From: Mytilinidion resinicola
Lineage: Eukaryota; Ascomycota; Dothideomycetes; Mytilinidiales; Mytilinidiaceae
NCBI RefSeq assembly: GCF_010093595.1
Contig: NW_022985446.1
Coordinates: forward strand, 124,001 to 188,000
Direction: 5' to 3'
DNA: 64,000 bases
Positions 1 to 64,000 of the stretch are shown piece by piece. The translations under genes were made by a program, and so were the position numbers. Positions within the stretch are counted from its first letter, which is position 1; every line of letters begins with the position of its first letter. A model generated the notes under the pieces. It had not been told where the DNA came from, ran no database searches, and worked only from the letters and a program-made list of their open reading frames with translations.

Positions 1-984
1 CTGGTGACGTCCAGAGCCATTTTGAGCGTCTCTCGCCAGTCCAACGCGAGCATCGAGGCGGTGAGTCCAAGAAACGGAGGTGAGAGGTGGTAAAGTGGAA
101 AGTCGTGGTGGAGCGAGGTTCGTGGCCGCGGAGTGGAGCAGTTTAAACGTGGCTGCCCAAAACGGAAGGCGGGCCACGCCGGGACACGACAAAATGTTTG
201 CACTTACTCTAGTGAACGGGCGCTCATCGTCCGTCATACGGAGCAGCCTCGACGACGTTTGATGCATCTTTTTGTCCTTGGCGGTCTGCAATTGGGACGC
301 GCCTGAACTATTGCTTCGACGCTGGCCGGACTCGAGCCGAGACAGCGAGCGCGACAACTGGAGCTTCCCGCGGCGGTTGGCGACAGACGAAGCCGGCACC
401 TCGCTCGACTTCCGGGAACTGATTATATGCGCCAGCGGCGGCGACAAGGCGGTCTGAGACAGCGACCCCGAACTGGGATTCCTCTGCGTCGGCGGCGGCG
501 CCTCAGCAGCAATCGAAACCAGGCTGGCGGAACTGTCGCGTGCTCGCGGCCCCGAAAGCGAAGGGTGGTCGGGCTGGGGATTTGCGGGCGGAGAGGGCGT
601 GGAGCAGGTCGTCAATGAGGGTGAAGTGCTCGACGGCGTGGGCTGCTGGGCGGGTGCTGCGACTTCTCCCCGCGACGGCTTCCTCAGCAACAGCGGCAGG
701 CGACGAGACAGGCGGCGGACGTCGCTCGAGGCTCGATCGGTTCGCTGGGGACTAGGGTCTGCGGTGGTGTTGCTGGCGGAGGCTGGAGATGCAGCAGCGG
801 AGGCCGAGGTCACAGTCGACGACGATGCTGACAATCGGGCGTCAGACGAGGGTGCGGGAGCAGCAGCGGACGCAGAGGCAGTGTCGCTGGGGGTGGGCGC
901 GCGGGCGGCGAAGTGGGAGTGCAGCGGGAGGAGTGGTGGGGAGATGGAGTCGAGTGAGGCGAAGGGGGAGGTAGTATACGGCAT
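1..984 (-). CDS. flbA: FlbA-like RGS regulator, N-terminal part (partial)
   Basis: The reverse strand is open from a stop at 1102-1104 to a GTAAGT donor at 202-207. The first ATG is at 984, so exon 1 (208-984) gives 259 residues. The protein starts MPYTTSPFASLDS, is rich in Ser, Pro and Ala, and ends RLLRMTDDERPFTR just before the donor. That ending resembles the junction before the first DEP domain of FlbA/Sst2 proteins; this is recalled family knowledge and could not be checked here. FlbA is the RGS-domain GTPase activator that dampens FadA G-alpha signalling and allows conidiation. A possible exon 2 begins near position 27 (TLKMALDVT, as in the DEP start) and leaves the window. The DEP and RGS domains lie outside, so the name rests on one short motif plus the low-complexity N-terminus. 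The position and strand of exon 1 are firmer than the identity. Confidence 0.55.
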   Translation of the reverse strand, partial: MPYTTSPFASLDSISPPLLPLHSHFAARAPTPSDTASASAAAPAPSSDARLSASSSTVTSASAAASPASASNTTADPSPQRTDRASSDVRRLSRRLPLLLRKPSRGEVAAPAQQPTPSSTSPSLTTCSTPSPPANPQPDHPSLSGPRARDSSASLVSIAAEAPPPTQRNPSSGSLSQTALSPPLAHIISSRKSSEVPASSVANRRGKLQLSRSLSRLESGQRRSNSSGASQLQTAKDKKMHQTSSRLLRMTDDERPFTRVSANILSCPGVARLPFWAATFKLLHSAATNLAPPRLSTLPPLTSVSWTHRLDARVGLARDAQNGSGRHQ

Positions 985-3900
985 CTGGGATGCTGGGCGG
1001 GTGAGGGTAGGAGCGCTCCTCAGCGAGAGCACCTGGGCAGGTCGCAGACGGAGTGGGTACGAGCAAGGGTGTTTCAGAGCTACCTGCACGCTGGCTTGGG
1101 CCTACGACACTGGGCTGGCCTCAACCGCCTGGTGATGATCCAGCGCCCCCGGCAGTGAGACTCCAGGGCAGAGCTAACGCGATCCATGGCGGGCGACCAC
1201 GAGGCATCCCTGCAGATCGCGGTGGGACGGCAATTTGGAGCCTGAGGGCGCGAGGACGTCCTTCGAGCGGACGGGGCGCTGGTGTTTCGCACGCTCAGCA
1301 CTCTCCACGGCGACGTCCACGGCGCTGCAAAAGCAGCTGCAAACGGACGGCAACGGCATCGGCCAACACCACGCATCCACACCCCGTCCTCAGCAGCATG
1401 CAGCTCGTATGCCCGCGTGGAGGCCCCCGAGGACCGCCGACGCGGGATCGCAAGCCCCTTTCGCCGCACAGTGTCGCCGATTCCTCTCACGGGCACCGCC
1501 AGCCAGCACCGCCAAAGCCAAAAACAACCTCACGGGCCGTCGACACCGGCTCGCTGGGCAGCGACCGCGACGGCGGCGGCGTGCTGGTGCTGATCGCGGG
1601 CGGCCACGCTGCGTGCATGGCTCAGCGGCGCGGTGCCTGCTGCATGACTTTCGACGAAAGCCCTGCACGTCGCCGTCCACAGGAGCGAGTGGAGGAGTCC
1701 TGCGCTCCACGGCACGTTGTCGCCGGGATGCGTGTGCAGCGGGCGGCGTCGGCCTCTCAGACAGCAGCACCAGGTCCACCAGGTCAACCAGGTTTCGACT
1801 GCTGCACCGCCGTTTGGCGCTCCTCAAAGCCCCGTCGTGTGCAACTCCGGCCGCGGCTGCGCGCATCGCCGCCGGCTGAGGCTCTGTGCCTTGGAGTCAC
1901 TGCGGGCCTATACGCTCCCTGGCTGCTGAAACCGGCGCTGGAGGATTTGATGCCTGACGCCGCTGGCGGTGCGGGACGTGGCTGCTAGCTCCATTCCACA
2001 ATTGCCCACAACAACGTGCCCTCCACGTTGCACCCTGGCCCGGACGGCCGACCAGTCTCCCATCAGCACAGCCAAGATGCACCATTCCGCGGCATCTCGC
2101 AGCACAACCTCAGCAGCAGAGACACGGCCGCGATTCTTTGCCACACCAGCACCGTCTCGTCGCAGCGAAGGGCAGCACAGCACGCACACGAGGCCGCCAG
2201 CACACACCAACCGGCTCGCGTGCCGCAGATCCTCAGCCCCATGCGGCAACGCGACATCTGCCGCGTCGGCAGCGCAGTGCCACGGCTGGGCCTGCAGTGC
2301 TCTTCTGTGGATGGGCGCCGGCCTGACGACATGTTTCTCGACTGGTCGCTCCACGTGTGTGCGACGTCCCCGCAACGAGACACGTTGCTTGCGGCTGCGA
2401 GACATCGCCCAGCACTCCCGCGGCCAGGAGCTCCTTGCGTCCCCCGGGCTCAGGGTTTGAGGGCGCGCGCTCCCGACACCAAGCCTTCCTCTCCGCCGGC
2501 ACCAAGCGGCGGAATGGGCCGACTGCCCGCATGTCTGAGATGTGCTTGTTGCGCAGGTGGAGACGCTGGCGGAGGCCATTAGTCGGCGCGGTTGGTCAAC
2601 GTGGGCGGGAGCGCAGCGAGAGACGTCTGTGCCGAGCCGTCAGGGGTTCGGGATGCCGAAGCAGCTAGCAGCGAAGCCGGGTAGAACATTCGCCCTCAGC
2701 GCCAGTCGCCATCTGGCAAGAAGCCTCGCGAAATCTCCGACTCGGCGCCAGTGCACGCCCCCACGTTTCGCCCTCGTGTCGCTGTCCTGGTTGTCCCTGG
2801 GAAGCATCGGCAAGGGGCTGTGGCTGGGAAACACCCTCTAGGCCTAGCGAGCAGCGCGGCCGGCAGTGCCCCCGGCAGCATCTTGTTGGCCGGCAGTTGG
2901 GCCGATCGCGAGTGTTGGCGGGACCGAGTCTGTCTCCATCGTCGTTGCGGTAACGAAGCGAGGGCGTTGGTGAAGGCATGACACGCTGCCCGGCTCGACT
3001 CTGGCCTCGTGTCGGCATGCAGCCAGCATGGCTAGTGGAAACCGCCCGCGCTTCACCAGCAGTAGGCCGAGGAAGCCCGCACCGCAGAGAGCAGAGCCGT
3101 GCTGGGATGGCCGTCCTCCGAGATACCCGCCGTAATAATCAGCGCCAGGCGCGCTCATTCGGCTCTCGCAGCGCACGGCGCCTGTGCTGCCATACTGCTG
3201 CCTCGATGAGGTGCTGGGGGAGCCTTTCCATCGCTTCGACAGTCGCAAGGAGCAAGGCTGGGCAGGCTGGTGGTGGGCATGGGCATGGGCTGCTGGACTG
3301 CTGGACTGCTGGGCTGCTGGGCTGCGTCTGTTGGGCCTGCATCTCGCACGCAACTTGGGGCTTGCATGTTTGGCTGCACGCATCCACGATCTCTTCGTTG
3401 GATGTGTATCGCGGGCTGACAGCCTCCGCCGCCTTCAGTCCCTTCTCTGCCCTACGCCTCGTCGCAGATCATCTGACGAATCGGCTCTCCTGGCCAGCTG
3501 CTGGACCCCCGAGTCATGCCCGTTGACCAAGGCACGCCGGACAGGGTTGGCAACACGTGGCAGCCCAATCTGTGTCTGGATAGGGTCCGGCCTCGCGCGC
3601 GAGCCGGCTGCGGGTTCGCTTGCAGGCCTCGCTTTTGTTGTGGGGGATTATTCGATAAGTACCCGTGGCCATGACTCTCAACCCTCTCCACGATTCCGAA
3701 CTCTCGCACCACCTCGATCACCTCCGGCTGCCTGTTTCCGATCCGAGCCTCCGCGGGACGAATTGGGCGCGACCGAGCTCATACTTTGCGGCCGCCGTTG
3801 TAGGCGCGAATATTTGACTTTGATATTGACTCCGTTCACGCGCGGGCGTGTCAAATGTCGGTGAGACGCTGCTGCCACTGTACATATTCCGCCCTGATAT

Positions 3901-4364
3901 TGATGACGAATACCATGCGACCTCCAGAAAGCCCGGTCCCCCGCGCGTTGATACGCCGCATGGTCTGATTGTCGTGTTGGACGCGCCTGATTCGCTCGCC
4001 AGCCTGTCGATCCATCAACAACACTGTCAAAAAGGATGAGGGGTAGCGCTGTATTCGGCCGAGCCCTATTGCAGAAGCATGGCAGGATTGATATCTCGAC
4101 GCCACTGCCCTACTATTGTCTAGATCTAGACATGGCGAGTCGTGGTAAGGCTGTTCGGAGCTGCTGCTTTTGATAGCGAAATCGGGCTTGATCTTTGGAC
4201 TGGTGCTTTTGACATCGCCTGCGTCTAAGTTTCGAATAGTCCAGGAGGATATTCCTTAGTTATCAACATCATCAAGTCCATCGTCTCTTTCTCTCAGCTT
4301 ACATTTTCATCCATCTCTTATCTCTTAAATCTACTCCAGATCCGGATCCGGGCTCCTGGTGGTC
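985..4364. other. Gene-free GC-rich stretch upstream of flbA-like gene
   Basis: Long overlapping open frames occur in all six frames, as expected for high GC. None shows a domain, and none joins a neighbour through splice signals. Short CTGCTGGA-type repeats lie near 3280-3330. The simplest reading is a long promoter and 5' leader for the flbA-like gene, which would fit a developmental regulator. I see no RNA gene. Confidence 0.5.
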
Positions 4365-4725
4365 CTAATCCAGAGAGAAAAGGCGGTCGTTTTGGCTCCT
4401 GGTTGTCCCATCCTGAATCTGTAACTGTTGAATGAAGGCAAAGACACAAGACAGCACTTACAGCAACGATTCGCAGGGCTAACCTGCGGAAGTCTGCGCG
4501 ATATCTTACAATATCGTCCTCTTCTTCCTCTGCCAACCCCGACCGGCTGGAACTGGGAGCAGCAAACGTCTGCTCCCAGTCCCAGTCGGCCGCAGCCGCC
4601 GGAGTACCCTCGAGGCTGTATCACGTGTTGTCAGAATGAGACCTCGCTAGAGTTGATATCAAAACGAATAGGGGTACTTACGGCAACTTCTTCCAACCGC
4701 GAGACAGTCTGCGCTTGATAGCCAT
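4365..4725 (-). CDS. Small three-exon protein, 85 aa, unknown function
   Basis: Three small exons join in phase on the minus strand: 4682-4725 (ATG, 44 nt), 4462-4615 (154 nt) and 4365-4424 (60 nt, ends TAG). Both donors are GTAAGT; the acceptors are ACAG and AACAG. The product starts MAIKRRLSRGWKKLP, has a middle with a DWDWEQTF motif and an acidic run EEEEDD, then RYRADFRRLALRIVALQIQD, which could be an amphipathic helix. It ends RLFSLD. I do not recognise the family. Two perfect donors, correct phase at both junctions and biased amino-acid content make it likely real, although no single exon would pass a length filter. The basic head and acidic middle suggest a small regulatory or nucleic-acid-binding protein, but that is a guess. 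Confidence 0.6.
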
Positions 4726-5110
4726 GGTGTCGTTGTTTGGTTATAAAGATGTAAGAAGTTAAAGAAGAAGAAGAAAGAGGAAAAGCGGCAGCAAGAGCAG
4801 GTGAAAAGTGAAGTCGCATGACGCGATAGCGCGTGACCACGTGGACACGGCGTTACGATTTGCCGGGCTGCTGTTCACGATAGAGGGAGCGGTGGGTCAG
4901 GAGTCGTGAAAATTCTTATTGTGCTTCTAGTAGTATGGTGGGTTTGTCTATAGATGGGACGGGCACTTGATGATAAGCCCCTTTCTGTGTCCCTTCTATT
5001 AAAAAGAGGCACGACGCGTCAAAGAAACGCGTGGGTAGCGCAGTAGTATGTCATAAGGCTGCGCTCACGGATATTCTGCTACTTCGATGCCATATTTGAT
5101 ATGCGCAGGA
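4726..5110. other. Intergenic, nothing recognised
   Basis: This holds the promoter side of the 85-aa gene, with an AAGAAGAAGAAAGAGG purine run near 4760. A tRNA-like string near 5028-5060 (GTAGCGCAGTAGTA) does not fold into a full cloverleaf. Confidence 0.4.
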
Positions 5111-6320
5111 CACTGTCAGGAGAACCCCCGGCTCCATGTGGCTTGTCAGTCAAGAAGCAGTCTAATTTCCACCTTAGGGAACTTTACATCGCCTCCAGGT
5201 CTTCGGAAGTCTGGAGAACCACCTCCTGCAGTGCCAAAGGAGCGTGCAGCGTGCGTCAACTTCCAGCAAGATACCTAGTGTTAGGACCTGCGTTTTCCGC
5301 ACCTTGTTATCCAGCTACAGGTAGCACCATTGGATGGTAGGCACCACTGTCAGAAGCACTTCAGCTGTGAGGTCGGTGGTCAGTCAAGAGGTGACCTAAG
5401 TTCCACTCTATCAAACTTTACATCGTCTCTCGATTTCCAAAAGCCTATGGGGGCACCTCAAGCAGTGCCAACCCAATGTGTAGTGTGCATCGACTTTCGG
5501 CATGATATCGAGTGCCAGGTCATAGGATTTTCGCAAGTGTGAATTCAGCTACTTGGATGCCACCTTTAGCTGCTCGACAGCACTGTCAGGAATCCCCCAG
5601 CTGCAAGGTAGCCCGTTAGCCAAAAGGTAGTACAAATTCCGCTGTTTCTAACTTCACATCACTTCTGGGGTTTTCAGAGTCTGTAGGGGGCCCTCAGGCA
5701 GTGCTAAACAAGTGTGCAGCATGTATCAGCTTCTGGCACGATAGCGAGTGCTAGGTTCTAGGTTTCTCGGACATGGAAATCCAGCTACTTGGGTGCCACT
5801 TCTGGGCTGTTCGACAGCACTGTCAGGATTACTTCAGCTTGGCCACCGGGTAGCTTATGGCTTCAAATGTTGAAGCCAGCACAGCAGACACAGAGGCAGG
5901 CATGGCGTTGACTCTACGCTGGCGCTGGCGGTTAGTGTGGTGGTGGTAACTGTTAGGCAGCTCGCTAGCCAAAAGGTAGTCCCAATTCCGCCGTTTCAGA
6001 CTTTACATCGCTTCTACGGTTTTCAAAGTCTGTAGGGGTCCCTCAGACAGTGCCAATGAGTGTGCAGTGCGCACTGGCTTCTGGAAAGATACAGAGTGCT
6101 AAGTTTTGGGGTTTCGCACGTAGAAATCCAGTTATTTAAGTGTCACTTTTTGCTGTTTAACGCCACTGTCAGGAGTACTCCAGCTATCAGGTTGGTGGTC
6201 AGTCAAGAGGTAATCTTATCTCCACTCTGTCAAACCTTACATCGCTTCTCGGTTCTCAGAGGCCCATCGGGGCGCCTCAGGCAGTGCCAAATGGGTGTAC
6301 ATAGCCTTGTGTGAACGTTC
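5111..6320. repeat. Decayed tandem array, unit about 235 bp, five copies
   Basis: The anchor CACTGTCAG recurs at 5111, 5345, 5581, 5818 and 6164, giving spacings of 234, 236, 237 and 346. Each unit carries the same blocks in the same order: CACTGTCAGG, AGTCAAGAGGT or AGCCAAAAGGT, CTTTACATCGCTTCT, GTCTGTAGGGG, CCTCAGGCAGTGCCAA and CCAGCTACTTGG. The fourth unit holds about 110 extra bases (about 5840-5960) with its own short direct repeats. No open frame is conserved between units, so this is non-coding satellite-like DNA. It ends about 300 bp before the broken NLR-like gene. Confidence 0.75.
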
Positions 6321-6634
6321 ATCTATACAGGTGGTATCGTGGCCCCAGGCTTTTCGGGCCTATTTCCCACTGTTTAGGTCGTATGTTTTCTTGCTTTCAT
6401 GTCGGGGTGTGCGATATGCTTATGAAGGGACTCCAGTAGGTGGAGAGTTTTAAAGCGTACAATGTCAAAGTTCGCACATGCTGAATCGTAAAGTTAGCCA
6501 AGATCATCTGTCTCGGCCACCAGCTCAGCTGGGGCCGGCGGCTAGTTGGGAGCCTGCTGGTCCCCTCGAACCCAGCTACATAGGGTGGGCCCACTAGGCT
6601 ACGCCTTCCAGTCGTCCGCAATACCACACTATAA

Positions 6635-9600
6635 ATGAGCTATACACTCGCATCGACGACGGGCCTCTGTCTGCTGGCGCTGGATGGCGGCGGGGTGCGC
6701 GGCCTCTCGACTCTACACATCCTGCAAGGCCTCATGAAATGACTGAACCACGAGCGTCAGCAGGCCGGGCTCTCCTCAGTCAACCCGTGCGAGGTGTTCG
6801 ACCTCATCGGCGGAACCAGTGCAGGCGGGTGTGTTTCTACTGCTGATGCATATCTAGAATACCACTAAATCGACTAGGTTGATCGCGATCACGCTCGGCC
6901 GACTAGAGATGACGGTAGAGGCCTGCATCGCTGCGTACGAGGAATTGATGAAGGCTATATTCGAGAAGAAGTCAAGTCGACTGCCGGTTGGCTGGTCGGG
7001 CAGGACGAAGGCACAATTCGACTCGGGCAAGCTGAGGAAGGCTATCGAGAAGGTAATCAGAGACAGCGGTGCCTCAATAGAGGATCTATTCAACGACGGT
7101 CAAGATCGCGGGTGTAGAGTGTAAGCGGGAAAGTTCGTATCATGTTTTCATCCGCTTACTAGAGCCAGCTTCATCTGTACCGTCGCGCACGAAACCAGCG
7201 GCACCACGCGTCTTCGAAGTTACGACTTGCCTGACAGGCCCAATATCTCGGCCACGATCTGCGAGGCTGCGTTGGCGACCTCGGCGGCAACAGGCTTCTT
7301 CGATCCAGTGAACGTCGGCTCGCGACGATTTGTGGATGGCGCGCTCGGCACAAATAACCCTGCCGAAGAGGTGGAGGAAAAAGCGGCGAATATCTGGTGC
7401 TCCGAGTCTCGCGAGCTGATGTCGCTTACCAAGTGCTTTATATCTGTTGGCACAGGAAACCGTGGCAAGAAGGCCCTTGAGGACAACATGCTGAAGTTGC
7501 TATCAAAGACGCTAGTAGACATGGTAACGGAGACGGAGAGAACGGAGAAGAGAGTCATAGCGCGATGGGCCCGCCTCTTTGACGAGAAGCGATACCTCCG
7601 GCTGAATGTTGAGCAGGGACTGCGGGGCATCGGGTTGGCAGAGTACAAGGAGCAAGGCGCAATTCAAGCAGCGACCAATGAGTACCTGGAGCATCCGCAG
7701 CAAAGCGTGCGAGTCAGGGACTGTGTTTTACACCTGAAGGACAAGCAAAGTATGTATATCGATGATTTCACGTAGCAGTATACACATATAGGCTCGTGCT
7801 AATATACAAGTAGACCGAGCCGATACTGCCTTTGCAGCTGTCGTGAAAGTATGGCCAAGCTGTGAATAATGCGATATTTTGCTAACATCTGCCCAGGAGT
7901 ATACTATTCGCATGAACCAGCTTCAAATAAGTAGGGTGTCCTCTACCTGTTTTTGTAGCATGATCCTTACCTACGACCAGAGTCCCCAGAGGGTTTCCAG
8001 AATATTCCGTTCGCACAAAATCGTCGTTTCGTCGACAGAAAGAAGCAGCTCGACCTGCTTCAAAACGAGCTACTCGGCGACTGTGGAGCAGCGAAGGTAG
8101 CCATGGTAAGCCTAGGAGGCACAGGGAAGACACAGATCGCACTCGAGCTCGCATACAAAATGCAGGAAATCACGCCGGACTGCTCGGTCATATGGATCCC
8201 TGCGATTAGCATGGAAACGATCGAGCAGGCATATAAAGGCGTTGCAGAATAGCTCCGGCTCCCAGGCTCAGACGACAAGCAAGCCGATAGCAAGGTCCTT
8301 CTCCAACGCCATCCGAGCCAAAAAAAAAAGGCGCCAGTCGATGGCTGTTGATCTTTGATAACGCAGACGACGTGGACATGTGGACAGGACGAGACGGCTA
8401 TCCTCGCTTACTTGATTTTCTACCAAGAAGTGACCTTGGACGAATAGTCTTCACAATACGTGACAGGAAGACGGCCGTTAAGCTTGCGCAGAAGAACGTG
8501 GTTCATCTAGCAGAGACAGACGAAGAGATGGGCCTACAGCTCCTGTATAGACACCTAATTGACCAAGCCAATGATCGCCGAATCGCGACGAGATTGCTTG
8601 CAAAACTGGCCTATCTGCCACTCGCAATTGTGCAAGCAGCCGCCTACGTCAACTAGAACGGAATCACTCTGGAAACCTACTTGGCGCTGTTAGCAGAGCA
8701 GGAGCAAGACGTGATTGACTTACTTAGCGAGGACTTTGAGGAAGAGGGAAGATACAGCGATAGAAAGGATCCGGTAGCGACGACCTGGTTGATCTCATTT
8801 GAGCAGATCCGCCGTCGAGACACCCTGGCGGCAGACTACTTGGCATTCATGTCGTGTGTAGAGCCGATCGACATACCGGAGTCGCTACTGCCTCCGGGAC
8901 GGTCCAGAAAACGAGAGACGGACGCGATCGGCCTGCTGAATGCGTACTCGTTTGTAGCAAAGAGGAGCGGCAAGCTGACGCTCGACGTTCACCGCCTAGT
9001 ACATTTTGCGACTCGAAGCTGGCTCCGTGTAAGAGATAGCTCAGTGCGGTGGACGTTAAAAGCGATGCGACGTCTGAAGAACGTGTTTCCAAATGATGAT
9101 CATCATGCGAATAGAAGCGCATGGAGACTATACTTGCCTCACGCGCGACGCCTGCTTGATGCAACGAAGGAAGAGGACGCAGAAATAAGAACAGAGCTGC
9201 TCTATAAGTTCGCGATGTGTCTGGACAGCGACGGAAAGTATATAGAGGCTGGAATTTCTTTGTTTGAAGTTATGCAGATATGGCAGAAGGAGCTAGGAGA
9301 GGAGCATCCTTTAACGCTAATAAGCATGAACAACCTGGCCTTAATATACAAAAATCAAGGCCGGTGGAAGGAGGCGGAAGAGCTGCAATTACAAAAACTA
9401 GAGATCACAAGGAGAGAGCTAGGAGAGGACCATCCTTCAACGCTAATAAGCATGAACAACCTGGCCTCAACATACACCAAGCAAGGCCAGTGGAAGAAGG
9501 CGGAAGAGCTGCAAGTACCAGTACTAAAGATTACAAAGAGAGAGCTAGGAGAGGAACATTCTTTAACACTTATAAGTATGGGCAACCTAGCCTTAATATA

Positions 9601-10019
9601 CGTCGAGCAAGACCGGTGTAAGGAGGTAGAAGAGTCGCAAGTACAAGAACTAAAGATTACAAAGAGAGAGCTAGGAGAGGACCATCCTGAAACGCTAACA
9701 AGCATGAACAACCTGGCCTTAATGTACGCAGAGCAAGGCCGGTGGAAGGAAGCGGAAGAGCTACAAGTACAAGTACTAAAGATTTGGAAAGAGAGAGCTA
9801 GGAGAGGAGCATCCTGAAACGCTGACGGCCATGAGCAACCTGGCCTTCACATACAACGGCCAAGGCCGATTCAGCAACGCCATCGAGTTAATGGAAAAGT
9901 GTGCTTTACTTTCTCAACAATTCCTTGGTATCGGTCATCCACATACCATATCGAGATCTGCTTTCCTTAAGAGCTGGGAAGCTGAGCAAGCGGACTCGAA
10001 CGATGAGTATACTGAGTAA
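6635..10019 (+). pseudogene. Patatin / NB-ARC / TPR NLR-like receptor, broken
   Basis: The order is that of fungal NLR-like receptors: N-terminal effector, nucleotide-binding switch, C-terminal repeats. Patatin-like phospholipase (exons 6635-6828, 6878-7120 and 7163-7749): oxyanion DGGGVRGL, nucleophile GTSAGG, catalytic Asp in DGALG. NB-ARC-like domain (about 8000-8660): P-loop SLGGTGKTQ, Walker B LLIFDNADD, VFTIRDR, LPLAIVQAAAY. Linker 8660-9220, then five kinesin-light-chain-type TPRs. The gene is disabled by TGA at 6740-6742, TAG at 8250-8252, TAG at 8654-8656, a frame change at a ten-A run (8320-8329) and a one-base insertion in the last TPR (about 9789). Both TAG codons fit CAG-to-TAG change as in repeat-induced point mutation; the TGA fits CGA-to-TGA. 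Catalytic motifs are otherwise intact, so decay looks recent. The exon structure at 7750-7985 is unclear. Such proteins act in the cytosol in non-self recognition and cell death. Confidence 0.85.
9291..9920 (+). repeat. Five 126-bp TPR-coding repeats
   Basis: The string AGCTAGGAGAGGA starts at 9291, 9417, 9543, 9669 and 9796, giving spacings of 126, 126, 126 and 127. Each unit encodes 42 residues of a KLC-type TPR (LGEEHP..TL.SMNNLA..Y..QGRWKEAEELQ). Units are nearly identical at DNA level, as in fungal NLR repeats that undergo unit shuffling. The 127-base step marks the inserted base that breaks the frame. Confidence 0.9.
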
Positions 10020-10221
10020 TGCGGTGTTAGCAACGCTGTCGGTATAGATGAAATAAACACGAGCTTCAATTCACGCATAGGTACGTGCACGAGTAAAGGT
10101 GGATTTGCAAACTACTGTACCATCCCACCCGTCCGATCTCGACCAACACCAACACCCACCCCTCCCCAATCCCACTCTAACCGCCAGCTCTAGGCCCATC
10201 CTCCCAAACCCCCAACCCCAG

Positions 10222-10477
10222 CGCTGCACTCCTGAATCCTTCATCCTCGCTACGCATCTCGGAGCCGAGCCGGTCATCAAGATCTGACAACTCGAACCCC
10301 GAAAATAGTCGATTACGTCAAGACGCAGGGTCGTTAGCTGACGGGCGCGTGCCTGTGCGCAGGGATATGGTCTCCGGGGCGCCTGGTTCCCGGGCGCCGG
10401 GACGGGGGGAAGTGGAGCTGGAGGCCGGTGGGAGGTTTAGGAAGGAGGGGAGGAATGGGGACTGGAATGCGTGTTAG
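10222..10477 (+). CDS. Possible orphan terminal exon, unknown
   Basis: After a CTAAC branch-like site and an ACCCCAG acceptor, one frame stays open to TAG at 10475-10477. It encodes a Ser/Asn-rich then Gly/Arg-rich tail (SSSLRISEPSRSSRS, then GAPGSRAPGRGEVELEAGG, ending NGDWNAC). Its composition resembles a real C-terminus more than the competing frames do. No matching upstream exon or donor is evident, so it may be the remnant of a gene cut by the NLR-like locus. It could equally be chance in GC-rich DNA. Confidence 0.2.
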
Positions 10478-10579
10478 ATGAGGGCTAGGGACGGGACTGG
10501 GATACGTGTTGGATCGCGGCTGGAGGTGGGCGAAGGGAGCATGGAGCGCGGTGGGGGGATGATGAGGCTGGCATGTGAT

Positions 10580-10613
10580 GGGAGGGTAGGGCTGGGCGAG
10601 GGAGGGAGGGAGG
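10580..10613 (+). other. G-quadruplex-type G-run tract
   Basis: Seven runs of at least three G are separated by 1-3 bases. This satisfies the usual G3+N1-7 rule with spare runs. It lies between the broken NLR-like gene and the 3' end of the kinase gene. Confidence 0.6.
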
Positions 10614-11153
10614 TAGTCGTTGGCGGGTGGTTTGGAGGATATGGTGCATGTGGGCTTATTTGTCTGTATTGTTCCATCTTTTCTTACAAAGTACTTCGGA
10701 AGAGGTGTATGTGGGTTGTTTGTCTGACGTTGCGTCGTTTTTGCATTTATGGTCGCTCGCCTCATTCTGGCCTCTGGGTATAAGAATCAAAAAGCGTCGA
10801 GCTTCATTACGGCGACGCGAAGTTGATCCAGTTGAAGAAAGATTAGCCGATAGATCATTGCAAAGACCTTTCACCCAGAATAAATGCGAAGACTTGATAT
10901 TGATAAGCTTGCTTGACGTCGTTATAAGGTGTGAATGTTGAGGCACTAGTCCCACCAGTAGACTTAGCACCGTCTTTACTCAGACCAACCAAGACCTTAT
11001 ATCACAGCAAAGAACAAACATTAAGCATCAAAATGAGATGGTCTAAACATTCGGCCCCAGAAGAATCCTTGAAGAAAACGTATTTTACAAGATAGATCAA
11101 AAGAAAGGCAATCAAACACGAATATGAAAGTCAAAGTTAACGGGAAAGCATCA

Positions 11154-14100
11154 CTAATATACGTCCTTTGGCCCCCTTCCCCCGGCCCAGAACCTGAACA
11201 TCTTCTTCGCGCCTCCGGTGAGGCTGTAGTCATTGAAAAGCCAAGTATTTGCATGCCGGCCGATCGACTTGAACTCCCTACTCCCCGTTGATTTGATGCT
11301 CACGGCACTGCCAGACACCCTACTTGAGGGTCCGACATCAAGGTGCGAGTGAAAAATAATCGGGCGATTCGGTGCATCATGCGTGTGTGAGAGCGATCGC
11401 TGGAGGGAGGATTTTCTTGGGCTATTGATAGGTATTGTATAATCGTGAGAGATTGAGCGAGTATGTTGAAGTATGGGTATTCGTGCGACAGCATCGTTGC
11501 TGTTCGTAGATGCCGAGGCCGACTTGATCATACCAGGGAGATATTTGAAGGATGAGTCTGTGTTATCTGCTGTTGGTGCGGCTTTACGGAAAGCCGACCA
11601 TCTGGACAGGATGGTATGGTTGTTGGCATGCCCGTCTAGACTCCTGGCTTGCTTAAGATGGACTGTTTGCTGGGACCGTACTGAAATACGTCTCCGTCCA
11701 TCGAAACCAGGAGGTGCTGTTGAATCGGTTTCGGACCCAGGTATGTGGTAGTCGAGTCTCATCCTTTTATGGGCTGGCTGTATTGCGGAATAGAGTGACC
11801 CTTCTGAGATCAAACGCGGTGGATCCTGGTCCAGAGAGTCTACCGATGGAGTCTTGGGACGCCACCATTCGTCCCTACAATCTCGAACTGGAGGTCGAAT
11901 AAGATCGAAAGTAGAGGGAGAAGCTTGCAGGAAACGATCCTTGGGGTATTCTACAGCCTGACTTTGATCCACGATCTTATTGAACACATACTGGTCCTCA
12001 AGAAACGGAGTGGAATCAGTGACGGAGTACGCCGGCGGGTTGAGATGGCTGCCAATTTCAGTCAGATCTGGATCTCGATCTAGGGGCCATTTCTTCTCAT
12101 GAATCTCAGGACAGAATCGTGGACAATCTTCGCAGCGGATGTGGCCGCATTTTCGGCAATCCATCAACCTCGGAGCCGTAAAGAGTCGTCCGCAGATATG
12201 GCAGGTCTGCCTGTCTATCAACCGAACTACCCCTTCTTTGCGGGCTTCGATCTTGGAACTCGCTTTTCGTGGAGGGAGACATGGATTTGACAAGACTTCA
12301 TCGCGCGACTGATAGCGCGCGCTTGCTTGGCTGGCATTATCTTGGGTTTGAGAGATCAACACGATTGGAAGAACCAAGAAGCCAACCTGGAAGTGTATAC
12401 GACCGTCATCGGATGGCATAAGACACACAACGGCGGCGGGTACCGTTATGTAGAGCTTAAGTGAGTCGTACGACTGTGCGTCGGCTTTATGGGCGATATT
12501 GATGGAATCTTTCTTCTGGTCTACAGTATGCTTGGCCCTCGATAGCGACAATGATGCATCTTCTGGAGTGTTACTGTATTCAAATGTAGAGTACGGTGAG
12601 CTTCCTTTCGAAGGCAGAGGCCTCGGAGTCGCTGGTGGAGTATTGCAGAAAGGTCGAGGATTAGCCGGCGGCTTGGCATTTGAGTTCTGAGGGAAATTAG
12701 GTCGAGCAAGAGTTTGCGCAGGGACGTAGCCAGCACGACGTTCTTGATTGTCAGAGGCTGGAGTCGGAATTGGAGATATGGGCTCCCTAATCAATGTCAC
12801 ACTGGCGCTCAGACATGCTGGAATGGTTCCAAGATTTTCAGAGAGCCAAAGCTGGCCGAGGCACTCTACCAGGAGGCTCGAAGAGGGTCGTTGTTCGGCC
12901 TTGTTCTCTAGCATCCATTTACACACGTCCCACAGGCAACGTTGAGCCGCCGTGATTGTTGGTGAACATAAGCTCTCGATCCAGGAAATGAGACCTTTTT
13001 GTTCCTTATGATACGCTTGGTGGGACCGCGGACGTTTCTTATTATTTGAGATCCCTAAATGGCGATGGAGGTCCGCAATAGTATAGCCTTGAGCTACCGT
13101 CAGCATCTCGAATACCACACATCCAAGCGAGAAGATGTCTGCCTTTCTCCCGTGAGGCTGGTGCTCAGCGATTTCAGGTGCCGCATACATTGGAGTCATG
13201 GGGCTAATACTGGAGGAGGTTGAGTCCGGTTCCGAGACGATCCTCGAAATGCCAAAGTCACTAATATAGACGTCGGAGTCTTTCACTAGAAGGTTCTGTG
13301 GCTTGATGTCTGCATGCCGAACGCGGTTGGAGTGCAAGTAAGAAAGTGCAGACGAGAGACACCCGACCCAAGAGCGTATGCGAGGGGCCTCTCCCTGCCG
13401 CATGGCCGGAAGATCTAGGTATTGGCGCAGCGTGCATTCCGCAAGTGGACTCATAACGATGTTCAAAGAGGAATCTTGAACATAGGCCGAGACCAGGCGC
13501 ACAATATGAGGGTGGGCCACCATTTTCATGATTTTCACTTCCCGATGGAACGACCTCAACCCGGACAGGTTGTCAGTCGAGACCTGACATCTTTTCCTTG
13601 CGTACAATTCCCTTGTCATGCGGTTTTCGACAACATCAACGGATCCGTAGGCTCCTTTCCCAATTATTTTGCCGACATTTCTGTTTTTCGGCTTAGAGGG
13701 CTCTTGTTTTTCGGGTCGAGGGCTAGGGCGTAAGGTTCGAGGTGCACTAAAGCGGCTGCGTGGGATACTATCATGGTGCCTACTTTGGCGAGAGGGTTTA
13801 GCATGGGAAAGAGGAGATGATTGTCCAGAAACTTACTGTGGAAGGCTAATCGAGTTATGATGACTGCCACCATATTCATACCCTGAGTCCCTCCTGGCGG
13901 CCACGGCTAATTGTGGAGAAGAAATTCCCATCTCCGATGAATTGTGCTTCAAGTCAGACACTGGTCCACCTACTGGAGATAAATGTAAACCCCAACCGAA
14001 ATGGAAACCACCGCCATGGTTCTGTCTCTGATGCCCTTGGAATTCGCCCTGTCCATGTCGTCCTTCCTGGCTCGGATTACTTGGAGGATGCTGTTGGCCG

Positions 14101-15986
14101 TATCCATGGCCACTGCCACTTCCTCCGGATGCGCCAGCGTGGTCTCCTTGATTCTGAAAGCCTTGCCCGTCCGAATCATCGCTTGAGTCATCCGAGTCAT
14201 CCGAATCATCCGAAGGGTCTTCACCTCCATCTTCATCTTCACTCCTTTCTTCAGACCAAGGATCTCTCCACTCGCTCATAGCTCGGATTCCTCCCTCAAG
14301 CTTCCCGTCGAAGTGTGCAAGAATATGGTTGTTCCGAGAATCCCAAGACTCAAAGCGAGCCCCACAGAATCCGCATCTCCGTTTAAAATCCGCTACATAG
14401 TCTTGCTTCGATTGCTCTACTACATCGTCCGCATCTTCGTCAGGGTGTTCGTTTTTGATGTGTGGTAGCAGCTTATCGCGTCTACTAACAAGTACCATCT
14501 TTGGGTGAAGGGCAGTCCTGCAGATCTCACACAACCAAAACTCCTGTGGCTGATGGGTTTCCTCATGTCGTTTCCAGTCGAATGCGCGTTTAGTGAGGTA
14601 TCCACAGTCCGCTGTACAAGCATATTGACCGTTGTTGACCTTCCGACGGCCGTCTCCTCTCGCACGCTTCTTGCTGCAAGCCACCACGTACTTCTCGATA
14701 GCTTGACGAACGTGTTGTGGTAAGCGGTCATTGGAGATCGCATCCGATTCAGCTGCGTTATCTACCGTAGCCGGAGGCGGACGTGTCGGTCTAGGTTGTG
14801 GAAAGGCTACTAAAGGAGAAGTAGAGCGGTGCGATACACTTCTGCTCTGTAAATTTCTTCTGATCCAGGCGGCTATAGCTTGAGCTGGCACCTCTGTTAT
14901 GGTTGATATCGCTTCGATCTTCTCGTTAGATGGAAGTGAACCTTTTGTAGTCTGATTTTCAAGGACACTGCGTATGATGGCTATCGACGATGCTGGAATT
15001 GTGTCGAGTGTAGGTGGTGCCATTTCCGTAGTTATTCCAACATTACTTCCGTGTTGGACAGTTCTAGGCGGTAGTCCATAATCCCGTTGAACAGGCTGCA
15101 CTGAAGAGTTCGGAAACACGCCTACAGGATTGACATTCGGGGTTGGCTCTTGTGGTACTGGATGAGAGGAATAGATCCTGCTTTGTCTAGCAACTTTCGC
15201 ACGAGGACGGAGACGATCAGAACTGTGGTGAATTTCCGGGCTCTTGGTCCGTCGTCTCTTCTTTGGCCGGGAGCCTCCTGAATGTTCGGGTTCGGGTTCC
15301 GGATCTGGGAATGGGTGGTATTGACTCGGGTCCCCTCTAAATGACATATACGGCTGAGCTGGAGAATTAACATCGTCAAAGTCGGTGAGCGGCTCCATTG
15401 AGAGGTCGAAAAGGTTGCTGGAGGACAAAGACAAGTCTTGTTGATACAGATATGTGTTTACATTGCGCGGTATGGCCAGAGTGCCAGAGCTTGTTGGCTG
15501 CGATGCATATCCAGTGTCATTCGAGCTGCCAGTCTATTCAAACGTCAGTTGCTGAAACATTCGAGTGGAATAAGGGGTGAGGCTGAGAAGTACGATCATT
15601 GCCTTGCCAAATACAGCGACCACACGGGAGAACTCTTCAGCTCTTTCACCGGTGATGGGTGACACTGGGTCATGCAATCATGCAAGGGCCCTCCTCTGCC
15701 TACATTTTGAACTGAAAGGAGTGGAACTCACCTGCCAGTGGTCCTCAAGTCGGCCAATGCGCTCAGGCTCAGGGTATAGATACTGAGCGTGGGGAAAAAC
15801 AGGTGACTCGTATTGGACAAGACCAAGATTACGGGAAGGGGGCGGTGCCTCGGTCTGGGGGTAGTTGGTGTGAAGAAATGGATTAAATGAGATATTACTG
15901 GTTGTATCTTGCTGAGGGTTGGACCAGCGTTGTGCAGCCTCGTTGTTGCCTGGCGGAGCCCTTTTGTGGTTATAAGGGTCGGCCAT
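11154..15986 (-). CDS. Zinc-finger / protein kinase fusion, about 1517 aa
   Basis: Three exons join in phase: 15732-15986 (255 nt, donor GTGAGT), 13837-15533 (donor GTAAGT, two bases left over) and 11154-13755. Residues about 1-370 are disordered. A segment near residues 285-330 (SNEKIEAI ... AIAAWIRRNLQ) looks like a degenerate homeodomain helix-turn-helix. Residues about 375-470 hold three C2H2-type fingers (CTADCGY...H..TH; CEICR; CGFCG...H..AH), then an acidic DDSDD stretch. Residues about 675-950 are a Ser/Thr kinase: P-loop GKGAYGSV, HADIKPQN (Ala replaces the usual HRD Arg), DFG, APE and DIFSLGCVVFEM. A Cys-rich knuckle (CHICGRLF ... CRKCGHIRCEDC) lies near residue 1160. The P-loop lies upstream of the first Met of its own frame, so the kinase needs the upstream exon. 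The biological role is unknown. Confidence 0.8.
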
Positions 15987-16203
15987 ATCCTCCTTTCTGC
16001 GCCCTTAGGAAGGCACAAAGAGATAGAAGGGGGTCAACAAGGCTGAGGCTGAGGAAAAGAGGCTGATGAAGAGGCTGAGGAAATGACAAGAAAAGTGACG
16101 CGTGAAAGCCCTGAGCTGACCGGAGAGGGGGTGAAAATTTAGACAATCAAAAGACTTCGGAAGGTTGCAGGCGCAGACTCTCGTTTTCTCTGTTCTTCAG
16201 AAT

Positions 16204-16399
16204 ATGCCTTCTATCCCTGCGATTGAGGCTCTTCCCGCCACAGCCTTCCGGTCTACGCCCTCCGCCCAACTCGCGCCGGCTTCGCTGGCATTTCTGCCTA
16301 GGGAGCCTCGCCATCGCGAAGTAAGTTAGTATGCTGCAGAACTAGCAGCCGGTGAACGTGAATAACAGTCATGCGCAGTCTAAAAACGCTGCGTGTTGA
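16204..16399 (+). CDS. Possible small two-exon protein, 45 aa
   Basis: An ATG opens 39 codons (MPSIPAIEALPATAFRS..., ending REPRHRE) to a perfect GTAAGT donor at 16321. A GCGCAG acceptor before 16379 adds a few codons to TGA at 16397-16399. The same frame stays coding-like after that stop as far as another GTAAGT near 16544, so the real gene may continue and the stop may be skipped or a mutation. No family is recognised. The position, divergent from the kinase gene, suits a real transcript. The model is weak. Confidence 0.3.
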
Positions 16400-17340
16400 G
16401 CCTGGCGCCGCCTCATTATTCGTGGCAGGACGAATGGTGACGCGGAGTTGAGGTATGAGCCTGGAGGTGGGAGAAACCGAGACCGTCAGCGGTGTCTGAA
16501 GCCTGAACTCTGTTCGCCCGGAACTATAAAAGGCTCGACCGGTAAGTGGAAGTTCCTGGCATGTGAGCCTGGCAGTCGAGGTTTTCGGCTTACATGTATT
16601 TGAGCTTCTCTTTGGAATCAAACCTGAACTCTCCCACGTGATGCTGCTCACATGACCAACACGTGATATTTAGCTTGAACGGCTGATTGAGCAGCTTCAG
16701 CATACGAGTTAGGATATAAGAAGTGATACAATACAATATTGTACAATTGAAATGAAATGTTGCAATAGAAGAACGGTAGAAGGATGGCTTCGTGTAAAAG
16801 GAGTTCACAGTGCTCGATAGAATACTACGGTGTGTTGGTCCTAGAATTTTTGCGACAGGATTTTGCACGTAAGTTACAGGGCCTTGCCATAGGAACACTC
16901 CGTACACCTTTCTGCCACTGTCTGTGGAGTTCCAACGTACTAATAGAAATCGGGGGCAGCAGATACACTTCCAATCTGCATTCGGTATGCTGAAAATACT
17001 ATGAAGTTCATCAGGCAGCGGTAAACGAGTGTACGGATTTCTATGACGAGGCATTGTACTTGCGCACATCGAGTGCCTTGAACAATTTCAGAACGTCCAT
17101 CTAAATGAGTCCTTCCAATGTAATGATTCGACATCTTAAATCAAGCCGTGAGAATGATGCTGTTCGATTTCATAAACGGACAGCTCAAAAAAGAGCTCTG
17201 CTTTTTAGATGCATTCCTGCAGGCTGATTGGATAAAGATCTGAAGTTCAGAGAAAGAATTGCGGCTACTCGAGGCTTTGATTGGATGGTGAAGATCTGAG
17301 AGGCCTCGTAAATAAAATGCAGGTACAGCCGAGCGCTTCG

Positions 17341-17427
17341 ATGATCTCATTACTTCTTCACCAGTTTGCGAGGCATTTTTTCACCTACGACCACCACACG
17401 CGTACGAAACGCGTCTTCGATATCTAG
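17341..17427 (+). promoter_or_regulatory. Upstream ORF before the 5-alpha-reductase
   Basis: A 28-codon frame (ATG 17341, TAG 17425-17427) ends three bases before the reductase ATG at 17431. If the transcript includes it, it would limit initiation at the main start. Alternatively the transcript starts downstream. Confidence 0.35.
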
Positions 17428-17430
17428 GAT

Positions 17431-18442
17431 ATGGTGCTCATCGAGAACTGGCTGCCGCCTTCCAGGGAGAACTGGGAAACCCTGTGCTGGGTCTGGCAAC
17501 TCTTTCCCCTGGTAATACACCACTGTCAACTGCAACAGCTGCGTAATGGAAGATCGAAGCTGACTTCTCTTTCGCATTATAGTTCGCGGCTGTTCAATGG
17601 ATTACGGACTGGTATCCGCAAGGCAAAACCTCCAATGACTCCCGCTTCAACATCCCCGGCAAACTAGCGTGGGCAACAATGGAAGCGCCAGGATTCACCA
17701 CTCTTCTGTACATAATGTTCACGCTGCCGAAGCAATTGGAGATCGAGGAGTTGCCATGGGGAAACTGGACAATGGCAGGATGCTTTGTGAGTCAACCCCA
17801 TTTCAAACCTTGACGCCGTACGACAATCGGCTACTTGCAGCTACTGACGTATTGGACAAACAGACTATCCACTACCTGTATCGCGCCCTCCTCTCGCCCC
17901 TCGTCCTCAACCCAAGCATGTCTCCCATCCACCCCTTCGTCTGGGCCGCGGCCACCTGCTTCCAGCTCTGCAACGCCATCTCCATCGGCGGCTGGCTCGC
18001 AGGGTATGGCCCGACCACCGTATACGACTGGGCCGGGCGTCTATACTGGATGGAAGTCGGTCTCGTTATCTGGGGATGGGGCCTGCTGGCCAACATATAT
18101 CATGACGATGATCTGCGCGAGATCCGTCGCGCGGCCGATCGTAGGCAGCGAAAGGAAGCAGAGAAGACAGGCCAGGCGCCGGAGAAGGTGGACAAGATCT
18201 ACATGTTGCCGAAGAATGGGCTGTTCGCATACATCTTGTATCCGCATTACCTTTGCGAATGGATCGAATGGGCTGGATTCTGGATGGTTGGGGGCTTGAA
18301 CTGTCATCCTGCGAGGAGTTTCTTGGTCAACGAGATCGCGACGATGCTTCCCCGAGCACTGCAAGGATGGAGGTGGTATGTAGCTAAGTTTGGGAGCGAC
18401 AAAGTTGGGAATAGGAAGGCTATCATACCGGGATTACTGTAA
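17431..18442 (+). CDS. 3-oxo-5-alpha-steroid 4-dehydrogenase family protein
   Basis: Three exons, all in phase 0: 17431-17511 (donor GTAATA), 17583-17786 (donor GTGAGT) and 17864-18442, giving 287 residues. The protein has several hydrophobic membrane spans. Its C-terminus carries the family signatures: HYLCEWIEWAGFW and a closing GNRKAIIPGLL, matching the G-x-R-x-A-x-I-P-G tail of steroid 5-alpha-reductases (SRD5A/DET2). Such enzymes reduce the C4=C5 bond of 3-oxo steroids with NADPH in the ER membrane. The fungal substrate is uncertain; the related TSC13 and DFG10 families act on enoyl-CoA and polyprenol. The start is the first in-frame ATG after an upstream frame, and the N-terminus (MVLIENWLPPSRENW) is typical. 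No damage seen. Confidence 0.88.
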
Positions 18443-18776
18443 CTCTCTTTGGATCCTGGAGGCTTGCTAGTAGCTCACGGCTTCAAAGGGGTGCGAATCT
18501 TTCAAGATGGGTTCGCGCTTTTTCGACGAGAAGAGTACATATATACACAGAATAATGATTATACATGATACTCCAGCAGAACAAAAGCCGCTTTTCTACA
18601 GCGTAAACGAGTGACTAGCTCTGAGGGACCATAGAACAGTTCACAGTGGCAAAACTAGATATCGTCGTCGTCAGAGCACCCGTTGCCTCAAAACGTCCAA
18701 ACCTTGCAAGTCCCCTATCGTCACCAAGCAAATCCATGCTGTTGATCATCAACAAGAAAACAAGCCTACAAGAACC
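18443..18776. other. Intergenic between 5-alpha-reductase and tRNA
   Basis: This probably carries the reductase 3'UTR and the sequence downstream of the tRNA terminator. I see nothing else. Confidence 0.4.
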
Positions 18777-18792
18777 AAAAAAATTGCAAAAA
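18777..18792 (-). terminator. RNA polymerase III terminators of the tRNA
   Basis: On the minus strand a run of five T (18788-18792) and then seven T (18777-18783) follow the tRNA end by 8 and 17 bases. This is the usual pol III stop signal and argues that the whole interrupted gene is one pol III unit. Confidence 0.75.
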
Positions 18793-18800
18793 GATAATCG

Positions 18801-18925
18801 CATTCCGCGTGGGGCTCGAACTAATACATCATTAGTACGCGGGCATGATTATTCGCAGCAAGGTAAAACATACCCCACAGCCTCCAGATTAGAAGTCTGG
18901 CGCGCTACCATTGCGCCAGCGGAAC
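18801..18925 (-). tRNA. tRNA-Arg(TCT) interrupted in the T arm by a GT-AG intron
   Basis: The 5' part is 18925-18874 and the 3' part 18820-18801. Joined, they give a full cloverleaf of 72 nt. Acceptor GTTCCGC pairs with GCGGAAT (G1-T72 wobble); discriminator G. D stem GCGC/GCGC with AATGGTA loop. Anticodon stem CCAGA/TCTGG with loop CTTCTAA, anticodon TCT. Variable AGGCT. T stem GTGGG/CCCAC with loop TTCGAGC. The A box (TGGCGCAATGGTAG) is intact. The usual nuclear tRNA intron site (37/38) is empty. A 53-nt insert instead sits exactly between positions 53 and 54. The B box is only formed with the insert's last AG. The gene is either functional through removal of this insert or a pseudogene. 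It decodes AGA. Confidence 0.85.
18821..18873 (-). other. 53-nt spliceosomal-type intron inside the tRNA gene
   Basis: The insert starts GTATGT, has a branch-point-like TACTAAT 20 bases before its 3' end, and ends TTAG. The same GTATGT donor is used in this window by eL31, the CHY/RING gene, ALG10 and the Zn2Cys6 gene. Its length matches local mRNA introns. Removing it exactly restores a seven-base T loop and a five-pair T stem. I see no obvious bulge-helix-bulge, the signal for the tRNA splicing endonuclease, although this was not folded by program. Confidence 0.7.
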
Positions 18926-21260
18926 TGGATCTGTAAATCGATGGATTTTGGGGTTGCCAGGAAATATTTAGTACATGTAGCATGTAATTTGGCAGGAGGA
19001 AAGCGATTTTGGTGGGGAAGCGGGCCTGGTGGGGGAAGTCGCACAAACAGTCACCTGGAATGAGTTTGGGGCCAATCAGAAGCAGAATACAGGGATTTGA
19101 GGCAGGCTTGGCGAGTTTGAAAGGTCATGGGTCATTTAGCGGCTGTCTGGGGAGCTAGTCGGATGAGGGAATGTATCCGCGTGTTTGCTGTGAATTGATG
19201 GGTGCATGCAGGACCGTTCTACCGGCACGTTAGCTTATTCACATGCTCCAGGAATATTTCATAGCGCTGGACACTTTATGAGTCTCGTATATTGTATCCT
19301 TTATATCTGGTCGCCTAAACTTCACATTTTCTAGAACATCATTCACGACTTTTATCATAGCCCGAAGTCATGCCTTCGGTCATATACACCAGCGACTATT
19401 CCAATTCATATTATTGAGCCTGATTCAACCCTTAGATAGAACGACGATGGATTGCTATGCGTTTCCATTTTGAAAGGACTGACAGTAAGAGTCACATGGA
19501 CTTCATACAGGCTACAAGATGAACACTGAAGCAGCCGAGGGCTTGTTCGTCGAAGTACACTTCTCTAGTTTCAAAGAGAGTGCAGAAACGACGTTGACAA
19601 AATGGCTTCGGTGTCATAGTACTGAATGTGACTTTACGGAAGACATTATGCAAAGGTTGATTACTCTTGAGCGTCTCCTTGATATCGAATGGAAGAAAAA
19701 AAAACTGGAAGCATGATCTGTTGGGACTCAACGGAGTTACTACGAAGATTTGTTATAGATGTGTTACGAGAGTGATCTTTTAAACGAGAAGGCTTTACGA
19801 TTGAACATTGAGAAATGGTAGTTCAAAAGAGTGTGGTGGTCAGAGAAGCTTCAGACAAGTGATGAAAATCAAGGAAAGGAACATCCCGAAGTGTGGGAGT
19901 GCGTATAGTATTTGAAGGAGTACCCTCGTTGTCACATGCCCTGTCTATATTCGTTTGCTCTTGTAGTCGTTATTGCTGTTACTGGTCGATACACCTGCGG
20001 CGAGTTCTGCAGCAGAGAATTGAGACAGATGTCGTCTCACTCTTACTCATACTCGTATCTCAATACCTGCATTCCAATTCGCATACTAGCCCTGAATGCT
20101 TTGTGTACTATGCGGTAAGAATATCATATACCTCTTAACTGATATTTGACACTAAGTAGGTACTTCATCTTCAAATTCTGGGCGGGATGTAACACGCCAT
20201 ACGGAGTGAACGGACGGTAGCTGTACTCCGACTAGGACGGCATGTATACTTCTTCATTCTGCCGACGGAAAATATTCGCAATGCCGAACGGAGTCTCTGC
20301 CATAAGCCCCAAGTCCAGGCTACCGGATGCTACTGTGACCAGGATGGATCGTAGCATCGCGCCAGGCGTGGACCGTAACATCCTCCGCCCTATTCAGATG
20401 AGTATATCGTTCCACGGACTCAATTAACCATGCTATTTGTTGAGCTGGCAGATGTTGTCTCGACCGTTCCGTACGTACGGCATCAGGCAGAAAACCCACA
20501 TATATGGCACGCATACGGTGCTAATCTGCATCCTCGCTCATAACACTACTTCAAAACACCGTAGTCGAGCGTCCGATTTCGTCCACTGGGGAGGTCGCCG
20601 TCCCATCTACCGGTCAGTAATTTCGCCCTGCTGCCCTACGGGCGGGCAGCTAAGCTGGGCGGGGGTATATCACCGGCGGAGAGGAAAGCTGGGCCTCCAA
20701 CGCAGCCCTCGGATTGGCGGATTATTATCTTCCACGGGCTGCTTGGAGTGAGAGCATAGCGGCGGCGCTGGATAAATGTTGCCCGACACAGCGCAAGGAT
20801 GCTTGAGGCAATCCGTTCCGCGACCCCAGGCGTTGCCGAGTCCTGCTCGCGCCATGAGAGGCCCCTCCGCTCGGCAGCAGACGACGACCCATACGAGGAA
20901 CAAAAGTGACCTGCGGGTTTCGCGGAGCTTTCGAGTTTCCGTATGCGCAAGCAATGGTACTACCTTGCTATCGGCGACCCGACCTGACCCACGTTGATCC
21001 CATCCTCTCCCTTCCACTCTATATCACCACTTCAAAACTGCATTGCAGCCTCCACCGACTACCCGGCACGCCTGAATTGTCGCAAGTACTGGCCCACAGG
21101 AGTCCTTTCTCCCCCAAAACCACGGAGATGCGAGAGACGGCCCTGAAAGCTTGCCCGCTGAACTCCTCCCGTCGCATCTTTGTAGAGCTGCAGCTCCGCA
21201 TCAACGGCTTCAACACCTACGGCTAGCTTCGCGCTGTCCCACCAGGCAAAACACATTCTT
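18926..21260. other. Intergenic, no supported gene
   Basis: This lies between the tRNA and the quinate-repressor-like gene. A 65-codon frame at 19519-19716 (MNTEAAEGLFVEV...) has no family and no splice partners. Frames at 20437-21226 overlap on both strands in GC-rich DNA and look like chance. The last 250 bases are probably the leader of the next gene. Confidence 0.4.
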
Positions 21261-23288
21261 ATGGCAACGATGATACATCCCGACAATATCCCCCCCTCTA
21301 CCCTGAAGGGTAACGGCTTCGTCGCCATCCAGGAGCTCTCCAATGGAGCCCCCAACTGGACCAAGCCAGCATTGTTGATTATATATGGAGATGGGCATGA
21401 GAACATTGTTAGGAGCATTGCAGATGTTCTAGGCCAGCCTTGGGAACTGGCGGCATCGTTGGCAGAAATAAAAGCAGGATTCGAAGGAACTATCTACGGG
21501 ATATCGAACATATTTGTCGGCTCCCAGCTGCAGGACTGGGATGGATCAAGGTTGGCCATAAATGCGCACTGTGTGGATGGAGGCCAAGCGCTGGACGAGA
21601 ACCTTACATCGCGTTGTGCTTACGAGTACCTCTACACAGAGTCACCGTTCTTTCAGAGAGACATAGCCCGATTTCTTGGTTTTGTTCTCGGCCAAATCAG
21701 CCATCACCGCGACTTGACGAAGAAAGCGCGGACTACGCAAATATCCACTACGTTTCCTGACGTCCATGCTGCGCTGCCGAATCTGGATATTCTTTCCGTT
21801 GGAGCCGACGTTGTGGAATTGAGAGTGGATCTCCTTAAGGAGCCTCTCCCAGACGGATCATTCAGTCGAATGCCGAGTCTGAAGTACGTTGGCGAGCAAC
21901 TAATGCTTCTACGGCAGCGCACTGAGCTCCCTATCATCTACACCACAAGATGTACCAAAGAGAATGGCCGCTTCCCTATGGACGATCCGAACCTTTTCTA
22001 CGAATACCTTTCAAGGGCAATCAAGTGGGGGTGCGAGTACATTGACGTTGAACTATGGCTACCAGAAGATATCAGGCGACGCTTAGCGGAACACAAAGGG
22101 AACAGCAAGATTATCTCGGCTTTCCATGACTTTTCCGGGACCTTCAAATGGACATCGCCGGAAGCGCAAGAGCTCTTTAGGAGAGGTGCTGTGTACGGCG
22201 ATGTAGTGAAGATGATTGCTTTCGTCAATTCCATCCAGGAAAACTACGAGTTAGAATACTTTCGCTCCACCATACAGTCGACATTCCCCCATCCTCCCCT
22301 GGCTGGAGTCAACATGGGGCCTATGGGGCAGCTATCCCGGGCATTGAACAAGGTGTTTACACCAATTACGCATCCTCTACTCCCCATGATTGCTGCGCCC
22401 GGCCAGCTTAGTGCTGCAGAAATCAACATGGCTCTCCATAGCATGGGCCAAATGCCCAAAGTAGACATATACGGCATTGGCAGCTATCGGTCGACGACAC
22501 AGGCCATATTTTTCGAGAAATGCTTCAATGAGTTGAGCTTACCGCATCAGTTCATGTTTATAGAGAGGGCGCCTAAGGGCTCGATAGACGCCATCATCCG
22601 GCGACCGAATTTCGGTGGAGCCTACATTAACCCTCCTCTTGCAGCAGCCTCGGCTCCATACCTACCCTCGCTCACGACCGCTGCTAGGACGATTGGACAG
22701 GTCGACGTGGTTACACTGCGCTTGGAGGGTGGTCGAACTACCTTTATAGGAGACAACGCGACATGGAAGGGCATCCGGGCAACACTGAGCCGCGATTTCG
22801 TTCCCTCGGCCTACAGCGGACAGGCAGCCTTGATACTGGCTAGTGCAGAGGCTGATGCCGCGGCAGCAATATTTGCATTGAAAAGCCTGGGCATCGGTCC
22901 GATATATACTATCGGTTTCAAGACGCATGGGCCCCTGAGCTCCGAGGTTGATCCAGTCCGATCTGTGGAAGACGTCAAGAGACTGCAGCAGCCCTTCGTC
23001 ATCATCTCTGCGTTGCCGGCAGAGAAATCCTTGCTGGTGGTTCCCCTGTTGAAGCACTATCGTGTCGACGGAAGGAGCCCTGGTAGTCTTGCAGGTAAGG
23101 TGTTTGTGGACCTCGCCAACGGGCCAAGGAAAGGAGATCCACTTGTTATAGCGGCCTCGTCAGGATGGACGGCATACGGCATTGCAGATGTGAGTGCTTG
23201 GACAACGGTGGAAACGCTCAGGTTGCTGGTAGGACAGAACGTGCCCTACGACTTTGTGCGTCTGGCATCTGGGAGAGGACTGTTTTGA
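21261..23288 (+). CDS. Quinate repressor-like protein (QutR/AROM-derived), 675 aa
   Basis: A single exon. The protein resembles the three C-terminal domains of the AROM pentafunctional enzyme, as in the quinate repressor QutR/QA-1S. Residues about 1-150 are a degenerate shikimate-kinase-like part in which the GxxGxGKS/T loop is replaced by IYGDGHENIV, so ATP binding is unlikely. Residues about 170-400 are a type I dehydroquinase-like domain (VVELRVDLL, SAFHDFSGT with the His, GDVVKMIAF with the Lys). Residues about 400-675 are shikimate-dehydrogenase-like (IYGIGSYRSTTQA, IIRRPNFGGAYINPP, VFVDLANGPRKGDP). Known repressors bind the activator QutA and silence quinate use. This one lacks about 200 N-terminal residues compared with Aspergillus QutR (recalled). 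A Zn2Cys6 factor follows 850 bp downstream; no quinate enzymes are in the window. Confidence 0.8.
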   Translation: MATMIHPDNIPPSTLKGNGFVAIQELSNGAPNWTKPALLIIYGDGHENIVRSIADVLGQPWELAASLAEIKAGFEGTIYGISNIFVGSQLQDWDGSRLAINAHCVDGGQALDENLTSRCAYEYLYTESPFFQRDIARFLGFVLGQISHHRDLTKKARTTQISTTFPDVHAALPNLDILSVGADVVELRVDLLKEPLPDGSFSRMPSLKYVGEQLMLLRQRTELPIIYTTRCTKENGRFPMDDPNLFYEYLSRAIKWGCEYIDVELWLPEDIRRRLAEHKGNSKIISAFHDFSGTFKWTSPEAQELFRRGAVYGDVVKMIAFVNSIQENYELEYFRSTIQSTFPHPPLAGVNMGPMGQLSRALNKVFTPITHPLLPMIAAPGQLSAAEINMALHSMGQMPKVDIYGIGSYRSTTQAIFFEKCFNELSLPHQFMFIERAPKGSIDAIIRRPNFGGAYINPPLAAASAPYLPSLTTAARTIGQVDVVTLRLEGGRTTFIGDNATWKGIRATLSRDFVPSAYSGQAALILASAEADAAAAIFALKSLGIGPIYTIGFKTHGPLSSEVDPVRSVEDVKRLQQPFVIISALPAEKSLLVVPLLKHYRVDGRSPGSLAGKVFVDLANGPRKGDPLVIAASSGWTAYGIADVSAWTTVETLRLLVGQNVPYDFVRLASGRGLF

Positions 23289-24140
23289 TAGGTAGAGATG
23301 GGTAAGTTCTTGCTGTCTAGGTGCAGGAGGCCGTGTGTGCTTGCAGGACGTTGCGTAGATCTACAAGGTCCCCTGCCATCTATACATCTACCATGTTATA
23401 TGTATACTCGTAACGGTGACGGACCATCGAGACCAGCTCCCCGGAGCAACCGCAATGCATAGACGTCCTCGCTAGAGACTGAAATTACGGATAGATGTGC
23501 CGCAATTCAGGCCTTGCATCGGGAAGACGCGATTGCCCCAGATTCTCAGTTTCCAGAAGGCTTCCCTACAATAGCACGAGTCAAGAGGCAGCCCAGGAAG
23601 AGGCCAATCAATCTGGCTTCTGCCGGCCCCGCAATTGAGCAATCTGGCACCCGCCACCCGCTGCGGAGGGATTAACTGGGGGTGTGCAACCGAGGCTACG
23701 AACACGGGGCAAAGGCAAGATTCGTTCACCGTCCCCGGAGTCAGTCAGCTCTGGCGGGACGACGCTGCTGACTGCCGGCACGATCGTCACGCGAACCCTA
23801 CACGGCAACCCTTCCCCAGGCAGAGGACGGGCGCTTCTGTGACGGTCGAGCTGCTCCGTAGCCCAAAACCCTGACTCTCTCTCCCCACCATGCCACTGGC
23901 GGCGGGCCTGGTGGCAGCAGGGCACCTTAGCACCTTAGTTAATCTGCTGCAACACCTCTTCCAAAACTCGTTGCGCCGGCCGCTGGCTCCCTCTCGCCCA
24001 CGCCCTCACGATTCTGCGCCCAAGAGCAATGCGTCTCTCCGTCCTCTGCCCGTCTGCAGCACCTCGTCCGACCTGCACTGTCGTCTGGAGTCTGAATGTC
24101 TCGACCACAGATCGGCATTGACCGCCTCCCAGCTCGACGA
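23289..24140. other. Intergenic / leader of the Zn2Cys6 gene
   Basis: This holds the 3' end of the repressor-like gene and the promoter and leader of the transcription factor, including the long upstream frame listed next. Confidence 0.45.
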
Positions 24141-24144
24141 ATGA
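23890..24144 (+). promoter_or_regulatory. 84-codon upstream ORF overlapping the Zn2Cys6 start (ATGA)
   Basis: The frame begins at ATG 23890 (MPLAAGLVAAGH...) and stops at TGA 24142-24144. That stop shares bases with the factor's ATG at 24141 in an ATGA overlap. If transcribed, translation of the factor would depend on termination and reinitiation. It may also be coincidence upstream of the true transcription start. Confidence 0.35.
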
Positions 24145-26831
24145 CGAGCGAGCCGCGGGAGTCGATGAACTGCAAGAGCTGTCGGAAGAGAAAGGTACAC
24201 GAGCTCTATCAAAAAGCAAACGCTTTTGTTGACTGATAGTAAGATCAAATGCAACCGTCTGCGGCCAACTTGTGAAGCCTGCCAGGTATTTGCGTGTCCG
24301 TGTATCTATGGTATGATTCTTTCCAGTGATTTCAGGTGTTGAGTCGTGGAGAGCTGACGAATGAGCGCAGATGCCGTACCGAAGAAACGAGGTCCCAAGA
24401 CAGATGTTCTCGAAGCACTGCTGAAGCGTGTGGACGTACTGGAGAAGCGGTTGCACACTGAGAAAAAATCAGACTCATCACCGGATCACGACTCCACGAG
24501 CCAGGACACCGGCAGTGACAGCAACAACAACGGCGCCTTGCCACCGCGGCCCCTGGTCGAGCTTGCCCCCCATCCGAACCATACCCCGGCTCTGATATCG
24601 CCTACCGAACCGAGGTAATTATATCCTGCCTTACTTATCATGTCTAAAATCGGCATTGACCAATCAGCAGCTTGCAGGCTTCAACCGTCGTCCCGGATGT
24701 CCTTTTGGACATATATTTCACCAGGATACACAACAAGCCATACAATATCCTGGATGAAGCAACGACGAGGCAGCGTATGCAGCTTGGCCTGGTCCCGCCC
24801 TACCTTGCATACGCCATATATGCAGTGAGCGCGAGGTATGTCTACCATTCTGGTCCTTTCTCCTCTTACTGAGACTCTTAGGCACACACCACAATTCGGC
24901 GGCTACAATGGCGCAGTCAGAATTAGTCAGGAGTATGGGAGGCGGTCTCGGACGGAGCTGGACATTGACGAGCCATCCATCGAAGCTCTACAGACACTCC
25001 TCCTCCTAGCCCAAGCCAGCTACCAAGCGGGGAGAGGAAAGAAGGCGTATATGCTACTGAGTACGTATCACAACTCTGAAAATTTGAGACTGTCTTCCTT
25101 ACACGGTCATAGCGTCCGGGGTAAGCATGGCTTTCGCATTGGACTTACATCGAGAACTTCCGCTTGCCATGAAAATCACTCCCGCTGAACGAGAAGGCCG
25201 CCGACGACTATTCTGGTCCTGCTACCTCCTAGACCGATTTTCTGCATGTGGATCAAAACGCCCCTCGTTGATAGCGGATGAAGCCATAGTACTCCGATTG
25301 CCGTCATGGCAATTACATCCTGGGGCCATGCTTATCGAAGGAGATTATTTCCCGAATGGCTCGAATCTCCAGTATATGGGCGGCTCCGGCAAGCAAGGCC
25401 AAGGCAGTATGGGCATGCTGATTGGTATAGTCAAGATATTAGGGATCACTAACCGCTACCTTGCTGCGGGTGGTGTCAAAGGGGATTCCCACTTTCCCTG
25501 GCACTCACTGTCGAATCTCTCGAAAGTACGCCAAGAATTGGACATCTGGGCGTCCGAAACACAAGACACATTCACGTCGATAGAAGCACTTTTTGGACAG
25601 CCAGATAGTACGATATATGTTCTCAGCAAACTCATATACCACCTCATCCATTGCCTCATCTACCGGCCTTTTCTTCCGGTCGACCTTGCGGAACTGTCTG
25701 GAACTTCACAGCATCAGTCATGGCAAATCGAAGCTACGAATCTTTGTTTCTTGCATGCCAATGCCATTGCGGAACTAGTTGAGATTGGCAGGGCCTCGTC
25801 TATCATCGACTGGCCTGCTTTTGTTGGATACTGCGTGTGCACAGCAGGCACCATCCACGTCCACGGGGCACATTATCGTGGGAGAGAAGGCGAGGTATTC
25901 TCCTCGAGTTCAGAATTCTTATCAAGAGAAATGCACCAACTCTCAGAACTCCGGTTCATATGGGCAGGCGTGCAGCATCAACGAGAAACTTTGCAGACCA
26001 TATACGGCTGCCACACAGAGCTGGTAAAGTCTCTTGCTAGCAACCCAATGCGGTTCTCCCCCGTTTTCCAATTGGAAGATTTCTTCGACCGTTATGCTGG
26101 ACAGGCTTTCGACGGTGCACATCTCACCTTTAGTGACATTCAGGTTGAGTCTGTACACGAAAGGTAAACTCCAAGCCATCCATCCTAACGTATATAATTT
26201 ACTGACCCCACTCTCCAGCCTATCTTCCTACAACATAGAGAACCGCAACACTCTTTACAATGGCCCCAACCTCATCAACCTCCAAACCATGCCCCAAACC
26301 ACCTTCTCGATATCACACCAACCCACAACCCAACCGCCCGTACCCTCTGAAAACCGCAAAAAACGCCGCTCCACAGCCAACGGCCCCCGCCCCGTCCTCC
26401 AGAGCTCGAAATCCGCCACGCACGATCCCACTTCCGAAAGCCCCCAATTCCCAACCATCACCGCCACAACCCCCCTAACCGCCCTCGCCAAACCCGCTCA
26501 AGACCTCTCCCACTTCACCCTCTTCACGCCCCCAGCCCCCTTCAGCCCCTCCTCGTTCAACTTCGGCGCCCTCGACCCCAGCCTCCCGTCCAACGACTCG
26601 GCCACCCACCAAACCGGGGCGAACGGGGGGAGTTTCGACCCCATGTTCAGCATGCCCACCCCGACGCCCTTTGAGCAGCAGCCCACGCCCGGCGCCGCGA
26701 GCGCGAGCGGAAGCGCGCACACAGATCCGGAGAAGGATCCTTTTCTGAGCTTGCTCGAGCAGCTGGCCGAGAATGAGGTTAGTAGGGGCGGGCCGAGTGA
26801 GCTGGATTTCTTTTTGAGTGGGGGGTTGTAG
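24141..26831 (+). CDS. Zn2Cys6 fungal transcription factor, 790 aa
   Basis: Seven exons join in phase: 24141-24194, 24244-24310, 24371-24614, 24671-24835, 24882-25060, 25113-26163 and 26219-26831. The DNA-binding cluster is built across exons 1-2: CKSCRKRK, then [14 protein letters not shown], then the last Cys in ACPCIY. This gives C-x2-C-x6-C-x6-C-x2-C-x6-C. A linker and a coiled-coil-like [15 protein letters not shown] follow. The middle-homology region (Fungal_trans type) runs about residues 190-500, with [14 protein letters not shown] and KRPSLIADE. The C-terminal 200 residues are Pro/Ser/Thr-rich. The protein acts in the nucleus; the target genes are unknown. Its place next to a quinate-repressor-like gene invites a regulatory pairing, but its zinc cluster does not resemble QutA as I recall it. 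Confidence 0.9.
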
Positions 26832-27790
26832 TGCGGTTTGGACATGGGGCTGGAGGGTTTTAGGACAGGATGGGATGGCGTTTTCAGGGGGTCGGCTTTG
26901 TAACGGTATATGAACTGGGTTGGGATGGGTTTTGGGGATCATGAGATGGATGGATGGAGGCGTTTTGGGTTTTTGTTGGCGCTGGCGAGATTGGGTAGCA
27001 TTGGTGGAACGATATCAATACCAGACTCTTTGCCAGAGTCCTGAATCACGACCTCTCGCCAAAGGACAGCAGATATTAGGCTGATATACGCTCCCCAGAA
27101 CTTCATGTCTAAGCTACAGTCTTCTTTCGTGCCTTTTTCTAATCACACAAAGGCACCTCCGCGTGAGTGGGACATACGATCCAAGCATAAACAATTCGCC
27201 GCACCCCCTTTAATCAGGTGGTGCTCTTAGCGAACATACCGACTTCAAGTCCTCAAGACATGACCCCTTCACCGGGTTGGGGGGGTTAGGTGAGATAGGA
27301 GATAGAGACTAGCCGGAATCAAAGGAGAATGAGCTAGCGCTGTTGGTGTTTGTTATGACGGTTCAGATGGGGACCGGTGTGGATGTTGTATTGGAGAGGC
27401 GAGACTTAAGAGGCGCCTAGTGGGGGAGAGTTGGAATGGCGATGTAATGAGAATTCTGTAATTGAAGTTAGGTCGGCCTGAGTTCAGCGGTGTGTCCTGG
27501 ACCGCCCATGGCTTCAGGGAAGGCGAATTGAATTGATGAGCTCGGAGTCTCATCTGGGTGCCTCTCGTCATTTCAAGTCCTCACTCACGCACCGCGTCAC
27601 CTCAAACCCCAGCATCAAACTGACAAGGACAAACACGTTTGATTATTGTTCCTTGCCAAAAGCCGGCAGTAGTATCATAGCAGCAATAAAGCCGCACCTG
27701 GTCCAGTCTTCCCAGAACCTGGTATCCACCAACGCCCACCGTTTCATCCCTCTCTCCCCCTTTCCGACATGCCCGAGATCCTCATCTCAT
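26832..27790. other. Intergenic between two convergent genes
   Basis: This is the shared 3' region of the Zn2Cys6 gene and eL31. Short frames here are antisense or chance. Nothing else seen. Confidence 0.45.
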
Positions 27791-28418
27791 CTACGCATCC
27801 TCAACAACAGTCGTCTGCATGTGCTTGGCGCTCTTGACATTGACCGCCTGCACGTAGCTGTACAGCTTCTCCTTGGCGCCCTCCTCGTCGTTGCGCTTGC
27901 GCGAGATGCGCACGCGCAGGCGGTACGGCACGCCCTTGATGCCAGCCTCCCACACCTTCTTGTTGAGCTGCGGGTCGAGGCGGACGTCTTTGGTGCCCTG
28001 CACACACACAAACACCAGAAATTAGCAAATGCAACTCCTGTAGAAAAGCTGTGCGAAGTAATCGTTGTGGTGCCCGGGTCTGCAAACCCCAATCCACCCA
28101 CGAGGCGAACACCGGTAGGGGGGGAAGAAGAACAGGAGGTTCCACATACCATCGAGCTCTCCGCAAACGCCTTGATCTCCTTGATCGCCCTCGGGGCCCT
28201 CTTCTTGAAGCTCACGCCATGAACCTGCAACACCCCAGTATATCAGTCTTCCGTCCAATGCCATTTACACAGCCATATGTGGACTTCATAAAACTGAGCT
28301 AACGCACCCGCTTGTGGAGATGGATCGTGTATTCGCGCGCGACAACGTCCTGAATGGCGCTGCGCTGCGTCTTGCCCGCGGGCTTCTTGCCGGCGGCCTT
28401 TGTGGTGGGTGGGGCCAT
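27791..28418 (-). CDS. rpl31: 60S ribosomal protein eL31
   Basis: Three exons in phase 0: 28308-28418 (37 codons, donor GTGCGT), 28150-28224 (25 codons, donor GTATGT) and 27791-27997 (68 codons plus TGA), giving 130 residues. The sequence reads as eL31 throughout: N-terminal Lys/Ala-rich tail, [63 protein letters not shown]. It is a component of the large ribosomal subunit near the polypeptide exit. The intron-rich 5' half is usual for fungal ribosomal protein genes. No anomaly. Confidence 0.97.
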
Positions 28419-28881
28419 TGTCTGTGGAAGCGGAGGGAAAAGTTAGCAAGGATGATACAGAGCTGTGGAGAGGATGGAGGTGAGTAGGGTTGGGCCTTAC
28501 TGTCGTCGGAATTGATGTCGAGATCGCCGGGTTCGTTGGACGTGCGAAGAGTGAGGTTCGTGGGCCGTTCCGCACAAGACAATTTTGAGACTCTCGCTAA
28601 ACGGCTTGGCGAAATTGCTTCAGTCACGTGGGATAGTCTCGCGCCAAGATCTACATTGGAAAGTTTACCATTTTAGGGGTAGAATCATTCATGCAATTAA
28701 ATATGTAGGAAGATGCAGATGCACGCTTTTCCGAGGAACCCAGCTGCATGAGCGAAAGTGATCCCAACCCAACCCGTTGCCCGTCATAAGGCCATGCATC
28801 AGTCATTCACGCCGCCTATTCCCGTGCCCATCCCACCCAAACGCCTACGGAAGTCCTGCTAGATGCCCTTGTGAATCCAAA
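28419..28881. other. Promoter of eL31 and 3' end of CHY/RING gene
   Basis: Both genes are on the minus strand. The 463 bases hold the eL31 promoter and leader and the CHY/RING 3'UTR. No separate feature seen. Confidence 0.45.
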
Positions 28882-31071
28882 TCAACGGTGTCCAAGAAGA
28901 TCAAAGTCGTTCAAATCCTCGTCAGCATCGTCCGCTTCATCTTCGTCGAGCGCTCCATCGGCGTCGTCTAAGCTCTCGTCGCTGTCAGAGTCAGAATCAG
29001 AGCCGCCTGAATCATCTTCTCCGGAGAGGAATCGACCGTCGGCGCCCCAGCGGTCAAGGATGTCGTCATCGTCTCCAGCTCCAGTCGGATGATTGATGTC
29101 CTCTTGTGAGCGGCCAAGATAGTTCCTAAGAGGAGATAGCGATCGACTCATACGCTCCATCAACTGGTAAGGCAGAGAAGTGGCTTGCTCGGCTGTTGAG
29201 GTCCGGGATCGGTCGTCTTGCCCTGAATGGACGCTGAGGAAATAGGGACGTGCGGCTCTGATCTCGACCGAGGGCCTTGCAAGCGGCGAGTTAGGCGCGG
29301 TATCCAGTTCCGTGGACAGCATGGCTTCTGCAGCTTGATCGCTCTCCTCTCCTGATAATATGCGGAATTCGTTGGTATTATACGAGTCGCAATTGGTACA
29401 CTTGTTTCCCAACCAGTGGTATTTGGCGGAAGATTTGCAGGAGCAGTCATTGCACTGGATGACGGCTCTTGTATCTGCGAATTCCTCGGGCATTGGTTGG
29501 CTTTCGATCGCGTGGGTAAGTTTCCGCCATTGTAGCTCCATGTTTACCGCGCTCTTCTTACACATCGGACATTTATATGCTGTTTGCATGTAGGAATTGT
29601 AACACTCTTTGTGGAGATAGTGTCCGCAAGGCATCGATACCACAGGTATGGATGAGCTGAAGAGATAATCACCGCAAATGGGACAGTCGCACTCGGTAGC
29701 CCGCTCAACGCATCGATGCGATTGCGCGAATGCTATCGAAATGCAAACGTTGCACCTCTTGTCATAGTTAGCATCGTTAACCCCTTACAGACACACTGTA
29801 CATACCTTGCAGTGGACGTAGTCCTTCCCTAGGCCCTCTCCCATTCGGCAAATCCCACATTCCTCACAATGATATATTTTCCTGCTGCTGTTGTCGTCCC
29901 AAAGCTTGCAGATGGCACAGTAGTACCACGCAGCCTCCCGTCCACACTGTCGACAATGTTGTCCTGCGGGCTGGGGTGTACCGCAAGCCATGCACAGCAT
30001 GTTCTGGGTCATCTTGCGGTTCAGGCTGTGGTCTTCTACGGCGTCATGGCAGTGTCTACAAGTGTACCACCGGCGACAGCTGTAGCACTGGACCTTAACA
30101 TTGCGTTTGTAATGTTGGCAGCCATACGAGCTTCCGTCCTCCGCTGTATCAAAATCGTCGTCGTCGCCCGTGCCGTCCGCGCCAGGCCGTACCGCTCTCG
30201 TCCGATAGCTAGGGTAGGTGTCTCCAGGGCGGAGATTATACGGATTCTCGGGGTCGATGTCAGATGTCATTGAGATTGGGGACGAGGCGTGCATATCCGA
30301 GTCGAGGATCGAGTGCGTAGAGCTAGGGGTAAATGGACGGTCGTGAGACGCAAGGCTGACTGGCGACTGTGGTCTTAGAAGATGGTACCGTTCCGTCATG
30401 AGATAGTGCATCATGCGTGCCTTCTCGTCGTTTGATATCTTCAAGTCCCGTATCTCGTGTATCCTCCTCCTCAGATGGCGCATGCCATCGTCTGCGGGCA
30501 GCAGCTCAGACCTGACGGGCGCATTGCTCCCCCCTCCCCCAGAGCCAGCTCTGTCCCTCCTCTCTTGCTCGGTGTGGGCGGCCACGGGATATACGGGCGT
30601 CGAAGCAGCCCTGTTCAGCGGACGGAGGCCCTGGGGCATGCCGTGCGTCGGGTTCTGGGACATGCCTCTATCTGCAGGACCATGGATTGGGAGAGATGTC
30701 GTGCTGCGGCTGCCACTCGTAGCTACGCCTCGCGGAGTCTCTTCCGTGGTCGAGATAGTAGATAACGCCTCGAGCTCGGGGTTCTCCACAGCTGCGCGCT
30801 CCCGTGGTCGTGACTCTGGCCGCCCCCGACGAATAAACGTCGAGTATCGGCGAAATGCGCCGAGGAGATCCGAATGCTGGCCATCCCCCCTCTCTACCGC
30901 TGTGGCGGCCTCGTCGTGGTCATCGTGGCTGGCATCTGCTGTACCTGGACGTGGAGTTCCATGTGAAAGATCACGATCGCTATGCGCCTCGTCGGAAGGG
31001 TATGCGGTTGAGAACCGGCGGGCTTGACGGACTACAGGGTCGATAATGAAGGAGGATATCAAAGTGCTCAT
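28882..31071 (-). CDS. CHY zinc-finger and RING E3 ubiquitin ligase, 713 aa
   Basis: Two exons join in phase 0: 29806-31071 (ATG to a GTATGT donor) and 28882-29757 (acceptor GACAAG, branch GCTAAC). Residues 1-310 are disordered. A CHY zinc finger spans about 315-375 (GCQHYKRN, CYSC, CRHCHD, CMACG, HCRQCG). A CTCHY finger spans about 378-435 (YYCAICKLWDD, YHCEECGICRMG, VHCKRCNVCI); the exon junction lies inside it. A RING-H2 spans about 440-490 (CPICGDYLF, MPCGHYLHKECY, CPMCKKS). A zinc ribbon (CNDC ... CTNC) and a very acidic DSDSDSDE tail close it. The order CHY-CTCHY-RING-ribbon is that of RCHY1/Pirh2 ligases, which ubiquitinate regulatory proteins. An in-frame GTG at 31125 precedes the ATG; I chose the ATG. 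Confidence 0.93.
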
Positions 31072-32917
31072 GAGTGGTAGATGTATAGGGGATTGCTCGA
31101 CTTGAGAGAGGGAGTCGAGTTGCACTGAGGAGGACCGAGGACGTTGGAGCAGCAGACCAGACAGCTCACGGGATGCGCCACCGTGGTGACGGCTCTCCTC
31201 TCAATTTAGCCTCCTCGCCGACGCTCAGGGCTTTTCGCAAGCATGTCCCAAAAAGACTGCCGTCGAGCAATTGTGGCCTGAGTAAGTAGTGCTTAAGTTG
31301 GCGATATTCAGATGTTCACAAATCAACACTTTGGAGAGCCTCCGAAGATGAGCGGAGCAGAGCCGATGAAACGCCAAGATACAGTCTATTTTTATGCCAA
31401 TTCACTTATACTGATATAATCTCCTCAAGCTTTTCAATAGTACTTACGAGTAGTCTTCCTAGTTTCAGTTCACTGGACCCTTTGTCTCGAATGGGCATTT
31501 GGTTGCAATGTTTCGAGGTAGCATCTGATGGGTGTCTTTGCAAACGTTGGCCATCACAAAGGCCATTTCCTTTTACCCCTCCAATAATGAGGATGGAGGT
31601 GAAACAATGCATTGAACGAGGTAAGTGGTGTATTGGATGAGCATCTATCTAGGCTACGTACGCCGTATATATACTCTGTGTGTGTGGAGGCTTACGTAGC
31701 CGTACCGTAGAACTGTGTGGGCTAAGTATAGGAACCGTGTTCTATATCAAGGTAGCCGAGCTAACCGTACCATACTCCGTAGGCTAGCTGGCTAAGAATA
31801 CGTACTCCGTCAAATAACCGCATTATCCTTTGTTCTAATGTGTTCATACCGCACAAGGACTTGTTCGCTGTTGCCCTCCTCACATTTAAAACCTCGTTGC
31901 AACCCTTCGAAGTCTCCAGCCAGCACTCCAGTGCTTCTATCCAACCACACTCACTGCCTACCTCACCGCCCGTCTGTCTCTCTTTTGGATCTACTACTTA
32001 AGTCCATAATGTCTGTTCGTCCTCGGTCAACTGCCATCGAAATGGTCACGCCAGCTGCTCAAGGCGAAGTACAACGGAAAGTGGAGACGTCACGTCAGAA
32101 GTTCCCGTTATCGTTCTATGTCAAGATGGCATGGGTATTCGCAACCACTAAGGACTTCGTACTATAGCAAAGAAAGCGCTATAACTGCTTTTGAATATCA
32201 CTATCATCCGCTTATTAGCATTAGCCATTTCATCGTTGGGCATAAGGAGAGACACGGGATAGTAGGGCAGCAACTGGACTTTACTAAAACAATCCACTGG
32301 CGGAACGCCCATCACTTATCACATCATAATAGCATAGACACAGCGTTGTAGTGAGTTTACACTTTAAATTACCCGTCCTCGTCCTAAATTCTGATATCCG
32401 TAATTACTTTGTCCTCAGAGTAATTCAGATATGATACAAAGCATTTTTCCCAATCCGAGCTCCATGTCCCGTCCCGAGATTCGCAATGCCGCAGTTCCTA
32501 AGCTTTTCCCGTGATACACCCCGTGAACAAAGTGAATCGCAAGTAAGGTCCCTCAACAGTAGTCCCGTGAGGAACGAGTGTTTGCGACTCTTGTCGCAAC
32601 AAAGACCCCTCAAACACCAATCCCCGGAAATCCCATGTTAAACGCTCACAGTGGTATCTAGAAGGAAAGAAAGTGGAATCGGAAGGGGCCGTTGGAATCG
32701 TAACCGTGACATGTAAAGGAAAGAATTGGGTGCCATAGACCCAGTATGAAAACATCCAGAGAAGAAGAAAAAAGACCGTAGGATACCATGTAATGAGCCC
32801 CGCGCATGTTTGCCGTGCACGGTCATGATATCCAAATCAAACATGATACAAGAGCTGGAAGAGGTGGTGGGAGAACTATGCAGGGTAATCGTTCGCCGTG
32901 AGGCGCGTCGAACAAAT
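31072..32917. other. Intergenic, one small candidate ORF
   Basis: This holds the CHY/RING promoter and the 3' end of the RasGEF gene. The stretch 31650-31815 is rich in TACGTA/TACTCCGTA-type words. Apart from the ORF at 32009-32167, I see no gene. Confidence 0.4.
32009..32167 (+). CDS. Possible small protein, 52 aa
   Basis: An ATG after a pyrimidine-rich leader opens 52 codons (MSVRPRSTAIEMVTPAAQGE...) to TAG. The same frame extends upstream to 31838. No family, signal peptide or splice partner is seen. The leader composition is typical of fungal promoters, which is the only support beyond the open frame. Confidence 0.25.
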   Translation: MSVRPRSTAIEMVTPAAQGEVQRKVETSRQKFPLSFYVKMAWVFATTKDFVL

Positions 32918-35900
32918 CTATCGGTCTTTAATGGTTGATGCAGAAGAGAACGTGAAGGTGCTTAGGAAATCGAAGCGATCCTTGGATGTGATGCTCTGCG
33001 CACTGCTCTCTACTGGTGGGGTCGCCTTGACGGCTGGTGGAGGCTCGCGTGGCTCCAGTAAGAGCGAGCGACGGTAGTAGCTCTGTACATTGGACTGGTC
33101 GCTGGCTCGTACTCGCTTGATCTGGGCCTCCATCCAATCCTGCATCTCTGGAATAGGAACGAGGCGGTATGGCACCTGGAAGCTTTGCAGCTGGCCAACG
33201 ATCTTCGCAGTCCGCATGTGCTTATCGAAATTGATAACAGACACCCCCTCGTGGCCGTCATCTCCGGGAAGCTGACGGGTAGTCTGGTTGCCGACATCAA
33301 CGAACGTAAGATCAGTCAGATAGATACCGACGAATGGGATGCAAGGAGCGACGTGGTTGAGTAGGCGTTGGCGAAGGACGGCATAGTTTCGGCCGACATC
33401 CACAATAGTCTTCAACTCTTCGAGGCGTGCTTTGGTCTTCATGGAAACACACTCCCATGTTCGCTTCAGGCGAAGTACCATCGAGGAATTCAGCGAGCAG
33501 ATAATCGCCATCAGCGAGTCGTAGTTAGCTAGCTCTAGGCATTTCATTGAGATCTTGACCCAGTGTTTGATGACAATAGCTCGTTTCTTGGGATCTTCTA
33601 GACTGAGGATAGTATCCGCGACTAGATTTGCGAGATCCGTGGACAACGTCGACATGGCACGGACATTGACGGCTTTTTGAGTATTTTTCTTCGTCCATTC
33701 TGACGCAAGAAGCTCAGAGGGCTGAATGGAGCAGAAGAGCTTCGACTCGATGATGGTAATCTGCCTGGCAAGCTCCAAAGGATCGAAGTCGAGAATGTTG
33801 CACTGTGAAGTCTTGTTCTTCAGGGCGTTGAGTTGGCTCTTTGAAATGACGGGATTTGGTGCTGTGCTATCCGCAGCAGAATAGATGGTACTTGAGATTC
33901 CAGTCTTGCCCATTGAGGACATGAGACGAGGCACCAAGGCACCAGCGCGCACTTCAGTAACCTTCGTGGCCAATTCGGCAAGTCGCTTCGAAGCTGCAGG
34001 CAGGGCAGTCCTCAGCTTTCCGGTAGCGAAGTCGAGAATGATGCCTAGAGCTAAAGGGTCGCAGTCGGACTGCCAGTGGGTTTCCAACCAGCCCTTGAAG
34101 ACATTGTACACGCGTAGGCGGACAGGTACGCCAACCTCCTGGCTGTCGCCGACGTAGTCGAACCGGTCGATGAGGCAGTTCGCGAAATCGACGGGTGTGG
34201 TAAAGAGCCTAAAGGTCAAGTAGAACGTGGTGACGAACATGGAATCAGGCGTCGACTCATGGGTTGTAAGCTGCTCCACGAGGGCGGGCAATGAGCCTCC
34301 CGAAATCTGGCCTTCTTTGTTGTATATAAGCTCATGTACGAAGGTCTTCTCAAGCAGTTGAGCTTCCAGTCCGGTAGTCTCCTCGCTTGCGATAGAGTGA
34401 AGCTCGGAAGTGCTGCCGAAGCTGCTCATCATGGCTTGGTCGCCATGGCGGGTTGTAGGCGAATGATCTGGCGTCGTTGCTCTTGTTGAGACCTCTGAGA
34501 TGATGCTTGCACTGTCGCCTCGGACACTGTTAGGGTACGTGCTAGTTGAGTCCGCCACAGATACATTGACACTGTCTGCTCTCCCGGCTTTGCCAAAGAA
34601 ACGATGAGTGGCACTCGCAGGACTCTGAGAGGCTTCTGACGGGCTTGGTTGTGGAAGCGTGGGAATGGGAAGCTGGCTGAGTGGTGGTAGCGACGATCTC
34701 GACGATCTGAACGATACTGCAGTCGGGCTCTCGACGATGACTGGGTGTAGGGTTTCATGGTTCAGTATTGGTGATGGCGCGGGTGGTTCCGGAAGGGGTT
34801 TGGATTCCGATATCAGTAGTGGCGGTGGAGGTGGTCGGGAGGTTGGTTCTTGTGGCGTTGCAGGCAATGGCTTGTCCGTTTCTTGTGGCTCTGGAAGGCC
34901 GGTCTCCGTGTCTTTATCTAAGTGGGCGTTGATGCCTTCGAGAATAGTCTGCGAGATGCCCTGGCCAGCTTGCTCGAATTCAAAGTCGCCGATACGCTCG
35001 ATAACGATCGTAGCTTTCGTGACGCACTCGGCTGCTGCTCGAACACAGCTTGTGGCAGCGATGACCAGTTGCTTCCCAGAGTCCGGCGTGAACACCTCCT
35101 CGCCATTCACAGATTCAGAATTGGAGAACATGTCCTTCGTCGCCTGCACGAGTTCGGAGAGTTTGGAGTACATAGTCGCTCTTGCGTGCTCTAGCGGGTC
35201 GGATCGTTGCGAGTCGCGTTCCCATACTTCTTCCACGACGGCGAGCAGCTGGCGACAGGCAATGACGGAGTCGCGGGTTGTGACGAGGAGTTCTGAGGAT
35301 GATCGTGACTGCAGGTGCAGCCCAATGAAAATGCTGATGAAACTTAGGAAGGAGTCGTGTGCAGCGCAAAGCCTCTCCGAAGCAAGGTTCTGTCTGCGGA
35401 CGCTCTGCGACTTGCCTGTGTACGACAGTCGGTGCGTTACGGAGAGGCGCTTCGACTGAGGCTGGGCGCTTAGCAGCGAAGACGAATGTGGTGCGCTGGA
35501 CTCTGTGGGGGGAAGGGCAAAGGCGAACGATGCGCGGCTACGTGTTCGTGGATGCCGGCTTCGCGAATCTTCCCGCTCGTCCCGTGGTGTCGACGAGCTC
35601 GCTTGTGACACGACGGCTGCATGGTCAGCAGTGCGATCCTCGCTCGGCCCCAGGTTTGAGGACGGTGTTGCGGGCGCGATCTGAGCGTCGGCTGAGTCGA
35701 CTGGCGGAGTCAGAGGCCTATTGGCCGACTCGTCGAAGTCAAATGGCACAGGCACAGATACGGCATCTTGCGCCCAGATGTCGAGGAACCGAACCGCGCG
35801 TGTCACGAGCTTGAAGGCCTTCAGCACGAGCTCGTCGAGCGTTTCGAACACGGCGAGTGTCGATCCGGCGCTTTGGAGGAGCTCTTGGAGCTTCTTCGCG

Positions 35901-36666
35901 GTCTTGACAAGTGAAGAAAGGTCCCCGAGCAGGCCCTTTCTCATACGTCGCAGGCTAACGTGGGCAACAATAAGCGCAGACTCCCTTGTCAAGCACTGCG
36001 TTTTCTCCTGTTTGTTCAACGTTAGATACGGCCACAAGCGCCCTTACGACGATGAATGACGCCGTGACTTACCAAGAAGAATCGCACTCCTGCAATCATG
36101 CCCCTCACATAGTCTTGCTTCGTGAACACGTCCAGGTCTCCACTCTCGCCGTCTCGCACAAGGTCCCAGAGATGTGTGAGAGCACTCAGCAGACTGCGGA
36201 TGGACTGGTGGTCATAAGCCTCGCAGTAGTTCGTAGGGAGCCAGCCTCGCGCCCCTGACGCGAGGAGCGTGCCATCTGCCCAGCCGTTTGGATGCACTGA
36301 ATGGACTAGAATGACATCGCCCTGGTTGATCGGCACGGTAATTGATGATTCGTCTGTCGACGAGGAAACGGTAGACGTTGGATGGAAGTGGTAGAACGCG
36401 CGCAGGTAGTTGTGGAACTCGGCCTGGGGCTCGGCGGAGGGTAGTGCTTCTCTCGACGCCCGTGGCGTAAGGGGCGGCGAGATTTGCGATTGTGACTGGG
36501 ATCGTATCGACGTCGTCCTCCTGCTCATGCTCTTCGAGGACGATTGCCGCGTGTGTCGCGATGCGCTGCGCGACCTCTGGGGCGATTTGTTGATTACTAG
36601 CGGTGCCACAAATGCACTGGCATGGAATTGCGGTTCGTCGAGATTAAGATGCTGGAAGTCGGCCAT
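32918..36666 (-). CDS. cdc25: Cdc25-type Ras guanine nucleotide exchange factor, 1227 aa
   Basis: Two exons join in phase 0: 36073-36666 (198 codons, donor GTAAGT) and 32918-36007 (acceptor AACAG). An SH3 domain lies at about 85-150 (AFYHFHP ... INQGDVILVHS ... GARGWLPTNY). A long Ser/Pro-rich middle follows. RasGEF_N is at about 750-890 (EAQLLEKTFVHELIY, LTFRLFTTPVDFANCLI). The catalytic RasGEF domain is at about 935-1165 (DPLELARQITIIESKLF, RAIVIKHWVKISMKCLELANYDSLMAI, CIPFVGIYLTDLTF). It loads GTP on Ras and so drives the cAMP/PKA and morphogenesis pathways at the membrane. The SH3-RasGEF_N-RasGEF order and length fit fungal Cdc25/Ste6. The first ATG after the upstream stop was chosen. No anomaly. 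Confidence 0.96.
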
Positions 36667-39600
36667 TGCGTCGAGGCTCTGTTGCCTGTCCTATCACCAA
36701 GCAGACTTCTCTTGCACGCAGAACTTGAATTCGGACTGGAAACCTCTAATCTTGCAACGCAGCTTTAAGTTGGCGGGACCAATTCATGGAGACAGGCGGG
36801 TCCTCGGCGAAGGCGATAGATGCTGATGCGATCAGATCCCTTGATAGCGGGGCGGTACTTCAAGACGTTAGAATTGTGGTGTTTACTGTGGCGTAGGTGT
36901 TAGTGTACGGATCTCGTTCGTGTTATGTGAGTCCAATGGGCGAGGAATGGGCCAAGAGGCGGGGTGGCGAACTGGAATGCGTCGACGATGCGGCCTCAAC
37001 GGAAAGGCACCTACCCGTTTTCTCGGCCCTGCGTATTTCCACAATAGGGCGGGCACAGCCGTGAGATGTCTCAGGAGCCCAATTGAGCTGTCTCAAGATG
37101 CACAATTCGAAGCCGAGGGGAAATTGCGCGAGCTAGCTGTCGGATCGTCCGCAGAGAGGAGATGCTTATACCGCGATCCCGGAATGTTGTTGCAATACGA
37201 CAAGCACCATGGACAGCGATGCTGCGTCTGTTGAAACGGTTCGCCGAGTTTGGCGACTTGCGTCAGACGGGCTGGGTTTCTGGGCCGCAGGCGTGCCGCA
37301 GGACAGGGCCGACGCGTGCAATGACTGTCGGCGAATTCAACACGCACTCTGTTTCTTCTGAGGTTTTTCAAAGACCACGCGGGCGGCGGCAGGTGGAGGT
37401 GGAGGCCACGATATATCGAGCGAGCAGGAGCTAATGCAAGGGTGTCGCTGTAGAAGGCGGGGCCTAGTCAAGGGCCGATATAGAGACAGAAGTAGACGCA
37501 ACGACGCGGTGGTGAAGGCAGTGGAAAGAGTGAAATCGCAAGGATGCGTACGTAGAGACACACTGGAGACAGACTGCGGCAAAGGAGTCGACGTCTTCAC
37601 GACACGGGGAATATCTGCCTCGAGTACTCGGCGGGCGACGGAAGCAGTTTAAGGTGGTATCGGCTGTCGTCTAGGGACCCCTAGGCCCTGCACGGGCGGG
37701 CTCGCAGCGACACGACCACTGTCCAGCAGTGAATTGCGCCTAGGGCCTTGGCCCGGCCTCGCAGCGCGCCCCCGGCTCCGTGAACGCAGCCCAAGCGTGC
37801 AAGTGGCGTGGGGAACTTTGAGCGCCAGGGGGAGCATGCAGCGATGCGGTGCTGACTGGCACGCTGGCCGTCTCCCCTGGCACACCTTGCACCTCACGGA
37901 CCGCAACGTCGAACCGCAATCACACGAGACTCATCACCAAGCCCCTCGCCGGCCAATCCGCGGGGGCGGCGATATTGCGGCGAGTACACCAACTCCCACC
38001 AACAGCGACCAACTGGCGGGGACGTTGTGAGGGAGCCCCAGTCCCGCCCACATCACGCACGCCGGAAAACTCTGCTCCTCCACACTCCACAGCAACGCGT
38101 CGAGCTCCGCTACCAGAGCTGGGGGGCACGGTCTGAACCGAGAGAGTAGCGGCCTGCATGGAGGCTTGCGGGCGGATGCTCCAACGCGAGGCCGGGGCCA
38201 GGGCTCGTTTTGCACACGTCGTCCGTTTTGAGGCTTCGCGGGCGATCATCGAGCTCCCCGCGATATCTGCAGTCGGACCGGCCTCGAAACCGTCACGAAC
38301 TCTGCCAATCAGCACCGGCCGGAGGCATCGAACGGAGCTGCGCTGTTAGATTTCAGACGGCGTGCTCGGGAGATATCGAGTAAACAGCAGCCGTTCGTCG
38401 ACGCCCAACGGCGGCCAACGCGCGGGCGAAACAACTGCCTCAGCCGGAGGATTTCGGCCAGTGGTCTATTCCTGCTCTCTCGTGGCGTCGTGAGCTTCTC
38501 CAGCCCGTACCGCGATCCCAGCTGGCCCGCTCGCGGCCCTGCGCTGTGACGTGACGAGAATTGCAGACCCGGACGCCCACTCGTCGCCAGGACTCTGCTA
38601 ATGCACACCTCGTCGCAATTCACAATATCATGCAATTGTGGCACTACAAACGCAAGGAACATCGCCGCGGATCCTCGCGGCTGTGCTGCTGCTGCCGCGA
38701 AGGACGCAGTACGGCGACCTCAGTTCACTCTAGATCGAAGCCACCTGCAATCCTCAGGCACCAGATCCACGGCCACTCCACGGCCAGATCCCCACATACG
38801 GGGCCTTCTGCGTGGAGGAACCTGTACCTGGATGCTTCCCAGCCCCACAGATACACGCCGCGAAGCTTTTATCGCGCTCGTGTTCTCAAGTATCAGTCCA
38901 CCGCGAAGTGCATGGCGAGCATCATCTCACGTTGGCAGAAACGAGGTAGCAAAGCCACGGGGCAGCGGCAGACTCAGGGACTCGGAACAAGCGCGCAGAG
39001 CAATGCGGCCAAGAAACCGTTGCTGCGATCGCTGCACAGCGGTGGAGGCCTGGTCGTCGACCAGCCAAATCAGACGGCAGCAGCATGAAGCCCTGCCGAG
39101 CACGGGTCCATCCGGCCAATTGGAACTGCTAGCGATAGCCGACCGGTCTCAGATCTCGCGGCCGTGGCTGTCGCATTTCCGTGCCTCGAGTCCTGTACGC
39201 CTCGTTTTTCAAGTCTTCGAGACGGCCCCGAGCAGCAGCACTTGGGGAGACGTCTCGCGATAGTGGCACAAGCACGTTGACCACGCTGTCAAGATGCGGT
39301 GCGACGGCGGGAGACACGCTGGCAATGCGAGGCCACCGACGGTGCAGCTGTTCCCGCCGGGCCTGACGTCTGGGAGAGCTGCGTGCTGCACGCTCCCCGA
39401 TGCGGCATCTTTTCGTGCTTGCTGACACCAACGCTCCCAGCACGCTGGTAATGACTCTGGCGATTTGCAACTCCAGCCAACCACCATGTCGCACAAACTT
39501 ATCGAAAGGCCTCATTTCTCAGCGGCCGTGTCTCAGCCCTCCACAACCCCACGCTGCCATAATCTCCGAGTCCGGCTTCGACGCCGGCCAAGGCCCGTCT

Positions 39601-40913
39601 TTGCCACATGGAGGGCGCCTCTTGGGCAGCACTGCCTTTGCCGAGGATGTGTGCACTTGTGGGAACCGCTGAGAGCATCGTCGCCGGCCAGCTGCCCATC
39701 TGCCGCACCGCCGCATCGCCTTTCGATTGTCATTGGCACCGTCTCCATCTGCGGCTGTGGGGTGCAGATCAGATCTATCGAATGTTTATCGGCAGGGGCT
39801 GCGGCCTGCGACATCATCACTCCAGCTCTCAGGGCGCTTCCTCTCGTGCGCATGACGAAGAACGCAGCCAATTATTGACGAATGCCTAACAATTATCGTG
39901 CACAACTCTTTCGGGCTGTTTCCCAACCTCACGTTACCTTCCTTCCATTCAATAAAGCGCAAGTATTGGCCAGCTGAGTGGCCACGCTGAACCTTCTACG
40001 ATAACTGCGCGACTCGTTGGCGTTCCAGAATCCATTCAGGCCTGAAGAGACGCGACTGCAATTTCCTTCACCATCGCCATCGCCGCTTGCCTCTCTACAT
40101 AGCATCCGCCACCTCAAAATCCGTCTGCAGCCACTGACATCCAGCAAACTCGAAATAGAGTCCAGCCCACTTCACCCTCTCCCATGACGAAATCCGCGCC
40201 CATCCCAGTTTTCAGCTGCACCGGATTCGTTCTCCTGTGCGGCAAGTCGGACGAGAGTGCCAGGACGCTTGGAAGTGACGTTGTTCTGCTCTCGTCGATC
40301 CCGATACTGCCATCCACAAGTCCATCCATGTTCAGTTGTCGTCAGTACCGTCAGAAGCACGATTCGGCCCTGCTATGCATCAGGGTTTGGCCTGCTCTTT
40401 AGCGTCAATGTTCCTGATGCGGGCATGTCAGCCTGGAACTTGAGAGGCTAACCCTGCTGGAGTTTGGTGATCTTCTCGGGGATGCTCCGTAGATAGCAGT
40501 AGTTTCTGCCGGACGCCGTCCTGAAGACGTTCCCGCGGCCGACGGCCGATGGCCTGGCGTATCGTCCGTTTTGCGTGGGCGCAGATCCGCTATACTCAAC
40601 CGTTGTTTAGCTTCAATAAACGTCGCAGTTTCAACAGGTGCTAGCCTACATACCAGACCGCAAGTTTTGGTGCTAAAGACAGACGGCTCCGAAAGTCTCG
40701 TGTGCAATACTTAGGTCTCCCGAGGTCAACCAAACTTCCGAGTTTGCTAAAGAGAGCGGTCCATGATCCACTGTTTTCATAAGGGAGTCCTGTCAAGCAT
40801 AAACAAAGTTATCAAGGTTTGCGCATGATGACAGCGATACGAACCCGAACGTCTGGAGTTCGGGACGACAACCTCAAAAGTCCAGCTAACCTGGTAAATT
40901 TTCCTCGAACAGC

Positions 40914-41135
40914 ATGGACAACGGGCCGATTCAGGGCCTCGGAACGACGATCTTAACCCCATACATGCCGGCAAGTCCCTTATATCGCGATGGTGGAGAG
41001 ATCCTCACCTCTCAAACATCACCAAGTGGACCTTCAAGGTTTGTCCCTGTGTCCCCTCTTTTTGACAAAAGTGTACAGTATGATATCTCTGACTACTTTT
41101 CGATCACAACGCGTTCGACCGTTTCACTAGTTTAA
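40914..41135 (+). CDS. Weak ORF, 73 aa, unknown
   Basis: An ATG frame (MDNGPIQGLGTTILTPYMPASP...) of 73 codons ends TAA. It has no domain, signal peptide or partner exon. It is listed only because it is the least GC-driven frame in this gap. Probably chance. Confidence 0.12.
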   Translation: MDNGPIQGLGTTILTPYMPASPLYRDGGEILTSQTSPSGPSRFVPVSPLFDKSVQYDISDYFSITTRSTVSLV

Positions 41136-42557
41136 AGAAGCTAGTCAACAGCACACCACTCTTGCCCGCACCCCGCAGGCACAACGTCCTCGGCTCATAC
41201 TTCTGAGATGTTGTGTATGGAGAGCTTAAAGCGGGCGCATGTGAAACCACTCTCTCCTCGATAGGGTAGGGTGTTCGCTCATGCAAAAACTCTCAAACAG
41301 CTCACCTTTTTTGCGATCGCCCACGGAATAATGTCTTGACTGCGAAGCAGAAGCGGGAAGGGACGTGACTCGCAGACGCCGAATCCGGTGCCCGAGCGGG
41401 CACATTGGAGGATCGCGAGGAGGATCGCGGTGGGATGGTTGTTTATGCGCCGGAGGGAAAGAGGTGGAGTCGTGACCGAGGGGGTCGTGAGGACCGCCGC
41501 CGCGCAACCAAAGCACAACGTGCTTCGCCTGCAAACGGGCCTCTTGCTCGTCCTAGGCATGCTGGCCGCATTGCGGGCCGCCCAGGGTGCTGGCCGCTGC
41601 CCCTGGTCCTGGTCCTGTCTACGGTAACGGCTTTCTGGAGTTCTCTTGGGTCGTGTTATCGATTGTGCGTGCGCTCGAGCGCTGCGGGTTATTGGCTGCA
41701 ATTGGGATATTCTGCGGCTCGTCGCAGCGAACTTCGGGCCCGGATAGGGCAGGGTAGGGGTATATTGATACCCTTGTGTACGGATGCATGGGTTACGGGG
41801 GAGAGCTCCCCCTACAGTACCTGGTTGTCCGGGAAGATTGTGATCAGCGTGCAGTTAACTGCAACATGGTTGCTCTCCCGTGACGAGAGGGGTGCCTTGA
41901 AGAAAGAGGGCTTGGACCTTGGTAAGGGTTCTGCGCAGGTCTTGGTGAGTTTGGGTAAGCTGCGGGACGTTTGTGGCCCCTCTATGTCATCGCGAACTGC
42001 TGAAGGATTCAAGACACGGGCTGGCGTTGGGTTGCTGACACTAGCGGAGGAGCGTGCTCTCGGCCCGTGGTGAACCGAGAGCTTGGAGCGGTTTCGGATG
42101 AAGAAAAGATGAAGACGGTGAATGTTTTTTCCTAAAGGGGTAGGATAGATCAGGTAGGAAAAGTGAAGATCTTACATTACCTCAGACCATTATTATGTGA
42201 TTGCGCGATAGATCAACATAAGGGCAAATCGCGACATGAGTCGTGGGACGCTTTGCAAGATTCATGGACACGATCCATCGAACCTGCGATGCACGATCAA
42301 TTATGATCGTAGCGCCGCCAATACCAAGGATACCGTAGTGATTCTTCTCTAACGCTATTGTAGAGGGTAGTTAGCGCGGCATGCCGGGTCCCGCAAGGGT
42401 CCAAAACGTTTGCGGACTATCTGTGTGAGCTGGAATAGGTAATGCAGGACGTTTGTGGTGTGGTTTTGGGATGTGCGGTTTAAGGGTTTGGATTAAGCGT
42501 CGGTTGCATGTCTCCCGCTCACAGTTCTATGTTAGACGGCTCAAGCAAGTAAGTTGA

Positions 42558-42764
42558 GTGCCAAGCACGACGCTGGTTCTTTGCTATCTATTTGGCTATT
42601 TTGGTTCTTTGCCGTGGATTGTTGCCGTTGTGTATGAGTCGTGGTTGAAGAGAGCGGCCCGTGAGACGCCGCTATACGAGATTATACCACAGTTTCTCCG
42701 CAGCCTCGTCGCCGTGTTGCCGGTGATGCCGACAAACCTTCTTATGTATCCCCTTCATATGTAG
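42558..42764 (+). CDS. Weak ORF, possible membrane-protein remnant
   Basis: The first in-frame ATG lies within a 68-codon frame containing a hydrophobic run (YLFGYFGSLPWIVAVVY) and a second one near its end. Just upstream a different frame reads RRLHVSRSQFYVRRLKQ up to a GTAAGT donor at 42551, which looks like an exon end. The two do not obviously join, so this could be debris of a membrane enzyme gene. The function cannot be told. Confidence 0.15.
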   Translation: MPSTTLVLCYLFGYFGSLPWIVAVVYESWLKRAARETPLYEIIPQFLRSLVAVLPVMPTNLLMYPLHM

Positions 42765-43066
42765 AGTTACGAGGCTCCTCTATAGTCTCTCAGCCAAAAA
42801 CTGTTCGCTGTTGAGGTTCAACGCCCTCACCGACAGGGCGTGGCTGTTGTGAGTTCGCCCCAGAGCACGAGTACGACAGCACGTCGTAACCCAAAGCGTA
42901 TCCACGAGTCGTATTCCCCACGATCTCCCTGAAGCACGAGAGCATGTCGCGACTTAACGTTTGATTCATGAATCGTACTCCACTCTACCAGCCTGGAAGT
43001 CCAACCTCAGGTCCAGGCGTCGATAAAGCCGTGAGCGATGGCCAAGATGCGAGACCCCCCCCCCCC

Positions 43067-44105
43067 TCACATATCCATCTCGTCATCGTAGTCGTCCGCC
43101 GTCGACGGAAACCCATTATCCTGATCGTCCTGGTCGCCATCGCCGCTGCGCTCGCGCGCGGCGCCGATCTTCCTGTGGGCATGAATCAGTACGCTGTTAC
43201 ATCCAACTTGACTGCTGCCCTCTTCCCATACCATCCCACTTTGCAAATACCCATCGACCTATACCCCGCGCTCCATGAATCCCTTGCCTCCCCTCCCCTC
43301 AACGCTAACAGCAACAACGAAAAAGACCGCAAAACTAACCTCAACCCATCAATCACCCCCCCAATAAACGCCCGCCCCTCCGCCACCTCCATGCCCCCAA
43401 ACCCCGTCATACTCAGCCCCCCCTGCGCATCAAACACCTCGACCCCTTTGCGCATATTCGCCATGCGCACCTCGCGCAGATCGCGCATGAGCCGCCTCAC
43501 CGCATCCGGGTCCTCGAAGTCGTCGCTCGCGGCCTCCAGCAGTATCTCGCCCAGCTCGAGCCAGTGGTACGGCAGTGCGTCGCGCGGCGCGTCGGCGGTG
43601 CTGGAGGGCAGGAAGGGCGGCGAGATGGGCAGGATGCCGGGCGGTGCGAGGGGCAGGCGCGGCGGCGCGGCGGCGTGGGCGGTGCTTTCGAGCTCGAGAA
43701 TGGCGGCGAGGGCGGGCGGGGACAGCCAGGGGGGCGGGAGGATGTTGGCGCGGCGTTGGCGTTTCAGGAGGAGGGCGAGCCAGAGGGGGAGGTTGGCGCG
43801 TTGGGGGGGGTGGAGGGGGGGTGTGCGGCCCTGTGTGAAGCTGGTTAGTTTAGTCGGAATTGTAGTTGAGTAGTTTGAGTGATTTGGGCGGGGTGGATGA
43901 AGAGAGCGGCATAGGGGCTGTCTGTGAGAGCTGGTTGGGACGTACAGTGTGTGTGGTGCTTTGCGGAGTTGTGTGGAGGGGTTCAACTCACGCCTAGCAA
44001 GTCTAGTCCTTCGAGCCGTTGACGGGGGATCACGGTGACGAGCTCCATTTCGCAGAGAAAGGCGATTTCGGGGGGCGTGAGGCCTGGGGGGAGAGGGAGA
44101 GCCAT
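43067..44105 (-). CDS. PSF2: GINS complex subunit Psf2, 236 aa
   Basis: Three exons: 43992-44105 (38 codons, donor GTGAGT), 43340-43830 (donor GTTAGT) and 43067-43172, with total length divisible by three. The start [20 protein letters not shown] and [11 protein letters not shown] match Psf2. Exon 2 gives [23 protein letters not shown] and the [21 protein letters not shown] block. The C-terminus is acidic ([12 protein letters not shown]), as in fungal Psf2. GINS joins Cdc45 and MCM to form the replicative helicase in the nucleus. The longest reverse frame (43186-44232) is not the protein: it reads through the last intron and upstream DNA. The start is 175 bp from ALG10, so the two share a promoter. 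Confidence 0.94.
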
Positions 44106-44280
44106 TGTGGTGGTTGTATGGTGGAGGGAGAAGGATGAGAGTTCGTTGGTGGTAGTGAAGGACCCTTGGGCGCGTCGAGTTTAGCGATGTGCTTTTGTGA
44201 GGTCCATAAATCTGACCTGCATCCATCAACAATACTTCGTCATTTGAAAATTCTCAACTTCACCTGAACTTAGCAATGAA
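44106..44280. promoter_or_regulatory. Bidirectional promoter PSF2 / ALG10
   Basis: The ATG codons of PSF2 (minus) and ALG10 (plus) are 175 bp apart, so one short region must serve both. No TATA box is obvious. Confidence 0.6.
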
Positions 44281-46250
44281 ATGAGCTTCTCCAACAGCGA
44301 TTTGTGGGCGTCGCGGACTGCATTGGTCTGCATAGCGGTAGTCAGCGCAGTATGGCAGCGCAAACTGTCTTCGATTGTCCCTGATCCGTATTTAGTATGT
44401 GCCCAAGGAGCATTATGCCATACCTCAACATCTAATATGAACTCATAGGATGAAGTGTTTCATGTTCGACAGGCACAAGTCTACTGCTCTGGTGCATTTA
44501 GTCAGTGGGATCCTAAAATCACGACGCCCCCAGGATTGTAAATCTGTCCTCTCAATGCACATGTTTCTTCCTCTAATGTCCTTATCAGATATCTCGTTTC
44601 ATATCTAGTCTACCTGGTTACGGGCCGTTGCGATATAGACATCCTAAGACTTGTCAATATCACCGCAATATGTGGTATATTATTGTCATCCTTCAGGATA
44701 TTGCGGCTTCTCCGTGAAGCAAGAGGGAAGGAAGCGAACCGAGTGGATTTCCAAAGTGGGCGGAGATTGCAGGGCTTTTTATTTGATGCTCACTCCGCGC
44801 TCAACATTTCCCTTTTTCCTCCGTTGTTCTTCTTCTCTGCGTTATACTACACAGACGTTGTGTCAACGCTATGCGTCTTGGAGAGCTACATAACGCTCCT
44901 ACAATCACGGCGACCCAGAGCATCTGAGCTGGGATCTACAGTCCAAACGATACTACTAGGTATCGTAGCACTCCTATTTCGACAGACGAACATCTTCTGG
45001 GTGGCTGTGTTTCCTGCTGGCTTGGCCGTGTTGGAAGTGCTCAAAAACGGAAGGGCATCTGCTGAGAATAACGCCACTACGAAACAGACTCCACTGGAGG
45101 CTCTGAAACATAGCTGGACACATTCCACACTATATGACTGCCCTGTGAATCAGGCGGGAGTAGAAGGTAATTAGTCATGTCGTTCTTCCGTAAGGCAATC
45201 TGTCTAAACTCCCGCAGATTATTTCATCGTCATTGTTTCTGCAGGCCTAGCAGCTGTAGGAAGATTACCGTCTCTTATGAAGGTTGCCGTACCCTATTTC
45301 ACCCTATTAGTAGCTTTTGGTGGCTTCGTAGCCTGGAATGGTGGTGTTGTTCTCGGTATGCTCAATATCAACAAGCTCTCATACACACTGCTAACTCACC
45401 AGGTGACAAATCAAACCATGTTGCAACTTTGCATTTCTCACAGATGCTTTACATCTGGCCATACATCTTCTTCTTCTCATTCCCGCTTACCATTCCGCTC
45501 TTCCTAACACCACTGAGCAACCGACTCTTCCAAGGGAAGATCCAACCATTCCTAGAGGCCCACCTATCTATCCCAACCACCTCCAAACCACCACGAATCA
45601 TCATCGCTATCATCTGCATGATACTAGCAACCCTCACCGTTCACTACAACACCATCATCCACCCCTTCACCCTAGCAGACAACCGCCATTACGTCTTCTA
45701 CGTGTTCCGGATCCTCCGACACCACCCACAACTCAAATACCTCGCCGTACCTGCATACTACTGCTGCGGGTGGCTTGTGATGCACACCCTCGGTATCTCC
45801 CGCGACTCTCAAATTCCAAATCAAGCGGAGTCGTCGTCGAAAACGAGTCGCGGCAAGGAGCTGAAACGCGCCGCCGCACCCGCGGGAGATCATTCCTGCC
45901 CGGCCAGTTTTGTCCTCGTGTGGCTTGCGACAACGACGCTTTCGGTCGTTACGGCTCCTTTGGTCGAGCCGCGCTACTTTATCATTCCGTGGATTATGTG
46001 GCGGCTTCATGTCCCCAGCACGGCCGCGGGGGGTGGTTCTTCAAGCACACCACGCGCCGAGAAAATCGCGTCGAAGCCGCTCAGTGGTGTGACGGGGAAA
46101 GTTCCTGCGCTCTGGCAAGGGTATGACCTGCGGTTGTGTCTGGAGACGGGATGGCATTTGGCTGTGAACACTGTTACGGCGTACATTTTCCTGTATCGGG
46201 GGTTCGTGTGGCCGCAGGAGCCGGGGAAGATCCAACGGTTCATGTGGTGA
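44281..46250 (+). CDS. ALG10: Alpha-1,2-glucosyltransferase ALG10 (DIE2), 588 aa
   Basis: Five exons join in phase: 44281-44394, 44449-44537, 44589-45166, 45218-45355 and 45403-46250 (donors GTATGT, GTAAAT, GTAATT, GTATGC). Family landmarks are present: [13 protein letters not shown] with the catalytic-type acidic residue, [59 protein letters not shown] and a C-terminal [17 protein letters not shown]. About a dozen hydrophobic spans fit an ER membrane glycosyltransferase. ALG10 adds the last glucose to the dolichol-linked oligosaccharide before transfer to protein. Exon 4 is only 138 nt. The short upstream frame ATGAAATGA at 44277 overlaps the start region. No damage. Confidence 0.96.
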
Positions 46251-47236
46251 GGGGGTGGGTCTGATTCTGAAGCGTTTCGTCCGTCGCATCGACAAGCACA
46301 GTCTGGTTACCCCCTCGTGGAGGTCGTCGATATACTCGACGCGCGCGTAGATAAAGGTACAATGCCCAGCTCGCGATTTAGAGTCTGCTGAGAGAAGCGC
46401 TGTAGAATGTGTCTAAATAGCTTGAATGTGATTCTAATGTGTATAGAGCTTGCTTGTATAGAGCTTTCTGCTACGTCTGAGCTTCTTCGCGAGGAATTCG
46501 AGGTGCTATATGCGCGCGCAAACGTCTTCTATGCTCATAGGAATAGAAAACCCCGTCCATATTCCCAGTGGGATGCGAAAACTCCAATCGAACTTGGCAA
46601 AACGAAATAGCAGAAACGAGCCCACCCAGCTACCACTGCGCTCTTGCGCTGTAGTCGGTCAAGATCCTTTTTGGGGATCGCTGAGTGGTTTACGTCTGTG
46701 TCTGTTTGGTTAGTTGGATGGTGCGAAGAAATGGTAGGTATGTAAGGAGAGGTTTGAAGTTGGACCCTGGAAGTGTGAGATTTTAACGAACGTGTAGTGA
46801 GTGGTATCTATGCGCGACTCCAACTCTTGCTAGTGAAGAAGGTCTAGCTCCCATCAACATCTTAAGTCCCGTTGTTTAAGGGTAAGTGGTCGGGGATTGA
46901 ACTGCGTAGCAGTGGACCTCGATGGTTGGAGGCGAAGGAGAAACCAGCACAAGTAGGGTCGGTACTCTAAGGAACAGTGGGCACGTCAAGGCAAGTCCCC
47001 TTAAACGGCGGAGTTAGGATATGAGTTAAACACTCATACGAGATGGCATTCGCACACTCATGAACGTACTTTGGAGCCCTAAGCAATGGCAGAAGACTTC
47101 ACACAAATGATACCACCAGGTATCGCATAAGAAATGGTCGATATTTCCTGAGAAGACTTGTACCTACATACAACATTTGTCACATAACTATCTTTTGTCT
47201 CCGCTACCGTCCCTAACTCAGTGACCCATCATTCTC
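46251..47236. other. Intergenic between convergent ALG10 and DNA glycosylase
   Basis: The region is the shared 3' ends of both genes. Short frames (for example 46407-46610) have no support. No tRNA fold was found by eye. Confidence 0.45.
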
Positions 47237-48792
47237 TCAAGTACCCTGCATAACACTAACATCAACATCCTCAATTCTCCACATATACCACATAAACAGA
47301 CTCCTACTGCCCGTTAGCTCCTTCATCTCCCACACATTGCGAGTATAAATGCGGGAAACACGTACCTGTACGGCGAGAACTTGGCCGCCATATCTAGCAT
47401 ATCCTGCTCACTCATATACTTCCACTTGCCACCCTTCCCTTTCAGCTTCGCCACATCCTTACCAACATAAGCAGCCATGCCGCGCCTGCAAAACACACAA
47501 ATCAGCACTCGTGTCCACACTCAGATATCAAAACTGGATGGATTCAACTCACTGCACCCCCAAATCACCAGTACTAAACACATCGCACCGCTTCAGGCTG
47601 AAACACGCAAACATCTCCACGCTCCACCGGCCCAATCCACGCACGGCGATCAGCATCTCCATCACTTCGTCGTCGGTCGCGGAGGCCAGTTTCTGCGCGC
47701 TGAGTTCGCCGGACGCGAATTTTTGGGCCAGGCCTTGGATGTACTCGGCTTTGCGTTGCGAGAGGCCGGCTGTGCGGAGCGTTTCGAGGGGGGTGCTGGC
47801 GACGAGAGCGGGGGCGGGGAAGGAGGAGGTGGAGTCGGCGGAGGAGGATGGGGGAAAGAGGGTGATGAATTTGCGCTTTATAGAGGCGGCGGCGGCGCCG
47901 GAGACCTGGGGATCGAGTGGTTAGATTACTTATTTTATTTATGATAAAGAGTAGAAGTGGGCTTTGAACATGATCATATGAAGTTTTTGGGAAAAGCAGA
48001 GGGGTGAGTAAGTACCTGCTGTCCTATAATTCCACTCGCGAGTGCTTGGAACGGCTCCACCACTTCCTGAAGGCCTTCGGGCGAGAACATCTTGCAGTGG
48101 TGTTGCTCGATCACGGGGGCGAGCTTGGGGTCGACTTTTAGTAAATGGGCGCACGCGTCTTGCAGAAGAGTCTCGGTTGTCGAGGTGGGTGGGGGCACGC
48201 CGAGGGCTGGGCCGGTTACTATCGCAGCTTTCTTTGCGCGCTTGGCTTTCTTGGGGGTAGGTTCTGCTTCTGGCACTTCTTCTGGCACTGCGTCGAGAGA
48301 AGGCTGCTTCACGGGTGAAGACGTATAGGCCGAGACCCGCGATCCACCGGGAGTGGATAACACCGCGTTGGTGGCGTGTGGTTCTGCTGGGCGTGGCTTC
48401 TGCTTTGTGCTGATGTTGCTTGGGAACGGGATCGGGGAGGAGGAGACCATGAGACCGATTCCTGAGGGCGTGGGCGTGATGGGAGGCGGTTTGGGTGCAT
48501 CTTTTGCCGGTTGTGTTCTGCGGCGCTTGGCTGTGGGGGTTGTTGGGGCTGTGAACTCGGGTTCAGGTTCTGGGAGGCTTTTCGAGGGTTCGATCGGTGA
48601 GGATGGGGATGCTGCGGGTTTGCGCTTCTTGGAGGCTGCGGGTTTGCGCTTCTGGGAGGCTGCGGGGGCTTTGGTAGATGCAGTCTTGGGTTTCTTTGCA
48701 GTTGTAGACTTTGGAGTGCCATTTTGAACAATAGGTTCAGGCACATCACCAGCAGTGCCTGTAGAACGGCGCGTGGAGCGGCGGAGAGCCAT
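47237..48792 (-). CDS. DNA-3-methyladenine glycosylase II (HhH-GPD), 438 aa
   Basis: Four exons join in phase: 48016-48792 (259 codons, donor GTACTT), 47553-47905, 47366-47485 (donor GTACGT) and 47237-47303. Residues 1-200 are Lys/Pro/Ala-rich and disordered, with nuclear-localisation-like basic runs. The glycosylase fold follows: FQALASGIIGQQ, VSGAAAASIKRKF, then the helix-hairpin-helix LIAVRGLGRWSVEMF and VFSTGDLGVQRGMA, where the Asp of GDLGV is the catalytic residue in AlkA/Mag1. The tail reads YRSLFMWYMWRIED. The enzyme removes alkylated purines in base-excision repair in the nucleus. The last acceptor was set at GCAGTAG to give the conserved YRSLFMW; a shift by three bases is possible. 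Confidence 0.93.
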
Positions 48793-49627
48793 GGTGGAAA
48801 AGGCTGGATGACGTAGATTGGATGGAGTTGATTTCTGCGGGTTTTCTTAGAAATTTAGCCTGGACTGAGGGTAAGAGGTTTTGTATACTTTCGAGACCCT
48901 TGATAGGAAACTAGGTTTGAAAGGTATCGTTCGCAGCGACATGCAACGGTGAGAAGCTCACGCGTCGAGTGGATGAGGTCGAGGTTCGCGCTGACATTCG
49001 CGCTGCCACATGACCGGAGTTCCGAGGCCAAGAATGCTGGCTGCTTATGTGACCAATTAGTGGCGTTCTTTTCATAATCACTTTAAGCAAATATGAAAGC
49101 ATAGAATATAGATAGAACTAACTAGGTTGTTTCGGGACCTGTGTTCCAATCATTCGACTGTGGTATTCACATGTTCAAAGTGCTTCATGTTGGCTCGCAA
49201 GGCCACCAAGCGTCATCGATCTCATCTAATATCTTCGAGCAATAGCAACGATTTGATGGAAAACAGCATGCAGCAGTCACATTTCAGGCTATGCCGAAAT
49301 TGAGTATCGAGTTTTGTCAAGGTTAGCACCTGAAAACAGAATTGAGGTCAACTAAAGACTCGATGAGATCTGATTGCCTTGAAACTGCGCCACGCCTGGA
49401 ATCACTTCAGAGCACAATCCGACGACTAAAATGCCATCTCTTAGGGTTCCGCACAAGAGATCGTGGGTAAGTGACGACACAAGATTTACAGTTTGATATA
49501 TTGAGGGGTCCTGCGCAAGCAAAGAAAGATGGGCGAACTCGACGTTTTGATGCAGCTGATATACACTCTAATGCACATAAACACACTCCGAGTATCAAGG
49601 AGATTTTCGCTCTTGCCCTCCAATTCT
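48793..49627. other. Promoter of the glycosylase and 3' end of QCR7
   Basis: Ordinary intergenic DNA of 835 bases with no supported ORF or RNA gene. Confidence 0.45.
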
Positions 49628-50241
49628 CTAATGGTACAGCTTGGGGCCGTGCTTCTTTTGCACCGTTGGCTTTTCTATCACCATCGCCTCCAAATCTTCG
49701 CGCTCCTTAAGCTCGGCCTCGATCTCTTGGATGAGAGGGGTCAGATATGGAACATCCTAAGCCTGTCAGTCTTGCAGTATGGTCGCTAGTATCGAGTTTG
49801 CTTTACCTCCTCCGGCTTTGTGTGCTCTTCCTTAGGGAGAAGCTGGTGGGATAGCGAAAGCTGGCACATCTTAGCAATTGTCCAATCAGCATTTGTCCGG
49901 CGCTCAAACCTGGAATGCACGTCGCATGCGGAAAACACGGTCGTAGGCTTCCTTGGGAGGGAGTCGCTTGAGGGCGAGAAGCACGGTGTCGTTCTCCTCC
50001 GGGATCAGGTCATCGGCTCTGTGGATCACACCAAGTCAGATACACCCTCCATATCAAAGACAATAGTTTTCGAGGGCTCCAAGATGCTCTGCCAGAGCAA
50101 TTGGGTTCGAGGAGGGTTGTCGTACCTCAAGCCGAGCTTCCTGTAGCCCGACGCATTGGCATACCAGTTTGCCAATGGCTTCATCCACCGGGTCAGCCAC
50201 TGCCGCTTGAGGACAAAGGGCGCGAGGGAGGGCTGCGACAT
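49628..50241 (-). CDS. QCR7: Cytochrome bc1 complex subunit 7 (QCR7)
   Basis: Four exons join in phase: 50126-50241 (116 nt), 49910-50018 (109), 49807-49869 (63) and 49628-49756 (129), 138 residues in all. The product starts [19 protein letters not shown], continues [62 protein letters not shown] and [15 protein letters not shown]. This is the whole course of Qcr7/UQCRB, a peripheral matrix-side subunit of respiratory complex III. No exon exceeds 130 nt, so it is easily missed. Exon 3 uses an unusual CTAAG acceptor and exon 2 a GTTTGA donor, but the protein reads through correctly. It diverges from the mitochondrial carrier. Confidence 0.95.
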
Positions 50242-50765
50242 GATTGCAATGGCTGTCGGGGCGACAGTAGAGGCTCGGGCGGAGGTCGAGGTGGTGGTTG
50301 CAGATGCTGGCAGGTGAAGTCGTCCAGTGAGCGAAACGAATTGGCGGCGGCTTGGCACTTCCTCCGAGCTTGGTGACAGGCCCTGTGCCCCCACTCCACT
50401 CCATCCGCCTTTGCGCAACTTCTGCTGTCTTTGCTCGAGTCCGCGTGCCCAGAGTTCACCTCTCCGCCCGAGCGTGTCCACCATTCCCTCAGCACCGCGA
50501 GCTTTCTTTTGCCTGCTGACAAGCCTCCCAAAAGCACCGCTTTGTTCTCCCCCCCACCACGGCTTCACCTCTGCGTCCACCCGTCAATGGAGCTGTTCAA
50601 TCGTTAGCCATTGTGCCCAGTGTCACTCAAGTGCTGCGGGGCTCCGCACACTGAGGCACTTTGAAGGGGACGACGGGAAGTGCGACACCCCCTTCCATAG
50701 CTCCAATATGCCCTCCATGGGCTCTTTGACTTAGGCTTACCCATGGTGTGTGGCTAGCTCTCACC
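50242..50765. promoter_or_regulatory. Divergent promoter QCR7 / mitochondrial carrier
   Basis: A 524-bp region between two start codons of nuclear genes for mitochondrial proteins. Co-regulation is plausible. Long open frames crossing it (50026-50580 minus, 50327-50734 plus) are chance. Confidence 0.55.
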
Positions 50766-52031
50766 ATGTCCGCACAAGATAGCCCTTCGCCGCCGTCCCC
50801 GAGACACTCACAACAACGGTATGCGCCGACGACGGCCATGGTGTCTTCGACCGGCACTTCCAATCATGTACCAGGCACCCGCTCATTCTCTTCTAGTCTC
50901 GCAGTCTTCTGCGCCGGACTCTCCAGTTCCTCCATCAATGGCTTCTGCGGCGCCTCTGCCGGTGTGGCTTCCGGTATAGTCACTTGTCCGCTAGACGTAA
51001 TCAAAACTCGTCTTCAGGCTCAAGGGTCTTTTCGGCCTCGAAACAATGTCAGACATACGCGAGCGATCTACAACGGACTGCTCGGGACCGCGCGGGTCAT
51101 CTGGAAGGAGGATGGAGTGCGCGGTATGTACAGAGGCCTTGGGCCAATGTTGCTAGGATACCTGCCCACCTGGGCTGTCTATATGAGTGTCTACGATGCC
51201 TCAAAGGACTACCTATACGAACGTATTGGTCAGTGTTGGTGAATACCCCTCTCATAAACAATGCTGACAAAGCTTTCAGAGAACAAATGGGTAGCCCGGA
51301 TATCCGCTTCCATTTCTGCCGGGGCCTGTTCGACGCTGGCGACAAACCCTATATGGGTGATCAAGACGCGCCTGATGTCACAAGTCAGTTCGCGAGCATC
51401 GGAAGAACACCGACCACCATGGCAGTACAAAGGGACTATGGATGCCTTTCGGAAGATGTACAAGAGTGAAGGCCTGGCAGCGTTCTATTCAGGCCTCTCT
51501 CCCGCGTTGCTCGGCCTAACGCATGTTGCAATTCAGTTCCCACTATACGAATTCTTCAAAATGAAGTTCACTGGTCTGGAAATGGGACAGGCATCAACGG
51601 AAGAAGACATCCATTGGCTTGGAATCCTAGGGGCCACATTCCTTAGTAAGATATGCGCCACCTCTGCGACATATCCGCACGAAGTCCTCCGAACGAGGCT
51701 GCAAACGCAGCAGCGCTCTTTGCCGACAGCGTCTCCCGAGGAGATTGCCTTCCGTGGCGGTCATGCGCATGGATATCAAACTCGACCACCAGGAACGGCA
51801 TCATCCGATGGAATGGTCAACGTTCTACGGTACCGTGGCGTCATACGAACATGTAGGACGATCTTGGCTGAGGAAGGCTGGAGAGCTTTCTATAACGGCA
51901 TGGGGACCAACATGGTTCGCGCGGTGCCGGCGGCCATGACGACGATGCTGACTTACGAAAGCCTTAAACAAGCAACGTTTGAGCTGAAACGCGAAGGCCA
52001 GGAGATACTTGAATTGGATCGCGCAAGATGA
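50766..52031 (+). CDS. Mitochondrial NAD+/nucleotide carrier (YIA6-like), 404 aa
   Basis: Two exons join in phase: 50766-51228 (donor GTCAGT) and 51280-52031 (acceptor TTTCAG). The mitochondrial carrier fold has three repeats with signatures PLDVIKTRLQ, PIWVIKTRLM and PHEVLRTRLQ, each at the end of an odd helix. GFCGASAGVASGIVTCPLD, GLSPALLGLTHVAIQFPLYEF and NMVRAVPAAMTTMLTYE resemble the yeast Yia6/Yea6 (NDT) and Rim2 subfamily, which bring NAD+ or pyrimidine nucleotides across the inner membrane. The P-I-W in the second motif supports that subfamily. The substrate cannot be fixed from sequence alone. A Ser/Pro-rich 55-residue head precedes the first span. No damage. Confidence 0.92.
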
Positions 52032-53226
52032 GCTCACAGACCATTCTTATCTCAAAAGGTAAACTTCCAAGATTTGGCCTGTGTGGGCAAAAGCTCACAC
52101 CGATTTCATATTGTTCTACCTGCGGTATATCCCTCACGTTGAGCATCACTTTCCATTCCCTTCGTCCTTGTACATAGTTGACAGCATTTACCTTGGGTCT
52201 GGGTGGCTGGTCAGGAACGGATCGGTGGATGGGTTTTCTGGCGTTTGCGGCGTACATGCTGCTATCGGGAGTTTTAAGCATGCCTAAGTGTTTGCTTCGG
52301 AGTGGGATGCGATTGCTAGTGCCATACTCAGCAGTCTAGAGTGTCTAGTTTGGCTGATGTGAGCGTTGTCGTTGCATCGATGCGGTGGGTGCTTCTTTGA
52401 AAATACAATATCGATCAAGTCTTGCGTTTACGCTGAGCACCTATTAGTCTTCGACCATCTCCTTCCACTGATAAGTAACTTATAGCGAAATCTCACGTAC
52501 ATATACAGGTAGTCTTAACAGTTCAGTAAGCTGTTCTCCAGATTCATAGTCCTTGTAGTGCTCCAGACACCCCAATCCAGAGTCTCATTTTTGTCGTGTC
52601 CATCATCACTCTGCCTCTATCCCTTCCACTCACATACTCTACTCGACATTTCCTCGATATTACTCATTCATTTCCGGTCTCGTCATGATGTGACTTCCAG
52701 CAAAGATTGGACACAACCATGATCCTCTCACTACTCATCCATTCACCAACCCAACGATAAATCAGCGGCGTAAAAATGAACGTGTCAACCACCCCCTCAA
52801 GATGTCATACGCCCGGTCATGTTAAGGTCTTACGGGTAATATCGGTCCCTGTTGCTATGATTCACATTCACCAACGTGGCTACTGCCAGCTCCATCAGCT
52901 CACGCGCTCTTTCTTTGGTAAAGCTTCGAATCCCGACCACGAGATCCAATTTACACTTTGAGCTTCGTCAACACCTTCATGTGCCAGCGTGGACATGCAG
53001 CGAGCCTAGAAAGACTTCGATGCATGATGGTACACGACTGTATATGCGTGTACAGCCAGCAGATATAGATTCCATTCACTTAATCGAAGCGCCCATTCAT
53101 ACAGCGTATATGTCTACAAAAGTCTGGTAATGTCTAGCTCATATAATCCAGCTATATTAGCATTAACCGTAGACTCAGATGGAGATGCCTTTTTCTCAAG
53201 TATATTCTTGTACATCGGGAGTCGGT
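52032..53226. other. Intergenic, nothing recognised
   Basis: Carrier 3'UTR and AT-richer DNA. Short frames at 52776-53130 have no domain and no splice partner. Confidence 0.4.
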
Positions 53227-53747
53227 ATGAAAGGTTAGTCTTCCAGACAACGCTCATATTGCCAACAGCGAGACTAACTATGCATTGTCGCCAACTTAGA
53301 CCGCTTCTCGAGACCCAACTTTCTTTGCAGAATCCAGGACCATGTCGACGAACGGACTGGGTGCATTATCGATCCAGATGACTCCTCAAACATATCCATC
53401 CTTAACGCGCTCCAACATGAGCTAAACGAAGCGATTGCCCAGTTCTCGCACTTGTCGGCATCGACTCGAAGCAGCTCATCTCTCGCTTCGGCTAGCGAGG
53501 GATTTCCGACATCATTAGGTGAAGGCCATGAGAGCCACAGACCCGGTCTTGATCTGAGAGCTGAACAGCCCCTCATCCTAGAAGGTCTGCACGTCCAGCC
53601 TCTTCAGCGAGTCTTAAACGCCAGTAGTGAATATCCGCCTCGTATCTCGGGCCTCATTGTGTCTAGAACAGCTGGCCCTAGGACGCTTCAGTTGGATAGA
53701 ATCTCTGAAGAGCTCGGCTACTTCGACGTTCCGATATTCGCGGAATG
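53227..53747 (+). CDS. Hypothetical protein, possibly the 5' exons of the next gene
   Basis: A short exon (ATG 53227-53233, donor GTTAGT) joins 53300 in phase and stays open to a GTACGT donor at 53748. The frame reads MKDRFSRPNFLCRIQDHVDER..., an IDPDDSSNISILNAL helix region, a Ser-rich linker and LGYFDVPIFAEW before the donor. The phase (two bases left) fits an acceptor CTGTCAG at 54016, which would fuse it to the following gene through a 269-nt intron. If unspliced, the frame ends at 53815. I do not recognise it; coding character is suggested by the composition and the two donors. Whether it is one gene or two is open. Confidence 0.4.
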
Positions 53748-54038
53748 GTACGTCTGCACCGCCGTCTCCCGCACAACCTCGACGTCACTAACGGTCATAG
53801 GGACAACCCGTTAGCCACGTGCGAATACCCGCAGCCTCGTTTTCCACCGGCCCCCGAAGTTTTGCCCGCACACAACTCAATAAGAAGAGCACCCGCGACG
53901 CGTGCAGTTGGCTTCACCGCACGACGCGCTGATAGAGGCCTCGCTGCGCCTCCTCCTCTTCTACAACTTCAACACTTGTCAGTCTCTACAACAGCACACC
54001 GCAACAGAACTGTCAGTCCCGACGTGCTCCTCTCGAAG

Positions 54039-55451
54039 ATGAGCCTGGAAGAGCTTAGCGCAAGATTGCCAGCGTCGCCAAACATGTTAGACGAGGAGCT
54101 GGCCAGTCCAGAGGAGAGGGAGCGGGCTTTCGATCTGGCTTTGAGGTTGTTGGAAGGAAGAGATAACGATAACGAGGGCGACGACGAGCACGATGAGCAA
54201 GAGCAGCAAGAGCAGCAAGAGCAGCAAGAGCAGCAAGAGCAGCAAGAGCAGCAAGAGCAGCAAGAGCAGCAAAAGGACCAAGAGGAGCCATCTGACGCTG
54301 GACTGGGACATGGACAGATCTTCTCGCACGATATTCACACCACCATTCACCAGCCGGCGACACCACCCTTACCTACCGTCTACGAGCAGGAGTATCCTTC
54401 GAACGCCTACTCCTATGCCGAACCGGCTTCTCCTTTAGCCGTCCACTCCCAAGGCTTCCCCTTCCCTCCTAGGACCTTCGCACCGCTCCAAGAGTCACAC
54501 TCCCGCTCCGACCCCACGGTCAACGGCTACCTCGCCAGCCTCCCCGACCGCGCCTCCGCCATGACGGACCCCAACAACTCGCACCGGTCCACGAACCCGT
54601 CCTCGGAATGGTCCTTCAACTCAAACTCCCTCCCCTCGCACCTCTCCGCCCTCCGGCTCCCCAGCTACGGCGACAGTAGCATCCCTCCACCCCTCCCACC
54701 CCGCCACGGCGGCCGTGCGCACCAGTTCTCCAACTCTAGCAACCCGGGCCGCACCACCACCACCACCAGCGGCAGCGCCACGTCCTCGACGCGCTCCCAG
54801 GCCGCGCTCGACGCCGAAGTGCGCTTCAAGTACGCGGTGCAGCACGCCGTCGCCGCGTTCCAGGCGGACCACGCGGCGTTGCTGGCCGAAGGGCGGCGCA
54901 CGGGCAGCCCGATCATCCCGGTCGAGATCACGAAGAAGTTGACGCAGACGGCGCAGGCGATTCTGGACCTGGAGAGGGAATATACGCGCCGGGAGTATGC
55001 GCCCAAGGTGAGCTGAAAGAAAGGTTCCGAGGGGACTTTTTTTGGTTAATGAATAGTGCTAACCCGGGGGGCTGCCGCAGGCGCGGATTGATGATGATGA
55101 GGCGCTTGATGCGGTACTGCAGGAGCTGAGGGAGCTGAGGGCCGCGGAGCGGAGGGCAAAAGAGGCGATGGCGAGCATGGGTATCGGGGGCATGAGGAGT
55201 CCGGAGGCTACTGCTGGTCTGAGGAGCCCGAGGCCATCTCTCCAGAAGAAGAGCTCGCAATTCAACATCAAGAAGGTACGGCGCTTCCAACCTGGATAAC
55301 TTGTCGAAGCTGGCCATGGCTAACTTTGAGGCAGTCTTTCACGAAGGCTATGAGCTTCTTTGATCCGGAGCGGAAGAGCGGCAGTCCTGGCAGTCTGGGC
55401 AGCGAGAGGAAGACCTCCCGGGGTGGCGAGAGCGAGCGCAGCAGCAAGTAA
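54039..55451 (+). CDS. Low-complexity coiled-coil protein, unknown function
   Basis: Exons 54039-55007 (donor GTGAGC), 55081-55275 (donor GTACGG, branch GCTAAC before the acceptor) and 55335-55451 join in phase 0. The start is MSLEELSARLPASPNMLDEE. A Glu/Gln repeat tract (EQQ units) follows at about residues 52-78, then a Pro/Ser-rich middle. A charged helical part (VRFKYAVQHAVAAFQADHAA ... LTQTAQAILDLEREYTRREY, then LDAVLQELRELRAAERRAKE) is probably a coiled coil. The tail is Lys/Ser-rich with KAMSFFDPERKSGSPGS. The stop TAA overlaps a GTAAGT, so one more exon may exist. An upstream in-frame extension and the exon at 53227-53747 are possible. I assign no function. Confidence 0.6.
54195..54273 (+). 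repeat. Coding 9-bp repeat (GAGCAGCAA)n
   Basis: About eight near-perfect copies of a 9-bp unit encode Glu-Gln-Gln. Copies are identical at most positions, so length is probably variable between strains. Confidence 0.9.
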
Positions 55452-55679
55452 GTTTGCTTTCTAGTTTGCAGCGTGCCTCTTTCCTTTTTGCTTTCCTGCA
55501 TGGCGTGGTGTGGCGGCTGTGGGGTTGGCAACAGGGGGGGGAATAATGGGCATAGGATGGCGAGATTTGAGAGCTGGTTGCTTGGGGTTGGAATCTCGAT
55601 GGTGAGATTGGTCTTTGAATACGAAGACGAATTCCGTGCCTCTCAAATCAGACTATGTGAAATGAGTGACTGTAACTCT

Positions 55680-56640
55680 TTTACCGCTGCATGAGTGGGT
55701 TCATAGCATTTTCAGCATTCCGAACGAGAGCAAAACTTGACATTTTGGACAACTAGTAAACTCGCGAGGCTACCCCAGACAGCGTCAGCAGGGTGTACGC
55801 AGATATCGTGATAGAAATCCATACACTCGTTTACAACTGCATGAGGAGCCTCATGGTGTTTTCAGCAGTCCGAACGAGAGAAAAACTTGGCATTTTGGAC
55901 AACCAGTAAACTCGCGAGGCTACCCCAGACAGTGTCAGCAGGGCGTACGCAGATTTTAGTTCAACGTTACGTGCTCTCTTTCGCAGTGGTTTACCGCTGC
56001 ACGACTAGCCTCAGCGCCTCCTAAAAAAGATGAATAAGACCGTTTATACACCTTGTCAGACTTGCTAGGCTACCTCAGACAGCGTCAACACGGTGTACGC
56101 AGATGCCCCCGGTTTCTATTAGTTCAACATTATATACTCTCTTTCGCAGTGGCTTATCGCCGCATGACTTGCCTGAACACCTCTAGAAAATGATGAACAA
56201 GACAGTTTGTACGCCCCGTTAGACTTGCTAGGCTACCTTAGCCAGCGTTAACACAGTGTACGCAGATTAGAAGTGTTATCCGCTGCTTCCCTGCACTGCT
56301 TAATTTACAGCATCTTATTATGTAATCTGCTACTTACTTACGACTGCATGAGGTGCCCCTATATACTTAAAATAAGCTGAATGAAACGGTTTGTACGCCC
56401 CGTTAGACTAGCTAGGCTACCTCAGACAGCGTCAACACAGTGTACGCAGATAGGAAGTGCATCTGCTGTCCCCCTGCTACTCGCTTACGACTGCATGAGG
56501 TGCCCCTACATACTCAAAATAAGCTGAATGAGACAGTTTATACGCCTCGTTGGACTTGCTAGGCTACCTTAGACGGCGTCAACACGGTGTACGCAGATTG
56601 GAGGTAGTATCCACTGCCCCCGGTTTCTAGTTAGGACGTC
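55680..56640. repeat. Tandem array, unit about 150 bp, six copies
   Basis: The core GCTAGGCTACCTCAGACAGC and the following GTGTACGCAGAT recur from 55764, 55914, 56064, 56227, 56411 and 56558, giving spacings of 150, 150, 163, 184 and 147. Between cores lie the weaker shared blocks TTTACCGCTGCATGA and ACTTGCTAG, and in copies 3-6 AAGATGAATAAGACCGTTT-like strings. Copies differ mainly by transitions. No conserved frame. The array starts at the 3' end of the coiled-coil gene and opens the broken-gene zone. Confidence 0.8.
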
Positions 56641-57120
56641 GGAACTCCATAAACAGTTGCAGGAAGGTGTACGGATTTCTATGGCAAGGCGCTGGGGGAT
56701 CAGGTGATGGCTTAGGGGAGTCCGTACCATTTAGTGGAGGATGGGAATGGAGAGCTCGCCGCCCAGGCTAGGATTTCGTTAGATTATAATAATCAGATAC
56801 ACTAAACAATCTAGCCTAAACCTATGTCTTAGTGAATATAGTTATTATACCGCGACTGTAAAGCCTTGTAACTAACATATTCTATGCTAGATGTATCGGT
56901 AACTTGCCTCTAAACATCTAAGCCGCTGGTAAACCGTCTTCTCGTCTAACAACATATATCTTTCCCACCACACGACCACTGCAGCTTCACACAGAAGAAA
57001 GATGCGCCGTATATTTACTTTCGCTAAGCACTACCGAATCTACTCGTTCCAGTCTCTCCTCAACCTCCAACTATTCAAGGCCAGTGCTAAGCCATTCAAT
57101 TCCCGACCAGTTATCATTAA
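56641..57120. other. AT-rich remnant
   Basis: AT content is clearly above the neighbours and no frame survives. It looks like a mutated mobile-element fragment, but no terminal repeats or motifs can be named. Confidence 0.3.
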
Positions 57121-57665
57121 ATGGATATTTTAAAGATGTTATGGGGGCCAGACCTTCTCCGTTGGCTGGAAGAGAGCGAGGAAGATTCTGGGGGGCGGGT
57201 GTCAAGTAGGGAAGGACTCAGGTAAGTATATAGATGGGGGTTATGCGAAACACTTCTCCAATATGCCATATTGAACAATAATTGATATCGTGTGTCCCGA
57301 CGAGGTTGTATTGCTCGCTCACGGACTAACTAGAGGCCGGGGACAAAGCTCTCGAAGGGTGGCTCAGCTTCATCAATGATTTGATTCGAAAAGACTCAAG
57401 AAGCCTGCAGCTCAGGACCGCGGAGCTACCAAAACTGATTGGTTTCCAAGCCGGCGGCGAAGCATGGTATCAACATCAGCCTTGCGCCCTTTCGCCCTTT
57501 GCCTTCTGCCACGTCAGTTTGCCTTCTGTGTCTGCTGGCGAAACGTGGATAAAAGGCCTAGCCTGGCCGTGTTTACGGCCACATTCTGACATTTGGGAAT
57601 TACATTGCCCGAGCGATCTCGAGAAAGCAACATGGGATCTTCAAATCGGTGAGGCGTCCAACTAG
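57121..57665 (+). CDS. Possible two-exon protein, 138 aa, unknown
   Basis: ATG 57121 opens MDILKMLWGPDLLRWLEESEED. A GTAGGG donor at 57206 and a CTAACTAG acceptor before 57334 join in phase to a frame ending TAG at 57663-57665 (ALEGWLSFINDLIRKDSR..., GFQAGGEAWYQHQ, AGETWIKGLAWPC). The donor is not ideal and the branch-like CTAAC sits very close to the AG. No family recognised. The location beside the caspase-like pseudogene suggests an accessory gene. Confidence 0.35.
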
Positions 57666-57790
57666 AATAGCGTTGAAACTCGGGAACTAACCTATTTCGG
57701 AATAGCTCCGAGAGTCCGCACTTCACGTTTTGCGGTGACCTGGGGAGACCATTAGTTACCGCCTGCGCATTAGTTACCCCCTACGACAAT

Positions 57791-58036
57791 GTGCGTTCAT
57801 ATTTTTGCAGTCTTGCATTACTAGCTAACAGAGACAAGTCTTGCAAATATCGACCAGGGCAGCAGATATACCTTCTTAATCCAGACGTTACTCGGCCTGA
57901 AGGGCTTTACAAGATCGAGACAATTGCGGGAAACGCGCGATATACCCTCAGCTATCCAGACGGACAAACAGCAAGAGACGGAGCAGTGATTGAAGAGAAG
58001 GATTTGACCGAGTACTCAGGGGTCCTGAGGGGTTGA
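57791..58036 (+). pseudogene. Small beta-domain fragment, unknown family
   Basis: The convincing part starts at a GCTAACAG acceptor (57831). It reads DKSCKYRPGQQIYLLNPDV..., GLYKIETIAGNARYTLSYPD and ends VIEEKDLTEYSGVLRG. This pattern (G-x-x-Y-L-x-N-P ... Y-x-I ... Y-T-L) resembles a small SH3-like barrel domain that I recall from fungal accessory proteins, without a name. A GTGCGT donor at 57791 would give a 41-nt intron, but no good upstream ATG exists. It may be a truncated gene. Confidence 0.35.
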
Positions 58037-58082
58037 CCAGACTCGAGCGATTTGTGTCCATTTTGATACCCGCCGAACTATT

Positions 58083-59800
58083 CTATTCCTTTACAGTCCG
58101 CACGAAAAATGTTGTCGTTATCCATTTCTCGTCGGGCAGTTCCGCATTGGGTCGGCGATTTGGCGTGGCCAAACTAGAGAGGAAATCCGACAGTTCATGG
58201 TAATCGTTCCTCCCGCGCGAGCGTCCAGTGAGATCCGTCGCGGAATTAGGCAGTTTCGATGACTCCAACGCAACAAAGGAGCTTGCTCTACTAGTGACAA
58301 AGACTTTGACAGCGTCCTCGCAATCATGGTACCCCATCATAGTCAGCTCCTCAGGAATCTCGAAACCCAGCGGGATATCCAGCCGGCCCGTGTGGTCAGT
58401 GCCATGGGCTGTAGCTTGCCCAGGAGCTACCACCTTGAATATCTCCCCACCACCGGTCAGTATATCTTCGATTTGCCATAAAGGACCCATGTCAAAGAGT
58501 GTCAAGTAAGTCGGGTCGCTCCCATGATTGATGACGGTCAGGGTGAATGGTTCATCGTGCCTGACAGATAATGTCTGCCCAGAGTCGACTCGATTGTTCG
58601 AGCTGTCCTCGAGATAACATGTGAAAGATTGCTCGAACGTCCGATCTGGAGTCTGGTTTTCGATTCCTTCGACATATTTAAAGGTTGCGAGATGTTCTAG
58701 TATGGTCGCCATCTTACTGATGTGAGATGCGTCAGTGCTGGTAACTGCAGGTAAGCTGCGGATAGCAACTCCGCGCCTATCAAGAATATGGTATTCGTCA
58801 TTCTCGTTCACTGCGACCTCAAACTCGTAATCGACACCCGAAGCGTTGTCGGCTGACAGATGTATAAAATGCTTGTTGTTCATAGCCAATCTCCATTGGT
58901 TATGTTGATCGTGTATTTCTTCCGGCAGTCGTATGGGAGTCGACCATGAGGGTAGGCTGAGAGGTGTGGCCTGTCACCGTGACTCTCTTTTTAGCGCTGA
59001 ATCAAGAGGATGTGTCTCCACCAAAACGGATACCAAATGCCGGACTTGTTCGATTCGGGTGTATAAGGAAGGAATATTTCCATGCAGCGATTCAGACGAA
59101 CTCTCTGGACCGAGAGGGAACATCGCGAACTCGTCTCCTGTGCATATTCCATGAGCAGATCCTGCATCCAGGATGATCTTGTCTCCCACTCTCAATGCCG
59201 AAATATGCTTTCTTTCTGCACCTGGTATCAAAACTCCGAAGAACGAGACGTCCTTCCGGCCGTAACACATGGGGTTCTGCTCGGGCCGGCGAACGTGAAA
59301 TTTGAGTCGGAGATGGTCGTATAACGATTGAATTGTTAAAAAGCCATCGGAAACCTTCAATGCCCTTAGCAAGAAGGGAGATAAAGGACCGCTTCGGTAT
59401 TCGTGCGCTACTAGTAGCTCTTGGGACGTTTCATGAGGCCCACAGGCGGCAAGAATAGTGTCATTTCTCGGATTAATGAGCCATCCTTGGAGCTGGCGGA
59501 TATCTCGTGTTGGCCGACGTGCAAGGGAAAGATCCAAGGGGTAAGCCGCGTCAATCGCAGCATCATACTTCACACCCCGAACGCCTCGACGTTCGGTAAC
59601 GCCGTGGCGGATGATACTTCCAGAGTAGCAGCAGTCGAGCACAACAGTTACAAACGGTTCCTTTTCCGCCATTCTTTGCAATAGCATGGCTAACTCCAGA
59701 CCACGGAGATATCTGACCCCTGTAGTTACGTGGAATAGCACAAGTGCCAAATCTCCCGTTTCAACACCCCAATCTGCACGCTGCCAAACCCCCTCCGCTC
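58083..59800 (-). pseudogene. Caspase-like (C14) protein, N-terminally truncated with a nonsense codon
   Basis: Two frames (58974-59750 and 58083-58889) are one protein in the same frame, split only by TGA at 58974-58976 (RESR-stop-QATPLSL). The upper part has a caspase-like p20 end: GVRYLRGLELAMLLQRM, then VTVVLDCCYSGS with the catalytic Cys context (D-C-C-x-S-G), then ILAACGPHETS and PLSPFLLRALK. The lower part is the beta-rich tail common to fungal caspase-like proteins, with CEDAVKVFVTSR. The His-bearing N-terminal half is missing: the frame stops at about 59800, where LTR-like or AT-rich DNA begins. The TGA fits a CGA-to-TGA change. Relatives are linked to regulated cell death. Confidence 0.75.
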
Positions 59801-60250
59801 ACGTGATCCTGCGCCGCTGTGGCTGAGGTCGGCTCAGGCCCGGCTCAGGTCTGCTCACCCTTGCTCACCCTTGCTCCCACCGGCTGCTTGTTAATGTAGA
59901 GTGTGCCATTCTACTAAAATGGCCGAGCACGCAGAGAGAACTAAATTGTATTGAGGATAGAAAGGATATAAGCCGGAGAATTTCCTATTACTTTCTCTCC
60001 TTCGTACTCAACTCATGTTTTGACTTTCAACGCTTGGTTGAATCTAATAGCTGAGTTATTTCACAAATCAATTTGTTACACACCTTTAATACTACTGAAG
60101 GCTGACCCCGTTTCAACGTCTGCCTTATCCTACTTCGATCCTCGTGTTCAAGGTTAGCCCTTGGCGCAGTAACATGTAAGTGAGCCTAAGCTAAACCATA
60201 CTAACCTTCCTCTTGGAAGTCACTCAGTTCGATATAACGCGGACGTAATA
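59801..60250. mobile_element. Possible solo-LTR-like or element remnant
   Basis: The stretch about 59888-60076 begins TGTTAATGTAG, holds GGATATAAGCCGG (TATA-like) and ends TTTGTTACA, a TG...CA layout like a short LTR. No target-site duplication is seen at those ends (CTGCT versus CACCT). It sits where the caspase-like gene loses its N-terminal half, so an insertion or rearrangement is plausible. Weak. Confidence 0.25.
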
Positions 60251-61338
60251 TTAAAGTATAGCATATAGGCTCTCGCTGCCACTAGCAATAGTTAGGGTAA
60301 AGTTCATATGCTCTCTAGCGGACGCCGAGTACGAGAAGTCGTGTGAGCGCTTCTCGGGCGTTACGTTCTCGGTAACCGTGACGCTAGACGTGAGGATGGT
60401 GCTACTAACAGGAGCGTCGATCTCAGTAGCTCCGCGTGCAATGACTAGGTGGGTGAGCTTTGGCAGACTCAATGACTCTAAAAGTACCGCTAGTGCTTAG
60501 GATGGCCGCGACAATGTCTGGATCGGGATCTCGCTTCAACTAGCGAACGCTTCTAAGTCACGGGGAAGGCGGGCGGGCGGGCTTAGAAAGCCATAGTTGA
60601 CCCGAATACCCTGAAGCTTAGCACGAGCGAGCCGAAAGATCTGATTAGCGGGGCTGAAATCTTCACTGTTGGTTAAAACGACGATTCCAGAACGCTTCGC
60701 GAAAAGCCCTGGCTAATCCTTTATAATCTCGTCGATGTCGAGCGCGATGCCAGCTCCAATATCTGTCCCTCTAGAGAAGTTGATGGCGCTAAATGTGTCT
60801 ATAGCCCCCTCTGGATCGCTCATAGGGTAAAGAACCCGAACGCTGTTATTAAAATAAATGACGGCAACCTTGTCCAGGACAACGCCTGGACCGGCTTGGG
60901 CTGCCGTGGTGAGTCTCGCGTTCAAGTCATTAGCAGCTTGAATTGGAGTATTACAATGGCTCGACCATACTACCTGTAGAGCAACATTCAAAGTGTGCTG
61001 AGATTGAGCGTTGTCTAATCGTGCAGACTCTTGATACCCGAAAGATTTTGAGCAGGTTTGTAATTCGTAGATTGGATAACTATCTAGAATAGGAGAAAGG
61101 AAAACACTACATCGCCTTCCTACACATAATTTCAATTTGGACCAATCCATTTCCTAGTCATCATTCTCAAGTTCGTAAGGCCGTGAAGGGAGTAGTACAC
61201 TTCATCCGCTCAGTGTTGGGAGCACCCAGAAATTTCGCCAGTCTCGCTGCAGTCCTCATCTCCGCAAGAGATTACACGGTCGCATCCTTCGCAATAGTTG
61301 CAGCTGTTGACTGGTCCGATGTTGGATATCTCAGCCAT
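60251..61338 (-). pseudogene. Von Willebrand factor A domain protein, broken
   Basis: Reading on the minus strand from ATG 61338: a Cys-rich head (SCNYCEGCDRVISCGDEDC ... GCSQH), then TGA, then a part with VALQVVWSSHCNTPIQAAND, VAVIYFNNSVRVLYPMSDP and INFSRGTDIGAGIALDIDEI. This is the middle of a vWA domain with the MIDAS Thr loop (RGTDIGAG). After TAG at 60713-60715 the same frame continues (SGIVVLTNSEDFSPANQIF) to further stops, and a shifted frame reads DPDIVAAILSTSGTF. A last fragment lies at 60251-60472. Stops fit C-to-T changes. The fold is well supported; the role is unknown. The head could be a separate small exon. Confidence 0.6.
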
Positions 61339-61581
61339 ATTTCTATATTAGGATATTAGTCAGTAAGCTGCTGTGTGGCTGAAATGAAGCTTAAGGCGTA
61401 CTACTTATGCTAGGTAGGGGAGACTAAGGTACTTAATGTACTGCTGTCCGAGACTCGAGGTTTGAATCTTGTGTGGTTTGATCTGAGCTGAAAGTTAAAA
61501 AGCTAGCTGTAGAGAAGGGGTCAGGTTATAAGCGATGGGAGGCAAGTAAGGCACTGATTTAGGAATGAGGGGTAAGTAGAA

Positions 61582-61671
61582 GAGTAAGGCAGGCGTGCAG
61601 GAGAGTGAGGCGGGCGTGCAAGAGAGTGAGGCAGGCGTGCAGGAGAGTGAGGCAGACGTGCAGGAGAGTAA
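61582..61671. repeat. 21-bp minisatellite, about four copies
   Basis: Units GAGTGAGGCAGGCGTGCAGGA start at 61582, 61603, 61624 and 61645, with one or two changes per unit. On the minus strand it would read as a 7-residue repeat, but no gene supports that. Confidence 0.8.
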
Positions 61672-61947
61672 TCGAGTGCATGGGAGCGTAAGGCTGGGGA
61701 TCAAGTAATAGCCCAGTTATTGTAGAGTAACAACTGCTAGCTGTCTTCGGGGTCGAAAAAATGAAGCGGGGTGGAAGCAGGCGTAGTAAGGCTGAGAACT
61801 CACATGTGAAATAGAAAGACCTTTGGCTACTATAGTTCTTTGAGATAGATCCTATATTGCGATGCTTGCATGGAATCCTAGGTATTTTGCTTCCTATAGC
61901 TCGTTTTCGCTAATAAATACTGTTATGGACATTGATTTCGATTGAAC

Positions 61948-61995
61948 ATGCCCACTTCGCAGCTTCTAGAAGAGTTTGTCACGCTGTACTCTAAG
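61948..61995 (+). CDS. Possible first exon of the downstream TPR gene
   Basis: ATG 61948 gives MPTSQLLEEFVTLYSK up to a GTAAGT donor. The peptide has the helical look of a TPR-CHAT N-terminus, but about 1 kb of remnant DNA separates it from the TPR frame and the phase does not match the first acceptor there. If related, the gene is split by an insertion. Confidence 0.25.
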
Positions 61996-63012
61996 TAAGT
62001 GCGTGGACTTGGCCTTCTGGGTAGATACTCACGTGCTCCTGCGCTATGTTTCATTTGGTATAGCATTGTAGTCCGCAATAATAGAGGACCCGTGCTATAG
62101 ACTTGTGGACATGCATTTCAACCCCGTACTTTTTATAAATTAGTAAAATCTTGTAAAACTATATTATTTTTATAAATATTACCTCGTAGGTAGAGGAAGC
62201 TCCTCGTCCAATACAAAGTTGGAGTAATTGCTGAATCCAACCTACTTTATCGATTTGTTGCCAAATCCACCACCCTACTTCCCAATCTAACCCTCCTAGG
62301 GGGGGGACGCCGTAGCGGCCTTAGGCCTCTCATATTCATTTGCCTTTTGCCTTACCTACGATTGCGTTGTCACATCAGCCTCATCGCTTGGGGCATGTAG
62401 CTAAGGGCTTCTGATTGGCGGTAAAAGCGAGGCGTGCATTTTGATCCATTCAGCTTATCGGTATTCTACTTGAGACACGTTTCTTTTTTGCATTGTCTTA
62501 CACAGCATAATAAGTCTGTCGTATCTGTACCCTGGCAACATAAGCCTCCTACCAAGGAGATTGGTTTGTAGGCATCCTAAGCCATATACGTGCCAAAGCA
62601 GTTGGACTCAGGTTGCAGCACTACAACCTAGGATCAACAACTCATATGCTAGAAAGCTACTCCGAACATCAGCTGTAGAGAACACAGCTGAGATCTTAGC
62701 TGTGGAGAGCCCAGCTGAAAACTCAGCTGTGCAGTGTTCAGCTGAACTTACTAGCGCGCTACCCAGGGGGTGGCCCCCCTTCCTTCCCCTAGTATATATA
62801 CAACTAGCTAGACGTCTATAGAAATCAGAGTTCACATCAATTTCAACCTGAGTGTTGGGCATACTTAACAGAACACGAAGGCGCTGCCATAATAGCAGAT
62901 ATGAACCCACTAGCGGGTGTCTAACAGGTACTCATGACATGCACACAACTAAGTCGAAGCAGGCTTGGTAAGCAGTAAATATACTTTGATTTAATCCGCG
63001 TGGCGACTTACA

Positions 63013-64000
63013 GGGCTAGCAGGGAGCTGCCCTTTTTGTTCTGTACCAGGCGCAAGGCCATATTCAAGATCTTGAAAGAGGAATTCAATATTGGGAGAGT
63101 GCCATTTCCATTACCCGTGAAGATGAAGTGGAGCGCGCAGAAAGAGTTGGCAACTTGGGAGGCACGTATTTGAAGCGTTGGGCGAGGTTGAAAGTGCCTA
63201 AAGACCTAGAAAAAGCCATTGAACTAGGCAGATCAGCAGTGGACAACACACACAAGGACCCGAGCCATGAACCGAAAATATTAGACAGTCTGGCCTGTAT
63301 GTTGCGTGCAAGATGCGTCGATGCACGCGAACATTCCAACAAAGCGGATCTTGAAGAAGCAATTCGGTTCTGGAAACTCGCCATGCGTCTGGCACCGCCC
63401 GGCAGGCCAGAAATGGGACAGTTCTACAGCAACCTCGGGACAGGGCTCGAAACTCTGTATGAACATACTAAAGATGTAGAAGACCTTCGAGAAGCAATAT
63501 TGTATTGGAACCAAAGCGTGGGCCTGACAGATGGTAAAAGTCCACCGAAAGTCGATAGAGCCACTAACCTCGGGCATGGATATATTAAGCTGTTTCGCCG
63601 GACCATGGACAGGTTCTACCAAGAAAGAGCCCTGGATTTATTCATCCAATGTCTCCACAATTTCAACGGAACGCCCTTGGAACGCTTGCTTGCTGGTCTG
63701 AAAGCGGCAGATGTTGCTCAAGAAAACAAAGAGTGGAACGACTGTGCAAAGTATCTAGCGGAATGCATTGACCTACTGCCGGAAGTAGCGACTCCATCCA
63801 ATTCACAGAATGATCTGGAGCATGTTCTAAGTCAGCTTGCTGGACTTGGTCCCAGAGCCGCAACCGTATACCCCCGTGCCAACAGATCCGCAACCGAGAG
63901 TCTACAGGCGCTGGACAAATGTCGCGCGGTCATAGGCAGCTTGATGATCGACTCTAAGTCGGATTACTCCCTTCTAAAAGAACATCACCCTGGCCTAGCG
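63013..64000 (+). CDS. TPR protein, probably TPR-CHAT type (partial, right edge)
   Basis: The plus frame is open from an acceptor near 63013-63019 to the window end with no ATG needed. It holds degenerate tetratricopeptide repeats: DLERGIQYWESAIS, NLGGTYLKRW ... DLEKAIELGRSAVD, DLEEAIRFWKLAMRL, NLGTGLETLYEHTKDVEDL. Near the end, LSQLAGLGPRAATVYPRA and SLQALDKCRAVIGSLMIDSKSD match, as I recall, the linker that precedes the CHAT (caspase-like) domain in fungal TPR-CHAT proteins; that domain would lie beyond 64000. A GTAAGC...TTACAG intron (about 62968-63012) precedes it, but the upstream exon has a stop. The gene may be intact only from here on. CHAT proteins are proteases or scaffolds in cell-death systems. 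Confidence 0.65.

Follow-up and report, generated by a model that had tools for sequence, protein, structure and literature searches.

Introns of nuclear tRNA genes are taught as the work of the tRNA endonuclease alone. Spliceosomal introns reportedly occur in non-coding RNA genes of ascomycete nuclear rDNA; those hosts are pol I rRNA genes, whereas the hosts described here are pol III tRNA genes. The U6 RNA of S. pombe is a pol III transcript with an mRNA-type intron that is removed by the spliceosome, as passages of PMC8917221 describe. The genome analyzed here is similar in that a pol III transcript, one U6 copy likewise, carries an apparent spliceosomal intron. It differs in the host, which is an snRNA in S. 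pombe and many tRNA genes at once in this genome. Several introns per tRNA gene are also shared with Cyanidioschyzon merolae, nucleomorphs and Crenarchaeota. According to passages of PMC4090602 and PMC9602550, the archaeal and, it seems, the C. merolae introns rest on a bulge-helix-bulge, and nucleomorph T-arm introns can be 3 nt long. In contrast, the introns described here are 49–65 nt long and have a donor, a branch site and an acceptor without a complete bulge-helix-bulge. No report of spliceosomal introns in nuclear tRNA genes appeared among the top-ranked open-access PMC results, consistent with the preliminary description, which knew of no described case in the T arm. The word stem "spliceosom" does not occur in the reviews PMC4090602 and PMC4390854.

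The window, the whole 64,000-nucleotide stretch of Mytilinidion resinicola DNA that was analyzed, contains a tRNA-Arg gene interrupted in the T arm (Table 1). It also encodes a 3-dehydroquinase-type protein (21189–23285) with 92% identity to Lophium mytilinum and 84% to Lepidopterella palustris. These identities put the DNA within the Dothideomycetes close to Mytilinidiales, the order of Lophium; a lichen-forming fungus, first suspected from the small number of tRNA genes, was rejected on this basis. The preliminary description had joined 18925–18874 to 18820–18801 into a cloverleaf with anticodon TCT, and the pairing of the stems agreed with this. The joined product was a 72-nt tRNA-Arg(UCU) with 7/7 pairs in the acceptor stem, 5/5 in the T stem and 5/5 in the anticodon stem. 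The Rfam model RF00005 aligned across the insert over all 125 bp (48.2 bits, E 3.1e-7), and ARAGORN in bacterial mode found no tRNA in the whole window. As had been proposed, the B box is completed by the last AG of the intron, and two T runs follow the gene. The gene therefore combines the A box, B box, terminator and paired stems of a nuclear tRNA gene.

The 53-nt insert, GTATGT...TACTAATGATGTATTAG, starts, ends and lies as originally described, at 53/54. One detail was corrected: TACTAAT had been placed 20 bases before the end of the intron, but it starts 17 nt before the end, with the branch A at 11 nt. The register is ambiguous by one base, since one G can be assigned to either side; GT..AG is the only register that matches a splice site. 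In the predicted fold of the precursor the T stem would be unformed. The same prediction pairs the branch site and the acceptor region (18820–18836) as a short hairpin. The sequence evidence suggested that the insert is very probably a U2-type intron, one of at least 19, which would be removed by the spliceosome from the precursor of a functional, probably sole tRNA-Arg(UCU) gene. The earlier reading as an mRNA-type intron is strongly supported: among the 57 tRNA genes that could be read, 16 are interrupted by introns of the same kind, as is one U6 copy, and paralogs with empty sites exist.

Table 1. Features of the window gene and other interrupted tRNA genes of the genome.
Feature	Position in window	Strand	Evidence
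tRNA-Arg(UCU) exon 1, positions 1-53	18874..18925	-	Rfam RF00005 match; stems pair on joining
tRNA-Arg(UCU) exon 2, positions 54-73	18801..18820	-	Rfam match
Anticodon TCT	18891..18893	-	Rfam alignment, stem pairing
A box TGGCGCAATGG, whole within exon 1	18908..18918	-	Pattern match
B box AGTTCGAGCC; first AG is the 3' splice site of the intron	18813..18822	-	Pattern match
T5 run, likely pol III terminator	18788..18792	-	Sequence
T7 run, back-up terminator	18777..18783	-	Sequence
53-nt mRNA-type intron between positions 53/54	18821..18873	-	Sequence, splice signals
5' splice site GTATGT	18868..18873	-	Sequence
Branch site TACTAAT, branch A 18832, 11 nt from intron end	18831..18837	-	Sequence
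3' splice site TTAG	18821..18824	-	Sequence
Arg(ACG) L027, T-arm intron			Rfam matches and flanks
Ser(AGA) L032, T-arm intron			Rfam matches and flanks
Ser(GCT) L035, T-arm intron			Rfam matches and flanks
Arg(CCG) L036, D-loop intron, GTCAGT start			Rfam matches and flanks
Ala(TGC) L025, D-arm intron, GTAATT start			Rfam matches and flanks
Leu(AAG) L037, two introns: D loop, anticodon stem			Rfam matches and flanks
Leu(CAA) L090, two introns			T-arm pattern search
Gly(GCC) L100, 56-nt intron inside anticodon stem, GTAAGC..TACAAG			T-arm pattern search
Ala(CGC) L102, interrupted			T-arm pattern search
Asp L105, Asp L124, interrupted, one intron each			T-arm pattern search
Gly(TCC) L123, interrupted			T-arm pattern search
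Ile(UAU) L127, two introns			T-arm pattern search
Cys L189, Val(AAC) L205, interrupted			Two further pattern searches

The genome-wide inventory showed 19 mRNA-type introns outside 37/38, located in the T arm, variable loop, D arm and anticodon arm. The number of 57 readable genes is our own tally over all searches and a lower bound; L034, L056, L096, L118, L128 and multicopy tRNA-like families were excluded from it. Up to three introns occurred in one gene (Leu L037, Leu L090 and Ile L127). Introns at 37/38 were present in 49 of the 57 genes, including initiator Met (L163), and only Leu(AAG) L006 and Val(AAC) L134 had no intron at all. No gene for elongator Met, Ser(UGA) or Pro(AGG or UGG) was found in the inventory. 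Since a cell must have some of these genes, the inventory is a lower bound; the genes may contain more interruptions than those found or may have escaped the searches.

Searching the 47.1-Mb genome (44 contigs) with the Rfam profile, with 63 of 1387 candidates scored, gave 37 matches, 35 of them above the cut-off. The T-arm pattern gave 123 matches in the genome vs 74 in a backwards control. Loci were taken from among 100 matches listed, as 46 stretches with 47 new matches keeping the G-C pair, and matches without this pair were excluded from inspection. For two further patterns, 36/36 and 36/43 matches were inspected, and five of the other seven were known loci. When a 3' splice site was included, the T-arm patterns matched 30 times vs 31 in the backwards control and 9 times vs 26; this absence of an excess suggested that T-arm introns of the mRNA kind are few. 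The pattern with 30 matches yielded three known T-arm introns, the already recovered Gln L013, Ser(CGA) L044 and the unclear L056. Another pattern (5 matches vs 9 in the control) yielded Gln L072, three known genes and one non-tRNA. The pattern with nine matches, a search for inserts at 53/54, yielded the window gene and eight others, none of which had an upstream tRNA exon. The DNA query for tRNA paralogs was insensitive, as Ser(AGA) failed to recover Ser(GCT). The search for the anticodon-arm motif of initiator Met gave 0 matches; in L163 the motif is split by the 37/38 intron.

Other tRNA-like sequences were also observed. L034 and L128 had Rfam scores of 33–36 and mismatched stems, and are either pseudogenes or further interrupted genes. 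A multicopy family, TCCGGTGTGGTTTAGTTGG...CTCAGCGCCGGAC and variants (L179, L180, L191, L192, L193, L199 and L203), had acceptor, D and T parts and a long variable center with no clear anticodon arm; it was partly clustered on C13 and C7. A pol III-like multicopy repeat (L173, L175, L181, L184, L185, L186, L195, L197, L200 and L202) had an upstream TATA-like motif, an A-box-like stretch and the B box GAGTTCGATTCTC, and is possibly a SINE. A second repeat group (L111, L112 and L121) carried TACTAACCAGCAGGAA and a GGGTTCGAYTCCC motif.

Splice signals were compared between 20 introns (19 in tRNA genes and one in U6) and the introns at 37/38. All 20 ended in AG and contained YTRAY, sought within 5–35 nt of the end, with the branch A 10–13 nt from the end. 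Seventeen started with GT, one with GC and two with GA, and the length was 49–65 nt. A GT or rarely GC donor with an extended consensus, a YTRAY branch site near the 3' end and an AG acceptor are the features of U2-type introns, and at the sequence level precise removal would restore the host RNA. The canonical 37/38 introns lie in the same genes but are shorter (n = 49; median 18 nt, range 7–75) and never have the splice motifs together: two started with G[TC], five ended in AG, three had the branch motif and none had all three.

A strict motif was defined as G[TCA][AG]NG..YTRAY (A 10–13 from the end)..AG in an interval of 49–65 nt. This motif, which was set after the introns had been seen and with intron boundaries drawn with GT/AG in mind, was present in 17 of the 20 mRNA-type introns vs none of the 40 introns at 37/38 (of 49) that the test covered. 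The three introns without it were those of Arg(CCG) (GTCAGT), Ala(TGC) (GTAATT) and U6 (GTACAC). Because the motif was post hoc and the boundaries were guided by splice sites, independent checks matter; the boundaries are also constrained by the stems and by empty-site paralogs. Random similarity, misassembly or self-splicing elements could in principle explain the inserts. One such intron by itself would carry less weight, and GT, CTAAT and AG are short motifs. However, the strict motif in 17/20 introns compares with a background of 83 in 2,174,062 intervals of the window (3.8e-5), and the intron-bearing window gene had a single full-length match in the genome and thus is not a recent repeat copy. 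The core of a group I or II ribozyme takes hundreds of nt, for which introns of 49–65 nt are too short. This explanation was considered extremely improbable.

Scanned loosely for mRNA introns, the window yielded 69 candidates vs a shuffle mean of 68.1. Since there was no excess, candidate introns joining two open frames were used for the comparison with protein genes. The candidates resembled the tRNA introns, e.g., in L045, L053 and L065, which we take to be phosphoglycerate mutase-like, P450-like and DHHC-like genes, respectively. Avoidance of T runs in the 20 introns was not significant, either for T5 or longer (0/20 vs 0.57 expected) or for T4 or longer (1/20 vs 2.3 expected). In Ala(TGC) L025, the second AG of TTAGGAG is required as acceptor. 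The two tRNA-Ser introns (L032 and L035) have a GA donor, GCAG/GAAAGT, which is a consensus donor except for A at +2. An alternative donor, GCAGGAAA/GTG, was rejected, as splicing there would leave the T arm with surplus bases. The GA introns would need unusual donor recognition. In passages of PMC7072748, GA-AG introns of Eurytemora affinis and Oikopleura dioica have AG upstream and A downstream, and a U1 variant is suggested. The donor context is alike, but those hosts are animal protein genes rather than fungal tRNA-Ser genes.

Non-canonical endonuclease-type introns, cut at a bulge-helix-bulge as in C. merolae, would also place introns outside 37/38. According to passages of PMC9602550, the tRNA-Ile(UAU) of C. 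merolae is interrupted at 12/13, 37/38 and 53/54; the last is exactly the site of the window intron, which is why the bulge-helix-bulge comparison matters. The many 37/38 introns of this genome are in line with such an explanation as well. A clear bulge-helix-bulge at both junctions had been named beforehand as evidence against the spliceosome. The complete motif, with all central, inner and outer pairs, was found in 0 of 20 introns, while the window intron does have part of one: with 3/4 central, 2/2 inner and 1/2 outer pairs, it was the nearest of the 20. The intron of Asp L105 came next (3/4, 2/2 and 0/2), and intron 2 of Ile L127 had 4/4 central pairs with no inner or outer pairs. The central helix averaged 1.65 of 4 pairs (n = 20) vs 2.10 at 37/38 (n = 49), and at least three pairs were formed in 3/20 introns vs 17/49. 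The exon −6/intron −3 pair was absent in the window intron and present in 8/20 introns, close to the 7.5 expected by chance assuming equal base frequencies, vs 39/49 at 37/38. As a class, the introns thus do not show the 4-bp helix between two 3-nt bulges or the exon −6/intron −3 pair that mark endonuclease introns. Cutting by the endonuclease would also leave the splice motifs in 20/20 introns unexplained, and it was judged improbable.

The inserts could also be dead, in pseudogenes that yield no tRNA. According to passages of PMC4090602, eukaryotic tRNA genes with a short insertion in the D or T arm have usually been read as pseudogenes, and ARAGORN misses the window gene, L025, L027, L032 and L035. 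However, acceptor (7/7) and T (5/5) stems were fully paired in 16/16 tRNAs after intron removal, and the anticodon stem had 5/5 pairs in 14/16 and 4/5 in L090 and L127. With RNAfold alone, some of the joined tRNAs (e.g., L123, L105 and L205) did not fold into a full cloverleaf. Within the inventory, eight anticodons were found only in interrupted genes (TCT, ACG, CCG, AGA, GCT, TGC, CGC and TCC), and TAT joins them as the ninth when the unclear L128 is disregarded. Dead insertions would have no donor, branch and acceptor in common, nor do they suit the Asp pair L105 and L124, where the mature sequences are identical and the introns have diverged while keeping GTAAGC, TGCTAACGGATGTT and CAG. 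Pseudogenes were therefore considered very improbable.

A loose pattern read the A box in 14/16 and the B box in 16/16 of the genes in their interrupted DNA; the A box was broken by an intron in L025 and L127. No second Arg(UCU) gene was found by gene query, Rfam or the joined 30-mer (0 matches in the genome with ≤3 mismatches); these searches give lower bounds and may have overlooked an intact TCT gene. AGA made up 6/38, 7/73 and 0/17 of the arginine codons in three window frames. The window gene is probably a functional nuclear gene and probably the sole one for tRNA-Arg(UCU).

Empty sites were found in three families. The Gly(GCC) genes L019, without an insert, and L100, with the 56-nt insert, had identical mature sequences and each its own 37/38 intron; L019 is therefore not a copy of a mature tRNA. 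A third Asp copy, L092, had no insert. In U6, the copy at C1:2369760-2369910 (L083) had a 51-nt intron, GTACAC..CAACTAAC..ACTAG, adjoining the ACAGAGA box. The intron lies between ACAGAGAAG and ATTAGC, which were joined in 16/17 U6 copies. The idea that retrocopying proves splicing of U6 was abandoned: the intronless copies look like genes, since they have the TATA motif (14/15) and the T5 run (13/15).

Anatomy, recurrence, empty sites and the absence of a complete bulge-helix-bulge form the basis of the spliceosomal reading. From these we infer transcription, spliceosomal removal, the order of the steps and how the introns were gained. Using the internal A and B boxes, RNA polymerase III would transcribe the precursor as far as the T run. 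GTATGT, TACTAAT and TTAG would then be recognized by the spliceosome, the intron would leave as a lariat, and the T arm would be restored. A 37/38 intron, where present, would be removed by the tRNA endonuclease and ligase. The introns may have been gained by reverse splicing, a possible origin, or by a similar insertion. Taken together, it is likely that translation relies on the spliceosome for the tRNAs themselves, that essential pol III tRNA precursors with up to three introns per gene are cut by two unrelated machineries, and that the new insertions were precise and mostly fell where the promoter boxes stay readable owing to the G..AG ends of the intron.

Should the spliceosome remove these introns, the endonuclease-only boundary for nuclear tRNA introns would fall, and tRNA supply in this lineage would be tied to pre-mRNA splicing. 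Such interrupted genes can then be missed by tRNA finders. The empty sites in Gly, Asp and U6 genes are candidate intron gains in RNA genes. Such hosts, which lack a reading frame and have to fold strictly, would offer a clean setting for testing the birth of spliceosomal introns, reverse splicing included.
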